Of a stretch of DNA of 64,000 nt, positions 1-64,000 are shown piece after piece. The position numbers and the translations under genes were made by a program. Every line of letters starts with the position of its first letter. The first letter of the stretch is position 1. Source of the DNA: Chitinophagaceae bacterium (GTDB lineage Bacteria > Bacteroidota > Bacteroidia > Chitinophagales > Chitinophagaceae); assembly GCA_027486835.1 (NCBI GenBank), contig JAIXOJ010000048.1:1-64000 (forward strand), written 5' to 3'. The notes under the pieces were generated by a model. That model was not told where the DNA came from. It saw only the letters and a list, made by a program, of their open reading frames with translations, and ran no database searches.

Positions 1-260
1 ATACAGGAATTGAAAACAATTGCTAAGGGATTCAGAACTATTCAAAACTTCAGGACAGCTATTTTATTCCACTATGGAAAACTTGAATTGCTCCCAACAC
101 TAAATTCCCAGTAGAACCAATTATTTAGTCAAAAGCTTGATTAATCTGAAAAACCCTTTCTTTTGCTTAATCGATTTATTTGCCTAGAGCCTTTCCTTCA
201 AAAAATATGATCGATACATATTTTTTGCTTTATAATTCATTAAAAAATTTACCAGTAAAT

Positions 261-294
261 AAGTTGTAAGTATTAAGTTCTAGGTTTTAGGTAG
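261..294 (+). repeat. Dispersed intergenic word, copy 1
   Basis: The stretch contains AAGTTCTAGGTTTTAGGTAG. The same word with one change (AAGTTCTAGGTTTTAAGTAG) occurs at 44998-45017, also intergenic, and both copies are preceded by AAGTTGTAAG. Two copies 44.7 kb apart suggest a low-complexity dispersed repeat of this genome. No function can be assigned. Confidence 0.55.
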
Positions 295-701
295 TATAGT
301 GAGTACGGGCTAATTATTAAAGGCCAATTTTCTTTTGTCAACATCTTTGAGCAAGTAATATGTGTTGTTCTAGGAATAGAGTGTTGACGTTTGCTTTGAA
401 TCATTATTTCGTGTACTTGTCCTGATGTGGAAAGGGTTTAGTCATTCAAAGCTTTCTTGTAAAATTGGGTTAGTAATATCAATTCATTTTGGAATGCAGC
501 TTTTACTTTTTTTAGGGTATCCATCAGCTATTCTTTTTGCAGCTACATGCTTTGTTGAATCGTTTTAGTGTATAGTTTTAAGGCTCTCCAATGATTAATC
601 CTCGCCGCGAAAAATGTAGAAGGGTTCACATTTATAAGACTAACTCATTTGTCATTGTTATTCTAGCGATTATTCGGTTCGATGTCAATGAAAAATAAAA
701 A

Positions 702-786
702 GGGAGCATAAAAGTTCTTCGAGTTTGCTGCTAAGCCCACACCCCAAATCCAAATGCGAGGGGGCAAAAAAACTTTTACGCATCAC
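702..786. repeat. REP-like element with inverted arms
   Basis: The left arm at 702-718 reads GGGAGCATAAAAGTTCT. The reverse complement of the right arm near 766-785 reads GATGCGTAAAAGTTTTT. The core GC(A/G)TAAAAGTT is therefore inverted around about 45 bases. The same GGG(A/T)GCATAAA(A/T)GTTTTT word recurs as single arms at 17612-17629 and 35279-35296. This fits a degenerate REP or MITE-like family, but no transposase accompanies it. Confidence 0.5.
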
Positions 787-858
787 TAAAATGTGTTGAG
801 GTCAGATTGCTAATATAAAAAGTAATATTTTGATGTTTTAATTTTTTACCTACTTAAT

Positions 859-3414
859 ATGAAGATGCGACCATTCCTAACCATTGCTACCCTACTTTGT
901 ACTTCCTTGCTTTCTGCACAAACTATTACCTTACCATTAAACAGCAATTGGCTGTTTAAAAAAAAGGGAACTACCGAATGGCTAAGGGCTACTGTACCTG
1001 GCACGGTGCATACGGACTTATTGGCCAATAAGAAAATTGAAGACCCTTTTTACCGAACGAATGAAAAAGACCAACAATGGATTGAAACAGCCGATTGGGA
1101 ATACCAAACTGAAATTGTGGTAGATAAGAACCAGCTTCAACATGACAAAATAGACCTTGTGTTTGAAGGTTTAGACACGCACGCAGACGTTTATGTAAAT
1201 GGCACAAAAGTTATCACCGCCGACAATATGTTTTTGCTTTGGAAAGCCGATGTAAAACAATGGCTTACCCTTGGAAAAAATACATTACAGCTTGTGTTTT
1301 ACTCCCCCGTTAACAAAACTATGCCTGTTTACGATAGCCTTCCTTACAAAGTGCCCGTGAGCAATAACGACCAAGCAGAGAAACGACTGAGTGTTTTTAC
1401 CCGCAAAGCGGGCTATCATTACGGATGGGATTGGGGTCCACGGTTTGTTACTTCAGGTATTTGGCGACCAGCTTATTTGCAAGCTTGGAACAATACTAAC
1501 ATAGAAGATGTGTTTATCAAGCAATTAAAACTAACCGAAAACACCGCATCTCTAGAGGCGCAGGTAACCACCAACAGCACACATGAAGGCTTGAAAACGC
1601 TACAAATTTTTGTAAATAGCAACACCAAACCCTTGGTATCAAAAGAAGTGTTGGTGATGAAAGGTAGTAGCCAACTAAATGTGCGGTTTAGCCTTGCAGA
1701 CATTCAATTGTGGTGGCCAAATGGTATGGGAAATGCCTATTTGTACCAGTTTAAGGCGGCTTTGCTAGATAAGTACGAAGCGGTGGCTACTAAGACTGTT
1801 AAACGAGGCTTACGTACGATTGAATTGGTAAACGAATCGACTGCAAAAGGCAAATCTTTTTATTTTAAAGTAAATGGTAAGCCACTTTTTTTTAAAGGCG
1901 CTAATTACATTCCTCAAGATAATTTTTTGCCTAGGGTTTCTTCGGAACGTTATGAACATGTGATAAACACAGCAGCATCCTCCCACATGAATTTGTTGCG
2001 GGTGTGGGGTGGTGGCATTTATGAAAACGATTTGTTTTACCAGCTTTGCGATGAAAAAGGCATCCTCGTTTGGCAGGATTTTATGTTTGCCTGCGCCCTT
2101 CAACCGCCACTAGAATCATTTAGAAAGAATATCCAAGCTGAGGCGACTTACAATGTAAAACGCTTACGCAACCACCCTTGTATTGCACTATGGTGTGGCA
2201 ACAACGAGATTGGTCAATTTATGAACGAAAAGTTTTGGGGTCATTCTAAGAATAATTTCAATTCAGCAACAGATTCGGCCAGTGTATTTAATATGTATGC
2301 GGATATATTTCATAATATTTTGCCTGCAGCCATTAAGGCAAATGATGATGAAAAACCTTACTGGTCTTCATCGCCATCGAATGAAAATTTTTCGATGAAA
2401 TTCCAGTTCACTCTAGCTTCTGGGGATGTTCATTACTGGGGAGTTTGGTGGGGAAAGCAGCCTTTTGAAAAATACAACGAAGTGGTGGGCTCTTTTATGA
2501 GTGAGTATGGTTTTCAATCTTTCCCCGAATTTGAAACGGTAAAGAAATATACCCTCCCAGAGGATTACGATATTAATTCAACTGTGATGAATGCGCACCA
2601 GCGGTCAACCATTGGTAATGGCACCATTACTTATTACATGAAAGACTTGTTTAACGTGCCTTCAAAATTCGAGGACTTTTTATATGTGGGTCAGATATTG
2701 CAAGCCGAGGGAATAAAAACAGCAATTGAAGCGCACCGTAGGGCAAAACCATTTTGCATGGGTACCATTTTTTGGCAAATTGATGATTGCTGGCCTGTGG
2801 CTTCTTGGAGCAGTATGGATTATTATGGTCGATGGAAAGCCCAACAATACATGGCCAAACATGCTTATGAGGATTATTTAATTTCTCCTGTTAAAGAAAA
2901 GGACAGCATTAAAATTTTTGCGGTGTCGGATGCATACCAGTCAACAAATGCGAAAATGGAGGCGAGCTTGATTAATTTTGAAGGCAAAACCTTAAAGACA
3001 ATCACTAAACAATTGGTTTTGGGAGAAAATAGCAGCATTGAAGTATTTGCATTGAAAGAGGCAGACTGGGTATCTGCTGAGCATAGAAAAAGAGTGGTGC
3101 TACACTTGAAAATGACCGTAAACAATAAAACGGTTGAAAACAATTATTACTTCGAGAAACCAAAAGATTTGCAGTTGCTTGATGCTTTTTTAACTATTCG
3201 GCAGATAGATGCACACACGATTGAAGTTTCGGCAAAAAAACTGGCTAAAGGTGTTTGGCTTTTTTTACCTGGGACAGACAACACCTTTAGCGATAATTAT
3301 TTTGACTTATTGCCGAACGAGAAGAAATTAATTAAAGTAGCTTGTGATGATGTACATACCGCTATTGGAAAAATTCAAACTAAAACAATTAATGAAATGG
3401 TAGAAAGAAAATAA
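859..3414 (+). CDS. GH2 beta-mannosidase, exported
   Basis: The 851-residue product fits a family GH2 beta-mannosidase (EC 3.2.1.25) releasing terminal beta-D-mannose. Residues 1-20 form a signal peptide ending in SAQ, so it acts outside the cytoplasm. A sugar-binding jelly roll (about 23-200, with the VPGTVHTDLL motif typical of beta-mannosidases) is followed by an Ig-like domain and a TIM barrel from about residue 335. WCGNNEIG puts the acid/base at Glu450, and FMSEYGFQSFPE puts the nucleophile at Glu549. LRVWGGGIYE is also a family signature. Length is normal. A second ATG two codons in is an equally possible start. It opens the plus-strand enzyme run and probably trims beta-linked mannose from oligosaccharides. 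Confidence 0.93.
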   Translation: MKMRPFLTIATLLCTSLLSAQTITLPLNSNWLFKKKGTTEWLRATVPGTVHTDLLANKKIEDPFYRTNEKDQQWIETADWEYQTEIVVDKNQLQHDKIDLVFEGLDTHADVYVNGTKVITADNMFLLWKADVKQWLTLGKNTLQLVFYSPVNKTMPVYDSLPYKVPVSNNDQAEKRLSVFTRKAGYHYGWDWGPRFVTSGIWRPAYLQAWNNTNIEDVFIKQLKLTENTASLEAQVTTNSTHEGLKTLQIFVNSNTKPLVSKEVLVMKGSSQLNVRFSLADIQLWWPNGMGNAYLYQFKAALLDKYEAVATKTVKRGLRTIELVNESTAKGKSFYFKVNGKPLFFKGANYIPQDNFLPRVSSERYEHVINTAASSHMNLLRVWGGGIYENDLFYQLCDEKGILVWQDFMFACALQPPLESFRKNIQAEATYNVKRLRNHPCIALWCGNNEIGQFMNEKFWGHSKNNFNSATDSASVFNMYADIFHNILPAAIKANDDEKPYWSSSPSNENFSMKFQFTLASGDVHYWGVWWGKQPFEKYNEVVGSFMSEYGFQSFPEFETVKKYTLPEDYDINSTVMNAHQRSTIGNGTITYYMKDLFNVPSKFEDFLYVGQILQAEGIKTAIEAHRRAKPFCMGTIFWQIDDCWPVASWSSMDYYGRWKAQQYMAKHAYEDYLISPVKEKDSIKIFAVSDAYQSTNAKMEASLINFEGKTLKTITKQLVLGENSSIEVFALKEADWVSAEHRKRVVLHLKMTVNNKTVENNYYFEKPKDLQLLDAFLTIRQIDAHTIEVSAKKLAKGVWLFLPGTDNTFSDNYFDLLPNEKKLIKVACDDVHTAIGKIQTKTINEMVERK

Positions 3415-3423
3415 ATTACATTA

Positions 3424-3783
3424 ATGGGAATAAATATTTTGAAAAATTTTCCAGAAACTCATTTGGCAGTGGAGCATTGGGAAAAACATTCCATTGCTCC
3501 ACTGCCAAGCCAAGCAGTCCACCATATCATTGTGCGTAATTGCAAAAAACATAATTGCGGAGGCTCTAGTGCTAGCAGATGCGATTATGTGACTTTTGAA
3601 AACAACATTATTTCCAATGACTCTTGGTATTCCTGTAATGCACCAAGTGGTTTTAGTATCCTTGATCCAACCAGTATTGACACCGTTACAGGTTATAAAA
3701 TGATTATTAGAAACAACATTTTTTATAACAATAAGAGCTTGGTAAAGTGGGTACGTACAAAGCAGAAGGAGTCTATAAATTAG
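3424..3783 (+). pseudogene. Orphan fragment of the downstream beta-helix gene
   Basis: This 119-codon frame carries only the middle of a beta-helix protein. SQAVHHIIVRNC, CDYVTFENN and the following coils match residues about 183-265 of the intact gene at 3891-6830. It has no signal peptide, no N-terminal coils and no sorting domain. The similarity starts next to a perfect inverted repeat at 3463-3508 and ends around LVKWVRTK, after which the frame closes. It is best read as the remnant of a partial tandem duplication. It starts 9 bases after the beta-mannosidase stop, so it could be co-transcribed, but a functional product is unlikely. Confidence 0.8.
3463..3508. repeat. Perfect 14-bp inverted repeat at fragment boundary
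   Basis: TTGGCAGTGGAGCA (3463-3476) is exactly complementary to TGCTCCACTGCCAA (3495-3508). After one mismatch the pairing continues through TGGGA/TTCCA, leaving a six-base loop. No T-run follows, so it is a poor terminator. It lies where homology of the truncated beta-helix fragment begins, which fits a duplication or insertion breakpoint. Confidence 0.75.
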
Positions 3784-3890
3784 TGCATATTAATAACAAT
3801 CAAACGATAATAGGGTATTTTATAAAGTTATAATAGTGTTCACTATTCTATTTAAAAATAAAAAATAATCAACTTTAAAATTTACATTTC

Positions 3891-6830
3891 ATGAACCTTT
3901 CTACCAATCTACAAAAAATTAGCCTAATCCTTTTAGCTGTATTCGGTTTTTGCAGCGTTTATGCTACGAATTACTACGTGAATGCCACTTTGGGCAGGGA
4001 TACTTACAATGGCCTTACTGTGAACACGGCTAAGCAAACGATTCAGGCGGCATCTAATTTAACGAACCCTGGGGACACTGTTTTTATTATGAATGGTACT
4101 TATCTGCCAATAAGAACTGGGGTACAGGACATTCTAGACATTAAGCGCTCTGGTACGGCTACGAAATACATTACCTATAAAGCCTATCCAGGGCATACGC
4201 CTAAACTAAAAGGTTCGATCAATCTAACATGGCAGGTGTGGTGTGCCTTAGCAATTGACGCTTCGTACATCATTGTGGATGGTATTGAAATAGAGGGCAA
4301 CAATGCCAACTTGACCTACCAAATTGGTTACCAAGGTTATTTAGATTACATAAACGGGATTAAAGATTTTGTGAAATTATCCAGAACGGAAATGGGTGGG
4401 GTTTCTATTGGCAAAAACTTGCCAAAAAAAATAACCCCAAGCCAAGCTGTACACCACATTATAGTGCGCAACTGTATTATACATGATTGTGGTGGTAGTG
4501 GCGGAAGCAAATGCGATTATGTAACTTTTGAAAACAATAGAATTTACAACAACTGTTGGTATTCTTATAATGCAGGTAGTGGATTAAGTATTTTAGGGCC
4601 TGTTGACATTGATACAGTGACCAGCTATAAAATTTTCATGAAAAATAATATTGTGTACAATAATAAAACCTTGGTGCCATGGGAACGTATCAAAGCTTTG
4701 AGTGATGGTAATGGGATTATATTGGACATCAATAACGGAACACAAAATGGAGACACCTTTAGTTATAATGGTCGTTATCTTATTTATAACAATATTTGCT
4801 ACAATAATGGCGGTGGTGGTATTCATGCCTATATAGCAAAGCACATAGATGTCATTAACAACACTTGTTATAATAATGGCACGGTGGTAGGCTATCCAGA
4901 AATGGACGCAAACGCTTCATCAGATGTGAAGTTTTACAACAATATCATGTATGCTAGAACTGGAGCTAGTTGTAATGCCAATGATGCCGGAATTTATGAT
5001 TACAACTTGTACTACAATGGCAATGTGTTTAAACCGGGTAATAACAGCGTTATTGCCAATCCACAGTTTATCAATTTAGCTATTGACTCTACTGGCATCC
5101 CAACTGCCAATTTTCAATTAAAGAATTTTAGTCCTGCCATTAATGCGGGTAGTAAAGTAAACGGGCAGTTTTCTCCTACCGACTTATTAGGCATTAACAG
5201 ACCTTTTGGCACAAGGCCTGATATTGGGGCTTATGAATTTACTGGTGTACAAGCTGGTGGTTTTGTCAAGGGCGATTTAGCTGCGCTGCGTGTGGGTGAT
5301 GGTGCCACTACCCTATCTTTTAATGCTACTGATACCCATATCTTAGAATACACTGCTACTGGAACACCAACAGGCTTCGATGTTACTTTGGGCAATGCCA
5401 ATTCATCCTCCCCAAATAAACTATTACTAAGTGGTGCTGCAAATGGTGAAGGACAGTTGAATTTATCTACCGACGGCAAATATTTAATTGTACCAGGTTA
5501 TGATGCCAATGTGGGTGATTTACAGACCACTTACCAAACCAACAATAAAGTGGTTGCGGTAGTAGGCTTCAACGGGTATGCAGATTATTCTACTCGTATT
5601 CCCGGCAATACGATTAATCGATTGGTACGAAGTGCCGCTACCTCCATCAACGTCCGTATTTTTCTAACAGGAACTAATGCTGCACCAGCCCCGGGTAGCT
5701 CCACTAGATTCTTACCTTTTGGCAAGGATACCTCTTTTGCTTCCACTGCTTTTAGCGGGGCGATGCGATCCATAAAAATGTTTAAAACCCAAGTATATTA
5801 TGCCAATAATAATGCAGTTGGTTCACTTACGCCTAACGCCGCAGCAAACAATTATGCCACCAATGTTCCCTTTCCAGGGGTAACGGTAATTGGCCATAAT
5901 TACCAATCTTTTTATTTACTAGATATGGATGCTACGGCCAATTACAAGGCTACTGGGTACGATGTTTTGTATTGTGCAGATGCTACATTAGGCTTGGTGA
6001 AGTTTTATTGGAATGGCACCACCTGGATATTTGCTGGTTCATTTAATCCAACATCTGCAACTGGTGTTACTGGTGGCTTACAGGATATTACCGCTAAAAA
6101 AATTGGTACAAATAGCGCGCAAATATTTGTAGTAAAAGGAGCTGCTTCTAACAACAATATCATTTCCATTACCGATGCCAGCGGTTACAACGGTAATATC
6201 AGTACCACTCCCCCATCGGCAACCAACTTAACGAATGCTGGTGCTAACTACATGTTTAGAGGCATCGCATTTACGCCCTCCCATTTTTCATTATTACCTA
6301 TTGATCTACTATCTTTTTCAGGGGTTTTGAACAACAATAAAGTATTGCTTAAGTGGACAACAGCTTACGAAGCCAATGCTAGTTCATTCATCATTGAACG
6401 TAGTAGCAATGGCAATGATTTTTCAGCGATAGGCAATGTATCTGCTACCAATAACGTACATGGCAGTAGCTATGAATTCGAGGACAAACAATTGTTATCT
6501 GGGCAGGCATTGTACAGACTTAAAGCACTCGATAAGGATGGTTCAGTAAAGTACAGCGATGTAATTGCTATAAACAATAAACTTTCTACAGTATCTAATT
6601 TGTTGATTTTCCCTAACCCAGCTATCAATTATGTAACCGTTACTTACCCTACTGCCACCGCAGAAGCTCGATTGAGTATTTACGACATCAATGGCAAAAA
6701 AATTAGTGACCAAATGATTGCTAAAGGTTCAACTCAACGCAGTGTGGATGTAACAAAGCTTGTGGGTGGGGTTTATAGAATGGTATATCAAAATGGAAAG
6801 CAAACCATGAGTGAGAATTTAGTGAAGTGA
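3891..6830 (+). CDS. Right-handed beta-helix T9SS cargo protein with RVGDG module
   Basis: This 979-residue exported protein has four parts. Residues 1-25 are a signal peptide. Residues about 26-450 form a parallel beta-helix opening with TNYYVNATLGRDTYNG, a DUF1565/pectate-lyase-like start, with repeated YNN and IVRNC coils. Residues about 455-805 are a beta-rich module starting near LRVGDGATTL with GEGQLNLSTDGKYL. After a short Ig/FN3-like segment (LPIDLLSFSG), a type IX sorting domain (LIFPNPAINYV to the end) predicts surface anchoring or secretion. The helix may be a polysaccharide lyase or a binding scaffold; I see no decisive catalytic residues. A close architectural relative is encoded at 39303-42143, and a broken copy lies just upstream. 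Confidence 0.85.
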   Translation: MNLSTNLQKISLILLAVFGFCSVYATNYYVNATLGRDTYNGLTVNTAKQTIQAASNLTNPGDTVFIMNGTYLPIRTGVQDILDIKRSGTATKYITYKAYPGHTPKLKGSINLTWQVWCALAIDASYIIVDGIEIEGNNANLTYQIGYQGYLDYINGIKDFVKLSRTEMGGVSIGKNLPKKITPSQAVHHIIVRNCIIHDCGGSGGSKCDYVTFENNRIYNNCWYSYNAGSGLSILGPVDIDTVTSYKIFMKNNIVYNNKTLVPWERIKALSDGNGIILDINNGTQNGDTFSYNGRYLIYNNICYNNGGGGIHAYIAKHIDVINNTCYNNGTVVGYPEMDANASSDVKFYNNIMYARTGASCNANDAGIYDYNLYYNGNVFKPGNNSVIANPQFINLAIDSTGIPTANFQLKNFSPAINAGSKVNGQFSPTDLLGINRPFGTRPDIGAYEFTGVQAGGFVKGDLAALRVGDGATTLSFNATDTHILEYTATGTPTGFDVTLGNANSSSPNKLLLSGAANGEGQLNLSTDGKYLIVPGYDANVGDLQTTYQTNNKVVAVVGFNGYADYSTRIPGNTINRLVRSAATSINVRIFLTGTNAAPAPGSSTRFLPFGKDTSFASTAFSGAMRSIKMFKTQVYYANNNAVGSLTPNAAANNYATNVPFPGVTVIGHNYQSFYLLDMDATANYKATGYDVLYCADATLGLVKFYWNGTTWIFAGSFNPTSATGVTGGLQDITAKKIGTNSAQIFVVKGAASNNNIISITDASGYNGNISTTPPSATNLTNAGANYMFRGIAFTPSHFSLLPIDLLSFSGVLNNNKVLLKWTTAYEANASSFIIERSSNGNDFSAIGNVSATNNVHGSSYEFEDKQLLSGQALYRLKALDKDGSVKYSDVIAINNKLSTVSNLLIFPNPAINYVTVTYPTATAEARLSIYDINGKKISDQMIAKGSTQRSVDVTKLVGGVYRMVYQNGKQTMSENLVK

Positions 6831-7000
6831 TAATACAACAGATTCGGATACAATCTATAAACTGAAATCAATGAGACATAAGTTCTTTTTTTAAATTAGC
6901 TAGGTGAATTCAGGATTTATGGTACGATTTAGTTTTGGGATTATAGATCTGTTATCTGAATTCCATTTTCAAAGCTGTTGATGGTCTTTTAAGTAGTGTT

Positions 7001-7082
7001 GCCCCCGTCCCCCTAAAGGGATGTTGTGGAGATTGGTGTTGAGTTTAACCTCACCCCAACCCTCTCCAAAGGCGAGGGAACT
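7001..7082. repeat. Dispersed GC-rich intergenic words
   Basis: Two pyrimidine/purine-mirrored words sit here: CCCCGTCCCCCTAAAGGG near 7003-7020, and CCTCACCCCAACCCTCTCC with AAAGGCGAGGG near 7049-7078. A degenerate relative occurs at 739-765, and another CCCCTCTAGAGGGG word at 35537-35550. They look like decayed small dispersed repeats. No function is evident. Confidence 0.45.
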
Positions 7083-7152
7083 GGAATGGGTGGGTGTAGA
7101 ATGGTTCAGTAGGACTTGCAGTACCGACCTGAAAAAAGCGATGGTCTTGTCT

Positions 7153-7587
7153 AGAGCTTTGAATTTACTCTACTGAGCTTTGAAATTACTCTACGGAGCT
7201 TTGAAACTACTCTACTGAGCTTTGAAATTACTCTACAGAGCTTTGAAATTACTCTACGGAGCTTTGAAATCACTCTGAGGAGCTTTGAAACTACTCTACG
7301 GAGCTTTGAAATTACTCTACGGAGCTTTGATGTTACTCTACGGAGCTTTGATGTTACTCTACGGAGCTTTGAAATTACTCTGCGGAGCTTTGAAATCACT
7401 CTGCGGAGCTTTGAAATCACTCTGCGGAGCTTTGAAATTACTCTGCGGAGCTTTGAAATTACTCTGCGGAGCTTTGATGTTACTCTACGGAGCTTTGAAA
7501 TCACTCTGCGAAGCTTTGAAATCACTCTGCGGAGCTTTGAAATTACTCTGCGGAGCTTTGAAATTACTCTGCGGAGCTTTGAAACCG
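7153..7587. repeat. Tandem array A: 20 units of 21 bp
   Basis: Twenty consecutive 21-bp units run from 7153 to 7572, followed by a partial unit. The consensus is GGAGCTTTGAAATTACTCTG plus C. Unit length never varies. Differences are concentrated at AAAT/ATGT/AAAC after GCTTTG, at CTAC/CTGC at the end and in the first two bases. Because 21 is a multiple of three, frames on both strands stay open, but they encode only a heptapeptide repeat and look non-coding. The array lies between two same-direction genes, 323 bases after the beta-helix stop. Confidence 0.95.
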
Positions 7588-7899
7588 TTTATGCCTTTGA
7601 AATCGTTAATAGTTTTGAAACTATAAATTGCTTTAAAAGTCATGATAAGCCCAAAAGCTCACAACAATTGCCACAATTAATACATAGTTTATTTTTGCCA
7701 AATAATTGCTCTTAATTAAATTAAAGTACGCTTGCTTAAACCTTTATGGTTTTCTGCTTTCAGAAGCTTCGTTTTTTTGATAGTCTACTATCTACTTCTA
7801 TTCAATTTAAGAATTGTACAGGCGGTTTTGATATACTCGCCCACCTACCTTCTACTTGAAATAATAACGAATTGGGCTTAAGCCATTTGAAATAGATAT

Positions 7900-8060
7900 G
7901 ATTACCCCATGCTAAAGCAAGGGGCTACTTATTAAAGCAATGGACTATTTATTAAATCAAGATTAACCCCATGCTAATGCAATGGGCTATTCATTAAATC
8001 TGATTACCTCATGCTGAAGAAAGGACCTGATTTATTAAAGCAGGGGGTTATTCATTATTG
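7900..8060. repeat. Tandem array B: degenerate ~41-bp repeat
   Basis: Units start at 7900 (40 bp), 7961 (41 bp) and 8002 (41 bp), with a lone second half at 7940-7960 and a partial unit from 8043. The consensus begins GATTACCCCATGCTAAAGCA and continues with GGGCTATTTATTAAA. The two halves resemble each other in their ends (TAAAGCA), suggesting a pseudo-period near 20.5. CCCC and GGGG, or CCCAT and ATGGG, flank each centre as an inverted repeat. Non-coding. Confidence 0.7.
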
Positions 8061-8191
8061 TTTATGCTAAATATAGATTAGCTTATTGATATTGGCCTAA
8101 AACCCACTTTTTTTTAGCGTCCTTATTTTATCCTTTGGAACTGGTGCTTTGTTTTTTTAATATTTTTTATACTAAGTAATACAATAGTTTG

Positions 8192-10405
8192 ATGCGACAA
8201 ATTAAATTGATGATGGCAGGTGTTCTATTTGCCATTGGTGCTGCTCATGCCCAACGATCCATTGTGAGTTTAAATGGTACTTGGCAAATTGCCAAAACGG
8301 GTATTTCGTCTGGAATGCCTGTTGCTTATACCTCCACAGTGCCTGTTCCGGGCTTGGTGGATATGGCAACTCCTGCCGTGGAAGAACCATTTACAGGTGC
8401 TTTGGACAAGGATAAAAACAACCCATTTTCCAATACTTATGGCAATAAAAGCTACCAATACAACAATTCGCTGTATTGGTACAAACGCAGTTTTGTGTTG
8501 AAATCTAACAATGATGAGGTGATTCTATTGAAGCTGAACAAGGCGATGTTTAGCACCAAAGTTTATCTTAACGGTAAGCTGATTGGGCAAAATAGTTATT
8601 CCTTTACCCCAACTTATGTTAAGCTAAAACCTTACTTAAACGAAGCAGGAAAAGCGAACGAATTGGTTATTTCGGTTGGCTGCAGCAATAATTTGCCTGA
8701 TACGGTTTGCCGTGCCGATGATGGTGAAAAAGTATTGTTTGCCCCCGGGATTTATGATGATGTAAAAATTATTCTATCTGGTTATCCATTTATTACCAAT
8801 GTACAAACTGCACCTATTCTTTCAAAAAAACAAGTGAGGGTGGTGGCGGAAATAAACAATGAAGGCAACAAACAGCTCAACCTTTCCTATGTAGTAAGAG
8901 AATTAAGCTCTAAAAAAGTTGTGGCCAAAGGGGTGGCCAATAATGCCAATAATTCCATTATAGATTTCAATATTGCTTTGCCAAATTGTATGCTTTGGTC
9001 ACCAGAAAAACCATTTTTATACACCATAGAGTTAGCTACTGGTGCGGATAAATTGGAAACTCGATTTGGTATGCGTTCCTTTCGTTCGGACAAACAAAAT
9101 GGAGTGGTTTTGCTGAACGAAAAGCCTTATTACCTGCGGGGTACCAACATTGCCCTGTTTCGTTTTTTTGAAGATAGCCAAAGGGGCAATTTGCCATGGG
9201 ACAATAATTGGGTAACCAAGCTGCACCAAACCTTTAAGGATATGCACTGGAATGCCTTTAGAAATACCCTGAGTTTTCCGCCTGAGCGTTGGTATGAAAT
9301 TGCGGACAGTCTTGGTTTTTTAATTCAAGATGAATATCCGCTGTGGAAACAGAAAGATCCGATTGTACTTACCTCCGACCATTTAGCCAAAGAATACACT
9401 GCCTGGATGCGGGAACGTTGGAACCACCCTTCGGTGGTGATTTGGGATGCTCAAAACGAATCGAAATACGACACGTCAACCGTGGCTATCAATAAAGTGA
9501 GGGGCTTGGACTTATCTAACCGCCCTTGGGATAATGGTTACAACCGCCCTGCTGGTGAAAATGACATTATGGAAGCGCACCCCTACCTGTTTGGCAAATA
9601 TTTTAATGCTTACGACCTTAAAAAAATTACCACCATTGCCGATGCTTATTTTGATACTAGCACCATCAAAAAAGGGCCGGCCAATGTGGATAAAGATTAT
9701 TTGAAACTCATCTCCTCCCCAAGAGTGCCAGACAACACTTGGGTGAATAAATCGAAAGATGAGGATAGAAAAACGGCTAAATACCCAATCATTATTAATG
9801 AATATGAATGGTTATGGCTTAACCGTGATGGTTCGCCCACCACTTTAGATAAAGGCATTTATGCCAATTTATTTCCCGAAGCGAATACGCCTGAGAAACG
9901 CTTGGAGGTTTATTCCAAAACATTGGGTATGATAACTGAATTCTGGCGGGCACATCGATTGGCTGCTGGAGTATTATACTTTAGTGGTTTGTCTTACTCT
10001 CGTTCTGCTTATCCAGTAGGACAGACTAGTGATAACTGGGCAGATGTAAAGAACTTGGTATTAGAACCGCATTTTGTGCAATACATGAAACCTGCTTTTA
10101 GCCCTGTTGGTTTGATGATTAACTTTTGGAAAAATAAGTTGGAAGCAAGTAGTTCACAAGCTTTCCCTATCATTCTTATTAATGACACTTACGAGAAATG
10201 GGCAGGTAATATTCAACTGTCTTTCATAAAAGATGACAAAACAGTGGTAGCGAAAAACATTGCTGCAAAAATTAATGAATTAGGTAAAGAAAACTATAGT
10301 GCCTCGTTGCAATTACCTACAGAAAAGGGGAAATACCAATTGGTTGCTGAAATCAATTACAATGGGGAATTGGTAAAAAGCATACGGGAAATTACCATTG
10401 AATAA
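8192..10405 (+). CDS. GH2-family glycoside hydrolase, exported
   Basis: This is a 737-residue family GH2 enzyme. Residues 1-20 are a signal peptide ending in AHA. A jelly-roll sugar-binding domain follows (SLNGTWQIA, then SLYWYKRSF and VYLNGKLIG), then an Ig-like domain and a TIM barrel from about residue 300. VVIWDAQNESKYD places the acid/base at Glu423, and IINEYEWLWL places the probable nucleophile at Glu537. The C-terminal 110 residues are beta-rich. The substrate is unclear; it is not a standard LacZ, mannosidase or GusA type, though galactosidase or arabinosidase activity is possible. I prefer the ATG at 8192 to a TTG one codon earlier. The GH39 gene follows after 21 bases, suggesting co-transcription. 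Confidence 0.85.
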   Translation: MRQIKLMMAGVLFAIGAAHAQRSIVSLNGTWQIAKTGISSGMPVAYTSTVPVPGLVDMATPAVEEPFTGALDKDKNNPFSNTYGNKSYQYNNSLYWYKRSFVLKSNNDEVILLKLNKAMFSTKVYLNGKLIGQNSYSFTPTYVKLKPYLNEAGKANELVISVGCSNNLPDTVCRADDGEKVLFAPGIYDDVKIILSGYPFITNVQTAPILSKKQVRVVAEINNEGNKQLNLSYVVRELSSKKVVAKGVANNANNSIIDFNIALPNCMLWSPEKPFLYTIELATGADKLETRFGMRSFRSDKQNGVVLLNEKPYYLRGTNIALFRFFEDSQRGNLPWDNNWVTKLHQTFKDMHWNAFRNTLSFPPERWYEIADSLGFLIQDEYPLWKQKDPIVLTSDHLAKEYTAWMRERWNHPSVVIWDAQNESKYDTSTVAINKVRGLDLSNRPWDNGYNRPAGENDIMEAHPYLFGKYFNAYDLKKITTIADAYFDTSTIKKGPANVDKDYLKLISSPRVPDNTWVNKSKDEDRKTAKYPIIINEYEWLWLNRDGSPTTLDKGIYANLFPEANTPEKRLEVYSKTLGMITEFWRAHRLAAGVLYFSGLSYSRSAYPVGQTSDNWADVKNLVLEPHFVQYMKPAFSPVGLMINFWKNKLEASSSQAFPIILINDTYEKWAGNIQLSFIKDDKTVVAKNIAAKINELGKENYSASLQLPTEKGKYQLVAEINYNGELVKSIREITIE

Positions 10406-10426
10406 TCACTAAATTTAAAAGTCACC

Positions 10427-12172
10427 ATGAATCGTACACATGTATTGATACCCTTTATACTCGTCACTCTTTTCCTGAATAGTGGCAGTACTTACGCGAA
10501 CAAAGGAGTAAAGAAAGTAGCGGAAGTTATAGCAGCTAAAACAACAAATAAAGAAAAGAATGTAGCCAGCGGATTGGGCATTTTTCTGAATAAAGGTTAC
10601 TATTCTTTTAAATCATCTGCTGACACAACGCCGCGCGTCATCAGCGCCGACTATACTAAAGTAGCTGGCCCACGTTCGCAGATGTGGCGAGAGTGTATTG
10701 GTGCTGCGCGAGCAGCCGAAGGTCTCCGTGCTGACTGGCAAGAACACCTCAAGATGGTGCAGGACGAAATTGGATTTCGCTCTCTTCGCTTTCATGGCAT
10801 TTTCACTGATGAAATGGGCGTTTATACAGAGGACAAACAAGGGAATCCCGTTTATAACTGGCAGTATGTGGACAAACTCTACGATGCCTTGTTGAGCATG
10901 AAAATTCGTCCCTTTGTGGAACTTGGTTTCATGCCCAAGGCACTCGCCAGCGACTTAACAAAAAAAGTATTCTGGTGGGAGGGCAACCCCAGCTTGCCCA
11001 AGGACTGGCAGCGTTGGCAGGACTTTATCACAGCATTTGTAACCCACTTGAACGAACGTTATGGTCGCGAAGAAGTGGCGCAATGGAACTTCGAAGTATG
11101 GAACGAACCTGACTTGACTGCTTTTCTTTATGTACCTAAAGATCAAGATCGCAAAGCGGCATACTATAATATCTATGACAAGACAGTTCGTGCGGTGAAA
11201 AAAGCCAATCCTGGCTGCCAAGTTGGCGGCCCTGCAGTTAGTCATAAAAAGGACTGGATTACCGATCTTATTGCATACTGCACCACCAACGAAACCCCTT
11301 TAGATTTTATCTGCTACCACAACTATGGGCTTGACGGCTCAGTTGGTGGGCTAGATCCTGCTGGACAAAAGCGTTATTTTATCAATCGCAATCCGCTTGC
11401 TCAAGTGGATCAAATTATTAGTAGTGGTCCATTTCTTATAGCCAAGTCGGCACGCCCCAATTTGCCAACCCATGTAACCGAATGGAACACATCTTGGGCA
11501 AAGTTTGATCATGTACATGATTCCTACTTTAATGCCACACAACAGATAGGGCAACTCCGCGAGATTGAAAAATCCAAGGGAATAGCTTCCTTATCTCGCT
11601 GGACTTTTACCGACATTTTTGAAGAAGACGGTATTCCACCATCCCCTTTCTGGGGCGGCTTTGGGCTTGTGAACCTGCAAGGCATCAAAAAAGCTTCCTT
11701 CTTCGCCTTCAAATACCTCGCAGAACTTGGAGCTACTGAACTTGTGAACGCTGACAAACAATCTTGGGTTACTCGTGATGACAAAGGCGGTGTTCAGGCA
11801 TTGTTCTACGATTTGGCTTATCCGATGAAAGAGCCGCTCAAGCAAAGCAATAATGAGTTTTTCGGCAATGTTCATCCGCCTTTGTCAGAAGCTCCTGCTA
11901 AGTTGGTATTGTCTAAAATTACTGCTGGTAAATACAAGCTGGTTGTACGCCGTACAGGCTTTAAAAAGAACGATGCGTTCACAAAATATATTGAAATGGG
12001 TTCACCTAAAGACATGAGTTTACAACAAGTGGCAGACCTTAAAGAATTGGCTTCTGACAAGCCAGAATCCACAGAGACGGTAATTATCGGAGCAAAGGGG
12101 CTTTTCGAACGAACGTTTACGGTTCGCTCAAATGATATTTATATGGTGACATTAACGCCTGTGCGTAAGTAA
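10427..12172 (+). CDS. GH39 beta-xylosidase-like enzyme with borrowed N-terminus
   Basis: Residues from about 65 to 581 form a family GH39 enzyme, typically a retaining exo-beta-xylosidase. EGLRADWQEHL and FRSLRFHGI are family features. FEVWNEPD puts the acid/base at Glu227, and THVTEWNTSW puts the nucleophile at Glu352. The first about 60 residues, including the signal peptide, are not GH39. They closely match the start of the next gene: AEVIAAKTTNKEKNVASGLG against SIVIAAKATDKEKKAASELG. At DNA level GTTATAGCAGCTAAA is shared exactly. The gene is therefore a fusion in which a duplicated 5' end supplies the export signal to a GH39 body. The body looks richer in GC and in CGC/CTC codons than its neighbours, which fits transfer. 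Confidence 0.88.
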   Translation: MNRTHVLIPFILVTLFLNSGSTYANKGVKKVAEVIAAKTTNKEKNVASGLGIFLNKGYYSFKSSADTTPRVISADYTKVAGPRSQMWRECIGAARAAEGLRADWQEHLKMVQDEIGFRSLRFHGIFTDEMGVYTEDKQGNPVYNWQYVDKLYDALLSMKIRPFVELGFMPKALASDLTKKVFWWEGNPSLPKDWQRWQDFITAFVTHLNERYGREEVAQWNFEVWNEPDLTAFLYVPKDQDRKAAYYNIYDKTVRAVKKANPGCQVGGPAVSHKKDWITDLIAYCTTNETPLDFICYHNYGLDGSVGGLDPAGQKRYFINRNPLAQVDQIISSGPFLIAKSARPNLPTHVTEWNTSWAKFDHVHDSYFNATQQIGQLREIEKSKGIASLSRWTFTDIFEEDGIPPSPFWGGFGLVNLQGIKKASFFAFKYLAELGATELVNADKQSWVTRDDKGGVQALFYDLAYPMKEPLKQSNNEFFGNVHPPLSEAPAKLVLSKITAGKYKLVVRRTGFKKNDAFTKYIEMGSPKDMSLQQVADLKELASDKPESTETVIIGAKGLFERTFTVRSNDIYMVTLTPVRK

Positions 12173-12271
12173 CTATAAGTTATTCGCAACACAACTTCCC
12201 GTTGTAACAAAAAGCATTAGAGAATTTACCAGTTTTAATAAATCAATCAATCAGTCAAAAAAATACTCAAA

Positions 12272-14917
12272 GTGAAACGTAAACTTGTAATAATCCCTTT
12301 AATTGCTGCAATTTTCTTCCTAAACCATGGCCGAACTTATGCCCATGAAGTCATTAAAAAGGTATCAATTGTTATAGCAGCTAAAGCAACGGATAAAGAA
12401 AAGAAGGCTGCCAGCGAATTGGGCATTTACCTAGAAAAAGTGTACCCGTCTTTTCAATTTACTGTAACAGACGTGGTGGAAAAAGAAGGGATGACCGTAA
12501 GATTGGGTTTGTGCAATGAATTTACCCAAAATCAACAGTTGCTGAAAGATTTACCTACTAAAGAGGAAGGTTTTTTGGTTCGTACTGTAAGCGACAAGCA
12601 AGTAATCATTACTTCAAAAAGCGAAAGAGGGCTGTTTTATGCAGTCTATTCTTTAGTTGAAAAATTGGGTTGCGATTTTTATTTGTCTTACGATGCACCA
12701 GTAAAACCAAAGGCAATATTGAATTTCGCTGAATGGAATTTGAGCGACGCCCCTTTGCAACAAGAACGTGTCATGTATCAGTGGCACAACTTTTTAAGCG
12801 GTTGCACGGGTTGGGATTATAAAAATTGGTGCTATTGGATAGACCAAAGTGCCAAGATGCGCTACAACACCATTATGCTACATACCTATGGCAATAACCC
12901 CATGGTTTCGTTTGAATACAATGGAAAAAAGAAAGCAGTTGGCTATATTAATACCAGCAACAAAGGCCGTGATTGGGGAATTCAGCATGTAAATGATGTG
13001 CGATTGATGCCTGGCGGTGAAGTGTTTGATGAACCTGTTTTTGGCGCCAAAGAAGCGCAAGTGCCAGATAGTATGCGGGAAAAAGCCATTTCCAAATTAA
13101 TGAACCAGGTTTTTGAGCATGCTAGACAAATGGACATGAAAATTAACCTTGCTGTGGATTTGGATACTTGGTCGGCCAATCCAAAAAACATCATTGAATC
13201 TTTGCCGGCTGAATGCCTCATAAAAACAAATGAACAAAGTGTGGTAAACCCTGACACCGCTTCTTGTGGTTACCCCTATTACAAAGCTCAAGTAAAAAGC
13301 TTGATAACTGATTATCCGCAATTAAATACCATTACTGTTTGGGTGCGGTACAATGAAACCTTATGGCGTAAAAATTTAAAAGATTCGACTTTCCCTGAAA
13401 ATTGGCGCAAAGAATGGGCACAATTGAAACTCGATCATCCCGAATTTTTAAAGGACAAACAAGCTGAAACCATATTTGCCTTTTCTAAAATTGTATTGGC
13501 TTATCAAAAGGCGTTAAGAGAATTAAACCGAGCAGATATTAGTGTTGGGTTTGGTTCATGGGGGCCAGAATTTATGCCTTCTGCTGCTGTTTTAATGCCC
13601 CAGAATTGTACCCTTGTTTCGTTAGATAATTTGGTGCGGTTTGAAACCGATTGGTACACAAGCCTACTAAAAAAAGCAACCGCTATTCACAAAGTAATTC
13701 CCATTGTTTGGGCACACCATGACGACCACCGATACATGGGGAGACCTTACACACCTTACCCTAACTTTAATAAAATGTTGAATGATAGGAAGGCCACAGG
13801 TTTTGGCATCATGCATTGGACAACAAGGCCTTTAGACATTTACATAAAAAGTCTCGGAAATCAAGTATGGCAAAAAAGTGAAAATGTAAGCCTTGATACA
13901 ACCTTGCTTAATTACACCCAATCAATGTTTGGTTCTACTCAACAGGCTTTACAAGATTATATGAAGGCATGGATAACGAAAGGCCCCATGTTTGGTAGAG
14001 AAACCTCTACGCATCTATTTGACTTAGGGAAGCAAAAAGTGGGGGAGAAATTTGAACCAATTGATTCTACCCTACTTGGAATCTACAGTAGAATAAGTAA
14101 GATGAAAGAGGTTGATAAAAAATCACTTTCACCTAGCGGCATTAAAGTATTTAGCTATTATTCTATGATGGAAGAATTCTACTTGAGCCTATTTAAAAAC
14201 CAACAAAAATTTACTTCCTATTACGATATGGCTTCGAGAGAAAGCTATGACTCTGCAAGAGAAATAATGGCTACTACAAACCCAGAAAAAACCATTGAAC
14301 TATATAGCAAAGCATCGTCTATTTTGCCCATAACTCCAGGTGAAAAAGCTTTAATATTTTCTATGGCTACAAGATGGTTGCCCGACTATCTCAATTTACA
14401 GCAGCGGTTAAGGATGCAACCTATTTATTACAAGTTTGCCCCTACCCAACACGATAGTTTAGCACAAGCCCCAGGCAATGGCACCTATTTTATTGACAAG
14501 GATAAAGTGATGTGGACTTGCAGAGGTGTAAAGGCACTAGGTTCTGGTGCAACAGGGGTGTTCTCCACCAAAGAAGCGGCCAATTTACCTGCTAATTCAC
14601 TTACTTATTTTCAAGCTACCAAACCCTTTACGTTCAACTTAACCACCCTTGATAATAACAATCTTGCCCTTGGCAAATACAAAATAACCTTGCAATATGT
14701 AGGTGGCAAAGACAAGTCTAGCAATGATTGCAAATTGTATAGAGTAACTAAGGGCAAACAGGAATTGATAGAAACAAAGCCTTCCGAAACCAATCAACTT
14801 CTCAAAACAGTGGCTTTTGAATTGGAGGTAGTGAGTGGCGAAAAAAACAGCTTATCCATTGAGCCCCTGAATAAGGATTTGAAGTTTACAAACCTTGTGA
14901 TAAGTCCAATAAAATAG
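12272..14917 (+). CDS. Putative glycoside hydrolase with alpha-glucuronidase-type N-domain
   Basis: This 881-residue exported protein uses a GTG start; no ATG fits. Residues 1-24 are a signal peptide. Residues about 28-145 resemble the small alpha/beta domain at the N-terminus of GH67/GH115 alpha-glucuronidases and GH20 enzymes (VIAAKATDKEKKAASELGIY, then RGLFYAVYSLVEKLG). A barrel-like central region (YQWHNFLSG, MRYNTIMLHTYGNN, VIPIVWAHHDDHRY) follows, then a helical part and a C-terminal beta domain. The exact family is not clear to me; glucuronidase or hexosaminidase-type activity on a carboxylated side chain is only a suggestion. Its two ends were copied elsewhere: the 5' end at 10427 and the 3' end at 15910. 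Confidence 0.65.
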   Translation: MKRKLVIIPLIAAIFFLNHGRTYAHEVIKKVSIVIAAKATDKEKKAASELGIYLEKVYPSFQFTVTDVVEKEGMTVRLGLCNEFTQNQQLLKDLPTKEEGFLVRTVSDKQVIITSKSERGLFYAVYSLVEKLGCDFYLSYDAPVKPKAILNFAEWNLSDAPLQQERVMYQWHNFLSGCTGWDYKNWCYWIDQSAKMRYNTIMLHTYGNNPMVSFEYNGKKKAVGYINTSNKGRDWGIQHVNDVRLMPGGEVFDEPVFGAKEAQVPDSMREKAISKLMNQVFEHARQMDMKINLAVDLDTWSANPKNIIESLPAECLIKTNEQSVVNPDTASCGYPYYKAQVKSLITDYPQLNTITVWVRYNETLWRKNLKDSTFPENWRKEWAQLKLDHPEFLKDKQAETIFAFSKIVLAYQKALRELNRADISVGFGSWGPEFMPSAAVLMPQNCTLVSLDNLVRFETDWYTSLLKKATAIHKVIPIVWAHHDDHRYMGRPYTPYPNFNKMLNDRKATGFGIMHWTTRPLDIYIKSLGNQVWQKSENVSLDTTLLNYTQSMFGSTQQALQDYMKAWITKGPMFGRETSTHLFDLGKQKVGEKFEPIDSTLLGIYSRISKMKEVDKKSLSPSGIKVFSYYSMMEEFYLSLFKNQQKFTSYYDMASRESYDSAREIMATTNPEKTIELYSKASSILPITPGEKALIFSMATRWLPDYLNLQQRLRMQPIYYKFAPTQHDSLAQAPGNGTYFIDKDKVMWTCRGVKALGSGATGVFSTKEAANLPANSLTYFQATKPFTFNLTTLDNNNLALGKYKITLQYVGGKDKSSNDCKLYRVTKGKQELIETKPSETNQLLKTVAFELEVVSGEKNSLSIEPLNKDLKFTNLVISPIK

Positions 14918-14961
14918 TTTAAGAAAGCTCATCTCAATTAACTAAATTAAAAATAAAAATC

Positions 14962-15909
14962 ATGAAAAAGAATGAACCCTCCAACGGAATGAATCGTCGC
15001 CAGTTTTTGCAAATGAGTACTGGATGTGCTGTTTCGGCCATGGTACTGGGGCTTGATAGCTCATCGTCATTTGCAGCATCTAATATCAACGATTCAAAAA
15101 AAGGCCGTAAGCACGTGATCCTCAATAACGGCTTGCGAATGCCTTTACTTGGGTTGGGTACAATGACAATCAAAGGCGAGATTGGAACAAGGTGCGTGGC
15201 CGATGCCATCACGCTAGGCTATCGTTTGCTGGATACGGCCACGATATACAACTCCGAGACCACTGTAGCCGCTGGAATTAAAGAGAGTGGAATCAAGCGG
15301 GAGGAACTTTTTATCACTTCAAAACTATGGAGAGCTGATATGGGCTATGAACAGACCAAGAAAGCATTCCAAACTTCGATTGATAATTTAGGGACAGATT
15401 ATCTGGATCTCTATCTGATTCACCGGCCAACCGCCAAAAACAATGACTCATGGAAAGCAATGGAGGAACTCTATCATCAGGGCAAAATCAAGGCTATTGG
15501 GGTTAGCAATTTCGATGCTACACAACTTGCTGACTTGATTGCAAATAGCACCGTGAAACCTGCCATCAATCAAATTGAAACCCATGCTTTTTTTCAGGAG
15601 AATAAGGCATTTGAATACTTGAAGCAGTCTGGCGTGCAAATGCAAGCATGGTCGCCATTTGCAGAAGGGCGTAAAGGTTTGTTCACCAACCCTACATTGG
15701 CTAGCATCGGCAAGAAATACAATAAAACGGTGGCGCAAGTGTGCTTGAGATGGCATTATCAAAGAGGCATTATTTCCATTCCTCGCTCCTCACAGAAAGC
15801 ACATCTTTCAGAGAATATAGACATCTTCAATTTCAAACTCGATGATGCTGATATGGGTGCAATTGCCTCGCTGGATTTGAACACTACGCAGTTTCCTGAG
15901 TGGAGATAA
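14962..15909 (+). CDS. Aldo/keto reductase with Tat-type leader
   Basis: This 315-residue aldo/keto reductase is an NAD(P)H-dependent carbonyl reductase of the AKR fold. The catalytic tetrad is visible as Asp91 and Tyr96 (LLDTATIYNSE), Lys121 (TSKLW) and His154 (YLIHRP); IPRSSQKAHL is the cofactor-phosphate loop. The start NRRQFLQMS with a following hydrophobic stretch is a twin-arginine export signal, unusual for this mostly cytosolic family. The C-terminus stops at TTQFPEWR, a little short of the family's usual end, and abuts an orphan 3' gene end. The codon style resembles the GH39 body. Its role here may be reduction of a sugar aldehyde, which is inference. Confidence 0.88.
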   Translation: MKKNEPSNGMNRRQFLQMSTGCAVSAMVLGLDSSSSFAASNINDSKKGRKHVILNNGLRMPLLGLGTMTIKGEIGTRCVADAITLGYRLLDTATIYNSETTVAAGIKESGIKREELFITSKLWRADMGYEQTKKAFQTSIDNLGTDYLDLYLIHRPTAKNNDSWKAMEELYHQGKIKAIGVSNFDATQLADLIANSTVKPAINQIETHAFFQENKAFEYLKQSGVQMQAWSPFAEGRKGLFTNPTLASIGKKYNKTVAQVCLRWHYQRGIISIPRSSQKAHLSENIDIFNFKLDDADMGAIASLDLNTTQFPEWR

Positions 15910-15996
15910 ATGCTGAATTGGAAACACCGTATTTCAGTAGAACCAGTAAATGAAGATTTGAAGTTTAATCATCTTATTATAACCTCTATAAATTAA
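15910..15996 (+). pseudogene. Orphan 3' end of a paralog of the 12272 gene
   Basis: The 28 codons right after the reductase stop read ISVEPVNEDLKFNHLIITSI before a TAA. The end of the 881-residue protein is LSIEPLNKDLKFTNLVISPI. DNA is also similar over this stretch (GATTTGAAGTTTA is shared exactly). It is the last piece of another copy of that gene, left behind when the reductase gene was placed or recombined here. TAA of the reductase is followed at once by the ATG of this fragment. Confidence 0.82.
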
Positions 15997-17613
15997 ATGA
16001 AAATGAATAAATGTGATTCAAGTTTGATGGTGTTGTCTTTGAAAAAGAATAGCACCATCCCAATGTTACCTATAAGAAAATCGTTGAAAAGGATACCTAT
16101 CCAATTTTTGCTTTTGTGCATCTCGCTTAGTATTGCTTTTGTGGCAATAGCCCAACCCCGTTTAGAAATACCCAAGTATCCTGAAAATTTGGATTTAAGC
16201 ACTGTGGAAAAACTGTATAAATCCGACAAATACAGTGTGGGCGTTAGAGAGCTGGGGAAATCAAGCTATCAGCCTTGCTTTGTCTTTTTAACCAAAAACG
16301 ACTGGATTTATCGGGATTTCTTTAACAAAGCAAAAGATGCCGACCGTATGCGGGTACTGCAAACTGAAAATCAAATTGGCGGATTTAAAGGTTCTGTAGC
16401 TTCCGCCTCCTTCACGCAGTTTTCTTTTGCCAATACGAAAGTAGAGATTCAGATAAAGATGGAAGGCAACGAAAAAGCTAAGTCTGTAACCATTCGTCCC
16501 TTAAGACACAATATAAAAGCCACCATTAGCAAGGATGGCAAAACCGTTACGTTCACTTTGCCACAACCATTAAAAGTGTCGGTAGAGATTAATGATCGTG
16601 TAAATCCTTTGTTTCTTTTTACCGATGAGCCAGAAGTTCCAACCACTACAGCTACCAATTACTACGCGCCGGGTGTACACCATTTTCCAGGTAATGGTAC
16701 GCTCACGCTCAAGTCAAACGAAAGCGTATATATAGCCGCAGGTGCTATTGTGGAGTGTCGTTTCCGATTGACTGATGGTAGTGAAAACATTAGCATCAGA
16801 GGTCGTGGAATACTGAGCATGGGCGAATGGCCACACCTGAGTACGGATGTTTCTTTTCTATTTAAACACGCCACCTTTTTTTCTGGTGGTACTAGTCATT
16901 TAACCATAGAAGGGCTTACGCTTGTGCAAGGTTCTGGGTGGACTATTGCTATAGAAGATTATAAAGGCAATCTCACACACGACAATTTGTATAAGGACAT
17001 CAACATGGTACAGTTTGCTGGTAATACAGATGCCATTTGGGTTACTGGGGATAGAAACCGAATTGACAACTGCTTTATATTCAATAACGATGATGCTATT
17101 GTGAGCAAGGGTGGCGATGGAACCATTGTTTCCAACATTGTTTTTTGGGGTGGTGTCTGGGGCAGACTATCGTTAATGTATAACCTAAAGGGCAGATCCA
17201 TCACCAATCTGTTAGTGGAAAATGTAGATGTTATTGGAAAGGAAGGAGGCCGTACTTTAATGATGCTCGAACGCAAAGGCGGCCCAATAGACCTACGGGA
17301 TGTTACTTTCCGCAATATTCGCTTTGAAGATAGGCGACCTCCATTAGGATACAACAAAAGTCAATTCATCACCTATAGCGGGGATGACGCTCAATGCAGC
17401 GTACAAAATTTGTTGCTAGAAAATTTTACGCTCGATCAACAACAGGAGAAAGAAGGGTTTATGACTGGCTCAGAGACGTATCCCTTCAAAGGCGTTACTT
17501 TCAAAAATCTCCGTATGGCTGGCCGTCCCATTCTTTCGGCTGAGGACAGCCATATTGAATTCAATTCCTTTGTTACTGATTTAAAATTTTTGCCTGCGGA
17601 TAAGGGTAAATAG
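15997..17613 (+). CDS. GH28/GH49-like beta-helix glycosidase, exported
   Basis: This 538-residue exported enzyme has a right-handed parallel beta-helix fold. The region around residues 340-370 carries GNTDAIWV (Asp345) and NNDDAIV (Asp365, Asp366). This three-aspartate geometry is seen in GH28 polygalacturonases and GH49 dextranases/isopullulanases. The GHG and RIK motifs of GH28 are missing (GVWGRLSL is found instead), so GH49 or a divergent GH28-like family is more likely. A beta-sandwich precedes the helix (about 60-215). The annotated start adds 22 residues before a typical signal peptide; ATG at 16063 (MLPIRKSLKRIPIQFLLL) is a good alternative. It follows the orphan fragment with no gap. 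Confidence 0.75.
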   Translation: MKMNKCDSSLMVLSLKKNSTIPMLPIRKSLKRIPIQFLLLCISLSIAFVAIAQPRLEIPKYPENLDLSTVEKLYKSDKYSVGVRELGKSSYQPCFVFLTKNDWIYRDFFNKAKDADRMRVLQTENQIGGFKGSVASASFTQFSFANTKVEIQIKMEGNEKAKSVTIRPLRHNIKATISKDGKTVTFTLPQPLKVSVEINDRVNPLFLFTDEPEVPTTTATNYYAPGVHHFPGNGTLTLKSNESVYIAAGAIVECRFRLTDGSENISIRGRGILSMGEWPHLSTDVSFLFKHATFFSGGTSHLTIEGLTLVQGSGWTIAIEDYKGNLTHDNLYKDINMVQFAGNTDAIWVTGDRNRIDNCFIFNNDDAIVSKGGDGTIVSNIVFWGGVWGRLSLMYNLKGRSITNLLVENVDVIGKEGGRTLMMLERKGGPIDLRDVTFRNIRFEDRRPPLGYNKSQFITYSGDDAQCSVQNLLLENFTLDQQQEKEGFMTGSETYPFKGVTFKNLRMAGRPILSAEDSHIEFNSFVTDLKFLPADKGK

Positions 17614-17629
17614 GGAGCATAAATGTTTT
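17612..17629 (+). repeat. REP-like arm, GGGAGCATAAATGTTTTT
   Basis: A copy of the arm found at 702-718 and 35279-35296. It overlaps the stop codon of the beta-helix glycosidase. A degenerate relative of the CACAGAG element lies 40-65 bases further on (CACGGAG, TTTCACGGAGG). Confidence 0.45.
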
Positions 17630-17827
17630 TTGCCATTGCTTTCGGCAATTACTAAACTGTTGATACACGGAGCAATTTCACGGAGGTGTATAGAGAAGGC
17701 TAAGAAATATACTGAACTGCTAATTTCTCTAACATTCTGCGTTATAAAAATCAGATAACCTCTTGCATCAACTTCCCTACAGCTTTTATCCCCAAGGAAG
17801 TGCAATATCATCTGATTACAACCGCCC

Positions 17828-18046
17828 TTGCACGTTAGCAGTAATATGATTTTGCAACGAAACAAACCCTTAAACATTTTGGGCAGAGCCAACAATGGAA
17901 AGCCCATCACTGCCGTTCGATATGCTTGGGCAGATAACCCAGGGATTTTGAATTTGGTAAACAGTGAAGGCTTGTTGGCTCGACCTTTTAGAACAAACGA
18001 CTATAAGGATTTAATCAGCAACGATACGGGTTATGATAAAAACTGA
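17828..18046 (+). pseudogene. Internally deleted sialate O-acetylesterase remnant
   Basis: A 72-codon frame joins two family signatures that are normally several hundred residues apart. [16 protein letters not shown] matches the N-terminal SDNMVLQR motif of Bacteroidetes sialate O-acetylesterases (SGNH esterase family). It is followed almost directly by [16 protein letters not shown] with [11 protein letters not shown], which is the C-terminal signature of the same family. The catalytic core between them is gone. A large in-frame internal deletion is the simplest reading. The parent enzyme would have removed acetyl groups, in line with the acetyl esterases downstream. Confidence 0.8.
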
Positions 18047-18170
18047 AAGTAGAGGCCTTTCGTTTTTTCAGGGAAAGAAATATTCCCTTCGGGGAATGAC
18101 AATGACGCATGGTTTGAAGGTTTAGACACACAGGGGAATGAAAAAATCGGACAAATTGTCCAGCTAAAGC

Positions 18171-18588
18171 GTCGGAATTTTCTCCTCAAGTGTCGGAATC
18201 TTCTCCTCAAGCGTCGGAACCTTTACCACATAAGCCAGATTGTCAGATTCATGAGTCGGAATCATCTCCTTAGTGGTCGAAACCTTCTCCCTAGTGGTAG
18301 AAACCTTCTCCCCAGTAGTCGAAATCTTCTCCCCAGTGGTAGAAACCTTCACCCTAGTGGTCGAAACCTTCACCTCAGTGATTGAAACCTTCACCCCAGT
18401 GGTCGAAACCTTCACCCCAGTGGTCGAAACCTTAAACCCAGTGGTTGAAACCTTAAACCCAGTGGTCGAAACCTTAAACCAAATGGTTGAAACCTTAAAA
18501 CCAATGGTCGAAACCTTAAAACTAATGGTTGAAACCTTTACCTCAGTGGTCGAAACCTTAAACCAGTTGTCGAAATCTTAAACCAGTT
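18171..18588. repeat. Tandem array C: 20 units of 21 bp
   Basis: Units begin at 18171 and recur every 21 bases; the last two are 20 bases. The consensus is GTCGAAACCTTCACCCCAGT plus G. Across the unit boundary most repeats form GGT-NGAA-ACC, a three-pair stem with a four-base loop. The loop base changes (CGAA, TGAA, AGAA) while the stem is kept. Early units are more diverged (GTCGGAATCTTCTCCTCAAG), and the second half of each unit drifts gradually along the array. The frames it opens encode only VVETF-type heptads, so it is judged non-coding. Confidence 0.95.
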
Positions 18589-18983
18589 GGATTTGAATGG
18601 AATCTACCAATTCGCAAACACTTTTTGGCTTGTGGAAATGAAGAAGTGAGGAAGTTGTAGGTAAACGCTTCTTTTTAAATGGGTTCGTAAATTTTTCCAT
18701 TTTCTAACATAAGTGCTGCCTACCACCGACCATTTATAGGTCATCATACGTGTTAAGAAATTGGGGATTTTGATTTTAACCCCACCGAAAACGAAGTAAT
18801 AATTTAAATGGTACAAAAGGGTTACGCTTAATGCCTAGCAGTTAATTTTCCTAATTGCTTGAACCTTTAATGAAGTTGACACACTACTTATCCCATTTTG
18901 AGTTTTAACAATATAGCTATCAACCTTAAATTCAAATAACCACTATGAAAATCATGTTTTAATCATAAGTCATCATAAAAAAA
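18589..18983. other. Non-coding spacer before the GH94-like gene
   Basis: About 395 bases with no credible gene on either strand. It should contain the promoter of the GH94-like gene, whose ATG follows an A-rich leader, but no clear TTTG/TAnnTTTG pair was found. No strong hairpin or repeat was seen. Confidence 0.6.
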
Positions 18984-21143
18984 ATGAAAAAAATAACAGT
19001 ACTAAGAATTGTGGTTATTCCATTAATGCTCTTTGCATATCCATTTTTTGCTTTGAGTCAGGATAAGCCTTCCAATTTTGGAATTTGGAAACAAGATCAA
19101 AATGACCTTCCTGCCTTCGAACTAAACTTTCATAAAAGCAAATGCCCTTGGTATCCCTTTCATCACACCATGAGTACGGGTACGAACATGGTTGTTACCA
19201 ATCAATGGGGAGATGTTCATTTACTCACAACAGAAAGTGGACAAAAAAACCTTACCCCAGCATTATGGGATAGTCGAGGCGGCTTTTATCCAACCATTTC
19301 AATTAACAATCAGCTCACTTCGCTACTTTATACAGAACTCGATTCCTTAAAAGTGATTGATTATGGTATCGGATATACCCAATTTTCAGGCATCTCTACA
19401 AAATCGGGATATAAACTAAAAGTAGAGTACACCATCATTACTCCCTTCAATTTTTGTAAAGGGTTTTATGCGCACATCAATATTAAAAACTTATCGAACA
19501 AAGCCATCAATGCCACACTCTATGTAAATAGTGATATCTGGATTCGCCCAGGTTCGCCTGGGGTAAAAGCATTTGCGGCAGAGCTAAATAAAAAAGAAAA
19601 ACTACATAACAAAGGCATTGCTGGGTTCATAAATCCCTCTACAGGATTCGATATGATAGCACTCATCGGCAGTAAATCTTATGAAGGTTTAAATACCAAC
19701 CATACCATCAAGTTACAAAAAGCCATTCGCTTAGAACCGGATAAAGTAGTGGAAGATTTGTTTCAATTTACCTATAACACCGATCACAAACTTTACATGC
19801 AGAAATTAAGCACTTTAACTGCGCAAGATTTAAAAAAGACGTGGGTGAATGAAGTGAAAAAGGCCGATTTTAAATTGGATAAAGCATGGATTAACAGAGA
19901 AAGCATTTGGAACTATAGTCAATTATTGAGTTTTTGTTTTTATGATAAGTCATTGAATGAAAATTTTATCAATTTAGGTGGCTACGGCATCGGGGATGTC
20001 AATACACCTACTGCCGGGTTTTCGATGCGTGAAATAGCAGAAACGGCCATGATATTGGCAAATTTTAATCCTGAACTTTCCAAATCTTCCCTTCGATGGA
20101 TGGCTAAAACACAAACAAAAGGAGGCGACTTAAAACGAAACCATAACTATAAAGAATTAAAAAAGCTACCTGAAAATCAAATGTACCAAGATGATTTTCC
20201 GAACGAATCTGATACAGAAATTTGGTTTTTAATGGCAATAGGCGAATACGTTGCAACCACAGGGGATCTGACATTTCTTAAGGAGAAAGTGGAGTATATC
20301 AATGAGCAGGTTACTGGGGATATGTGGAATCATGCCAAAGCCACTTTTCAATTCATAAAAAACAAAATCGGTACGGGAGAACAAGGGGAAATTCGCATGT
20401 TAAAAGGCGACTGGAACGACTATCTATCCAAAATTGGGCAGCTAGGAAATGGGCAATCGGTGATGAATAGCGGCATGATGTGCAAGGCATTAATTGGTTT
20501 AATTGAGGTGGCCAACAAACTAGGAGACCCCGTAGCCGCTGAAATGAAGGACTATCTGGAAAAATTGCAACAAGCAGTAGGTAAAACTTTTGACAAGGGC
20601 TGGTTTATCAGGGCTTATGACGACCATAACCTACCTGTTGGTGGATATGATGACCGTTTGTTTTTAAATGCACAGTCTTGGGCAGTTTTAGGAAAATGCG
20701 GCACACCAGCTCAACGTAAATTGGCATTGGAAAACACTATAAAATACAATAGCACCCCCATTGGCCTTACGCTTATGAGTAAAGCGTATAGCAGCCCAAC
20801 GCCAGAAAATATTTCTTGGTCGCCTATTCCGGCTGGAGAAGGGGAAAATGCAGGTATCTGGCCACAAACCGTTGCTTGGTTTATTTGGGCACTTGCCGAT
20901 GAAGGCATGACTACTTTAGCCATGCAGGAATGGAAAAAAAGCACCCTGCATCAACATACCTCCCTTTATCCGGAAATACCATTTGGCATCATAAATGGCC
21001 CCGATTGTTACTCATCGTTTCATGCAAAAGAACGAGAGGGCTGGACGCAGCAAGCTGTATTTGACAGAATGAACCAGCTTCCAATGAACCCCATCATCGC
21101 ATGGCAACCTTTTGGTTTAATTAAAATAGAAAAGAAGAAATAA
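18984..21143 (+). CDS. GH94-like (alpha/alpha)6-barrel enzyme, exported
   Basis: The 719-residue product resembles GH94/GH36-type enzymes such as cellobiose and laminaribiose phosphorylases. An N-terminal beta-sandwich (about 30-300, CPWYPFHHTMSTG onwards) is followed by a helical barrel. LKGDWNDYL holds the expected general acid at about Asp479. NEQVTGDMW, GWFIRAYDD, LNAQSWAVLG and NAGIWPQTVAWF are matching barrel motifs. Residues 1-25 form a signal peptide. That is odd for a phosphorylase, since phosphate-dependent cleavage is normally cytoplasmic; it may be a periplasmic hydrolase or a divergent member. It is the first gene after array C and probably begins a new transcription unit. Confidence 0.75.
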   Translation: MKKITVLRIVVIPLMLFAYPFFALSQDKPSNFGIWKQDQNDLPAFELNFHKSKCPWYPFHHTMSTGTNMVVTNQWGDVHLLTTESGQKNLTPALWDSRGGFYPTISINNQLTSLLYTELDSLKVIDYGIGYTQFSGISTKSGYKLKVEYTIITPFNFCKGFYAHINIKNLSNKAINATLYVNSDIWIRPGSPGVKAFAAELNKKEKLHNKGIAGFINPSTGFDMIALIGSKSYEGLNTNHTIKLQKAIRLEPDKVVEDLFQFTYNTDHKLYMQKLSTLTAQDLKKTWVNEVKKADFKLDKAWINRESIWNYSQLLSFCFYDKSLNENFINLGGYGIGDVNTPTAGFSMREIAETAMILANFNPELSKSSLRWMAKTQTKGGDLKRNHNYKELKKLPENQMYQDDFPNESDTEIWFLMAIGEYVATTGDLTFLKEKVEYINEQVTGDMWNHAKATFQFIKNKIGTGEQGEIRMLKGDWNDYLSKIGQLGNGQSVMNSGMMCKALIGLIEVANKLGDPVAAEMKDYLEKLQQAVGKTFDKGWFIRAYDDHNLPVGGYDDRLFLNAQSWAVLGKCGTPAQRKLALENTIKYNSTPIGLTLMSKAYSSPTPENISWSPIPAGEGENAGIWPQTVAWFIWALADEGMTTLAMQEWKKSTLHQHTSLYPEIPFGIINGPDCYSSFHAKEREGWTQQAVFDRMNQLPMNPIIAWQPFGLIKIEKKK

Positions 21144-21334
21144 TTGCTAAACCCCAATCACTAAAAAAACTTTGTACCACAAAGTATAGCCATTAAAGGT
21201 TGCAGTTGCTTTAATAGGAGTGCGGGTGCACCGATGATTCAACAGGAATTAGTGATAAAGAGCTGTATAATAGCATTGCCCAATAGAAATCCACAATATT
21301 TTACCCGACAGCATATAATTATTTGTTCGCCATT

Positions 21335-23476
21335 ATGAAATTTTTTGGATTTGCCTTTTTTTTAATTGTGAGTAGTCCTGTTAGCTATTCGCAGCAACAA
21401 CCTGTAGATTATGTACAACCATTTATTGGGGTAATTAACGAAGGGCACTGTATGCCTGGACCTTGTTTGCCCCATGGGTCGGTATATCCAAGTCCGCACA
21501 CCATGAATGGCACCAATGGTGGTTATGCAGCCAATGAAAAAATTATTGGCTTTGCCCAATTGCACGCCCAAGGCACTTCTGGTTTAAAGCCTTATGGTCA
21601 TTTTTTGGTAGCACCGCAACTAGGCTTGAGTATCAACGAGGCCGACCGCCAGAGTAAAAAAGAATTAGAATTTACATCGGCTTACTACTATAAAGTACGC
21701 TTAAAGAAGTATCGAATTCAGTGCGAGTTAAGCCCAACGTATAATGCATCGCTGTATAAATTCACTTTTCCAACCACCGATAGTGCCGTAGTTCTGATAG
21801 ATATAGGCCGAAAAACGGGCGGCGAAATTGGAATTGATAATGGCAGTATTGCTATTACTGATGATGGAAAAGCCATGTACGGCGGTGGTGTGTATGGCAA
21901 TAATTGGCCCGATAACCGACACAAATGGAACATGTATTTCTATGCCGAGTTTAGCCAACCCGCTGTATTGAAAGGTGTTTTTGAAGATAAAAACATTTTA
22001 CCCAATAAACTAAATGGAACTGCCTTAAAAAAAGGGTTAGGGGGTTATGTTGGCTTTAAAACCAAGGCAAATGAAGTGGTTTATGTGAAAATAGCCGTAT
22101 CGTTTATCAGTACCGAACATGCCAAACAATTGCTAGAAAAAGAAATACCTGCTTGGGATATTGAAAGCGTGAAACAAAACGCTAAGGCAGCATGGAACAA
22201 CTATTTGTCACGGATCCTTATTGAAGGTAGTGAGGAGGAAAAAACGATTTTCTACAGCAATCTTTTTCATGCGTTTGTGCAGCCACGCAATAGAACGGGT
22301 AATAATTTATGGCATACACAAGAAGATTTTTGGGATGACCATTACACTTTGTGGGATTCTTGGAAAACCATGTTTCCCTTAATGACCATCATTGACCAAA
22401 AAATGGTGACCTCCAACATCAATGCATTTATCAATCGGCATCAACACAATGGTTATGTGGCTGAGGCATTTGTAAACGGAAAAGAAAGTGCTATTGGGCA
22501 GGGTGGAAATACGGTGGATAATGTTATTTGCGATGCTTTTGTAAAGAAAATTCCAGGTATTGATTGGGAGAAAGCCTATTCGGTGCTGCAATACAATGCA
22601 GATTCCATGCGGAGCAAAGGCTACAGACAACAGGGGTACATGTACTTCAAAGAACCCACCAATTATTCGTGGCGAACCAAAGCCGCTTCTTCTACCATTG
22701 CTTTTTAATTGAATGATTATTGTGCCGCTACTATGGCAAAAGGATTGGGTAAAAAAGCAGATTATGAAACCTATTTGAAGCGTTCCTCCAATTGGAAAAA
22801 TATTTGGAATCAAGAAGCAGAAAGTGATGGGTTTTCTGGATTTATCATGGCAAAAAAACAGGATGGTAGTTTTGATGAAATTGACCCAAAAGAACATACT
22901 GACAAGCATTTTTATGAAGGCACCTGCTGGGAATATTCTTACGAAATACCGCACGATGTGCCAGGCTTGGTAGAAAAGATGGGCGGCAAACAGCAATTTG
23001 TACGTCGCTTGCAACATGCCATGGACGAGCATTTAATCAATTTTGGCAATGAACCTTCGTTTATGACCCCTTGGTTATTTGCCCACGAAAGTGTTCAGCG
23101 ACCCGACTTAACCTCCTTCTATATCCGCACCGAACTCCTACCACTGTACACCCGCTACGATTTGCCGGGCGATGACGACCAAGGGGCGATGGCTTCACTA
23201 TATGTTTTTGCCCGTTTGGGTTTGTTCCCTTTTGCAGGAACTAACAAATATTACCTACATGGAGCTTCTTTTAAAAAGGCAACCATACAACTGGAAAATG
23301 GCAAACAATTCATCATTAATGCCCCAGCAGCCTCCCCCACAAATATTTATATCAAATCTGTGCGACTCAACAAAAAGCCTTTTCACCAATCCTACATTAC
23401 CCAAGATGAAATAATGCAAGGTGGGGTGTTGGATTTTGAGATGAGTAGTGAGCCTGTAAATTATACTAATAATTAA
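21335..23476 (+). pseudogene. GH92 alpha-mannosidase interrupted by in-frame TAA
   Basis: Together the two frames encode a full-length GH92 exo-alpha-mannosidase of about 713 codons. The N-terminal part has a signal peptide, then DYVQPFIGVINEGHCMPGP, typical of the family, and WDDHYTLWDSWKTMFPL. At 22706-22708 a TAA interrupts the gene exactly in frame (AASSTIAF stop LNDYCAATMAKGLG), where family members read straight through. Beyond it lie the motifs GTCWEYSYEIPHD, FMTPWLFAHE and LPGDDDQGAM, part of the calcium-dependent active site. A product ending at the stop would be inactive. It could be a nonsense mutation, a sequencing error or readthrough. ATG at 21335 is preferred to a TTG four codons earlier. 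Confidence 0.88.
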
Positions 23477-23495
23477 ACTTTAAAAAAATAACATC

Positions 23496-24794
23496 ATGAA
23501 ATCAAAGTATGTAGCATCCTTCTTCGCAGCGTTCCTTATCGGCAATGCTGCTACCGTTTTTGCACAATTGCCCCCAGAAAAGTCCATTAAGATTGTGGTA
23601 ACCCCCAATCATGAGAACTGGCTATATAACATGGGAGAAAAAGCAACTTTCTCCATAGCCATTTATAAAAAAGGAACACTAGTTGAAAACACCAAAGTGG
23701 GTTACGAAGTGGGGCATGAAAAAATGACCCCAACCAAAAAAGATAGTTTGGCATTGGCAAAAGGAAAAGCCGAAATAGAAGGCGGCACATTAAAAGAACC
23801 AGGTTTTTTACGCTGTATTGTTACCGCCAAAGTGGAAGGCGTGGTGTATAAAGGCATGGCAACTGCCGGATTTAATCCTGAAAAACTAGAACCAACCGTT
23901 ACGCAACCAGCAGACTTTGACCAGTTTTGGGATAAGGCAAAAGATGAATTGGCTAAAATACCGATTGACCCAAAAATGCTTTTACTAGCTGAGAAATCAA
24001 CGGGCAGTGTAAACGTGTATGAATTAAGTCTGGGCAATATTGATAAATCACGGTTTTACGGCATACTCTGTGTTCCCAAAAAAGAAGGAAAATACCCAGC
24101 TATCTTCTTGCCCCCAGGCGCTGGTGTAAAACCCATTTATGCTGATATGAGTTTGGCCGCCAAAGAAGTAATTACGCTTACAGTAGGTGTCAACGGCATA
24201 CCAGTAACAATGGACGAGGGTGTTTATAAAGATTTATCAGTAGGCGCATTAAAGCAATACCCTAACATTGGCTTAGAAGATAAAAACCGGTATTACTATA
24301 AAAGGGTTTTTCTAGGTTGTTTGCGCTCCATTGATTTTTTAACCAGTATGCCTGAGTTTGATGGACAAAATTTAGGGGTGATGGGGGGCAGTCAAGGAGG
24401 TGCTTTAAGCATCGTAACCACTGCATTAGACAGTAGGGTAAAATTTCTAGCGGTGCATTTTCCTGCCATGTGCGATATGACAGGTTTCTTACACAAACGG
24501 GCAGGTGGGTGGCCTTTGTATTTTACTGGTTACAATCCTCAAGTGCAAGTGAAGGAAAAACAAGAAACCATCAGTTACTACGATGTGGTAAATTTTGCCA
24601 AAAGAATAAAAGTTGAAGGCATTTACACTTGGGGCTATAACGATGAAATATGCTCGCCTACATCCATTTATTGTGCCTATAACAACATAACCGCACCCAA
24701 AAATCTAGTACTCAGTTTAGAAACAGGGCATTATATCCTACCAGAAACAAATGCGAAATTGACCGCTTGGCTAATAGGTAAATTGAAGAAATAA
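23496..24794 (+). CDS. CE7 acetyl xylan esterase-like, exported
   Basis: This 432-residue alpha/beta-hydrolase is of carbohydrate esterase family 7 (acetyl xylan esterase / cephalosporin C deacetylase type). Residues 1-23 are a signal peptide. Residues about 28-130 are an extra beta-sandwich seen in Bacteroidetes members. The hydrolase domain carries GVMGGSQGGAL with the nucleophile at Ser299, GYNDEIC with Asp383, and ETGHY with His412, a complete catalytic triad. It removes O-acetyl groups from sugars or oligosaccharides. It starts 19 bases after the GH92 gene and 10 bases before the next GH2, so it sits inside an operon. Confidence 0.92.
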   Translation: MKSKYVASFFAAFLIGNAATVFAQLPPEKSIKIVVTPNHENWLYNMGEKATFSIAIYKKGTLVENTKVGYEVGHEKMTPTKKDSLALAKGKAEIEGGTLKEPGFLRCIVTAKVEGVVYKGMATAGFNPEKLEPTVTQPADFDQFWDKAKDELAKIPIDPKMLLLAEKSTGSVNVYELSLGNIDKSRFYGILCVPKKEGKYPAIFLPPGAGVKPIYADMSLAAKEVITLTVGVNGIPVTMDEGVYKDLSVGALKQYPNIGLEDKNRYYYKRVFLGCLRSIDFLTSMPEFDGQNLGVMGGSQGGALSIVTTALDSRVKFLAVHFPAMCDMTGFLHKRAGGWPLYFTGYNPQVQVKEKQETISYYDVVNFAKRIKVEGIYTWGYNDEICSPTSIYCAYNNITAPKNLVLSLETGHYILPETNAKLTAWLIGKLKK

Positions 24795-24804
24795 AAAAAT
24801 TAAA

Positions 24805-27228
24805 ATGAAATCTAAATTATTGACACTAATTCTAGTGTGTACATTAAGTTCAACTATTGGTTTAAAGGCACAAGAACTCAATCAACGAAAACAACTTTTC
24901 GACTTCGGTTGGAAATTTTATTTAGGTGATGAACCCAAGGCTGGCACAAATAATTTCGACGATAAAGCTTGGCGAACCTTGGATTTACCACACGACTGGA
25001 GTATTGAAGGGGTAGTAAATCCCAAAAATCCAACGGGCAATGATGGGGGTTACTTTCCTGCTGGCATAGGTTGGTATCGCAAAAACTTCATTGTTCCTTC
25101 TGGCTGGAAAGGCCATCGTATTTCTATTTATTTTGAAGGTGTGTATATGAATTCAGAGGTATTCATCAATGGAAAATCTCTTGGAATACATCCTTACGGT
25201 TACACCTCGTTCTTTTATGATCTAACCCAATATATCAATTATGACAAAGAAAATTCACTCTCTGTAAGAGTGGATAATTCCAAACAAAAGAATTGCAGAT
25301 GGTACAGTGGATCTGGTATTTATCGACATGTTTGGATGTTAGTTACAGCACCAGTTCATATAGCCAATTGGGGTATCGCAGTAACTACCCCTAATGTTTC
25401 AGCAGAAAAAGCAACTGTACAAGTAAAAACACTACTAAAGAATGAAACAAACCAACCTCAAAATATGGTCATTGAAACACAAATTTTTGATGCGAAAGCC
25501 AATAAAATTGGACTCAAGCAAAGAAAAGTTGCATTATTAGCCAATAGTGAAAAAGAAATCAGTCAAACTATTCCTGTTTCAAACCCATTGTTATGGACAC
25601 CTCAAACGCCCTACTTGTATCAGGCTATGGTTCAAGTGCTAAAAGGCAAAAAAGTAATTGATCTCAACAACACTAACTTCGGTATCCGTTCTATAAAATT
25701 CAGTGCAGAAAATGGGTTTCAGTTAAATGGAAAAACCGTGAAGATGAATGGCGGTTGTGTGCATCACGATAATGGTTGCTTAGGAGCTGCAGCTTTTGAC
25801 CGTGCCGAGGAGCGGCGTGTGGAATTACTTAAAGCTGCTGGATTTAACGCACTTCGCCTTTCACATAATCCGCCATCCGAAGCATTTCTTTCAGCTTGTG
25901 ACAGGCTAGGAATGCTGGTAATAGACGAAGCATTTGATGGTTGGAAAGAGCAAAAAACGCCTTTCGATTATGCCTCAATTTTTAAAGACTGGTGGCAAAA
26001 AGATGTTGAATCGATGGTGCTGCGAGACCGCAACCATCCATCCATTATCATGTGGAGTATCGGAAACGAAATAATTGAAAGAGCCAAACCAGAAGCTGTG
26101 GAAACTTCAAAAATGTTAGCCAATTATGTTCGAAAAATGGACTCAACTCGTCCTATTACTTTGGCAGTAAACAAATCGGGAAAGAATTGGGCGATTTTTG
26201 ATACGCTAATGGCTGTATATGAAGTTAGTGGATACAACTACGAATTGCATCGAGCAACAGCCGACCATGAAAGAGTTCCTTCCAGGATAATGGTGCAAAC
26301 AGAATCGGTGGCAAATGCAACCTTCTCAAGTTGGAAATTGGTTCGTGATTATCCTTACATCATTGGCGATTTTGTATGGACAGCAATGGACTATCTGGGT
26401 GAATCAGGCATTGGTCGTTATTATTATTCGGGGGAAGTACCTGGCGAATCGTGGGACAAGAATCCCTTATTCCCATGGCATGGTGCTTATTGTGGCAATA
26501 TTGATTTGATGGGTTGGCGGAAACCAATATCGCACTATCGGAACATGCTATACACTCATACAGAGAAACTGTATATGGCTGTTCGCGAACCCAACCCAGA
26601 ACCCTTCGAAATAAAAGAAACCTCATACGCTTCATGGCCAAGTTGGGAAAATTGGTCTTGGCCCGCTTACGAAGGAAAAGACATTAAAGTGGAAGTCTTT
26701 TCAACTTACCCCAAGGTTCGGCTTTACCTCAATAAAAAACTCGTTGACGAAAAACAAACTACAGAAAAACAGGAGTTCAAAGCCCTATTTACAGTGCCGT
26801 ATGCTTCAGGCGAGTTGAAAGCTATAGGTGTTGAAAATGAAAAAGAAGTAGAAACCACCACTTTCCAAACTGCGGGCGATGCTGCTCAAATAAAATTGGT
26901 GGCAGACCGTACTGAAATTTCAGCAACTGGTCAGGATTTGTCATTTGTTGCAATACAAATAACCGATAAAAACGGAATATTACAACCGAATGCCAATAAC
27001 CGTTTGCAATTTAAATTAGAGGGCGAGGGGATTATTGCAGGTGCTGATAATGCCAATCTTAAAGACATCGATAAATATGTAACTACTTCTCGCAAAGCTT
27101 GGAATGGACGTGCGCTTGTGGTAATAAAAAGCACAAAAAATGCTGGAGATATTAAGCTTACTGTAAGTTCAAAAGGTTTAAGCGACGCAATTATTAAAAT
27201 TAAATCAAAGAAGCAGCCTTTAAACTAA
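24805..27228 (+). CDS. GH2 beta-galactosidase-type enzyme, exported
   Basis: This 807-residue GH2 enzyme is of the Bacteroidetes beta-galactosidase type. It has a signal peptide (1-22), a jelly roll with LPHDWSIEG and YFEGVYMNSEVFING, and an Ig-like domain. The TIM barrel has GGCVHHDNGCLGA and LRLSHNPPSEAFL; the acid/base is Glu422 (MWSIGNEI) and the nucleophile Glu500 (MVQTESVA). It ends with a DUF4982-like domain and a C-terminal Ig/invasin-like domain (about 690-800). The MVQTES nucleophile motif and HNPP are typical of beta-galactosidases, though related enzymes act on beta-glucuronides. The stop lies 27 bases before the CE2 ATG. Confidence 0.9.
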   Translation: MKSKLLTLILVCTLSSTIGLKAQELNQRKQLFDFGWKFYLGDEPKAGTNNFDDKAWRTLDLPHDWSIEGVVNPKNPTGNDGGYFPAGIGWYRKNFIVPSGWKGHRISIYFEGVYMNSEVFINGKSLGIHPYGYTSFFYDLTQYINYDKENSLSVRVDNSKQKNCRWYSGSGIYRHVWMLVTAPVHIANWGIAVTTPNVSAEKATVQVKTLLKNETNQPQNMVIETQIFDAKANKIGLKQRKVALLANSEKEISQTIPVSNPLLWTPQTPYLYQAMVQVLKGKKVIDLNNTNFGIRSIKFSAENGFQLNGKTVKMNGGCVHHDNGCLGAAAFDRAEERRVELLKAAGFNALRLSHNPPSEAFLSACDRLGMLVIDEAFDGWKEQKTPFDYASIFKDWWQKDVESMVLRDRNHPSIIMWSIGNEIIERAKPEAVETSKMLANYVRKMDSTRPITLAVNKSGKNWAIFDTLMAVYEVSGYNYELHRATADHERVPSRIMVQTESVANATFSSWKLVRDYPYIIGDFVWTAMDYLGESGIGRYYYSGEVPGESWDKNPLFPWHGAYCGNIDLMGWRKPISHYRNMLYTHTEKLYMAVREPNPEPFEIKETSYASWPSWENWSWPAYEGKDIKVEVFSTYPKVRLYLNKKLVDEKQTTEKQEFKALFTVPYASGELKAIGVENEKEVETTTFQTAGDAAQIKLVADRTEISATGQDLSFVAIQITDKNGILQPNANNRLQFKLEGEGIIAGADNANLKDIDKYVTTSRKAWNGRALVVIKSTKNAGDIKLTVSSKGLSDAIIKIKSKKQPLN

Positions 27229-27255
27229 AATAAGTAGCTATATAAATTGAAGAAA

Positions 27256-28716
27256 ATGAAAAAACTAGTTTTTATTGTAGCAGCACTTTTCTCTAGTGCA
27301 GCTATTCTTGCCAGCCCAAGTGATAATATTCCAGCCGATAATCCCAACATAGAATATGCAGGGCGGATTGACTTTTCAAACCCCAAAGCACCTAGGTATG
27401 CTTATTCTGGAGTGTCCATTCGTGCCAGCTTCCAAGGCACAAGTATTTCGGCAATTTTGGAGGATGAAAAAAGCGAAAACCAATACCTAGTCATTATTGA
27501 CAAGGTAGTTACTAAAAGATTTGTGGTTTCAAAGGGTAATCAAACCTATCCGCTAGCCACCAATCTTGCTAACAATATCCACGAAATTGAACTTTATAAG
27601 CTAACTGAAGAGCTTTGTGGCAAAACAACATTCCTTGGTTTTTTGCTGGATAGGGGTAAGAAGCTACTGCCGCTAAAAGACCCACGCACAAGATTAATGG
27701 AATTTGTAGGCAACTCCATTACTTGCGGAGCCAGTATGGAAATTCCAAATGGAGAGAAGGGCAATAGTACTAATGAGAACCACTACTTGTCTTATGGTGC
27801 CATCACCTCCCGAAATTTCAATGCAAGAAACCTAACGGTGAGCAAATCTGGCGTGGGGCTATTTGTAAACAGTTGGGGTTTTGTAAATGCCACTTCTGAA
27901 AGCCCGGGAAGTATGCGTAATTATTATTCCCGAACGTTTTACACGAACGCAACCCCCATTTATACTTTTACCCAAAAGCCAGATTTGATTTGTGTTGACT
28001 TAGGCACGAACGATTTTGGCAAAAAAGTAGATTCTGCCTCTTTTGTCAATTGTTATATTGACTTTATAGATACCCTGCAAACCCGAAACAAGCAGGCAGA
28101 TATCATTTGCCTAATTGGCCCAATGACCTCAGGTAAATCTTTGGTTACTCTTAGAAACTGTGTTCAAACTGTGGTGAAAATTGCCTACGAAAAAAACAAT
28201 GGGAAAGTGTATTTCTTTGAATTATCCACCCAAGGTGCATTGGGTTTTGGCGGTGGCTATCACCCAACTATTGGGCAACATGCCAAAAATGCAAATGAAT
28301 TAACGGAGTTTATCAGCAAGCTAAAAAGCTGGGAAATAACCCCTAGTAAAACCGCCTACTTGAACATTAGGCAGGCCTACAAAACCTTGCATAGCGAAAT
28401 AGATACCTGCAAGTTTGGAGAGGTGAAATTGGATTCGCCTAAAACAGTAACCCTCACTATTGAAAACGTAGGTGGGAGCGAAGTGGAACTAAAAGGCAAC
28501 CCACATATTGCCATTTCAGGTTCGGGTTACACGTTAGAGGCAGATGCCCCAGCTACCATTAGTGCAGGCAAAACTTATACGTTTCAAATAAAATTAACCC
28601 CTTCTACTACCGGGATTCATGAAGGTAGATTAAGTATCAATTTTAATGGTTCAAATGAAAATCCTTATCAATTTATGCTTTCAGGAAAAGGAATCGTGAC
28701 CACTAAAAAGGAATAA
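27256..28716 (+). CDS. CE2-like acetyl esterase with C-terminal ASH-type domain
   Basis: The protein is an SGNH-fold carbohydrate esterase like family CE2, which deacetylates sugar 6-O positions. It has a signal peptide, an N-terminal jelly roll (IEYAGRIDFSNPKAPRYAYS) and the esterase domain. The nucleophile is Ser154 in EFVGNSITCG, the oxyanion Asn is in LGTNDFG, and the catalytic His336 is in GGYHPTIGQH. As in described CE2 enzymes there may be no acidic triad member. Residues about 380-486 add a beta-domain (VTLTIENVGGSEVEL, IHEGRLSINF) of the ASPM-SPD2-Hydin/choice-of-anchor type. I prefer the ATG at 27256 to a TTG three codons earlier. Confidence 0.87.
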   Translation: MKKLVFIVAALFSSAAILASPSDNIPADNPNIEYAGRIDFSNPKAPRYAYSGVSIRASFQGTSISAILEDEKSENQYLVIIDKVVTKRFVVSKGNQTYPLATNLANNIHEIELYKLTEELCGKTTFLGFLLDRGKKLLPLKDPRTRLMEFVGNSITCGASMEIPNGEKGNSTNENHYLSYGAITSRNFNARNLTVSKSGVGLFVNSWGFVNATSESPGSMRNYYSRTFYTNATPIYTFTQKPDLICVDLGTNDFGKKVDSASFVNCYIDFIDTLQTRNKQADIICLIGPMTSGKSLVTLRNCVQTVVKIAYEKNNGKVYFFELSTQGALGFGGGYHPTIGQHAKNANELTEFISKLKSWEITPSKTAYLNIRQAYKTLHSEIDTCKFGEVKLDSPKTVTLTIENVGGSEVELKGNPHIAISGSGYTLEADAPATISAGKTYTFQIKLTPSTTGIHEGRLSINFNGSNENPYQFMLSGKGIVTTKKE

Positions 28717-28777
28717 GAAGGCAATAAAACAATCATTTTTTAACCAATAAAATCAGTTCATTATTAAATTAATTTCA

Positions 28778-30583
28778 ATGAAAATTAGCGTAAGATTATT
28801 TTTATCAGTACTAGTGTTTGGTGTTTTTTCAAACGCTTTTGGGCAAAATATACCCCCGCTTCCAGCTTCTTTACAAGCACTACATCCGGAAAATATTTTA
28901 CCGTCGGCTTCGGTTAAAGCATTTGACTTTAGAGATAAAAACAAAGCCACTTCCCCTGCCTCATTCAGTGCAAAGGATGATCATAAAGGACTGCCCATTT
29001 TTACCGCCGAAGTATTTAAAGCAACCGCTGCACATGCAGATATACAAACCACTTGGACTTGCAATGGCCCGATAAAAAAGGGGGATGTACTGTTGGTGCG
29101 TTTTGCCATGAGGGCTGTTTACGCTAAACAAGAGTCTGGTGAAGCTATCGTGTCTCTTTTTTTCCAAGAAAAAAATGGGGATAGATTGGTAAATATTCAG
29201 TTAGGCACGGGGCAGGAATGGAAGGTGTTTGATGTGCCATTTAAAGTGAATAACGATAAAGAAGCTGGTGAATCGGAAATAACCCTAACGTTTGGACAAT
29301 TGGCGCAAAAGGTTCAAATAGCGGACATCCAAGTTTTAAATTTTGGTCAAAAAGCGACAATGGCTCAATTGCCCATTACTAAATTCACCTATGCAGGTAG
29401 GGAAGAAAACGCCCTCTGGCGTAACGAAGCATTACAACGTATTGACGAGATTAGAACCGCACCTTTAATTATTAAAATAAAAGACGCCAAAGGAAAAGCC
29501 GTTAATAAAGTAACAGTGAAAGCCAAATTAATAGACCCCGAATTTATTTTCGGTACAGCCGTAGCTACTAGGTATCTCACCAAAGAAATGATTCCCAATT
29601 CAAAAGAATATAGGGAACACATTTCTGAACTTTTCAATGCTATAACTATAGGTAATGGATTAAAATGGCTTCTTTGGATCAATCCCGAACAAAGAAAAGC
29701 CACCAAAGAAGTAATTGACTGGATTGTTGACCACAATTTTAGGCTTAGAGGGCATAATCTGGTATGGCCAGGCAAAAAATTTACTCCGCCGTTTTATAGC
29801 GACCAACCAAATTTTGGCCCTGGATTTTCTGATTCTATTACTAATCATATCCAAGATATTGTTAGTTACTGCAAAGGCAAAGTTTATGGCTGTGATGTGA
29901 TTAACGAATTGCTACACGAAAGAGATTATTTTGACGTAATGCCTCGTACGCAAGCCATAGAATGGTTTAAGCAAGCAAAACGAATTGACCCTAAGGCACT
30001 TTTGTTTATCAACGAATATTCGATGTTGAATGGCATTGGCAGCCCACAAAACATTAAGTCCTATATCGATACAATCAAAGCATTACGAAAAGCTGGCGCA
30101 CCTGTAGAAGCGGTGGGTGTGCAAGGGCATGTGGGTCGTCAACCCCGCAATCCAGACCAAGTAATTACTGATTTGGATTTATTTAAACCCCTAGGCTTGC
30201 CCGTGCACATCACCGAATTTGATGTGAACACTCCTGATGAACAATTGCAAGCTGATTATACTAGAGATTTTCTAATCGCCTGCTACAGTCATCCGATGGT
30301 TACTGGTTTCACCATGTGGGGTTATTGGGAAGGAGACCATTGGAAACCCGATGCCGCTATGTATAGAAAAGACTGGACACCAAAACCGAATGCGGCTGTG
30401 TGGCGCGAATGGGTACTTAATAAATGGCGAACCGCTATAACTGAAACAACAAAAGCGGATGGCTCCATTAACAAAAGAGGCCATTTGGGTAAATATGAGA
30501 TTACCATTACAGATGGTAAAAAGACTAAAAAAACAATCTACCAATTGTCTAAATCAAGTAAACCAGCTAGCATTCAATTTTAA
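28778..30583 (+). CDS. GH10 endo-beta-1,4-xylanase with N-terminal CBM-like domain
   Basis: This 601-residue family GH10 enzyme is an endo-acting xylanase. Residues 1-22 are a signal peptide. Residues about 45-190 form a beta-sandwich resembling carbohydrate-binding modules found before GH10 domains (VLLVRFAMRAVYAKQ, ITLTFGQLAQKVQIADI). The barrel spans about 225-560. DVINELLHE gives acid/base Glu377, and VHITEFDVN gives nucleophile Glu480. GHNLVWPGK and VGVQGHVG are further GH10 signatures. Together with GH39 it suggests beta-xylosyl bonds in the target glycan. It begins 61 bases after the CE2 stop and ends 22 bases before the GH125 gene. Confidence 0.94.
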   Translation: MKISVRLFLSVLVFGVFSNAFGQNIPPLPASLQALHPENILPSASVKAFDFRDKNKATSPASFSAKDDHKGLPIFTAEVFKATAAHADIQTTWTCNGPIKKGDVLLVRFAMRAVYAKQESGEAIVSLFFQEKNGDRLVNIQLGTGQEWKVFDVPFKVNNDKEAGESEITLTFGQLAQKVQIADIQVLNFGQKATMAQLPITKFTYAGREENALWRNEALQRIDEIRTAPLIIKIKDAKGKAVNKVTVKAKLIDPEFIFGTAVATRYLTKEMIPNSKEYREHISELFNAITIGNGLKWLLWINPEQRKATKEVIDWIVDHNFRLRGHNLVWPGKKFTPPFYSDQPNFGPGFSDSITNHIQDIVSYCKGKVYGCDVINELLHERDYFDVMPRTQAIEWFKQAKRIDPKALLFINEYSMLNGIGSPQNIKSYIDTIKALRKAGAPVEAVGVQGHVGRQPRNPDQVITDLDLFKPLGLPVHITEFDVNTPDEQLQADYTRDFLIACYSHPMVTGFTMWGYWEGDHWKPDAAMYRKDWTPKPNAAVWREWVLNKWRTAITETTKADGSINKRGHLGKYEITITDGKKTKKTIYQLSKSSKPASIQF

Positions 30584-30605
30584 CTAACCCCTTATACAAT
30601 TACCA

Positions 30606-32030
30606 GTGAATACAAGAAGAGAATTTATCAAAAATGCAGGTATTGCATCGTTGGGTTTTGGGCTAATGCCATCTGTAGCTAAAAGTAATTTTTTGGCGAC
30701 AGGTTTTGTTTCGCAGCGGCCGCCATTGGCCGATAGGCGATTTACTAGCTCCGCTATTGAAGAGAAAATAGTGGAGGTTACCAAAAAAATCAAGAATCCA
30801 GAGCTGGCTTGGCTATTTGAAAATTGCTTTCCCAACACGCTAGATACCACCATTACCACTACAATAAAAGACGGCAAGCCAGATACTTATGTGATTACTG
30901 GTGATATTGATGCCATGTGGTTGCGGGATTCCTCAGCGCAAGTTTGGCCTTATTTACCTTTTATGAAAAAGGATAAAAAATTACAGGACATGATTGCCGG
31001 TGTAGTAAATAGACATGCTTTTTATGTACAAATTGACCCTTATGCCAATGCTTTTTTCAACGATGATAAAAGGGAGGGTTATAAAGATAAAACGACCATG
31101 AAGCCTTGGGTACACGAGCGTAAGTGGGAGTTAGATTCCTTATGTTATGTGATTCGGCTGGCACATGGTTATTGGAAGCACAGCAACGATACCTCTTGTT
31201 TTGATGGCAACTGGCTCAATGCCATGATAATAATTGTTGCCACATTTAAGTCGGAGCAACGAAAGGATTTCAAAAGTGCCTACAATTTCAAACGAACCAC
31301 TTCAAGACCCTTTGACACTGCTGCTGGAACAGGTTCTGGTGCGCCCATCAACCCCATTGGGCTGATTTGTTCTGTTTTTCGTCCTTCGGATGATGGGACA
31401 GTCTTTCCCTTTCTAATCCCATCAAACTATTTTGCTGTGCTTTCTTTAAGGCAATTGGCTGAAATTGTTTCCACAGTTAATGGTGATAAAGCCTTTGCCA
31501 CAGAATGCTTAACCCTAGCAACGGAAGTGGAAAAAGCTCTCAAGGAATACGCTATTGTAGAGCATAAAAAAGCAGGGAAAATATTGGCGTACGAAATTGA
31601 TGGATATGGTGGGCAATACCTAATAGATGATTCAAACATTCCAAGTTTGGTGTCCATGCCGTATTTAGGTAGTATCGGTGCAAATGATCCCTTGTATAAA
31701 AACACCCGCAAATTTTTGCTAACCGAGGGTAATCATCCCTACTATTCAAAGGGCAAAGCAGGAGAAGGTACTACTGGCCCTCATGCTGGCAAGGATATGA
31801 TCTGGCCCATGGGAATTATTATTCGTGCGATGACATCCGACAATACGGATGAAATTAAACAATGTATTGCCATGCTAAAAGCAACACATGCAGGTGCAGG
31901 TTTTATGCACGAAGCATTTTATAAAGATGATGCTACCAAGTTTTCAAGAAAATGGTTTGCTTGGGCAAATTCATTGTTTGGAGAATTTATTATAAAGATT
32001 TCGGAGGAAAAACCAGCGTTGCTGGGATAA
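30606..32030 (+). CDS. GH125 exo-alpha-1,6-mannosidase, Tat-type leader
   Basis: This 474-residue protein is of the GH125 family, inverting exo-alpha-1,6-mannosidases. The family motif TGDIDAMWLRDSSAQVWPY lies at about residues 97-115. ERKWELDSLCY, FRPSDDGTVFPFLIPSN and GPHAGKDMIWPM are also typical. FSRKWFAWANSLFGEFII is the normal C-terminal region, so the gene is complete. The start codon is GTG, followed by NTRREFIKN, a twin-arginine signal. With GH92 and the beta-mannosidase it argues for a mannose-containing substrate. An unrelated coding-like remnant follows immediately. Confidence 0.93.
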   Translation: MNTRREFIKNAGIASLGFGLMPSVAKSNFLATGFVSQRPPLADRRFTSSAIEEKIVEVTKKIKNPELAWLFENCFPNTLDTTITTTIKDGKPDTYVITGDIDAMWLRDSSAQVWPYLPFMKKDKKLQDMIAGVVNRHAFYVQIDPYANAFFNDDKREGYKDKTTMKPWVHERKWELDSLCYVIRLAHGYWKHSNDTSCFDGNWLNAMIIIVATFKSEQRKDFKSAYNFKRTTSRPFDTAAGTGSGAPINPIGLICSVFRPSDDGTVFPFLIPSNYFAVLSLRQLAEIVSTVNGDKAFATECLTLATEVEKALKEYAIVEHKKAGKILAYEIDGYGGQYLIDDSNIPSLVSMPYLGSIGANDPLYKNTRKFLLTEGNHPYYSKGKAGEGTTGPHAGKDMIWPMGIIIRAMTSDNTDEIKQCIAMLKATHAGAGFMHEAFYKDDATKFSRKWFAWANSLFGEFIIKISEEKPALLG

Positions 32031-32395
32031 CTGTGCGGTGGAATAAAAATTCAAAATCCGCTAATTCATATAAAGAATGGTGGCTAAAGAACGGGTGGGG
32101 ACAAGCCGCACTTAAGCTGGCAATACCATTACATTGGCATCAAAATAATTCAATTGAACCCCAACGCAAATGGGTTGAGGACACCATACCGCTTTTTAAT
32201 TGGGCTAATTCCTACAGTTATTCAAATACTTCCCTTACACCAAAACTTATCTCTGCTTGGCAAAATGAAAACAAGGGGCTAATTGACAAATTAAGAAAAC
32301 ATCCATTCCATTTGACTAAAAACTACTTGGCAAAGACCGTGTGGGCGTCATTTGTAGCGGCAGAAGCTTACTTACAAACAACTGATTATTATTAA
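32031..32395 (+). pseudogene. Unidentified 3' gene remnant
   Basis: Right after the GH125 stop a different frame continues with protein-like sequence to a TAA at 32393-32395. It reads KEWWLKNGWGQAALKLAIP, PLFNWANSYSYSNTSL and NYLAKTVWASFVAAEAYLQ. The amino-acid composition and lack of stops look coding, but there is no own start and no signal peptide. The only upstream ATG (31952) lies inside GH125 in another frame. I do not recognise the family. It may be the last 120 residues of a gene truncated when the GH125 gene was joined here. Confidence 0.55.
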
Positions 32396-32448
32396 GTAGG
32401 CCAAATTGAAAAATTTTCTGCACCTGCTTTCTTAAATTTCTTTTCGCC

Positions 32449-32697
32449 ATCGAAGCCTCCGTTTTCTTGCCGCCAATTGGATTCATGCTGTCCGAGCCTC
32501 AGATGGTTTGCCGCCAATTGGATTCATGCTGTCCGAGCCTCAGATGGCCTGCCGCCAATTGGATTCATGCTGTCCGAGCCTCCGACGGCCTGCCGCCAAT
32601 TGGATTCCTACTGTCCGAGCCTCGGTTGGTCTGCCGCCAATTGGATTTAGGCTTTTCGAGCCTCCGATGTACTTGCCGACAATTGGATTCCTATTAG
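32449..32697. repeat. Tandem array D: 41-bp repeat with CCAATTGG
   Basis: Five full units start at 32468, 32509, 32550, 32591 and 32632, and a partial unit starts at 32674, one base out of step. Half a unit (TCGAAGCCTCCG) precedes them. Each unit begins TGCCGCCAATTGGATTC and continues with CTGTCCGAGCCTC. The eight-base palindrome CCAATTGG is unchanged in all five full units (CAATTGG in the last), whereas the end (AGATGGTT, CGACGGCC, GTTGGTC) varies. The GC content is visibly above the surroundings. Non-coding, despite open frames. Confidence 0.93.
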
Positions 32698-32880
32698 AAG
32701 CAGGGTCAGTTGATACAATTAAACACTGCCGACTAAAGCATGTGGGGCATCTACTTGTTTGTTGATCCTGACGCAAACCTGTAGAGGGTTCTAAACTCGT
32801 GTAGATTAACAAAAACAATTAAACCAAAAAATAGAGGGCTTCCCCCAAATCCTTATTTTAGCCACACTAAAAAAATAGAT

Positions 32881-34041
32881 ATGGCTGATAATCATACCAA
32901 AATATTTCTTGAAAACCAAGTGGAAGCGGCTAAAAAGCGGGAGGCTTTAGAGGCCAAAATAGCGGAGCAGCTAAGGACAGACGAAAAATTTGTGAACTAT
33001 TTTAAGCAGTTTGATCCAGAATCTGTGGAAGAATACATTGATTATTATGCACAGGAAAAAGCAGATTGGTACGAAAAGGTGGCTAATTACTGGCACCTGA
33101 CAGAGAATAAAAATAGCAAATGGTATAAAAGTGCTATTGAAACCATCAATGAAATAGCGAGCAAAAAGGTATATAACCAGATGTGTAGTTGGCTGAATCG
33201 GGAAGCTGCTTTTGAGGGCATCGAAGTGTCAAGAGATTGGGATTATTGGTTAAGAAACCCCTTGTACTTTAAACATGCCGAACCAGTTACGCAAGCAGAA
33301 GTGGACGCTTACATTACCTATGTGGAAACCTATCCTGAAGAATATGAGGGGTCTTTATATACCACCTTGGATTCCATTACCCCAAAACTTTTGTGGAGGG
33401 AACATCAATCCAAAGAAGAGGAGTCAGAGGAAGATGATAAGTTAGAAACGTACGCAGGATTTTTCAGGTATTACGACCGCGTTTTTCAAACCGAGCAGGT
33501 ACAATGGGCATCTTTAGAACGGATAAAAAAGGAAGCATATTATCAATCTATTTCGAAAAATATAGCCAATGATAATACCCCTCCCGCAGAAAAAGTGCCT
33601 TATGTAGCCCCGCCTTATCTTGATTATGAAGCTCAATGGTCTTTACTGGAGCAATATGTAAAGGAGTATGAGTCTTATGAGAACAAAATAGCGTTTGAAG
33701 GACACCAATGGAGTAAAAAAACGCAGGAATTCTTGGACATGGCAGAATCGGCCTTGTACGATTTACAGGATATTAAAGAATTAGTGGCTGTGCCATCGCA
33801 TGAAGATTGGCGGGAAGGATTAATACTGGCAAAGGAAAATTATGAACGAAGAAAACTACTCGAAGCCTTGCCAGCCGCTTTTGAAGAGTACCAGATTCTA
33901 TTGGAACATCAGTTGGGTTTTGAAGATTGGTTGGCCTTCAAAGGCACAAAAAGCGAAGACGATGAGTATATTCAACAATACAAAGCCGATATTTTAGCAG
34001 GCAGGAAATTATTAAACGAACCAGAAAATTTTGATTTTTAA
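32881..34041 (+). CDS. Unknown acidic cytoplasmic protein, paralog 1
   Basis: This 386-residue protein has no signal peptide or membrane segment and is rich in Glu, Lys, Tyr and Trp. It is largely helical in appearance, with coiled-coil-like stretches at the start (KREALEAKIAEQLR). I do not recognise its family. It is clearly paralogous to the next gene. Shared features are a DPESVEEYIDYYAQEK-type segment, a WY..AIETINEIASKK segment, GIE followed by NPL and EPVTQAEVDAYI, and near the end EDWREGL, ALPAAFEEY and LNEPENFDF. TATTTTAG 20 bases upstream resembles a -7 box. The array D repeats lie just before it. Tandem unknown paralogs may be an uncharacterised two-component complex. Confidence 0.8.
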   Translation: MADNHTKIFLENQVEAAKKREALEAKIAEQLRTDEKFVNYFKQFDPESVEEYIDYYAQEKADWYEKVANYWHLTENKNSKWYKSAIETINEIASKKVYNQMCSWLNREAAFEGIEVSRDWDYWLRNPLYFKHAEPVTQAEVDAYITYVETYPEEYEGSLYTTLDSITPKLLWREHQSKEEESEEDDKLETYAGFFRYYDRVFQTEQVQWASLERIKKEAYYQSISKNIANDNTPPAEKVPYVAPPYLDYEAQWSLLEQYVKEYESYENKIAFEGHQWSKKTQEFLDMAESALYDLQDIKELVAVPSHEDWREGLILAKENYERRKLLEALPAAFEEYQILLEHQLGFEDWLAFKGTKSEDDEYIQQYKADILAGRKLLNEPENFDF

Positions 34042-34052
34042 AACTAATAATT

Positions 34053-35189
34053 ATGGCAGCCAAAAAGAAAAATTCGAAAGTAGAAAAGGCCAAAAGGGAA
34101 GCCAAGATTTACCATGATGTACATGAGCAAATTGTGAAGGAAAAGCCATTTGCAGAAGTATTGAGCAAATACTCAACGGATCAAGTGGATGGTTTTTATG
34201 AATTTCTTGCCCAAGAAAAGGTGCGCTATATGCGAAATGGTGCCACCTACTATAAGGATAAGCAGCGAGCAGAAACAGAATGGGTAAGCGAAGCAATGCT
34301 GGGATTGAAGGAAATTCAACAAAAGAAACTATTTGATTTGCATTGTTTTTGGGATGCAGAGAAAATAACCCTGCCGGGCATTGAGACGCACATTGATTTT
34401 TTTGAACACGAAAATAATCCACTCGGTTGCACATTAATTGAACCCATCTCGCAAATTGAATTTGATTGGTATCTGGAATATGTAAACAGTGATGATTATC
34501 AATTTACTGATGAATTTGATGATTCCTTTGGTTTTTATGAAGATATAAGGAGGGCAGGTAAAAAGAATCATCCAGATGACTTTATCCCAGAATGGTTCGA
34601 CTTTCACAATGAACGCACTGGCAATAGCGTTTACTTCACTTTTCCCATGCTACGCACTGAGAAAGAATCTTTTTACCGAGATCTTGCTATTGATGAACGT
34701 GAAAAGAATCGTAAACTAGCCAAGGAAGCGGAGGCCGTACAAGCTACTAACACCATTGCCACACCCACCACCTTGCCAAAAATTCCTTTCAGAGAAACGA
34801 CCAAATTTATTATCAACAACTTAGAGGATAGGGAAACCCAATCTATGTATAAGAAGTACAACAGAATGTACCAAAACTATTCCGACAGGGAATATGAATA
34901 TGACGAGATGATGCTCACTTTGGCGCAGCATTGCGAGATATGGCCTATTGAAGCGGACGATGATTGGCGGGAGGCTTTTAACAATTGCTACCTCAACTAT
35001 AGGCGATATAAAATAGCGGAGGCATTGCCATTGGCATATGAAGAATATAAAATGATGGTAGAAATGAACATCCCGTTTCCAACTGGCGATCATGATGCTG
35101 ACCTTACCCTACAGTTGAACGACATTGTGAAAACACAAATTCTAAGAGGGCGGGAATTGAACAATGAACCTAGAGATTTTAATTTCTAA
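34053..35189 (+). CDS. Unknown acidic cytoplasmic protein, paralog 2
   Basis: This 378-residue protein starts 11 bases after the previous stop, so the two are surely co-transcribed. A Lys-rich start (MAAKKKNSKVEKAKREAK) is followed by QVDGFYEFLAQEK, LGLKEIQQKKLFDLHCFW, GIETHIDFF, NPLGCTLIEPISQIEFDWYL, then DDWREAFNNCYLNYRRYKIA, ALPLAYEEYKMMVE and LNNEPRDFNF. Each block aligns with a block of the 386-residue neighbour, so they arose by duplication, but divergence is deep. No enzyme motif, metal-binding cluster or nucleotide-binding loop is visible. Function unknown. Convergent with the minus-strand genes beyond the repeat-rich gap. Confidence 0.8.
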   Translation: MAAKKKNSKVEKAKREAKIYHDVHEQIVKEKPFAEVLSKYSTDQVDGFYEFLAQEKVRYMRNGATYYKDKQRAETEWVSEAMLGLKEIQQKKLFDLHCFWDAEKITLPGIETHIDFFEHENNPLGCTLIEPISQIEFDWYLEYVNSDDYQFTDEFDDSFGFYEDIRRAGKKNHPDDFIPEWFDFHNERTGNSVYFTFPMLRTEKESFYRDLAIDEREKNRKLAKEAEAVQATNTIATPTTLPKIPFRETTKFIINNLEDRETQSMYKKYNRMYQNYSDREYEYDEMMLTLAQHCEIWPIEADDDWREAFNNCYLNYRRYKIAEALPLAYEEYKMMVEMNIPFPTGDHDADLTLQLNDIVKTQILRGRELNNEPRDFNF

Positions 35190-35278
35190 TAGCGTTTCTC
35201 CAAGGATGTAATCCCTACAGGATTATTAGGTTGTTTGTACGAGCGAGTATAGAAACTACCTAATCAATAGCTTTAGTA

Positions 35279-35296
35279 GGGTGCATAAAAGTTTTT
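35279..35296 (+). repeat. REP-like arm, GGGTGCATAAAAGTTTTT
   Basis: Third copy of the arm seen at 702 and 17612, here in the gap between convergent genes. The copies differ at only one or two positions, and all lie within a few hundred bases of a gene end. Confidence 0.45.
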
Positions 35297-35340
35297 CGCC
35301 TCTATTCTTTTTTGCCATTTCCCATAGTAGGTTGACCGTG

Positions 35341-35665
35341 AAATTATTTATTACACTGAGGCCCACAGAGGTTTCACAGAGAACCACGGAGTTAGTAGCT
35401 CTGTGCCTTCTCTGTGCAACTCTGTGAAATCATTTATTGCACGGAAGCTCACAGAGGTTTCACAGAGTAAGAGATTGGGAGCCAATGTTTCCTTGTTGTA
35501 TAACTTGTGCGGAATTACCACCCCGGCGTTCCGCCACCCCTCTAGAGGGGAATTGCCTACCGAGTATCTAGAAACCGACTTTTACAAAGAAGTTATATAG
35601 TAGAACCACGGAGGTTTGTAACTCTGTGGACCTCTGTGCCTTCTCTGTGTAACTCTGTGAAATTA
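35341..35665. repeat. CACAGAG palindromic element, two copies
   Basis: Copy 1 (35341-35433) reads CACAGAGGTTTCACAGAG, then AACCACGGAG, then CTCTGTGCCTTCTCTGTG and AACTCTGTGAAAT; its halves are complementary. Copy 2 begins at about 35430 with the same order but is split after CACAGAG at 35467 and resumes with AACCACGGAGG at 35604. Similar CACAGAG/CTCTGTG palindromes are common dispersed repeats in many bacteria. They fill the gap between the convergent operons. Here the RNA would fold into a long hairpin and could stop both transcripts. Confidence 0.8.
35468..35603. other. 136-bp insertion inside the second CACAGAG element
   Basis: Aligning the two CACAGAG copies shows that these 136 bases separate CACAGAG from AACCACGG in copy 2, where copy 1 has no gap. 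The insert holds a perfect 14-base palindrome (CCCCTCTAGAGGGG, 35537-35550) and starts TAAGAGATTGGG. Clear terminal inverted repeats or a target duplication are not visible. It may be a small dispersed repeat that jumped into another. Confidence 0.6.
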
Positions 35666-35706
35666 TTCCGAGTACAATCAACCTAATACTTAAACCCTAC
35701 CACCCT

Positions 35707-36975
35707 TTAGCTGCAAGCAAGGCTTACTATTTTCATGGTTTCTTTTTGCTTCTGTTCAACGAATTTCTTTGCTTTTCGCACTTTTGTTTTGGCTTTTGCT
35801 GGGTTTTTTGCCATGTCGAGTACTGCTGGAACAAATCGCTTGATGTCCTCCTCCTTGTCAAAATCAAACAGCCAATCCTGCAGTCCAATCGTGTTCCACA
35901 TATAGCCTTTGGTGCTTTGCTCTTCCCATCGTACTAGAATTGCAGATATGCCATGCCCCACACACATAATGGGGCTGTGTTGCTCATAACTAAATAGCCC
36001 TACTGAACGCTTATAGATGCTAATGGCTTCATCAGTAAGCCAACCTGCACTTCTCCACACTACCCGAGGTTTTACATCATTGGGCAAATGGTCATACACC
36101 CAATCTTTACCTATGGGCATTTGGGTTTCATCTTCATGTACAATCAATACTTTCAACTTTGTTTGGCGAACAATTTCCGTTATAGCCTCAATCATGGGTG
36201 CATGATCGTGTGCTTTCATGGCTTCGTTACGGGCATTGCGCTCTTTATCAAACGGTTTGTTTTTGTGGGTGTGCAACCACACGGGTGTCATGCGGTGCTT
36301 GGGTATGCAGCATATAAACTTACCATCGGCTAGGTTATTCGCTTTTAAAAATGCAGTGGCCTTGTTTTCATCTTCCACATCTGTAGCAAAAGCCGCATCG
36401 GGGCCCCATTCCATCACTTTTGCGTGAATCCCTTCCTGTTTTGCCCTATTTAAAGAAGCCGTGTCTCTGAAAAAAACAAAAGCCGCATCGCTCAATATCT
36501 TTTTTTCTGGTGTTCCATACAAGCCATAGGTAACTCCATACACCCCTATTGGTTTTTTAAACACTTGATGAAAGGTGGTTAAATCGGCCCAGCCAATAGT
36601 GGCAGGCCCTGAATTGTTGATTAAAATAGTGGCTTCTTTAATGGCCGCTGCCAATTCAGGCGTTGAGGCTACCCCTTCGGATGACAAACTACCTCGAACA
36701 ATCACCATCTTGGGGAATCGTTGCTTTAACATCGCCACATCATTATCAGGTAGATAGGAGTAATAAGGCCAAAAAATCACCTTTGCTTGGGGCATATATT
36801 GTTCCGCTAACGCCAAAAATCCTGGCGTATGGGCAATGTCGCCAATGTTTTCTACCTGCCAACCAGAGCGCAATAAGATTACGGTGTCTTTTTTAAGGGT
36901 ATGCCCAGATAAGAAAATGGTGAGGATGATTCCAAAGGCAAAAACCTTTCGCTTTAAATGGTTATGCAATTTCAT
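35707..36975 (-). CDS. Exported polysaccharide pyruvyl transferase-like protein
   Basis: This 422-residue protein matches the polysaccharide pyruvyl transferase family (CsaB/WcaK-type, GT-B-like fold). RSGWQVENIGDIAHTPG at the N-terminal Rossmann half is the phosphate-loop region. GVYGVTYGLYG, FFRDTASLNRAKQEGI, MEWGPDAAFA and SYEQHSPIMCVGHGI follow in family order. The first about 26 residues (LKRKVFAFGIILTIFLSG) are a signal peptide or anchor, unlike the cytosolic biosynthetic members. In a degradation locus it may handle pyruvate ketals or be a repurposed glycan-binding or transfer enzyme, which is inference. It is the last gene of the minus-strand group, 392 bases after the beta-glucuronidase. 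Confidence 0.75.
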   Translation of the reverse strand: MKLHNHLKRKVFAFGIILTIFLSGHTLKKDTVILLRSGWQVENIGDIAHTPGFLALAEQYMPQAKVIFWPYYSYLPDNDVAMLKQRFPKMVIVRGSLSSEGVASTPELAAAIKEATILINNSGPATIGWADLTTFHQVFKKPIGVYGVTYGLYGTPEKKILSDAAFVFFRDTASLNRAKQEGIHAKVMEWGPDAAFATDVEDENKATAFLKANNLADGKFICCIPKHRMTPVWLHTHKNKPFDKERNARNEAMKAHDHAPMIEAITEIVRQTKLKVLIVHEDETQMPIGKDWVYDHLPNDVKPRVVWRSAGWLTDEAISIYKRSVGLFSYEQHSPIMCVGHGISAILVRWEEQSTKGYMWNTIGLQDWLFDFDKEEDIKRFVPAVLDMAKNPAKAKTKVRKAKKFVEQKQKETMKIVSLACS

Positions 36976-37260
36976 TTTTGTTTTTTTAAGATGCCGAACT
37001 ATTATTTTATCTAAAGGCTAAATATTTCCACTTAGGAAATAAGCCATTCTGGGATGTTGCCACTAATGCACGAATGGTGACTTACACTTTACCAATTTTA
37101 CCAACTGTGATTATAGTCGCTTTCGCTCCAATGGCACGAACAGTTGTACGACACTAGTTATTTATTTCCGTCTAAAAATTCAAAAAAATACCAGTTGCCT
37201 ACCCTTTTTTGAAACGCTAATACCTAAATACCCGCTATACTCCATTCATTATTATTATTC
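36976..37260. other. Non-coding spacer upstream of the pyruvyl-transferase-like gene
   Basis: This spacer must contain the promoter of the gene ending at 35707. No clean Bacteroidetes promoter could be picked. It holds CACTAATGCACGAATG, a low-complexity word. No gene is seen on either strand. Confidence 0.5.
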
Positions 37261-37304
37261 CATAAAAAGGAAGGGTTGCCAACTCATTTAAAGCTGGCAA
37301 CCCT
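37261..37304 (-). terminator. Terminator of the beta-glucuronidase transcript
   Basis: Reading the minus strand, AGGGTTGCCA (37304-37295) and TGGCAACCCT (37281-37272) form a perfect ten-pair stem with a 13-base loop. It is followed by TCCTTTTTATG. It lies about 65 bases after the beta-glucuronidase stop, so it is a good intrinsic terminator for that gene. Confidence 0.8.
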
Positions 37305-37367
37305 AATGTATTTGATAGCTTAAAGCACAATCTGGGTAAGCATATTTTCACGTAGGGTTTTCAACGT

Positions 37368-39158
37368 CTATTTCCCTTCGTAATACTGATGCAATGTGTA
37401 CCAAGCCAATTTCTTAAATCCTTTATCAGACAATAATCCTTTCCTGTTCCATCCATCTTGAATGCCGTGTAACTGACGGCGAGGGGAGCGAAAATCTGCT
37501 AAAATCCAAGGGGACATCCCTCTTAGAAAAGGTATTTTAGACAACATTTTCAATTGGTTGGTATATAATCGGGCTTGAAATTCTTCGTTCCACACTTCGG
37601 ATGCATCGCCATGTCTGCCGTAGAGTGCCTCGCCACCAAATTCACTGATTACTAAGGGTTTGTTGTATGGGGTTTCCCATGTTCTGGTTAAGCAATCATC
37701 GGGGGTGCCGTTGTACCATCCTAAGTATTCATTACAACCCAATACATCTAAATACTCGCCCAATTGATCATCCAACAAATAGGTATCCTTTTTTTTCCCG
37801 CGACCTATTTCAATAGCAGCGGATAACAATCTGGTATTGTCTAACGACCTGGTGTAGTTACACAAAGCACTTAAAAAGTTATTTCTTGCTTCGGACACTG
37901 GTGTTTCATTGGCCACTGACCAAATGATAATCGATGCCCTGTTCTTATTTTGTGTTACCTCGGCAAGCAATTGGCTTTTGGCTTTGTTCAGTACAGCGGT
38001 ATCCCAATAATGGATGGTCCAATAAACGGGTATTTCTGCCCAAACCAATAACCCCATTTCATCTGCCAATTTCAGCATGGCTTCGTTGTGGGGGTAATGC
38101 GCCAACCTTACATAATTACAACCTAGTTCCTTTGCCCAACCCAAGAGTATCCGTGCATCATCATACCCATTTGCCCTACCCACTCGCTGCGGTATTTCTT
38201 CATGAATACAAATGCCTTTCAGAAAAACAGATTTGCCATTGAGCAGAATATCCGTTCCTTTCGTTTCTATGGTTCGAAAACCAATTTTATCCTTTAGCGT
38301 GTCATTTCCATTAACCACCAAAACATCGTACAATTTGGGTAATGATGGTGACCAAAGCGTTGGCTTAGCTTCCACTGAAAAAGTTGCTTGGTTATTGGAA
38401 CTAATGAGTACCGATTTGTCAATCTTTAGTTCAGGAATAAGCACCTTCACTGTTTTGTTCGTTTCAAACTTGTTTAAAGTAATAGCTCCATTAATGGTGG
38501 TGAAGCTGCCTTTTTTAAGCTGAATGGAATAATCTTCCACAAAATTTTGTTCTGTTTCTGCCAAGTAAACATCACGGGTGATGCCGCCATAATTAAACCA
38601 GTCGGTGTTGACAGTAGGCACACCGTCTGCCCTACGCTTGTTGTCCACTTTTACTACAACGAAATTGTCTTTTTCATTTATCAACCCCGTTACTTCAAAC
38701 GAAAATGGGGTAAACCCACCCTCGTGTTCACCTAGTTTTTTGCCATTCAAATACACAATGCTGTAGTAATTGATGGCTCCAAAATAAAGGAACAACCGCT
38801 TGCTAGGCTTTACCTGATAGTCAAACGATTTTTTGTACCACACCGTGCCTTCATACAGTTGCAATTTCTCCCGTTGAGAATTCCAATCGCCAGGTACATT
38901 CAAATAGTCTGTAGGTACGAAATCATACTCTACAAACTCTTTTTTCGACTTCGGCTTGGCGTTCATAAAGAAGCCATTCGGGTTTTCTTTTAGCCGATAA
39001 TCATAGAATCCATTTTCGTAGGGGTCAATTAAAATCTCCCATTTCCCGTTTAGACTCGTTTTTGTTCTCCCTTCAATATTGTTAACCAAAGTGAGCTGCT
39101 GGCAAATACCCGCAAAAGGCAATAACCAAAAGATTGCCCATAAAAGATTCTTATTCAT
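37368..39158 (-). CDS. GH2 beta-glucuronidase-type enzyme, exported
   Basis: Using the ATG at 39158 gives MNKNLLWAIFWLLPFAGICQ, a proper signal peptide; a longer frame from 39263 would bury it behind 35 residues. The roughly 596-residue product has a GH2 jelly roll (TSLNGKWEILIDP, GTVWYKKSF, VYLNGKKLGEHEGGFTPF), an Ig-like domain and a barrel. IIWSVANETP gives acid/base Glu418, and VISEFGGEALYG gives nucleophile Glu506. SEFGGEA and the length fit beta-glucuronidase (GusA-like), although related beta-galactosidases exist. It would release beta-linked glucuronic acid. A terminator follows at 37261-37304, and two tandem hairpins separate it from the upstream beta-helix gene. Confidence 0.88.
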   Translation of the reverse strand: MNKNLLWAIFWLLPFAGICQQLTLVNNIEGRTKTSLNGKWEILIDPYENGFYDYRLKENPNGFFMNAKPKSKKEFVEYDFVPTDYLNVPGDWNSQREKLQLYEGTVWYKKSFDYQVKPSKRLFLYFGAINYYSIVYLNGKKLGEHEGGFTPFSFEVTGLINEKDNFVVVKVDNKRRADGVPTVNTDWFNYGGITRDVYLAETEQNFVEDYSIQLKKGSFTTINGAITLNKFETNKTVKVLIPELKIDKSVLISSNNQATFSVEAKPTLWSPSLPKLYDVLVVNGNDTLKDKIGFRTIETKGTDILLNGKSVFLKGICIHEEIPQRVGRANGYDDARILLGWAKELGCNYVRLAHYPHNEAMLKLADEMGLLVWAEIPVYWTIHYWDTAVLNKAKSQLLAEVTQNKNRASIIIWSVANETPVSEARNNFLSALCNYTRSLDNTRLLSAAIEIGRGKKKDTYLLDDQLGEYLDVLGCNEYLGWYNGTPDDCLTRTWETPYNKPLVISEFGGEALYGRHGDASEVWNEEFQARLYTNQLKMLSKIPFLRGMSPWILADFRSPRRQLHGIQDGWNRKGLLSDKGFKKLAWYTLHQYYEGK

Positions 39159-39184
39159 CGTTACCATTTGTTTATTTAGAAACA

Positions 39185-39239
39185 ATGGCAGGAAACTAAT
39201 CCTGCCATGTTTAGTTGAGTGGCAAATTTCCATTGCCAC
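39185..39239 (-). terminator. Two tandem hairpins between minus-strand genes
   Basis: GTGGCAA/TTGCCAC (39219-39225 with 39233-39239) and ATGGCAGGA/TCCTGCCAT (39185-39193 with 39200-39208) are both perfect inverted repeats. They lie between the beta-helix stop at 39303 and the beta-glucuronidase start. T-rich sequence follows the second on the minus strand. They may terminate or attenuate transcription. Confidence 0.5.
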
Positions 39240-39302
39240 GCTTATTTTATCTCCAAAATGCAATTATCCCAGTTTCTATTTTGCGGAAGTAGCTGGCTAA
39301 TT

Positions 39303-42143
39303 CTATTTTACACAACCAATGGTAATTAGCTTTCCTTCATTTTTATAGGCCACTAAGTAATAGCCCTTTCTAAGCTTGGAAACATCCACTCTTGTTTGTG
39401 TTGAGCGTGATGCCACAGAAACTCTTGACATCACTACACCATTTGAATGTATTATTTCTACACTAGCTCCTTCCCCACTTAAAGGATGCGTAACAATTAC
39501 GTAATCCTTTATTGGATTTGGATTAATGGCTAATACTTCCTGTTTGGGATTTGATTGGATTTGTACCACTTTGCTGTAAGTGAATGTACCATCCTTATCA
39601 ACCATTTTTAATCGATAGTAAGCCGTATGGTTAACCCCTTCATCTGTATAGGAATACCTATTTTCTCCTGAATTATTTCTTGCAGCAACTGAACCTACTG
39701 GGTGGTAGTTCCGTCCGTCCGCACTTCTCTCCACCACAAATTGTTGTGCATTGATTTCAGCAGCGGTTACCCATTGTAATTCGATATGATTACTTGCCCT
39801 ATGTCCACTAAATGAAATCAAATTAACTGGAAGCACTACCGCTTCAGGCGCAAAAGACAATCCCCTGAAAACATAATTGGCACCAGCTTGCGCTAGTATG
39901 GCGCTTACAGGTTTTATCGGGCTGGTTCGGCCAGCCGTATCCATAGTATAAGTAAGTCGATTGTTACCTGTGGTATTTTGTACCCCAATACTGTAAATCA
40001 TCGGGTGACCAGATTTCCCCATTCTTGCTATCAGAGAATAAGCACCTCCCGTTGGGTAATAAGCATTTCCCGTGCCCACACTTGCACCCACCCATGTGTT
40101 GGTTGTTTTATTAAAATAGTATTTAGTAATACCATAACTAGCATCAGCAATGTACAACAGGTCATAACCAGTACCATTCCAACTAACCGTAGAATCCGCA
40201 TCTAGAAAAGCGAAGGATTGAAAATTATTAGCCGTTTGGGTAATAACCGGTGATAATGTGGTGGTGGTAATGGGCAAGGCATCAGCACTTACACTTAGGT
40301 TATTAAAAGCATATTGCAAGTACAATTGCTTTTTAATGATGTTAATATAACGGGCGGGTGTAGGCAACAATGGCTTAGGGATACTCGTGTTGCCAAAAGG
40401 AACATAAGAGATGTTGTTAGCATTTACCCAGAACGCACTACCATCTACACTGGCTACCACCTTAGCCGTACCGTTTGCCGAAGTAGGGAATTTGGTAGAA
40501 TAATCCACCGCACCAGCCCCATTAATCCTTGCAATAATTTTATTGGTAGCCGCTAACTGACAAACCGTTGCCGCTGTGCCAGTTGGTTTATCATACCCTA
40601 TCAAGGAAAGGTATCTTCCATCATCTGAAAGGTTCAGTTGCCCTTCGCTTGCCGTTGTAGGACTGATGGTTAAGCCAGCAAGCATCAAATTGTTAACGGG
40701 GGTTGATTGGTTGGCAACGGTGCTAGCAAATTGCAAGAGGCTTACTTCAGATGAAGGGGCATTGGTAACCAACGTAGTAACCCCATCTCCTACTCTAGAA
40801 ACGACAATGTTTTTACTGGTGTTGGTGTAAGGCAACGAACCCACATACTCATATGCCCCTATGTCTGGAATATCATTATAAGGTCGGGCTGCTCCTGAAA
40901 AATCGGTATTAGCGTAGAGTCCTACAATGTCAGTTCCTGCATCTATGGCTGGGCTACCCACTAGTAAAGAAAAATCTCTTTGCAACGTATCCTTAAACAA
41001 CGGGTTTTGAACAATATCGCTTGGGCTACTATATCCTTTTGTGGTGCCGTTGTACAATACATTATACCCTGTACTAACTTTTGATGATTTTACAAAGCTG
41101 TTAAATGGCTTACCAGTACGGGCATACAATATGTTGTTGAAAATTGTGGAATTGGTTGCCGTATTCACTGAAATCTCGCCGTTATTCAGTACATCCCCAT
41201 TAAAGAAACTGGTGTTGTTGACAACATCTACGTAGTTACTTCTAAATATATGGATTCCTGAACCGCCATTGTAATAGCAAACATTATTTTCAATCAATGT
41301 TCTTGCTGTGTAAGCGGGTAAATTATTGGTGGAAAGCGAGCCATCGTTTCTGTCTATAATGATTCCATGCCCATCTTCTATTTTACAATTATAATTCCAA
41401 GGCACAAACAGCTTATTCCCATACACCTTGTTGCCTGAAATAATATTATGGTTGGTTGTAGTGCCATCGGAATTCCAAGAATTTAATAATGAAATACCGC
41501 TTGAACCATATAAGCAATACCAACAGTTATTGTACACTTCATTGTTCTTGATTACAATATAATCCGCCTCAAGGGCATTGATACCAGCACCACAATCGTG
41601 AATTTTGTTTCGTTCAATAAAAATATGGTGGGGTTTAAAAGTGGCAATGGTTCTACCATCTACCGAAATGCCATTGCCATTAAATTTAGGCAACACCGTT
41701 CCGCTCGTATCGGTACATCCACCTGGCTGCGCTAGTGCATCTGCAAGGGTAACATTGGCATTGTTCCCTATTATTTCAAACCCACTAATCTTTATATAGC
41801 TTGCCTTAACGGTAAAACCACTCCATCCAGAAAACTTAATTACTGGGGATGCTCCAGGATAGTTGGTGTAAACAATGTATTTTAAGTAGGTGCCGCTTCT
41901 GGTAATGTTTACCGTTAAACACCCGGGGCAGATATTGGTGTAGGTGCCATTCATTACAAAAACAGTATCCCCTGCTGCGGTTAAGTCAGATGCTGCTTGA
42001 ATTGTTTTTTTGGGGAGGATGGTGTCTGTACCTGCATTTTTATCATTGCCTTTTATAGAACTAACATAATAATTGGTCGCGTTTAAACTCGTTATGCAAA
42101 ATAGCAATGCGAAAATCAAAATAACCCCTTTCGTTGAATGCAT
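39303..42143 (-). CDS. Second beta-helix T9SS cargo protein with RVGDG module
   Basis: This 946-residue exported protein has the same plan as the 3891-6830 product. It has a signal peptide (1-22) and a right-handed beta-helix (about 23-430, TNYYVSSIKGNDKNAG, then IERNKIHDCG and IENNVCYYNGGSGIHI). The RVGDG module follows (about 440-775: VVSRVGDGVTTLV, SEGQLNLSDDGRYLSLIGYD, FQSFAFLDADSTVSWNGTGYD). Next come an Ig/FN3-like linker (LPVNLISFSGHRASN) and a T9SS sorting domain (LAINPNPIKDYVIVTHP to the end). It is likely displayed on the surface. The helix has no identified catalytic residues. It lies 95 bases downstream of a gene encoding the module alone and is closer to that module than to the 979-residue protein. 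Confidence 0.85.
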   Translation of the reverse strand: MHSTKGVILIFALLFCITSLNATNYYVSSIKGNDKNAGTDTILPKKTIQAASDLTAAGDTVFVMNGTYTNICPGCLTVNITRSGTYLKYIVYTNYPGASPVIKFSGWSGFTVKASYIKISGFEIIGNNANVTLADALAQPGGCTDTSGTVLPKFNGNGISVDGRTIATFKPHHIFIERNKIHDCGAGINALEADYIVIKNNEVYNNCWYCLYGSSGISLLNSWNSDGTTTNHNIISGNKVYGNKLFVPWNYNCKIEDGHGIIIDRNDGSLSTNNLPAYTARTLIENNVCYYNGGSGIHIFRSNYVDVVNNTSFFNGDVLNNGEISVNTATNSTIFNNILYARTGKPFNSFVKSSKVSTGYNVLYNGTTKGYSSPSDIVQNPLFKDTLQRDFSLLVGSPAIDAGTDIVGLYANTDFSGAARPYNDIPDIGAYEYVGSLPYTNTSKNIVVSRVGDGVTTLVTNAPSSEVSLLQFASTVANQSTPVNNLMLAGLTISPTTASEGQLNLSDDGRYLSLIGYDKPTGTAATVCQLAATNKIIARINGAGAVDYSTKFPTSANGTAKVVASVDGSAFWVNANNISYVPFGNTSIPKPLLPTPARYINIIKKQLYLQYAFNNLSVSADALPITTTTLSPVITQTANNFQSFAFLDADSTVSWNGTGYDLLYIADASYGITKYYFNKTTNTWVGASVGTGNAYYPTGGAYSLIARMGKSGHPMIYSIGVQNTTGNNRLTYTMDTAGRTSPIKPVSAILAQAGANYVFRGLSFAPEAVVLPVNLISFSGHRASNHIELQWVTAAEINAQQFVVERSADGRNYHPVGSVAARNNSGENRYSYTDEGVNHTAYYRLKMVDKDGTFTYSKVVQIQSNPKQEVLAINPNPIKDYVIVTHPLSGEGASVEIIHSNGVVMSRVSVASRSTQTRVDVSKLRKGYYLVAYKNEGKLITIGCVK

Positions 42144-42238
42144 AGTTCTATTATTATTTGTCTCCCAATTATTTAGCGTCTAAGACTTAAACCCTCTCTT
42201 CAAATATTTATCCCCCCTTGAATGTTCCCTATTTGTAT

Positions 42239-43366
42239 TTACTCTACAGCAGTAAGAGCAGGTGCAAAAGCAAGGCCACGGAAAATGAAGTTTTCACCCG
42301 CTTTAGCCAATACCGTACTTTCTGGTTTTATGGCCCCAGTCCTGCCGCCTTTGTCCGTTGTGGCAATCAATTTCGTATCTCCTTTTAAGCTAACACTACT
42401 TACTGAATAAATCACCGGATTTCCTGCTGCATTGATGGTAGCAATAATGCCACTTGTGCCACCATTGGGGTAGTAGGCATTTCCTTGACCAACACTTGCA
42501 GCCATCCATGTATTGGAAGCCGCATCAAAATAATATTTTGAAATTCCGTAAGAAATGTCACAGATGTATAGCAAATCATAGCCAGTGTTATTCCAACTAA
42601 CGGCCGGGTCTGCATCTAAAAAAGCAAAGGATTGATTGTTGTTAGCTGTTTGTGCGATAACAGGTTTTACGGTAGTAGTGGAGGTAGGCAATGGCTCGGC
42701 GGTAGCACTTAAATTGGCAAAACCAGCTTGCGTATATAATTGCCCTTTAAATAAACCGGCAAAACGGGTATTGTTAAATCGCGTAACTACTTCTTTGGCG
42801 GCACTAGCCCCAAGCGGTAGGTAACTAACATTATTGACTGCTGCCCAAAAGGCAGCCCCATCTTTACTAACGGCAATTCTTACCGCTCCATTTGTGGTAG
42901 TGGTAAATTTTGTTGAATTATCCACCGTGCCATTAGCGTCCACACGGGCAATTACCTTTTTGGTTTCCGCCAAAATACATTCCGCAGTGGCAGTACCTAC
43001 TGGTTTATCATAACCCAAAACAGCAATAAAGCGACCATCTTGCGACAAACTTATTTGTCCTTCATAAGGCACTGTGGGGCTTAGGGTAATGGCAGGTAGT
43101 TCAATTTTTTTAAGCGGTGCCGCTTGATTGGGTGTTTTATAACTAAACTCTAATAAACTAACATTGGCCGAAGGTGCATTTGCCACTAATGGCGTAGTAC
43201 CATCACCCACTCGGGACACAACAATGTTTCTTGAATTAACTACTTGGGTTTGTGCTTGTAGGGTAATCGCTCCAAAAAAGGCTAGCGCAATTAATAATTT
43301 TTTCTTAGACAATTTTACGGAGGCGTTGTAATTTTTTTTCAATGTGGGCAATTTTAAAGCAATCAT
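42239..43366 (-). CDS. Stand-alone exported RVGDG-module protein
   Basis: After an N-terminal export signal (KKKLLIALAFFGAITLQAQ) this 375-residue protein consists almost only of the beta-rich module embedded in both beta-helix proteins. It has VVSRVGDGTTPLVANAP, YEGQISLSQDGRFIAVLGYD, FAFLDADPAVSWNNTGYD, ISKYYFDAASNTWMAASVGQ and FRGLAFAP at the end. The repeated W/Y-rich blades and SLSxDGRxxxxxGYD pattern suggest a beta-propeller. It lacks a sorting domain, so it is probably periplasmic or released. Function unknown; glycan binding is a guess. Its product and the neighbouring 946-residue protein share near-identical stretches, evidence of recent duplication. A direct-repeat operator candidate lies just upstream. 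Confidence 0.82.
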   Translation of the reverse strand: MIALKLPTLKKNYNASVKLSKKKLLIALAFFGAITLQAQTQVVNSRNIVVSRVGDGTTPLVANAPSANVSLLEFSYKTPNQAAPLKKIELPAITLSPTVPYEGQISLSQDGRFIAVLGYDKPVGTATAECILAETKKVIARVDANGTVDNSTKFTTTTNGAVRIAVSKDGAAFWAAVNNVSYLPLGASAAKEVVTRFNNTRFAGLFKGQLYTQAGFANLSATAEPLPTSTTTVKPVIAQTANNNQSFAFLDADPAVSWNNTGYDLLYICDISYGISKYYFDAASNTWMAASVGQGNAYYPNGGTSGIIATINAAGNPVIYSVSSVSLKGDTKLIATTDKGGRTGAIKPESTVLAKAGENFIFRGLAFAPALTAVE

Positions 43367-43378
43367 TTAGTGTATCTT

Positions 43379-43409
43379 ATTCAATATTAATGAGCAATAA
43401 TTCAATATT
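43379..43409 (-). promoter_or_regulatory. Direct repeat at 21-bp spacing upstream of the module gene
   Basis: ATTCAATATT occurs at 43379-43388 and again at 43400-43409, exactly 21 bases apart and 13-43 bases before the start codon of the minus-strand gene. On that strand TAATATTG (43391-43384) resembles a -7 box. Two direct repeats two helical turns apart near a promoter suggest binding of a regulator, but this is inference. Confidence 0.4.
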
Positions 43410-43719
43410 GAGAGGCAAACTTAAAGGAATAATGAATACAGATTCCATTCTGATGCGGATGGGATGAAAAAAATAAAATCAATGTCAGAGAAAAAAAATT
43501 ACTGGGTTTAAGAATTTCAATTGTTGGGAATTTTATTGAAATAAAAAGAGCAAGCAGTATTGAGTATCGAGGTAATCCTTGATGGATGTGTTGCATTAGT
43601 AATGCATACCTCACTATTGTTGTGTTTCTTGCATCAATACAATTTGCAGGGGATTTTCAACAAACAAAAAGACGAACACAAACTTTGATTATCCGATCAA
43701 TACTCCATTTTTTGCTTCC

Positions 43720-44099
43720 GCAAAGTTTGCGGGCTATATTTTGTTTAACTTTTTTCATCAGCAAACTTTGCGGGTTAAACAAGAATTATTTTTTGGCGCC
43801 AGCAAAGTTTGCGGGCTGCTTTTTAATCGAAAAATGGCTTCCGCAAGGCTTGCTAGCCCAATTTTGTTTAACTTTTTTCATCAGCAAACTTTGCGGATTA
43901 AACAAGAAATATTTTTTGGCGCCAGCAAAGTTTGCGGACTACTTTTTTTCCTAAAAATGGCTTCCGCAAGGCTTGCTAGCCCAATTCTTTTACATTTTAT
44001 TCATCAGCAAACTTTGCGGATTAAACAAGAAATATTTTTTGACGCCAGCAAAGTTTGCCAGCAGCGCAATCGTTGTAAAGTGGCATAGGCAATGTTTGC
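43720..44099. repeat. Tandem array E: 11-bp palindrome every 41 bp
   Basis: Palindromic 11-mers of the type GCAAACTTTGC, GCAAAGTTTGC or GCAAGGCTTGC start at 43720, 43761, 43802, 43843, 43884, 43925, 43966, 44007, 44048 and (GCAATGTTTGC) 44089. That is ten copies at exactly 41-base spacing. The 30-base gaps repeat every third unit, so a 123-base trimer is the higher-order unit (from 43738, 43861 and 43984). A possible eleventh, degenerate copy lies near 43678. Many copies are extended by CGG or CCG to 15 bases. Non-coding. Confidence 0.95.
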
Positions 44100-44193
44100 A
44101 TACATTTCTTTAGAGAAAAATAGCGTGAAAAACCAGTAATTTTTTAATTTTTCCTTAAATAATCGCAGCGACTGTTCATTTTTTTCAAATTTT

Positions 44194-44224
44194 TTTGCCA
44201 TTTTCCAAGATCCCTTTATTTTCG
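44194..44224 (+). promoter_or_regulatory. Bacteroidetes-type promoter of the DUF6261-like gene
   Basis: TTTG at 44194-44197 is followed after exactly 19 bases by TATTTTCG at 44217-44224, matching TTTG-N19-TAnnTTTG with one mismatch. The start codon is 15 bases beyond the -7 box, so the leader would be very short. The best promoter visible in the window. Confidence 0.65.
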
Positions 44225-44238
44225 AAAAAAAAATTAAA

Positions 44239-44982
44239 ATGATTAACGAAATTCCTTATTACGAGTTCAACAATGGAGAATATCTTGGTCTATTTACAAA
44301 CATTGTAAACGTGAGCAATAAATCCAATCCATTCTTAACAAAGGTTAAAACACAGGTGGACGAGCTAGATGTGGCCAACCTAGCAGCAAGTGAGATTTAT
44401 TTGCCGCAAAAGAAAAGTCAAGAAACAGCAAACGTAGTTACCGAAGATGAGGTTCGGGATGATTTTATCACTGGATTTATTAAAGTGGTAGATGGGAATA
44501 CGTTTCATCCTGACAAGGCTTTGGCTGCAAATGCAGTAACCGTACAATTGTGTATTGAAAAATATGGTCGCAATATTATTAGGCAGAGTTTTGTAAAGCA
44601 AACCAACACCGTTAATAATCTGGTGGATGATTTAGAAAATAATCCGGTGGTAAAAGCTGCGGTGGCAGCATTGGGATTGGGACATTGGGTAACGGCAATT
44701 AAAAATGCCAATAAAACTTTTAATGATACTTATCTAGATAGAACAAAGGAAATTGGCGAACGTATTGATGGCCCATTATTACCTTATAGATTGGTAATTC
44801 AAGAAAAATGGGAGGAATTAGAAAAACATATTAATGCCAACCAATTATTAACCCCATTACCTTCTGGTGAAACGCTTATCAATAGCATCAATACTTTGAT
44901 TGATCAGTATATCACTGCTGCTAAAAAGAGAAAAGCAAATGGGAAAAAGAATATACCTCCCGTAGAACCAACACCTATTTAG
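44239..44982 (+). CDS. DUF6261-like protein
   Basis: This 247-residue cytoplasmic protein has no signal peptide and is mainly helical. It starts with IPYYEFNNGEYLGLFTNIV, a pattern seen in the Bacteroidetes-restricted DUF6261 family. NPFLTKVKTQVDELDVAN, a DGNTFHPDKALAANAV segment and a low-complexity Pro-rich tail (NIPPVEPTPI) follow. Function unknown. It is the only plus-strand gene between 35.2 kb and the window end. It has its own promoter 15 bases upstream, array E before it and strong hairpins after it, so it is an independent unit inside the minus-strand locus. Confidence 0.65.
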   Translation: MINEIPYYEFNNGEYLGLFTNIVNVSNKSNPFLTKVKTQVDELDVANLAASEIYLPQKKSQETANVVTEDEVRDDFITGFIKVVDGNTFHPDKALAANAVTVQLCIEKYGRNIIRQSFVKQTNTVNNLVDDLENNPVVKAAVAALGLGHWVTAIKNANKTFNDTYLDRTKEIGERIDGPLLPYRLVIQEKWEELEKHINANQLLTPLPSGETLINSINTLIDQYITAAKKRKANGKKNIPPVEPTPI

Positions 44983-44990
44983 TAAGTGGT

Positions 44991-45017
44991 AAGTTGTAAG
45001 TTCTAGGTTTTAAGTAG
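44991..45017 (+). repeat. Dispersed intergenic word, copy 2
   Basis: AAGTTGTAAG followed by TTCTAGGTTTTAAGTAG matches the word at 261-294 with one substitution and a seven-base difference in spacing. It lies right after the DUF6261-like stop codon. Confidence 0.55.
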
Positions 45018-45023
45018 TTTACA

Positions 45024-45056
45024 AAACCTATAAGGTTTTTAAACCCTTATAGGTTT
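45024..45056. repeat. Hairpin AAACCTATAAGG / CCTTATAGGTTT
   Basis: A perfect 12-base inverted repeat with a nine-base loop (45024-45035 and 45045-45056), 40 bases after the DUF6261-like gene. AAACCTATAAGG-type palindromes are common in Bacteroidetes spacers. It could act as a weak terminator or as a repeat element. Confidence 0.6.
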
Positions 45057-45078
45057 GTTGGACTTTGAGTTATAGCAT

Positions 45079-45127
45079 AAAAAGGCTGGTAGTTCGGTAA
45101 CTAGGTTACCAACTACCAGCCTTTTTT
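45079..45127. terminator. Strong bidirectional terminator
   Basis: AAAAAGGCTGGTAGTT (45079-45094) pairs perfectly with AACTACCAGCCTTTTT, and the stem continues through GGTAAC/GTTACC around a TAG loop with one bulged C. A-run and T-run tails at both ends fit termination of the plus-strand DUF6261-like gene and of the minus-strand susC operon. Confidence 0.85.
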
Positions 45128-45180
45128 ATGGTGTGTATTATTCCATAAACCTAGTTTGACTGCCTTCTATTTGGTAAAAG

Positions 45181-45208
45181 AGGTGACAGGTTTTAAAACC
45201 TATCACCT
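45181..45208 (-). terminator. Palindrome after the susCD operon
   Basis: A 28-base palindrome: AGGTGA, one mismatch, AGGTTTT, then AAAACCT, mismatch, TCACCT. It lies about 40 bases past the stop of the last operon gene on the minus strand. TCTTTTACC follows on that strand. Probably a first terminator of that operon. Confidence 0.6.
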
Positions 45209-45246
45209 CTAATTAAGCAAAACCAATAAGGTTTAAATTCTATTAT

Positions 45247-46155
45247 CTACGGAACAATAGTTATTTCAATTTCTTTCACTATTGTTTCATCCTTGAAAGC
45301 CGTTTTGTTGCTAGCTACAAATGTGGCCTTGTACTTTCCAGGTAGTGTATAACCACTAAACGTTGGGTTAGGGAATTTATAGGAGTTTATTCCTGATGAA
45401 ATACTCTTTAGAATCAAGCCAACATCGGGTATAGACCTGCTTAGTTTCAATGGTCGTGAAATAGCCCAATCTTCATTTTCCAATGAATTTAAAGTCGTAC
45501 CACCCCTTATTTGAAGTTGTGTAGCATTAAAAGCCCATCTGTTTGTAGCGTTTTTTATGTTTATCCCTACAAAAGTGGCATCCGCTTGTGTGGCTATCGA
45601 TTGTTTGGTGCTGTCACTCAAGTTATTGGTCAATGTCAATCGGTTAATGGTCCACCTAGGCTGCAACACCGTGGAGCTTTGCTTGCCCACATATTTGAAA
45701 GCCAAAAACAGGGGTTTTTGCAGCGCTGCGAAATCGGATAAATCTATAGCACCAGACGGGGTAGTATCTTTTAGCCCCTTAGAAAATTTAACCCGATTGG
45801 AAATGTCCGTCCATGTTGCATTTAATACACTTAAAGAATCATAAGCACCGTTATAGTCGGTAGATGCCATAAGAAATAGACTGGTATCTATTGAATTAAA
45901 TTCCTTTAGCGAAACGAAATTCAAAATAGGTGTACCCAATGCAGAATCCCTAAACCTGTTTTCATACACTAACCCGGGAGTACCAGGATAAAAAGTGATG
46001 TTATTTGCATTACCAGAAAAAAGGAAACTGATGGTATCACCTACTTTATAAGTAGTAGCGGTAGTGGACACATCAAAACTTAAATTACTAACGTAGGTTT
46101 TTTGGCAGGATGCCAAGACAAATACAATAAAGCCAACTAAAAAATATTTTTTCAT
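45247..46155 (-). CDS. SusE-position surface lipoprotein, DUF5017-like
   Basis: A 302-residue lipoprotein: the signal ends VFVLASC with Cys17 as the lipidated residue. The mature part starts with an Ig/PKD-like segment (FDVSTTATTYKVGDTISFLF), then TFYPGTPGLVYENRFRDSAL. LFLMASTDYNGAYDSL with ATWTDISNRVKFS is typical of DUF5017 proteins found next to SusCD. The C-terminal part is beta-rich (WAISRPLKLSRSIPDVGL). It begins 11 bases after the susD stop, so it is the third gene of the operon. By position it should be an outer-membrane glycan-binding protein. The ligand is unknown. Confidence 0.82.
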   Translation of the reverse strand: MKKYFLVGFIVFVLASCQKTYVSNLSFDVSTTATTYKVGDTISFLFSGNANNITFYPGTPGLVYENRFRDSALGTPILNFVSLKEFNSIDTSLFLMASTDYNGAYDSLSVLNATWTDISNRVKFSKGLKDTTPSGAIDLSDFAALQKPLFLAFKYVGKQSSTVLQPRWTINRLTLTNNLSDSTKQSIATQADATFVGINIKNATNRWAFNATQLQIRGGTTLNSLENEDWAISRPLKLSRSIPDVGLILKSISSGINSYKFPNPTFSGYTLPGKYKATFVASNKTAFKDETIVKEIEITIVP

Positions 46156-46166
46156 AACTTATTATT

Positions 46167-47747
46167 TTAGAAACCAGGATTTTGATACAATAATGGATTC
46201 AAGTCCATTTCATACTGAGGAATAGGCAACAGTTTATTCCTTTCAGAGGTGTTGATGTTTAACTGCTGTAGTGCCGTATTAGAAGTTGAAGTGGGAGATT
46301 TAATAGCGTATTCCGCTGCTAAGGCTCTTATACTGGACACATATTTACCCCAACGGACTAAATCCATTTTTCGAAGTCCTTCAAAACAGAGTTCGCGCAA
46401 TCTTTCGTCTTGCACCACTAGCCTAAACGAATCCTTACTGTTGATTACATAAGGCCCAGTGCCTGTATTGGTAAACAATTGCGCGTTAGACCTCGTGCGA
46501 ACAGCGTTCAACTTGTCAAAGGCAAACTGAGTGGGTCCATTAACTTCATTTTCAGCTTCTGCCTGCATCAATAGCACATCTGCATAGCGCAAAATGGGTC
46601 CATTTGTTTGGGAAAATTGAACATGCTTTGGCTGGGCAGTTTCGTATTTGCGTCTCCATTTGCCAGGAAACCTCGCTAATTGAGATTGAGTGTAGGTTCT
46701 AAACAGCTCGTTTATCCCTGAATAATACATATTGGATGCATTCCAATTTAGGCGAACATCATTGGTATCTGTATAAGCAAAAAACAATTTGCTACTCGCA
46801 TAACCATTAGTGCCTACCCTACCGATGGTATCGTTGCTTGCAATACCAACCCTTGTACCATAAGATCCAGACCCGCCACCTGTATTATAAACAGAGCCTA
46901 CTGTGTAGTACATTTCTGCCTCCCAAATACATTCTTTGATATCATACAAATCTTGACATTGGTTAATAAATATTTGCGAATAATTGGGGTTGAGGGCATG
47001 GTAATTCGGTAATGCTGGATCATTATCCACCTTTTTAGCCCAATCGAGTACCATTTGGTATTTGCTTGCATCGTTCAGCGGTTCCCCAGCCATCACTAAA
47101 CAAACCCTTGCAATAATCCCTCTCACAGCAGATTTAGAAACCCTACCGCTAATCTTATTTTTATCTATTGAATTTACAAGCGTATCAGCCGCTACCATAT
47201 CTGCCAATATTTTATCGTAACAGTCTTTCAACGGCAACCTAGGTAGGTTTAGGTTATCTGGATTTATGGTAGAATTCAACGGCATTGGTATTGCGCCAAA
47301 ATTGTTTGCTAGCATAAAAAAGTAGTACGCCCTTAGGAACAATGCTTGTCCTTTGATATTGGCCCGTCTTGCAGAGTCCATTTTTGGTTTATCAATGTTG
47401 TCTAATACCAAATTGGCTCGATAAATCCCTTTGTAAAGGATTCTCCAAAATTGGATCATTTCACTTGTAGCTGTAGTGTGCCTATTAAACAGAATATCGC
47501 TTGTGGAAGATGCTGTTACATTGGCAGAAACCACTTCGTCTGTTGCAAACACCAAGTAAATTGGTACAAAAGAACCATACACCGCACCTTGAGAGATGGT
47601 ACTATATACGCCCGTTAAGCCAGCATTCAAATCCGCTTCGGTATTGAAATAGGTTTCGGGGGTAATATAATCAGTGGGAACTGTGTCTAATTTTTTGCAA
47701 CCCTGCAAAAGGGCAAGCGCAATAAAGAATGATAATAATCGTTTCAT
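46167..47747 (-). CDS. susD: SusD/RagB-family glycan-binding lipoprotein
   Basis: A 526-residue SusD/RagB family protein that caps the SusC channel and binds the oligosaccharide. The lipoprotein signal ends LALLQGC (Cys17). ETYFNTEADLNAGLTGVYS is the usual N-terminal motif. WRILYKGIYRANLVLDNID, GQALFLRAYYFFMLANNFG (helical TPR-like part), YADVLLMQAEAENEVNG and DERLRELCFEGLRKMDLVRWGK are diagnostic. It lies ten bases after susC and eleven before the DUF5017-like gene. Confidence 0.96.
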   Translation of the reverse strand: MKRLLSFFIALALLQGCKKLDTVPTDYITPETYFNTEADLNAGLTGVYSTISQGAVYGSFVPIYLVFATDEVVSANVTASSTSDILFNRHTTATSEMIQFWRILYKGIYRANLVLDNIDKPKMDSARRANIKGQALFLRAYYFFMLANNFGAIPMPLNSTINPDNLNLPRLPLKDCYDKILADMVAADTLVNSIDKNKISGRVSKSAVRGIIARVCLVMAGEPLNDASKYQMVLDWAKKVDNDPALPNYHALNPNYSQIFINQCQDLYDIKECIWEAEMYYTVGSVYNTGGGSGSYGTRVGIASNDTIGRVGTNGYASSKLFFAYTDTNDVRLNWNASNMYYSGINELFRTYTQSQLARFPGKWRRKYETAQPKHVQFSQTNGPILRYADVLLMQAEAENEVNGPTQFAFDKLNAVRTRSNAQLFTNTGTGPYVINSKDSFRLVVQDERLRELCFEGLRKMDLVRWGKYVSSIRALAAEYAIKSPTSTSNTALQQLNINTSERNKLLPIPQYEMDLNPLLYQNPGF

Positions 47748-47757
47748 ATAATAATGT

Positions 47758-50700
47758 TTAGAAAGTTACGTTTGCTCCAATAGTAATAGTACGAACCCGA
47801 GGGTACGCTGAATAATCAAAACCAGGAGTTAGGGCTCCGTTCTTGGTGGATACTTCTGGATCGTACCCTTGATATTTAGTCCAAGTAATTAAATTTTGCC
47901 CAGAAGTATAGAATCTTACTCCTTTAATAAAAATCTTTTTCAACATATTGGCAGGTACGTTGTAGCCCAGGGATACCGTTTTTAACCGTATGTAGGAGGC
48001 ATCTTCAACATACCGAGAATCATATTGCTGTAAGGAACGGTTTATTTTCACATATTGATTAGAAGGATTGTCTGGTGTCCATCTATTTGCATAATTGGCG
48101 AAAGCATTCATTCCATAGTTAGGGGATCTTTCAAACACAATCCTGTTAGCGTTAAACACATCATTTCCATAAGACCATTGAAAGAACACACTCAAATCAA
48201 ACCCTTTGTAAGAAAAATTATTAGACAATCCACCTGTATGGATAGGTTCAGGTCTTCCAATTACCGTATTATCTTTTGCATCTGCTACGCCATCTCCATT
48301 CAAATCTTTGAATTTAGGATCACCAGGTTGTATAGCAGCCCTTGTATTGCCATTCGTAGCTACCCTGTCTTTCAAGACATAAGTTTTATTTGCTGGGTTA
48401 AAATCAAAATCTTCGTATTGATAAATTCCGTCCCAAATAAATCCGAATAGTTGAGCAATAGGTTGGTTTACTCTAGCGAAGTATAAAGGGGTATTAAAGG
48501 TATTATCCCAACTGATATTGCTCAAAATACTTGGCTGACCTTGCCCAAGCGCTAATACCTTGCTCCTGTTGTAAGCAATATTGAACCCAGTAGTCCAAGT
48601 AAAATTCTTGTTCTTTACGTTAACCGTGTTTATAGAAATTTCAATCCCAGAATTTTTTACACTACCAATGTTTTGCAACATATTATCATGTCCATTGACG
48701 TACGAGATACTTGAATTATACAAGAGGTCGTTGGTTTTTTTCGTATAGCCATCAATAGTAAGCGTGATTTTGTCTTTAAGCAACGCAACATCTAAACCGA
48801 GGTTGAAAGATTCGATGGTTTCCCACTGAAGATTTTTATTTGCATAGGTAGAAACGTAAGCACCAGCCGTTGGTATGTTATTATAAGGATAGCCGCCTGC
48901 TGCCGTCTGAGAAAATGTAATTGGTGAAGCCCATGAATAATCATTTACCCTATTGTTACCTACTTTGCCATAACCAATCCTTAACTTGGCATCATTAACA
49001 ATCCTAAGGTTTTTCATGAATTTTTCCTTGCTAAACCGCCAAGCAATCGCACCGGAAGGGAATGATTTCCATTTATTTCCCTCCCCAAATTTGGAAGAAC
49101 CATCCCATCGATTTGAAAACGTTAAAAGGAATTTACCACCATAATCATAGTTTACTCGCATTAAATAAGAACGTAAAACCCATTCACCACTTGAAGCCGT
49201 AACCTGTATCGGAGTTCCTTCGTCCAATCCGCTTAAGCCTAAGCTTTCATTTGGAAGCATAATAGATCGGTGGCCGTCAGAAGATGCTCTTGTTCCTTGC
49301 TGTGAATTACCTATTAAAGCGGTAAGTTTATGCTTTGGGGTAAAAGATTTGGTGTAAGTGAGTATATTTTCATTTGTCCATGAATAATTTCTTCCAAAGG
49401 TGATAGAACCATTCACGCCATTTGTGCCAGTAGCAATTTGAATATTACCATTTTGTGTCTTAGAATTATTAAAGACATTGTTTTGCAAAACGCTGTAATT
49501 AATACCCCCGGTAATTTTTAATACCAACCCTGGTATAATCGTTTTGTCCAATGAAGTATTAATCAAGATATTATTGGTAATATTTTCTCTTAATTGGTTG
49601 GTTGCTTCAATGTAGGGGTTTACTCTATAGTCAAATACATTCGTATTAATGGGATCCAACAAACTATCAACTATATCTACACCGTTGGTTGTGGGTCTTC
49701 CGCCTAAAATAGAATACAGCAAGTTTAAACTTGGGCTGTAACTTCCAGAGGTAGTGTTGGTGTTAGTAACTACACCATAAGCTTTAGAAATACCGCCATT
49801 TACATTTAAACCAATTTTAGTGGTTTTATTGATGGTTTGATCTAGTAAAAATCTCAATTGGTATCTTTTGAACCCTGAGTTAATTATTACCCCATCCTGA
49901 TTTAGGTAGTTACCTGAAATAAGGTATTTGGTTTGTTGGCTACCACCAGATAAGGAGAGTGTATGATTTTGCATAGATGCTTGCCTAAACATCTTGTTTT
50001 GCCAATCAATCCCTTTATCGTTTTTATAATCTTCAATGGTTTTACCATTTGTTAGATAGTTATTAGTAGTTTGGCTAGGACTAATATCGTTTTGCAATTT
50101 GACAAATTCATAAGGATCCATCAATTTCATCCTTTTGGTAATTTCCTGAATGCCATAATAGGTTTCGTAACGCAAAGTTGGTGGGCCATCTTTACCCTTC
50201 TTGGTGCTAATGATAATAACACCATTTGCGCCTCTTGCTCCATAAATCGCAGTTGCGGAAGCATCTTTTAGTACTTCAATTGATTCAATGTCAGCTGGGT
50301 TAATTAAATTATTGAGGGATGATTCTATAGGGAAACCATCTACTACATACAATGGAGAGTTACTTTGAGTCAATGAACTATTTCCTCTGATTACAATATT
50401 AATTGCTCCTCCAGGTTGTCCATCGCTTGCAACAACACTTACCCCAGCAATCCTACCAGCCAATGCTTCATCGAAAGACTTTACAGGTGCTTTTTGCAAA
50501 TCTTCCACGTTTACTTTACCCACTGCACCAGTTAAATCTTTTTTCTTTACTGTTCCGTAACCAATAACAACCACATCCTCCAAAACGGTTACAGATGATT
50601 TTAATTGGACATTAACTTCCTTGGCATCCCCAACAGTAATTTCTTTTGTGTTAAATCCAATGCTTGTAAAAACAAGTACTGGCTTTGCACTTTTCGTCTT

Positions 50701-51024
50701 CAAAGTAAATTCACCTTTGCTGTTTGTTTTAGTTGCATTTTTAGTTCCTTTTTCAGACACTCCAACTCCTTCGATTGGATTGTCTTTTTCATCTAAGACC
50801 TTGCCCGTAATAACTTTTTCAGCATTAATTGGCTTTCTTGTTAAGCCATTAATTGAGTAAATTATTTTAGGAACATTGTTAGCATTATTTTTTTCACCAA
50901 ATGCGAACAATTGTTGTTGACCACATACTATTAGACATGCGGTAAACAGGCTTAACTTAAAAAAAGTTAACCGTTTAGGTGGATGGTTCAATTTTTTTGA
51001 ACTTACGTTTGGGTATCTATTCAT
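47758..51024 (-). CDS. susC: SusC/RagA-family TonB-dependent transporter
   Basis: A 1088-residue outer-membrane TonB-dependent importer. Signal peptide to about residue 42. A carboxypeptidase-D regulatory-like domain follows (ITGKVLDEKDNPIEGVGV). The VIGYGTVKKKDLTGAV motif leads into the plug domain (EALAGRIAGVSVVASDG, SIEVLKDASATAIYGARGAN with GVIIISTKKG). A 22-strand barrel region ends in ARVRTITIGANVTF-like sequence with a terminal aromatic residue. There is no N-terminal secretin/TonB short domain linked to an anti-sigma factor, so regulation is not of the FecIR type. It is the first gene of the operon. Two palindromes lie in the 250 bases upstream. Confidence 0.96.
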   Translation of the reverse strand: MNRYPNVSSKKLNHPPKRLTFFKLSLFTACLIVCGQQQLFAFGEKNNANNVPKIIYSINGLTRKPINAEKVITGKVLDEKDNPIEGVGVSEKGTKNATKTNSKGEFTLKTKSAKPVLVFTSIGFNTKEITVGDAKEVNVQLKSSVTVLEDVVVIGYGTVKKKDLTGAVGKVNVEDLQKAPVKSFDEALAGRIAGVSVVASDGQPGGAINIVIRGNSSLTQSNSPLYVVDGFPIESSLNNLINPADIESIEVLKDASATAIYGARGANGVIIISTKKGKDGPPTLRYETYYGIQEITKRMKLMDPYEFVKLQNDISPSQTTNNYLTNGKTIEDYKNDKGIDWQNKMFRQASMQNHTLSLSGGSQQTKYLISGNYLNQDGVIINSGFKRYQLRFLLDQTINKTTKIGLNVNGGISKAYGVVTNTNTTSGSYSPSLNLLYSILGGRPTTNGVDIVDSLLDPINTNVFDYRVNPYIEATNQLRENITNNILINTSLDKTIIPGLVLKITGGINYSVLQNNVFNNSKTQNGNIQIATGTNGVNGSITFGRNYSWTNENILTYTKSFTPKHKLTALIGNSQQGTRASSDGHRSIMLPNESLGLSGLDEGTPIQVTASSGEWVLRSYLMRVNYDYGGKFLLTFSNRWDGSSKFGEGNKWKSFPSGAIAWRFSKEKFMKNLRIVNDAKLRIGYGKVGNNRVNDYSWASPITFSQTAAGGYPYNNIPTAGAYVSTYANKNLQWETIESFNLGLDVALLKDKITLTIDGYTKKTNDLLYNSSISYVNGHDNMLQNIGSVKNSGIEISINTVNVKNKNFTWTTGFNIAYNRSKVLALGQGQPSILSNISWDNTFNTPLYFARVNQPIAQLFGFIWDGIYQYEDFDFNPANKTYVLKDRVATNGNTRAAIQPGDPKFKDLNGDGVADAKDNTVIGRPEPIHTGGLSNNFSYKGFDLSVFFQWSYGNDVFNANRIVFERSPNYGMNAFANYANRWTPDNPSNQYVKINRSLQQYDSRYVEDASYIRLKTVSLGYNVPANMLKKIFIKGVRFYTSGQNLITWTKYQGYDPEVSTKNGALTPGFDYSAYPRVRTITIGANVTF

Positions 51025-51078
51025 GGCAATAAATTTTGAACTTCGGAGGGTGTACTAGTATAAACTATTATAAAACCA

Positions 51079-51097
51079 TCTGTATTTCTTATACAGA
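51079..51097. promoter_or_regulatory. Inverted repeat TCTGTAT-N5-ATACAGA upstream of susC
   Basis: A perfect seven-base inverted repeat (51079-51085, 51091-51097) about 55-73 bases before the susC ATG. This is the right place for an operator overlapping the promoter. No regulator gene is nearby to pair with it. Confidence 0.4.
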
Positions 51098-51233
51098 ATA
51101 GCATTAGGACTGAATTTTCTTATTTATTCATGGCGCAATCATCATTCCTTAACCTATTTATCTCTAGTATTTCCAGCAATCAATGTAGCAATATTAGCAA
51201 AACACGCAGCAATGTTAGGGATTTTATTCTTTA

Positions 51234-51255
51234 ATGTTGAAATTTAGTTCAACAT
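51234..51255. promoter_or_regulatory. Perfect palindrome ATGTTGAA-N6-TTCAACAT upstream of susC
   Basis: Eight-base arms (51234-51241 and 51248-51255) around ATTTAG, about 210-230 bases upstream of susC. The symmetry and size resemble binding sites of dimeric regulators. It could also be a short hairpin. No second copy was noticed elsewhere in the window. Confidence 0.4.
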
Positions 51256-51404
51256 AGTTTTCTGTTTTTTTTATTAAAGCCTTGTTTGAGGACTAAAATA
51301 ACAAGGGTTTTTAGTCGTTAGAAATCAATAAAACGAGGGTTTTTGAAGCCGCTCAGATAGCGTGAGAAGTCCCCCATTTCCTAAAGGTGGTTTTTGAAGA
51401 GATA

Positions 51405-51630
51405 GTCGTTTGCAGTCGTGCGGACGGCATTTGCAGTCGCGCGGACGACATTTGCAGTCGTGCGGACGGCGTTTGCAGTCGTGCGGACGGCATTTGCAGT
51501 CGTGCGGACAGCATTTGCAGTCATGCGGACGGCATTTGCAATCGTGCGGACGCCATTTGCAGTCGTGCGAACAGCATTTACAATCGCGCGGATGCCGTTT
51601 GCAGTCGTGCGGACGCTGTTTGCAGTCGTG
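51405..51630. repeat. Tandem array F: 10 units of 21 bp
   Basis: Ten 21-base units from 51415 to 51624 with consensus GTCGTGCGGACGGCATTTGC plus A, plus a broken unit at each end. Each unit contains GTC-GTGCG-GAC, a small inverted repeat, and ends in TTTGCA. The array is strikingly richer in GC than its surroundings. It sits between the susC promoter region and the terminator of the giant gene. Open frames on both strands are a by-product of the 21-base period. Confidence 0.95.
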
Positions 51631-51675
51631 TTTTCAAAAAAATAATGAACAAACGGAAGACAAGTATACCCCAAC

Positions 51676-51708
51676 AAAAAAGGCTTCGCAAATTGCGAAG
51701 CCTTTTTT
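51676..51708 (-). terminator. Terminator of the giant surface-protein gene
   Basis: AAAAAAGGCTTCGCAA and TTGCGAAGCCTTTTTT form a perfect 16-pair stem with a single central A. It ends 25 bases after the stop codon of the giant gene on the minus strand. A textbook intrinsic terminator, usable in both directions. Confidence 0.9.
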
Positions 51709-51732
51709 GTTGAAAAAATTAAGTATCAGTAC

Positions 51733-54700
51733 TTATTCCACAGCAAGCTTAGTAGTAGCAACTACTTTGTTGGTTTCTGCAGACTGGATGCTGATGTTGT
51801 AAGCACCAGCAACTAGTTTACTCGCCGTTGTAATAAGTTGTCCTGCATTGGTCCCATTGTGGTTAATGATGGATTCATGTACTTTTTGGCCTAAGCTGTT
51901 GTACATCGTCACTACATATTTACCAGCAACTGCTTCACTACCTAAACGAACGGTTACAGATTTACCTACCATTGGGTTAGGATATACACTTAGGCTTGCA
52001 GCAGCTATTGGTGTAGCAGTAGCTGTCTTTGCAGCTGTCTTAAATACAATGCTAAAGCGATTAGCGTAAGTAGCGGCATTAGCAGCATCTACTTGGAAGC
52101 TGATTTGGTTTGCTTCCGTTTTCAATGCGGTAGTAGTATTAGCAAAAGCATCTGCCAAATACACTTCTAATCCTTCTGCTTTGTAAGCGCTAGCATCGAT
52201 GTTTAAAGAATAAGTGCTAGAAGTCATTTTGTCTAGACTCAACAATACAACATCATCTGCTTGTGCAGGTTGACGACCTTCAATGCTCAGCATTTGACCT
52301 TTGTTTACAATGGCTAGATTTTCACCATTGTTCATCATTTTCACAGCATCTTCAGTACGGATGTCGTTGCTAAAGCGGCTATCAAAAACTAGTACTGATG
52401 CATCCATCTTTTTCCAGTCGCTGCCTTCTGCTTTCATCAAGCTGATGGCCAATTTACTTCTGCTAGCAGTAGAACCAAATACGGACGTTTTAGTTGAACT
52501 GATGGCTTTGTCGGCCTCCGTGATAGTTAAGCTAGGTGAAGTACTAGCATTGTTTTGTACAAATATTGCCTGACCAGATTGAATGTAACGTGCACCAGCA
52601 GCTAGGTTACTTGCCACATCGGTAAAGGCGTTATACGTTACATATGCTCCAGATGAACCGATAGTTGGGTCTAGGTAGTAATAAGATGGTCTTAAATTAA
52701 CCACACGACCGTTATCGTACATATTCTTCCAATCTATTGGTGCTACATAAGGATTAGCAACAGAGCTAAAGCTAGTGTCTGTAGTACTATTTAACCCGAA
52801 TGAAGCAGTGTTGTAGGTTGAACCAGAAACAGTATTGGTAATACCATTTTTAGTAAAGACTACATTTCCTGTAATGAGTCTTCCAGTTGCCCTCAAGGCG
52901 GTTGCATTTACCATCAACAACATTCCTGTAGTACCCACTGTGGAAATAGGTGTGGTGTATAAATTGAATGTTCTATCTCCACGAACCAACACGCGATAAC
53001 CTGTGTAAGGATTCAAGGTTGTTGTTTTGGTATTAGTAACAGCAGTCCAAGCGCCAGTTTTACTAAAGAAGTAGGCAGATTTAACACTATTTACTGTTTG
53101 GTCTAAACCGTTGGTTGCATCTACTCCATGACTTGCAGTGGTAGCAGTAGTACCTGTAATGAAGATACCGTAGCCCGCATTGGCATAACTACCCGCTTCT
53201 TGCCAGTTATTGTAGATACTTCCAGCATTGAATACACTAGCACCCATATCTCTCCAAGCTCTATACGATTTAGGAATAAAACGCTCTACGATTACATTAC
53301 CACTAACTGCACCCGTTACTGGGGCAACAACTGCTGAATTGGCAATTGAAGTAGATTTCAAAGTAAGTAAACCGTTAGTAGTAAGGGTACCTGTAGTTAA
53401 GTAAAGGACACCTGTTACATTCAATTGTGTAGTAGTACCAGAATTGATGGATACACCTGCACTATTATTGATGGTAAGCGTATTGACACTAGAAGGCAAA
53501 CCAGAACCAGTGATTTGAGCAGCAGTTCCATTGTAAGTCAAATTAATGCCGTTAGCAATAGTCCTAGTAGTTGTTCTAATATTTCCTGTACTTGAACCAG
53601 CTGCTGCAATACCCAAAGTAGATCCAACACTTAAGTTAGCACCTGCTTTGATATTCACAGCCGTACCAGTAACTGTATTGTTACCTAAGATTAAAGTACC
53701 ACCGCTTTCGACTGTTAAAGTACCAGCTACATCTAATGTACTAGATAGAGTGGCAACACCCGTACTTGTAACAGTCACATTAATGTAAGACCCACTAATT
53801 GATTGTGCATTACTAACTATTAAGTTACCACGTGTTGTAAAGCTATTGGCTGAACAACCACTGTTTGTACCATTCGCATTTATTGGATTAACTTTCCAAT
53901 AATAGGTAGTGCCATTCAACAACGTAATACCATTAGATAGGGTATTGAAAGATGTAACACTAACACCTTGAGCGATTCTTGCTGAAACATTATTGGCAGT
54001 AACCAACGCTTGGTTCGTACTTAAATATACATCGTAACCCGTAGGATTACCAGAACCAGCTGTCCAAGACAATGTTATACCAGCAGATGCCAACGAACCA
54101 ACAGAACCATTGGTTGGTGAAACAATGCCAACACAAGAGGGTGTACTACCAAGCGTGGAGAATTGGGCAGTATTAGATGCGCAACCTGTTGCAGAACCAT
54201 TAACGCCATTTGCAGTGACTTTCCAGTAGTAAGTAGTACCTGTACTGAGTGTGCTGGCTGGAATTGAATAGGTAGTACCAGTCTGTGTAATATTTACGAT
54301 TGGACTTGTATAAGCTGCATTATCAGCCAATACAACAGTATAACTAGTAGCGTTTGTAGAAGCAGACCAAGAAAGCGGTGTGGCAACTGTTACATTTCTT
54401 GATGTTCCTAAAGCATTGAGACCTGTTACACAAGTTGGCAATGGTGTAGAAACTGTGATGGTGAAACCTGTTCCAGGTGTTACACCGCCACTTGCACCAC
54501 TATATACTCTTATGAAATAAGTATTGCCACTAACAGTTGTAACGTCTTGACTTCTGGTTTGACCCGCACCTGATGGTGATATACAATATAATCTATTGGT
54601 TGTGCCTGCGCCAGAAGGACAAGCTCCACCACCGCTACCACCATCCCAAATTTCTATACCTAAATTGAAACCAGCACCAGGTACTATGGACACATTACTG

Positions 54701-57700
54701 AATGTACTTGTTGCAGTAAACTTATACCACACATCACCCGCTGCAGTACTACCACCGCAATTTGAAGGAACATTAGCGGAAACAGTAGCATTTGAAGTAT
54801 TACCACTTGACAATGGAGTTCCTATTGTTAAAGCAATTGCACCGCTGCAATCATCATTAGTTAAAGGCACCGCTTTAGTCCATGCACTTACAATAATATT
54901 ATCTCCAGTTGCACTTGTATTGGTATTAATAATCCTTACTAAAATTACTTGACCTATTGAAGTTGGTAAACATCCTGCAACCGCGGTTAAACCTTGACTA
55001 CTAAAGGAAGCGGTAGCACCTGTAGCAGAACCTGAACTTGTTACTCCATTAAGTAGTGCATAAGTGGTACCATCCCTTAATTCTATTTTACCGTTTATAT
55101 TATAAGAACCTAATAATCTTACGAATACAGAATCATCAGTTGAAGTAGCTACAATCTTATACCATACATCTGGATTTGTAGTATTCGTAGTCACATTACT
55201 TATGGTAGAATTTGCAGTGTAACCTCTCAAAGTTTGCGTAGCGTTGTAGTCTGTTGATTCTCCAACTGGTAAGTCATCAATAGTGATGGCATTTGCAGGC
55301 TCATCATTTGAGGCTGTCAATGCACTTGCATTATAATTTTGAACAGTAGTACCAGGGGTAAATGTTAACCTAGAATATGCCTGCGGTATCCAAATCATAC
55401 TGGTATTAGTAGATCCAAAATTTAATACATTGGAGATCTGTTGATTTATTCTTGTAGAAGTAGAAGTGTAATCAGACATACCTACATAAGCGGTGTATGT
55501 TTCAGAAAAACCTACGCTACCGCCATTATAAGGCCACATATCGCCATAGTTATACTCAATTTTACCATCTGCTTCATACAATTTAACTTGGAAATTTAGG
55601 TTTGGACCTGGTATGCTATACTTTTCCATACCGATCCATTCAATGGTTAATACCCTACTTCCTGCATTCCCACTAAACTGATACTTAATGCTAGAAGCTA
55701 ATAAAGTTGCTCCACCTGAATTACCCGCAGTAACTAAATCAGAATTGAATGGTGCCAAAACTCTTGAGCTGCTTGAAGTAGCATTATAATTAGAAGTAGA
55801 AGTACTTCCGTCATCAAAGGTCATCCAACCATTGATGTTTGCTCTTAACGTTGAAACTATTTTACCTTGATATCTGAAATTAAACCCACCAGAAACAATT
55901 GAAGTTAATGGCATTGGTGCAGTTATATTATCGTCATTACTTACGCTAGTATTGGCACCGCCCCAAGTGCTTGCAGAACCCCAAGTAAATGAGGATCCAG
56001 TTGCACTAATGCTTGCATAAGTTTGACTAGTTGCACGTGCTATTGAATAAGTATTCAAAGGTTGGTTATTCATGGTAAATGTAGAACTAGCGGAATAACT
56101 ACTATTGCTACCACCACAATTACCGGCCATCTGAATCTCATAAGTATAACCACCTAATAGACCAGTTAAAACAATCGGTGCTTCAACAGTGGATGAACCA
56201 GATGTTCCTGTTGTCCAAGTACTGGCTCCAACAACCCTATAGCGATACACATATCCACTTGTAGCAGCAATGTTACCCGTGTATGTTATGGTTGCTTGGC
56301 TATTGGAATTTACAGTAGGTGTAATAGCTGTTGGTGGTGCACAACCTACTACATTAACCGTTACATCAGAAGAAGCCGTACATGTGTTAGCAGCAGTAAC
56401 GATAGCCCTGAACGTTGTAGTACTAGTAAGATTGGTTTGTGCAGTTGGCACACTTGTAACACTAGGTGGTATTGTCCAAACTACCGTTCCAGCACTATTG
56501 GTAGAAGAAAGCGTAGTACTACCACCAGTTAACAAATCAGTAGGATTGGCACTTGCTGTAATGGTTGGTACTGCATTGATGGTTACTGTATAAGTAGCAG
56601 TATTTGAACAACCTGCATTAACTCCACCAACTTTTGTTCCTGTTAAGGTATAAGTATATACCCCAGACGCAGTAGGATTGGAATAAATAGTTGGGTTGGT
56701 TAATGTTTGACCCAAATAAGCCGTACCTCCCGAAGTAGTTGACAACTTAGATATAGAAGTACCGGCATCAGCAGCGGACCATACATACTGGTTAAAATTA
56801 CCTAGAGTACCAGCAGTGGCTGTAGTGTTAGAAATAGCTGTACCACAATTGGTGAAACTAGTATTAGTTAATTCCAAAGCAGGAGGGGTATTTATCGTAG
56901 CCACCACTGCGGTTCTTGCTGAAGAACAATAAGCATCCCCTGTTATTGAAATGTTATGGAAATAGTTATAAGATGAAGAAGTAAGCCCACCATCATAACC
57001 ACCTAATATTGACCCGAAAGTGCCTAAATAATTATAAGCAGACTGGGTGTAATCAACACCAGTAGTTACTCTATTAACACTTGAACTAAATGAAGCCAGT
57101 AACCTGTAAGTTCCAGAAGAAGCAACGGTTATATTTAAAGGTATTGTGTACCAACCAGCAGAAGTACCTTGGGTAACAATCGCTGAACTAGAGCTAATTT
57201 GAGTACCAGTTGCATCGTCAACCAATCTGTAGGTAACTGTATTCAATACACTTAGTGTAGGAGAATAATACTGTGCAGAAACAATAGTCAATGGAGAATT
57301 TATACTAATTACAATACCTCTTTCAGCAGAAGCACCCGTTGCATTTGGAACTTCGCTAGCCGCTAATCCTAATCCGCTAACGGTAGAAGTAAAGGTTGTG
57401 CTTTGCGATTCCGCATAATAGGTAGTAGTACTAGATATGGTAGGTGTGGTAAAAGAATTGCCACTACCAAGTTCAGTACCTAGCGTACTAGCATTATACC
57501 AAGATATAGATGAGCCAGCACTTGGTGTTGCTGTTAGATTCACCGTACCTGTTCCACATCTTTGTGCTGCCACCACAGAGGCAACCGTTGGGTTGTAAAC
57601 ACTTATGACGGCTGGAGTTTGGGTTGCTGTACCGAAACCGCTACAAGTTACTTTACATACATAGTATTTAGTGGATGAAAGACCCGCGATATTATAACTC

Positions 57701-60700
57701 AATCCTGTTTCACCACTGATGTTCGTGTATGTTCCACCAAGTGTTGCAGAACTAGCCCATTGGTAGCTAATACCTGGAGCGTTCGTTGCCCCATTCAAGG
57801 TTAAGGTCGCATCAGCAGAACCGCAATTACCAGTTTGACCTGAACTTAATACGATTGTACCAGTTTGAGAAGGGGTTGCGCTACATGGAGCTAACACACC
57901 ATAAGAGAAGTAGCCTGTGTAATCTGAAGAACTGATTGCAGAGGATGTGTACAAGATATTAGCTGGACTAGTTCCATAAACAGATCCAACCCCTGAAATT
58001 AAACCATACTGACCTGATGCTGATGGTGCTTGGATGATAATCTGATTACTTGCAATAGTGGCATCATTGAATTGAACCCTAGCATTGCTATAACCACCAC
58101 TTCCATTTACTTGCAAAATTTCAAATCGGCTATCAGATAAAGAAGTTAACGCACTAGAAGTAGTACCACTATTAGTAGTAAACGCTTCGGCAGCAAACTG
58201 AACATAACCAGAAGTTGAAGGATCAAACCAAGCTGGCTGATAAGTACCATTTTTACCTATTGGAAATAAGGTAGTACCATCAAAAGTACCTGTAGCCGTT
58301 CTGTTGGATGCGAAAGTTCTAGCAAAACGACCATTAATGTATAAAGTAGAACCGAAGGTCCCCGTAGTCTGTAAAGTACCAGTTGCACTTGAAGTGCCTA
58401 ATGTTAATAATTTACCACTTGACACATTAACAATACCTGCTTGCAAACTCAATAAATTAGAAACAGATAAAGATGCGTTTAACGTTACGCTTGAAGCACT
58501 ATTACCTATTAATAAGGTATTGACACTTGCAGTTGGGGATGTACTCAAATTTCTCCAAGTACCTGAACCACTAACCGTCTGATTATTATACGTTGTTAGA
58601 TATAAACCACCAGCAAAGGCTCTAGCCAAATTCAAATTTCCACCAACAGTTAGCGTACCATTATTTACTAGGTTACCACCAACATAAAAGTTACCAGAAG
58701 TAACCGCATATTCGCCAGATGTAATAGTAAAGTCATTATTAGCCCCTGTATAACTATAAGTCGGCGTTACTTTTCTATTTCCAGAGGATGTTACGGTGTT
58801 GATGATAACATTATTTGCATTAAAATAGTTAGAACTTGGCCAAACATTAAATGTGAAACCTGATGAATTTCCGCCTGCGTCAGTTGAAACTCCATCACCA
58901 AATTGCAATGTATGCGTTGAAGTTTGAGATGGGGTTATAAAAGTATAACTAGCATCATAATCAACACTACCATAAAAATAGAAACCATCACCACTTGTGC
59001 CAGCATTCGGATCAACTATTGCTAATGTACCTCCAGTTAATGATAATTGATTCGTATTGGAAATAGAATTTGTTGAATTACCTAAAGAAACAATAGCAGT
59101 ACCAGATGGCACACTACCAGTTGTAGAACCACCGTTGTTACCATCCACTTTAATTGTACCACCACTTTGAGAGAACAATGAATTGGTACCACCATTGATA
59201 TTGAAATTACCGAAGATGTTGAAATTACCACCCGATACATTTAGGGTTGCACCTAAAGCATTTGTGTATGTCCTATCGTTTGAACCAGCAGCACCCAAAT
59301 TAATAGTGCCAGATGAAAGGGTAACAGTTCCATTATTAGTAAAGCCACCACTTGTAATTCCAGCAATAGTGGTTGTTCCTCCTGTTACAGTTAGAGTTCC
59401 TGTTGATTGAACATTTATAGAAAGTGCAGCAGCATTAGCGTTAATATTAACTGTTGTACCAGATGCGATAATGACACTACCGGCTGAAGTTGGAACACTT
59501 CCTTTATTCCAACTTGATGCAGTATTCCAATCAAGTGTACCTGAACCTTGAGAAATCCAAGGAACATCACTAGAATTAATGCCTAATTTAATATTACCAG
59601 TAAGGTTAGCCAATGCAATTCCAGTTCTCATACCTGAAGGAATAATCGTTGAGGTAGATGCGCCTGCATGCGTACCATACATATTACTACCACCAACTAC
59701 TAAACGAGTTACATTGGTTAATGGCGTGAATAGACCACTGCCATTAGCAGCTGCACTATAAGTTGGTGAACCAGTAATTCCACTAGTTGATATACTCCAA
59801 TATGCATCTGACGAACTATTTACGGTATAAGCCCCATCGGTATAAGCAACCGTAGCTAATGTTGCAGCATCTGTATAAGATACTTCAATTGTACCACCTG
59901 TAGCTGGTGCAACAGTCTGGTTCAAAAAGAATGATCTGTCTTTTACGGTAGAGCCTGAGATAGACCCAATAGCAAATGGAAACTGACCATCTACACCGCT
60001 TGGGTTAGAACTTGCCGTAATTGTTGATCCACCAGTAGCTGTACCTACCCATCTTTTAAAATGAGCACCTGCTGCAAATCCACCCGCGGTATATGATAAT
60101 GTACCTAAACCAGACGCACTTGTTCCTAAAATAAAGGCATTTGCCCCAGTATTAATAAAACCTTGGGTAAATAACAATGTACCGCTTACTGTTCCTGTAT
60201 TATTTGCAGACAATAATGAGTTGGCATCGCTAAACGTAACCCCATAATCGTTATTGTTATTGATTGCAATGCTTTGGAAATTAGCAGTTGACAATACCCT
60301 TGAAATAGTTAATGTAGCCCCTGAACCTAACCCATTTGTTGTGGTAGAAGCAGGATTCGTAGGTGCTACTGTATATCCTTCACCTGTACCTACAATCACA
60401 ACACCTGTAATCGCACCATCTAAAACCGTAGTTACTTTAAAGGTAGCAGCAGTACTAAATGTTCCACCGCTAACTGTTAATACATCTCCAACTGCATATC
60501 CAGAACCACCAGTAGTAATAGTAGCGGATGGAATGGTATTGCGATAGATACCTGAACCAGACACCGTTTGAGCTACCGTACTGATGGAAGCGGATGTTCC
60601 AGTCGCAGATTGGAAAGTAAGTCTGAAATCACTTGTTAATGTTCCGTTATTGCTAATATTACCCCCAACGAAGTATGCTGCGCCTGGCCTAAACTCACCA

Positions 60701-63700
60701 GAAGTAATAGTTAGATTACCTAATATAGCATTTTGATTCGTCGTACTAACAAAGCGGCTGTTTGTACCATTTGCATTCGTATTGACAACAATATTTCCAA
60801 AATTCAATCTGCCAGATCCAGTAAATCCTTCCAAAGCAAATCCGTTAGGATTGTTCGTAGCTGTAGTAGAGCTGCCATTACCCAATTGTAAAGTATGACC
60901 TACTGCACTAACACTGCTAGTGGAATTATAACTTAATACCCTATCAGCTGTTGCTGTACCCACATGTGGGTCAACAATGGTTAATGTACCCCCTGAAAAA
61001 CCAACCGTACCAGTAAGATTTACAATCGGAGTACCCGTAGCCACAGATGTTGCGGCATCTCCATTATTGTTTCCATCAACAATGATGTTACCGCCAGTTT
61101 GGGTTAAAGTAGCTGTACTACCCAAATCGATATTACCACTTACGCTAAGTGTACCACTCGATACAATTAAGGTGGCTGTATTTTGAATGGAAACTGTTGA
61201 ATTATTTGCAGCTTCGCAACCCGCAATGTTTAAAGTACCACCATTGATTGTTAAAGATGCCGTATTACTTATGATTAAACCCTTAGTGGCTACTGTACCT
61301 GAAGAAACTGTAACAGCATGAGTGCTTTGTATTTGTGCTAATACGCCACAAGTAGGTATTACACCACCAACCCAAGTATTTACATCGTTCCATGGACCAG
61401 ATTGTTGTGATTGTATAGGAGCGTCATTTTGATTATAGCCTAAATAGTAAGTGCCCGCTAAAGAACTACCAACAGGTATTGCAGTACGTTGACCATTCAA
61501 TTGAGGGCTTGTAGTACCCGCTTGATGAGTACCAGCAAAAACCTCTGATGTTCCTTGCATGACACGTACTGCATTGGTGGTCAAGACGGTATAAATACCA
61601 GTAGCAGTAATAGCTATATTATTGGTTTCGGCCGTGCCTTTGGTAAAGCCATTACCAGTAGAAACTACCCAATTGGAATTGGTACGATTGTCGATTACAT
61701 AAGAACCGTCAGTTAGGTTTGGCGTTACTGCTGAGGTTCCAGAAACATCGTTATAAGTAACCTTTACGGTACCTGCCACATCACCAGTGGTAGTTGCCCT
61801 ACCTAAGAAATAGAAGCGTTGTGCTTGGGTTGCACCATTACCTGAAACAAATGGGAAGGTACCAGAACCTAAAGTACCAGTGCTTGTAGGCAATGTGGAT
61901 GCTGTAATTGTTGTTCCAGCATTTCCGGACGGTAACCATCTAGCCACAGTTGTTCCTGTTCCAAAACCACCAGCTGTAACAGATATTGTACCTACTGCGG
62001 GTGTAGTTACGCCATGCCCAACAAACCATGAGTTACCAGATGCATAAAGAGTACCTGCCGTGAAAGTAAGTGTACTAGTATGTGTACCAGCATTACCACC
62101 GCCTAATGAACTATTATATAATGCATTGCCAGAAAAAGTAACACCACCTGTACTTGTATTGAAAATTTGCACACTGGTATGACATCCAGTAACAGATGCA
62201 TCGGCATTAGTAGAATTTCTAAACTTACCTGCGCCGCTAACAGTTTGAGCAACTGTTGATGCTGTAAAAGCATTGGAAGCAAAAGTACCCAAAGCCAATA
62301 AACCTGTACTTGTAAGGGTATTGCCGGCATCTACTGTAACATTACCAGCAACAATTACGCTAGAAGCATTTGTTCGCAATTCTCCATCTGTACCTGTTAC
62401 CCATAAATTACCTAATACACCAAAGCTTGTTGGAGTAACTACAGTCAAATGACGATTATTTGGCGTTACATTAATGGTTGCATCTCCCGCCAACGCTGTA
62501 GTTGGAGCTGTATTTACCGTAAATGTTGTTGCACTAGTAACAGCAGAAACAAAAGTATTAGCCGCGAAAACACCTGTTCCAGATGCTACTGTAACCGAGC
62601 TACCGAGCGCAAGATTAGCAGTGCTTGCAACTGTAACAGTAGTACTTGAACTAGAAGCTCCTGTAAGCGTTGTGGTATTTGCTGCAATGGAAGTTCCATT
62701 TACTTTTAAATTACCAAAGGCTAAACGACCAGAAGAGGTAACATTTCCAGAAATATTGAACCCTTGTGCTGAAGATCCATTACCGCTAAGTGAAGCAGAA
62801 CCATTACCAAAACTAATGGTATGTCCTGTACCCAAATCAGCATGTACACCGTTGTTGTATTCTATTGCACGGTTGGTTGATCCAGCAGTAGCACCATTCA
62901 AATGCGGATTAAGAAGGGTAAGGGTTCCTCCTGTTAAATTTAATAATTGCGATTGGAAAGACACCAATGCAGTACCTGATGCCACCGATTGTGCTGCGGT
63001 AATAATTGCTGCACCACTTAATGCAACTGTTGGCGTTGCAGATAGTGTAATGGTGTTGGATGTAGTTGAAACTACCGTTGTACCAGCAGGGATAGTGCCT
63101 GTACCACCACTAACTGTTACTATATCTCCAGTATTTAATCCGAAAGTATTCCCAGTTGCGAGTGTAATGACGTTTCCAGAACTTGTTGCAGTACCAGTTG
63201 ACACATAGTTAGCTTTTCCGTTATTTCCATCTACATTAATATTACCTCCTGTTTGGTTGAACGTGCTAGCTGCGGGTAATAATAGGTTTCCGTTTACATT
63301 CACTGTACCTGACCCAGAGACTGTCAATGTTCCAGCATTATTTAGTGTGGAAACACGTTGACCAGAAGTTCCTACTGTAACTGTACCGCCACTCACAATT
63401 AGCGAACCAGACGCGTTGTTTACAGAAAGACCATTAGCAGTACCAGTTACACCACTAGTAATACCTAAGGTGCCGCCTGAAATTGCCAAACTACCACTAC
63501 CGTTTATCTGCAGGCTTCGTGCTACTGCAGCCCCTGATGATAAGCTAACTGCATTTCCTGGTGAAATTGTTGCTGAATTTGTTACTCCAGGAGCAGCACC
63601 ACCACTCCAAATACTACCAGATGACCAACTTCCAGAAGCTACTGTATAAAACTGATCTAAAAAGGATGAGTTTAGCCCTACATAATAGGTAGTACTGGTT

Positions 63701-64000
63701 AAATTGGCTAGGGTATTTCCTGTTCTTGATGCAATGGGTGCAGCAGCGGTGCCTGTACCAGTAGCATGTGTGCCTGGTGCAGATGCAGATGCTGAGGTAA
63801 TAACCGGAGCACCTCCTGAAATCGGTGCTGCGGACAATAATATTACCCCGTTTGGATTAATGGATATAGGAAAAGTTTGGGCTACAGTAGCGATGGTGTT
63901 AGCTGCTAAGCCTGTTACATTAGCGGTGGAAAAACTCCAAGATGCAATGGTTCTACGATCAATGGTTGTACCTCCCTGAGCGGTATATCCAGCATCAGTA
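51733..64000 (-). CDS. Giant T9SS surface protein, adhesin-like (5' end outside window)
   Basis: The frame is open from 51733 to the window edge: over 4,080 residues without its start. From the N-terminal side there are at least three tandem modules of about 600-700 residues. Each opens with a SWSSGSIWSGGAAPG-, NTWVGGVIPTCG- or TASSWNKGSVP-type motif (near 63630, 61380 and 59510). A Ser/Thr/Gly-rich autotransporter-like beta-helix follows (SLTINGGTLNI). Next come Ig/PKD-like domains (57850-56300), an FN3-type domain with a beta-sandwich (56340-55400) and two domains resembling bacterial pre-peptidase C-terminal domains (DVWYKI, 55300-54440). Two or three FN3-like domains follow (54430-53850), then another beta-helix stretch. 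A T9SS sorting domain (LSVYPNPMVGKSV, from about 51990) ends it. Likely an adhesin or biofilm matrix protein. Confidence 0.88.
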   Translation of the reverse strand, partial: TDAGYTAQGGTTIDRRTIASWSFSTANVTGLAANTIATVAQTFPISINPNGVILLSAAPISGGAPVITSASASAPGTHATGTGTAAAPIASRTGNTLANLTSTTYYVGLNSSFLDQFYTVASGSWSSGSIWSGGAAPGVTNSATISPGNAVSLSSGAAVARSLQINGSGSLAISGGTLGITSGVTGTANGLSVNNASGSLIVSGGTVTVGTSGQRVSTLNNAGTLTVSGSGTVNVNGNLLLPAASTFNQTGGNINVDGNNGKANYVSTGTATSSGNVITLATGNTFGLNTGDIVTVSGGTGTIPAGTTVVSTTSNTITLSATPTVALSGAAIITAAQSVASGTALVSFQSQLLNLTGGTLTLLNPHLNGATAGSTNRAIEYNNGVHADLGTGHTISFGNGSASLSGNGSSAQGFNISGNVTSSGRLAFGNLKVNGTSIAANTTTLTGASSSSTTVTVASTANLALGSSVTVASGTGVFAANTFVSAVTSATTFTVNTAPTTALAGDATINVTPNNRHLTVVTPTSFGVLGNLWVTGTDGELRTNASSVIVAGNVTVDAGNTLTSTGLLALGTFASNAFTASTVAQTVSGAGKFRNSTNADASVTGCHTSVQIFNTSTGGVTFSGNALYNSSLGGGNAGTHTSTLTFTAGTLYASGNSWFVGHGVTTPAVGTISVTAGGFGTGTTVARWLPSGNAGTTITASTLPTSTGTLGSGTFPFVSGNGATQAQRFYFLGRATTTGDVAGTVKVTYNDVSGTSAVTPNLTDGSYVIDNRTNSNWVVSTGNGFTKGTAETNNIAITATGIYTVLTTNAVRVMQGTSEVFAGTHQAGTTSPQLNGQRTAIPVGSSLAGTYYLGYNQNDAPIQSQQSGPWNDVNTWVGGVIPTCGVLAQIQSTHAVTVSSGTVATKGLIISNTASLTINGGTLNIAGCEAANNSTVSIQNTATLIVSSGTLSVSGNIDLGSTATLTQTGGNIIVDGNNNGDAATSVATGTPIVNLTGTVGFSGGTLTIVDPHVGTATADRVLSYNSTSSVSAVGHTLQLGNGSSTTATNNPNGFALEGFTGSGRLNFGNIVVNTNANGTNSRFVSTTNQNAILGNLTITSGEFRPGAAYFVGGNISNNGTLTSDFRLTFQSATGTSASISTVAQTVSGSGIYRNTIPSATITTGGSGYAVGDVLTVSGGTFSTAATFKVTTVLDGAITGVVIVGTGEGYTVAPTNPASTTTNGLGSGATLTISRVLSTANFQSIAINNNNDYGVTFSDANSLLSANNTGTVSGTLLFTQGFINTGANAFILGTSASGLGTLSYTAGGFAAGAHFKRWVGTATGGSTITASSNPSGVDGQFPFAIGSISGSTVKDRSFFLNQTVAPATGGTIEVSYTDAATLATVAYTDGAYTVNSSSDAYWSISTSGITGSPTYSAAANGSGLFTPLTNVTRLVVGGSNMYGTHAGASTSTIIPSGMRTGIALANLTGNIKLGINSSDVPWISQGSGTLDWNTASSWNKGSVPTSAGSVIIASGTTVNINANAAALSINVQSTGTLTVTGGTTTIAGITSGGFTNNGTVTLSSGTINLGAAGSNDRTYTNALGATLNVSGGNFNIFGNFNINGGTNSLFSQSGGTIKVDGNNGGSTTGSVPSGTAIVSLGNSTNSISNTNQLSLTGGTLAIVDPNAGTSGDGFYFYGSVDYDASYTFITPSQTSTHTLQFGDGVSTDAGGNSSGFTFNVWPSSNYFNANNVIINTVTSSGNRKVTPTYSYTGANNDFTITSGEYAVTSGNFYVGGNLVNNGTLTVGGNLNLARAFAGGLYLTTYNNQTVSGSGTWRNLSTSPTASVNTLLIGNSASSVTLNASLSVSNLLSLQAGIVNVSSGKLLTLGTSSATGTLQTTGTFGSTLYINGRFARTFASNRTATGTFDGTTLFPIGKNGTYQPAWFDPSTSGYVQFAAEAFTTNSGTTSSALTSLSDSRFEILQVNGSGGYSNARVQFNDATIASNQIIIQAPSASGQYGLISGVGSVYGTSPANILYTSSAISSSDYTGYFSYGVLAPCSATPSQTGTIVLSSGQTGNCGSADATLTLNGATNAPGISYQWASSATLGGTYTNISGETGLSYNIAGLSSTKYYVCKVTCSGFGTATQTPAVISVYNPTVASVVAAQRCGTGTVNLTATPSAGSSISWYNASTLGTELGSGNSFTTPTISSTTTYYAESQSTTFTSTVSGLGLAASEVPNATGASAERGIVISINSPLTIVSAQYYSPTLSVLNTVTYRLVDDATGTQISSSSAIVTQGTSAGWYTIPLNITVASSGTYRLLASFSSSVNRVTTGVDYTQSAYNYLGTFGSILGGYDGGLTSSSYNYFHNISITGDAYCSSARTAVVATINTPPALELTNTSFTNCGTAISNTTATAGTLGNFNQYVWSAADAGTSISKLSTTSGGTAYLGQTLTNPTIYSNPTASGVYTYTLTGTKVGGVNAGCSNTATYTVTINAVPTITASANPTDLLTGGSTTLSSTNSAGTVVWTIPPSVTSVPTAQTNLTSTTTFRAIVTAANTCTASSDVTVNVVGCAPPTAITPTVNSNSQATITYTGNIAATSGYVYRYRVVGASTWTTGTSGSSTVEAPIVLTGLLGGYTYEIQMAGNCGGSNSSYSASSTFTMNNQPLNTYSIARATSQTYASISATGSSFTWGSASTWGGANTSVSNDDNITAPMPLTSIVSGGFNFRYQGKIVSTLRANINGWMTFDDGSTSTSNYNATSSSSRVLAPFNSDLVTAGNSGGATLLASSIKYQFSGNAGSRVLTIEWIGMEKYSIPGPNLNFQVKLYEADGKIEYNYGDMWPYNGGSVGFSETYTAYVGMSDYTSTSTRINQQISNVLNFGSTNTSMIWIPQAYSRLTFTPGTTVQNYNASALTASNDEPANAITIDDLPVGESTDYNATQTLRGYTANSTISNVTTNTTNPDVWYKIVATSTDDSVFVRLLGSYNINGKIELRDGTTYALLNGVTSSGSATGATASFSSQGLTAVAGCLPTSIGQVILVRIINTNTSATGDNIIVSAWTKAVPLTNDDCSGAIALTIGTPLSSGNTSNATVSANVPSNCGGSTAAGDVWYKFTATSTFSNVSIVPGAGFNLGIEIWDGGSGGGACPSGAGTTNRLYCISPSGAGQTRSQDVTTVSGNTYFIRVYSGASGGVTPGTGFTITVSTPLPTCVTGLNALGTSRNVTVATPLSWSASTNATSYTVVLADNAAYTSPIVNITQTGTTYSIPASTLSTGTTYYWKVTANGVNGSATGCASNTAQFSTLGSTPSCVGIVSPTNGSVGSLASAGITLSWTAGSGNPTGYDVYLSTNQALVTANNVSARIAQGVSVTSFNTLSNGITLLNGTTYYWKVNPINANGTNSGCSANSFTTRGNLIVSNAQSISGSYINVTVTSTGVATLSSTLDVAGTLTVESGGTLILGNNTVTGTAVNIKAGANLSVGSTLGIAAAGSSTGNIRTTTRTIANGINLTYNGTAAQITGSGLPSSVNTLTINNSAGVSINSGTTTQLNVTGVLYLTTGTLTTNGLLTLKSTSIANSAVVAPVTGAVSGNVIVERFIPKSYRAWRDMGASVFNAGSIYNNWQEAGSYANAGYGIFITGTTATTASHGVDATNGLDQTVNSVKSAYFFSKTGAWTAVTNTKTTTLNPYTGYRVLVRGDRTFNLYTTPISTVGTTGMLLMVNATALRATGRLITGNVVFTKNGITNTVSGSTYNTASFGLNSTTDTSFSSVANPYVAPIDWKNMYDNGRVVNLRPSYYYLDPTIGSSGAYVTYNAFTDVASNLAAGARYIQSGQAIFVQNNASTSPSLTITEADKAISSTKTSVFGSTASRSKLAISLMKAEGSDWKKMDASVLVFDSRFSNDIRTEDAVKMMNNGENLAIVNKGQMLSIEGRQPAQADDVVLLSLDKMTSSTYSLNIDASAYKAEGLEVYLADAFANTTTALKTEANQISFQVDAANAATYANRFSIVFKTAAKTATATPIAAASLSVYPNPMVGKSVTVRLGSEAVAGKYVVTMYNSLGQKVHESIINHNGTNAGQLITTASKLVAGAYNISIQSAETNKVVATTKLAVE
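60283..60550 (-). other. Phage-tail-like insert in the giant protein
   Basis: Within the second beta-helix module, between SGSGIYRN and TANFQSI, the protein carries TGGSGYAVGDVLTVSGGTFS and GEGYTVAPTNP. This GSGYxxGDxLTVSGG pattern resembles one found in phage tail and virion proteins. The equivalent positions of the first and third modules run straight from SGxGxxRN into the next strand. It is therefore an extra domain of about 90 residues inserted in frame. Confidence 0.55.

Follow-up and report, generated by a model that had tools for sequence, protein, structure and literature searches.

An array of palindromes at 41-bp steps

Ten short palindromes stand in register between two genes of a Chitinophagaceae genome, and the question they raise is whether their symmetry is kept by selection for a function in the host or by the way such DNA is copied and amplified. 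The window analysed is the whole stretch of 64,000 nucleotides in which they lie. Exact matches to GCAARSYTTGC occur in it nine times, at 43720, 43761, 43802, 43843, 43884, 43925, 43966, 44007 and 44048, always 41 bp apart, against 0.24 expected; none of 100 shuffles of the window reaches nine. A tenth palindrome, GCAATGTTTGC at 44089..44099, differs from the pattern by one mismatch, so that the ten palindromes and the 41-bp spacing described in the earlier note are confirmed. Tandem Repeats Finder (TRF) reports a 123-bp period over 43738-44058, with 2.6 copies and 92% matches. Degenerate copies continue the array leftward for about 80 bp, with ACAAACTTTGA one 42-bp step before 43720 and ATACAATTTGC 41 bp further; because of these, the array, labelled C93 here, is taken to span approximately 43637-44099.

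All units read on the forward strand, and their spacers fall into three types, A, B and C. The C-type units are unit 1 (43720..43760, palindrome GCAAAGTTTGC), unit 4 (43843..43883) and unit 7 (43966..44006), the last two with the compensated palindrome GCAAGGCTTGC. The A-type units 2, 5 and 8 (43761..43801, 43884..43924 and 44007..44047) all carry GCAAACTTTGC. The B-type units 3 and 6 (43802..43842 and 43925..43965) and the degenerate B-type unit 9 (44048..44088) carry GCAAAGTTTGC; midway along unit 3, the spacer contains a second inverted repeat, rich in AT. The fixed alternation of palindromes reported previously therefore holds except at the C-type unit at 43720, which has GCAAAGTTTGC rather than GCAAGGCTTGC. 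The two degenerate units at the left end (43637..43719) overlap a leader of about 52 bp that C93 has in common with two sister arrays, C184 and C137.

The array sits between two divergent genes, a predicted 375-aa protein with no Pfam match on the left (42239..43366, reverse strand) and a 247-aa DUF6261 protein on the right (44239..44982, forward strand). SusC/SusD-like and glycosidase-like genes, read from translations, lie nearby in the window, as is typical of Bacteroidota. With head-to-tail units of 41 bp, within the 10-100 bp range, C93 is a non-coding minisatellite. Open reading frames of 115-122 aa do cross it, but steps of 40 and 42 bp in the sister arrays break the frame, and we regard these frames as spurious. 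It is not a CRISPR array, which needs unique spacers, since its three spacer types are reused both inside single arrays and from one array to another. TIGR arrays are linked to a Nop-domain Tas protein; no Nop-domain (PF01798) match was found in the genome, and a TIGR-Tas array was rejected.

Six arrays built from three spacer types

The whole genome (6.4 Mb in 219 contigs) was searched by pattern and by similarity. The assembly is fragmented and several arrays lie at contig ends, so all copy numbers are minima. The search for further GCAAASTTTGC clusters proposed in the earlier note returned five sister arrays, which makes a family of six (C27, C30, C83, C93, C137 and C184), all intergenic and non-coding, with no further copies found by either search. 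By pattern, the array is absent from 12 congeners, 48 other genomes of the family and 40 genomes of the order, and similarity search of the congeners gave trivial hits only. A phage or plasmid origin was rejected, there being no match in phages or plasmids.

Spacers of all arrays were typed against the three spacers of the window. Unit order is CACABCACAbc in C27, CABCACABCA in C30, ACABCACABB in C83, CABCABCACBbB in C137, CABCABCACAb in C184 and CABCABCAb in C93, that is, a modular (CAB)n or (CACAB)n in all six. Since the same three types order every array, they predate its dispersal. The history first proposed, in which trimers were amplified after a 41-base monomer array existed, is too simple: three of the sister arrays are CACAB pentamers, and the trimer is one of two arrangements. 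Spacers are more alike within arrays than between them, and the steps between units over the six arrays are 41 bp in 52 cases, 40 bp in nine and 42 bp in four.

The main rival to the explanation favoured below is a binding-site array: dimers of a DNA-binding or nucleoid protein would sit on every palindrome, four turns apart and along one face of the helix, with an architectural or regulatory role near genes for polysaccharide use. We consider it rather doubtful. The near-constant helical phasing of the units speaks for it, as do the neighbours of the arrays: five of the six adjoin a glycoside hydrolase (GH), sulfatase, GDSL or hybrid two-component gene, a count that may not exceed the chance background. 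The gene contexts, however, are mixed (divergent, tandem and convergent), isolated GCAAASTTTGC sites outside the arrays show no clear excess over a rough chance estimate made by hand, and the absence from congeners also weighs against such a role. The domains found next to C27, C30, C83, C137 and C184 are GDSL, GH106/GH31, sulfatase/GH2, GDSL-dockerin or hybrid two-component domains.

Outside the family, GCAAASTTTGC is found as pairs spaced by 27-33 bp in 11 further stretches among 85,000 species genomes and in three viral contigs, the spacers there being unrelated. A 41-bp array of GCAAASTTTGC is also present on two contigs of Tannerella sp. Gsp477_bin149, and in Tannerella and other Bacteroidota metagenome-assembled genomes the palindrome recurs in arrays of 21, 41 and 42 bp whose spacers are unrelated.

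Symmetry of the palindrome

Covariation was measured on 44 distinct 17-mers from the six arrays, treated as a 17-bp dyad, with shuffled and slid controls. Standard pairs fill 81.5% of cells against 76.8% after shuffling, and cells changed on both sides number 27 against 13.6. The covariation score of 0.229 exceeds the shuffled value of 0.147, with none of 500 shuffles as high and slid controls at 0.02-0.09. This supports a maintained symmetry and falls short of proof, because the relatedness of the units inflates such numbers. Compensated changes across the six arrays include A3-T9 to T-A in four units, G1-C11 to A-T in four and A5-T7 to G-C in two. Matched changes in the two arms, which the earlier note had seen in the window, are thus real across the family, but the AAG/CTT case in the window itself is one lineage amplified twice. 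Sister arrays C30, C83 and C184 hold half-changed versions of the C-unit palindrome (GCAAGGTTTGC, GCAAAGCTTGC). It is fully compensated in C93 and, in the paralogous array C137, has degenerated into ACATAGTTTTT and ACAAAGTTTTT next to a spacer that was retained. Decay of the palindrome beside a conserved spacer is what the earlier note named as its refutation, there for orthologous arrays in close strains.

Conservation differs by unit type. Between arrays, the palindrome is 0.94 identical in A units against 0.76 for the spacer, and 0.93 against 0.69 in B units; for C units the values are 0.82 and 0.76, only a slight difference. That A and B palindromes stay near 0.94 beside spacers at 0.69-0.76 is the pattern expected of a selected binding site, and it is a point in favour of the dimeric protein; decay of the C-type palindromes counts against it. 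At the centre of the palindrome, 54 of 58 core units have G or C, which would also suit a symmetric dimer, with at least about eight switches between C and G against at most four changes to T (read by eye).

We favour, at roughly an even chance, the explanation that these arrays are a dispersed palindromic minisatellite, amplified by recombination and locked to the helix, whose symmetry is kept largely by hairpin formation and template switching, and which has no demonstrated host function. A unit of 41 bp, about four helical turns, would have diverged into three types, A, B and C; unequal recombination, with the common 11-mers as natural registration points, would then have rearranged the units into (CAB)n and (CACAB)n, and the array would have reached at least six intergenic sites within one genome. 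As single-stranded DNA, the palindrome could fold into a small hairpin (CGCAA-AST-TTGCG). Template switching within that hairpin would copy one arm onto the other, so that the arms stay matched, and could invert the loop, so that the centre toggles between C and G while transitions stay rare. Both compensatory changes and loop inversions are documented products of template switching (PMC8794818), so selection is not the sole maker of symmetric changes. Selection on the palindrome itself, as first suggested, accordingly stands in so far as A and B dyads outconserve their spacers, and is weakened by the decay in C137 and by a copying mechanism that yields the same changes. The six arrays form a natural test case in which selection and template switching can be set against each other as the source of matched changes in hairpin arms.

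Switching of the centre between C and G fits loop inversion, and is equally compatible with a dimeric protein site or with crossovers within the 11-mer. Loop inversions are also seen in two arrays of unrelated sequence in the same genome, as GTTTCACAA-C/G-TTGTGAAAC (CAACTTG/CAAGTTG) at L088 17478, and as GGAC/GTCC and GTGC/GCAC between TTCTAC and GTAGAA at L198 15471; the counts are small, with p of about 0.04 for the 42-bp array by hand calculation. A second, weak inverted repeat lies near mid-unit in A and B spacers. As a general rule a half-unit palindrome was rejected: it is absent from C spacers, and it is nearly invariant and so provides no covariation evidence.

Mismatched cells of the dyad, tallied by hand, are G-T in 32 cases and A-C in 30. 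A near balance of this kind points to DNA, or to both strands, rather than to one wobble-tolerant RNA strand, and it argues against a transcribed array of RNA hairpins acting as an attenuator, a terminator or an mRNA-stability element. We think that explanation very unlikely. It draws on foldability, which far exceeds that of shuffles on both strands (z of -5.8 and -4.4), but good folding of either strand is to be expected of palindromes in any array. Further against it, the orientation of the arrays relative to genes varies and there is no Rfam match.

Comparison with mobile elements and other repeats

A non-autonomous transposable element, similar to a MITE or to REP/BIME, could carry the palindromic minisatellite internally and be moved by a transposase acting in trans. 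We judge this unlikely. The six intergenic loci do show the MITE trait of a dispersed, multi-copy sequence with no coding capacity, and left leaders are shared, over about 130 bp (about 79% identity) by C30 and C83 and over some 52 bp by C93, C184 and C137. The genome also encodes four Y1-type transposase matches, and MITE-like elements of Porphyromonas gingivalis carry 23-nt and 41-nt tandem repeats (PMC4596501). Against this, the right ends of the six arrays have no detectable common sequence, and their flanks have no common pair of terminal inverted repeats and no evident target duplication; the congeners are too diverged to provide empty sites (full-length GH106 homologues there are about 56% identical). 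The Y1_Tnp genes, on contigs C62, C152, C188 and C110, carry other palindromes (GCCAGTTNNNAACTGGC among them) and none of the GCAAASTTTGC type, and a RAYT link was rejected. Two of the RAYT-like Y1 transposase genes (L190 41-740 and L191 1160-1910) are flanked by GCCAGTTNNNAACTGGC palindromes and also by a longer GGCACAAGTG...CACTTGCGCC inverted repeat, and form a candidate REPtron.

Similarities to REP/BIME clusters are the intergenic tandem palindromes, the mosaic order of linkers and the presence at multiple loci (PMC3733652). The C93 family differs from them in its strict 41-bp unit, in having only six loci and in the lack of an adjacent RAYT gene with a cognate palindrome. It also lacks a GTAG/CGTC tag at the foot of the palindrome, none being seen by inspection of 71 units, where the flanks read by eye are mostly YCA or YCC on the left and GGR, TGR or TAG on the right. 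The closest precedents appear to be the 464/PgRS (41-nt) and BrickBuilt (23-nt) elements of P. gingivalis, likewise from Bacteroidota and likewise dispersed, multi-copy and with internal tandem repeats; the PgRS 41-mer is likened to the C93 unit by description, and BrickBuilt has terminal inverted repeats where the C93 family has no consistent ends. Ordinary bacterial minisatellites and variable-number tandem repeats (VNTRs) are also intergenic, with head-to-tail units and concerted evolution within arrays. The C93 family departs from those in its palindromic units, in the higher-order modularity of its spacers and in a genome-wide lock to 21, 41 or 42 bp.

Minisatellite periods across the genome

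Unit lengths of minisatellites are usually treated as arbitrary. TRF applied to 727 kb of the genome found 64 non-coding arrays with periods of 15-60, of which 42 fall at 20-23, 16 at 40-42 and six elsewhere. As known arrays and contig ends were overrepresented in those 727 kb, a fresh 399 kb was picked by contig position. All 25 non-coding minisatellites (period 15-60) in the held-out sample have a period of 21 (13 arrays), 41 (three) or 42 (nine), with a binomial p of 4e-21 against a uniform null. That null is crude, and a few of the arrays share sequence or adjoin one another, but periods of 24 to 39 leave an obvious gap. Periods of 24, 27, 30, 33, 36 and 39 are nearly absent, and multiples of three cannot explain 41. 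Two congeners have 12 of 13 arrays at period 21, and random pieces of other genera have few arrays. Palindromes are enriched in the 40-42 bp class (Fisher p 0.0045 with dinucleotide shuffles, 0.016 held out); as a property of all arrays they were rejected for the 21-bp class (p 0.47 and 0.59).

Lengths of 21 bp and 41-42 bp correspond to about two and four turns of the DNA helix. Unit sequences of the 21/41/42 arrays are mostly unrelated, and the quantisation extends to arrays that are not palindromic, so the phasing is not specific to GCAAASTTTGC, a point against a protein bound to that site. It is plausible, though we hold it with somewhat less than even confidence, that minisatellites outside coding sequence form or persist in this lineage almost exclusively at even numbers of helical turns, a process tied to helix phase rather than sequence setting the unit. 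Nearly uniform lengths among mostly unrelated repeats make a physical origin testable, either as helical phase at duplication or as packing by a phased protein. C93 is the most elaborate palindromic array seen in the four-turn class. Tandem repeats of 22, 23 and 41 nt, including the 464/PgRS elements, are reported from P. gingivalis (PMC4596501), and given those lengths the preference for such periods may date far back in Bacteroidota.

Other repeats were noted along the way. The window has three period-21 non-coding arrays with unrelated units, at 7154-7584 (GAGCTTTGAAATTACTCTACG, 20.5 copies), 18167-18579 (AGTGGTCGAAACCTTCACCCC, 14.7 copies) and 51409-51630 (TTTGCAGTCGTGCGGACGGCA, 10.6 copies), and a second, unrelated 41-bp array at 32468-32690 (TGCCGCCAATTGGATTCATGCTGTCCGAGCCTCAGATGGCC, 5.4 copies) that is not significantly palindromic. 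An unrelated array of about 41 bp (C32, L080 2987-3400) alternates palindromes TTTCAGAAAATCTGAAA / TTTCGGAAAATCCGAAA with GCCG...CGGC and shows matched arm changes between units. Three 42-bp arrays (L067 1-236, L211 419-864 and L198 15471-16026) seem to have a linker GGCAT in common, with differing flanking stems (CTTAG/CTAAG, CCCA/TGGG and CTACG/CGTAG). In congener loci L103-L121, 14-bp arrays are numerous and break down into heptamers (TAAGTRT, CCTTTAT and similar), reminiscent of heptanucleotide STRRs.
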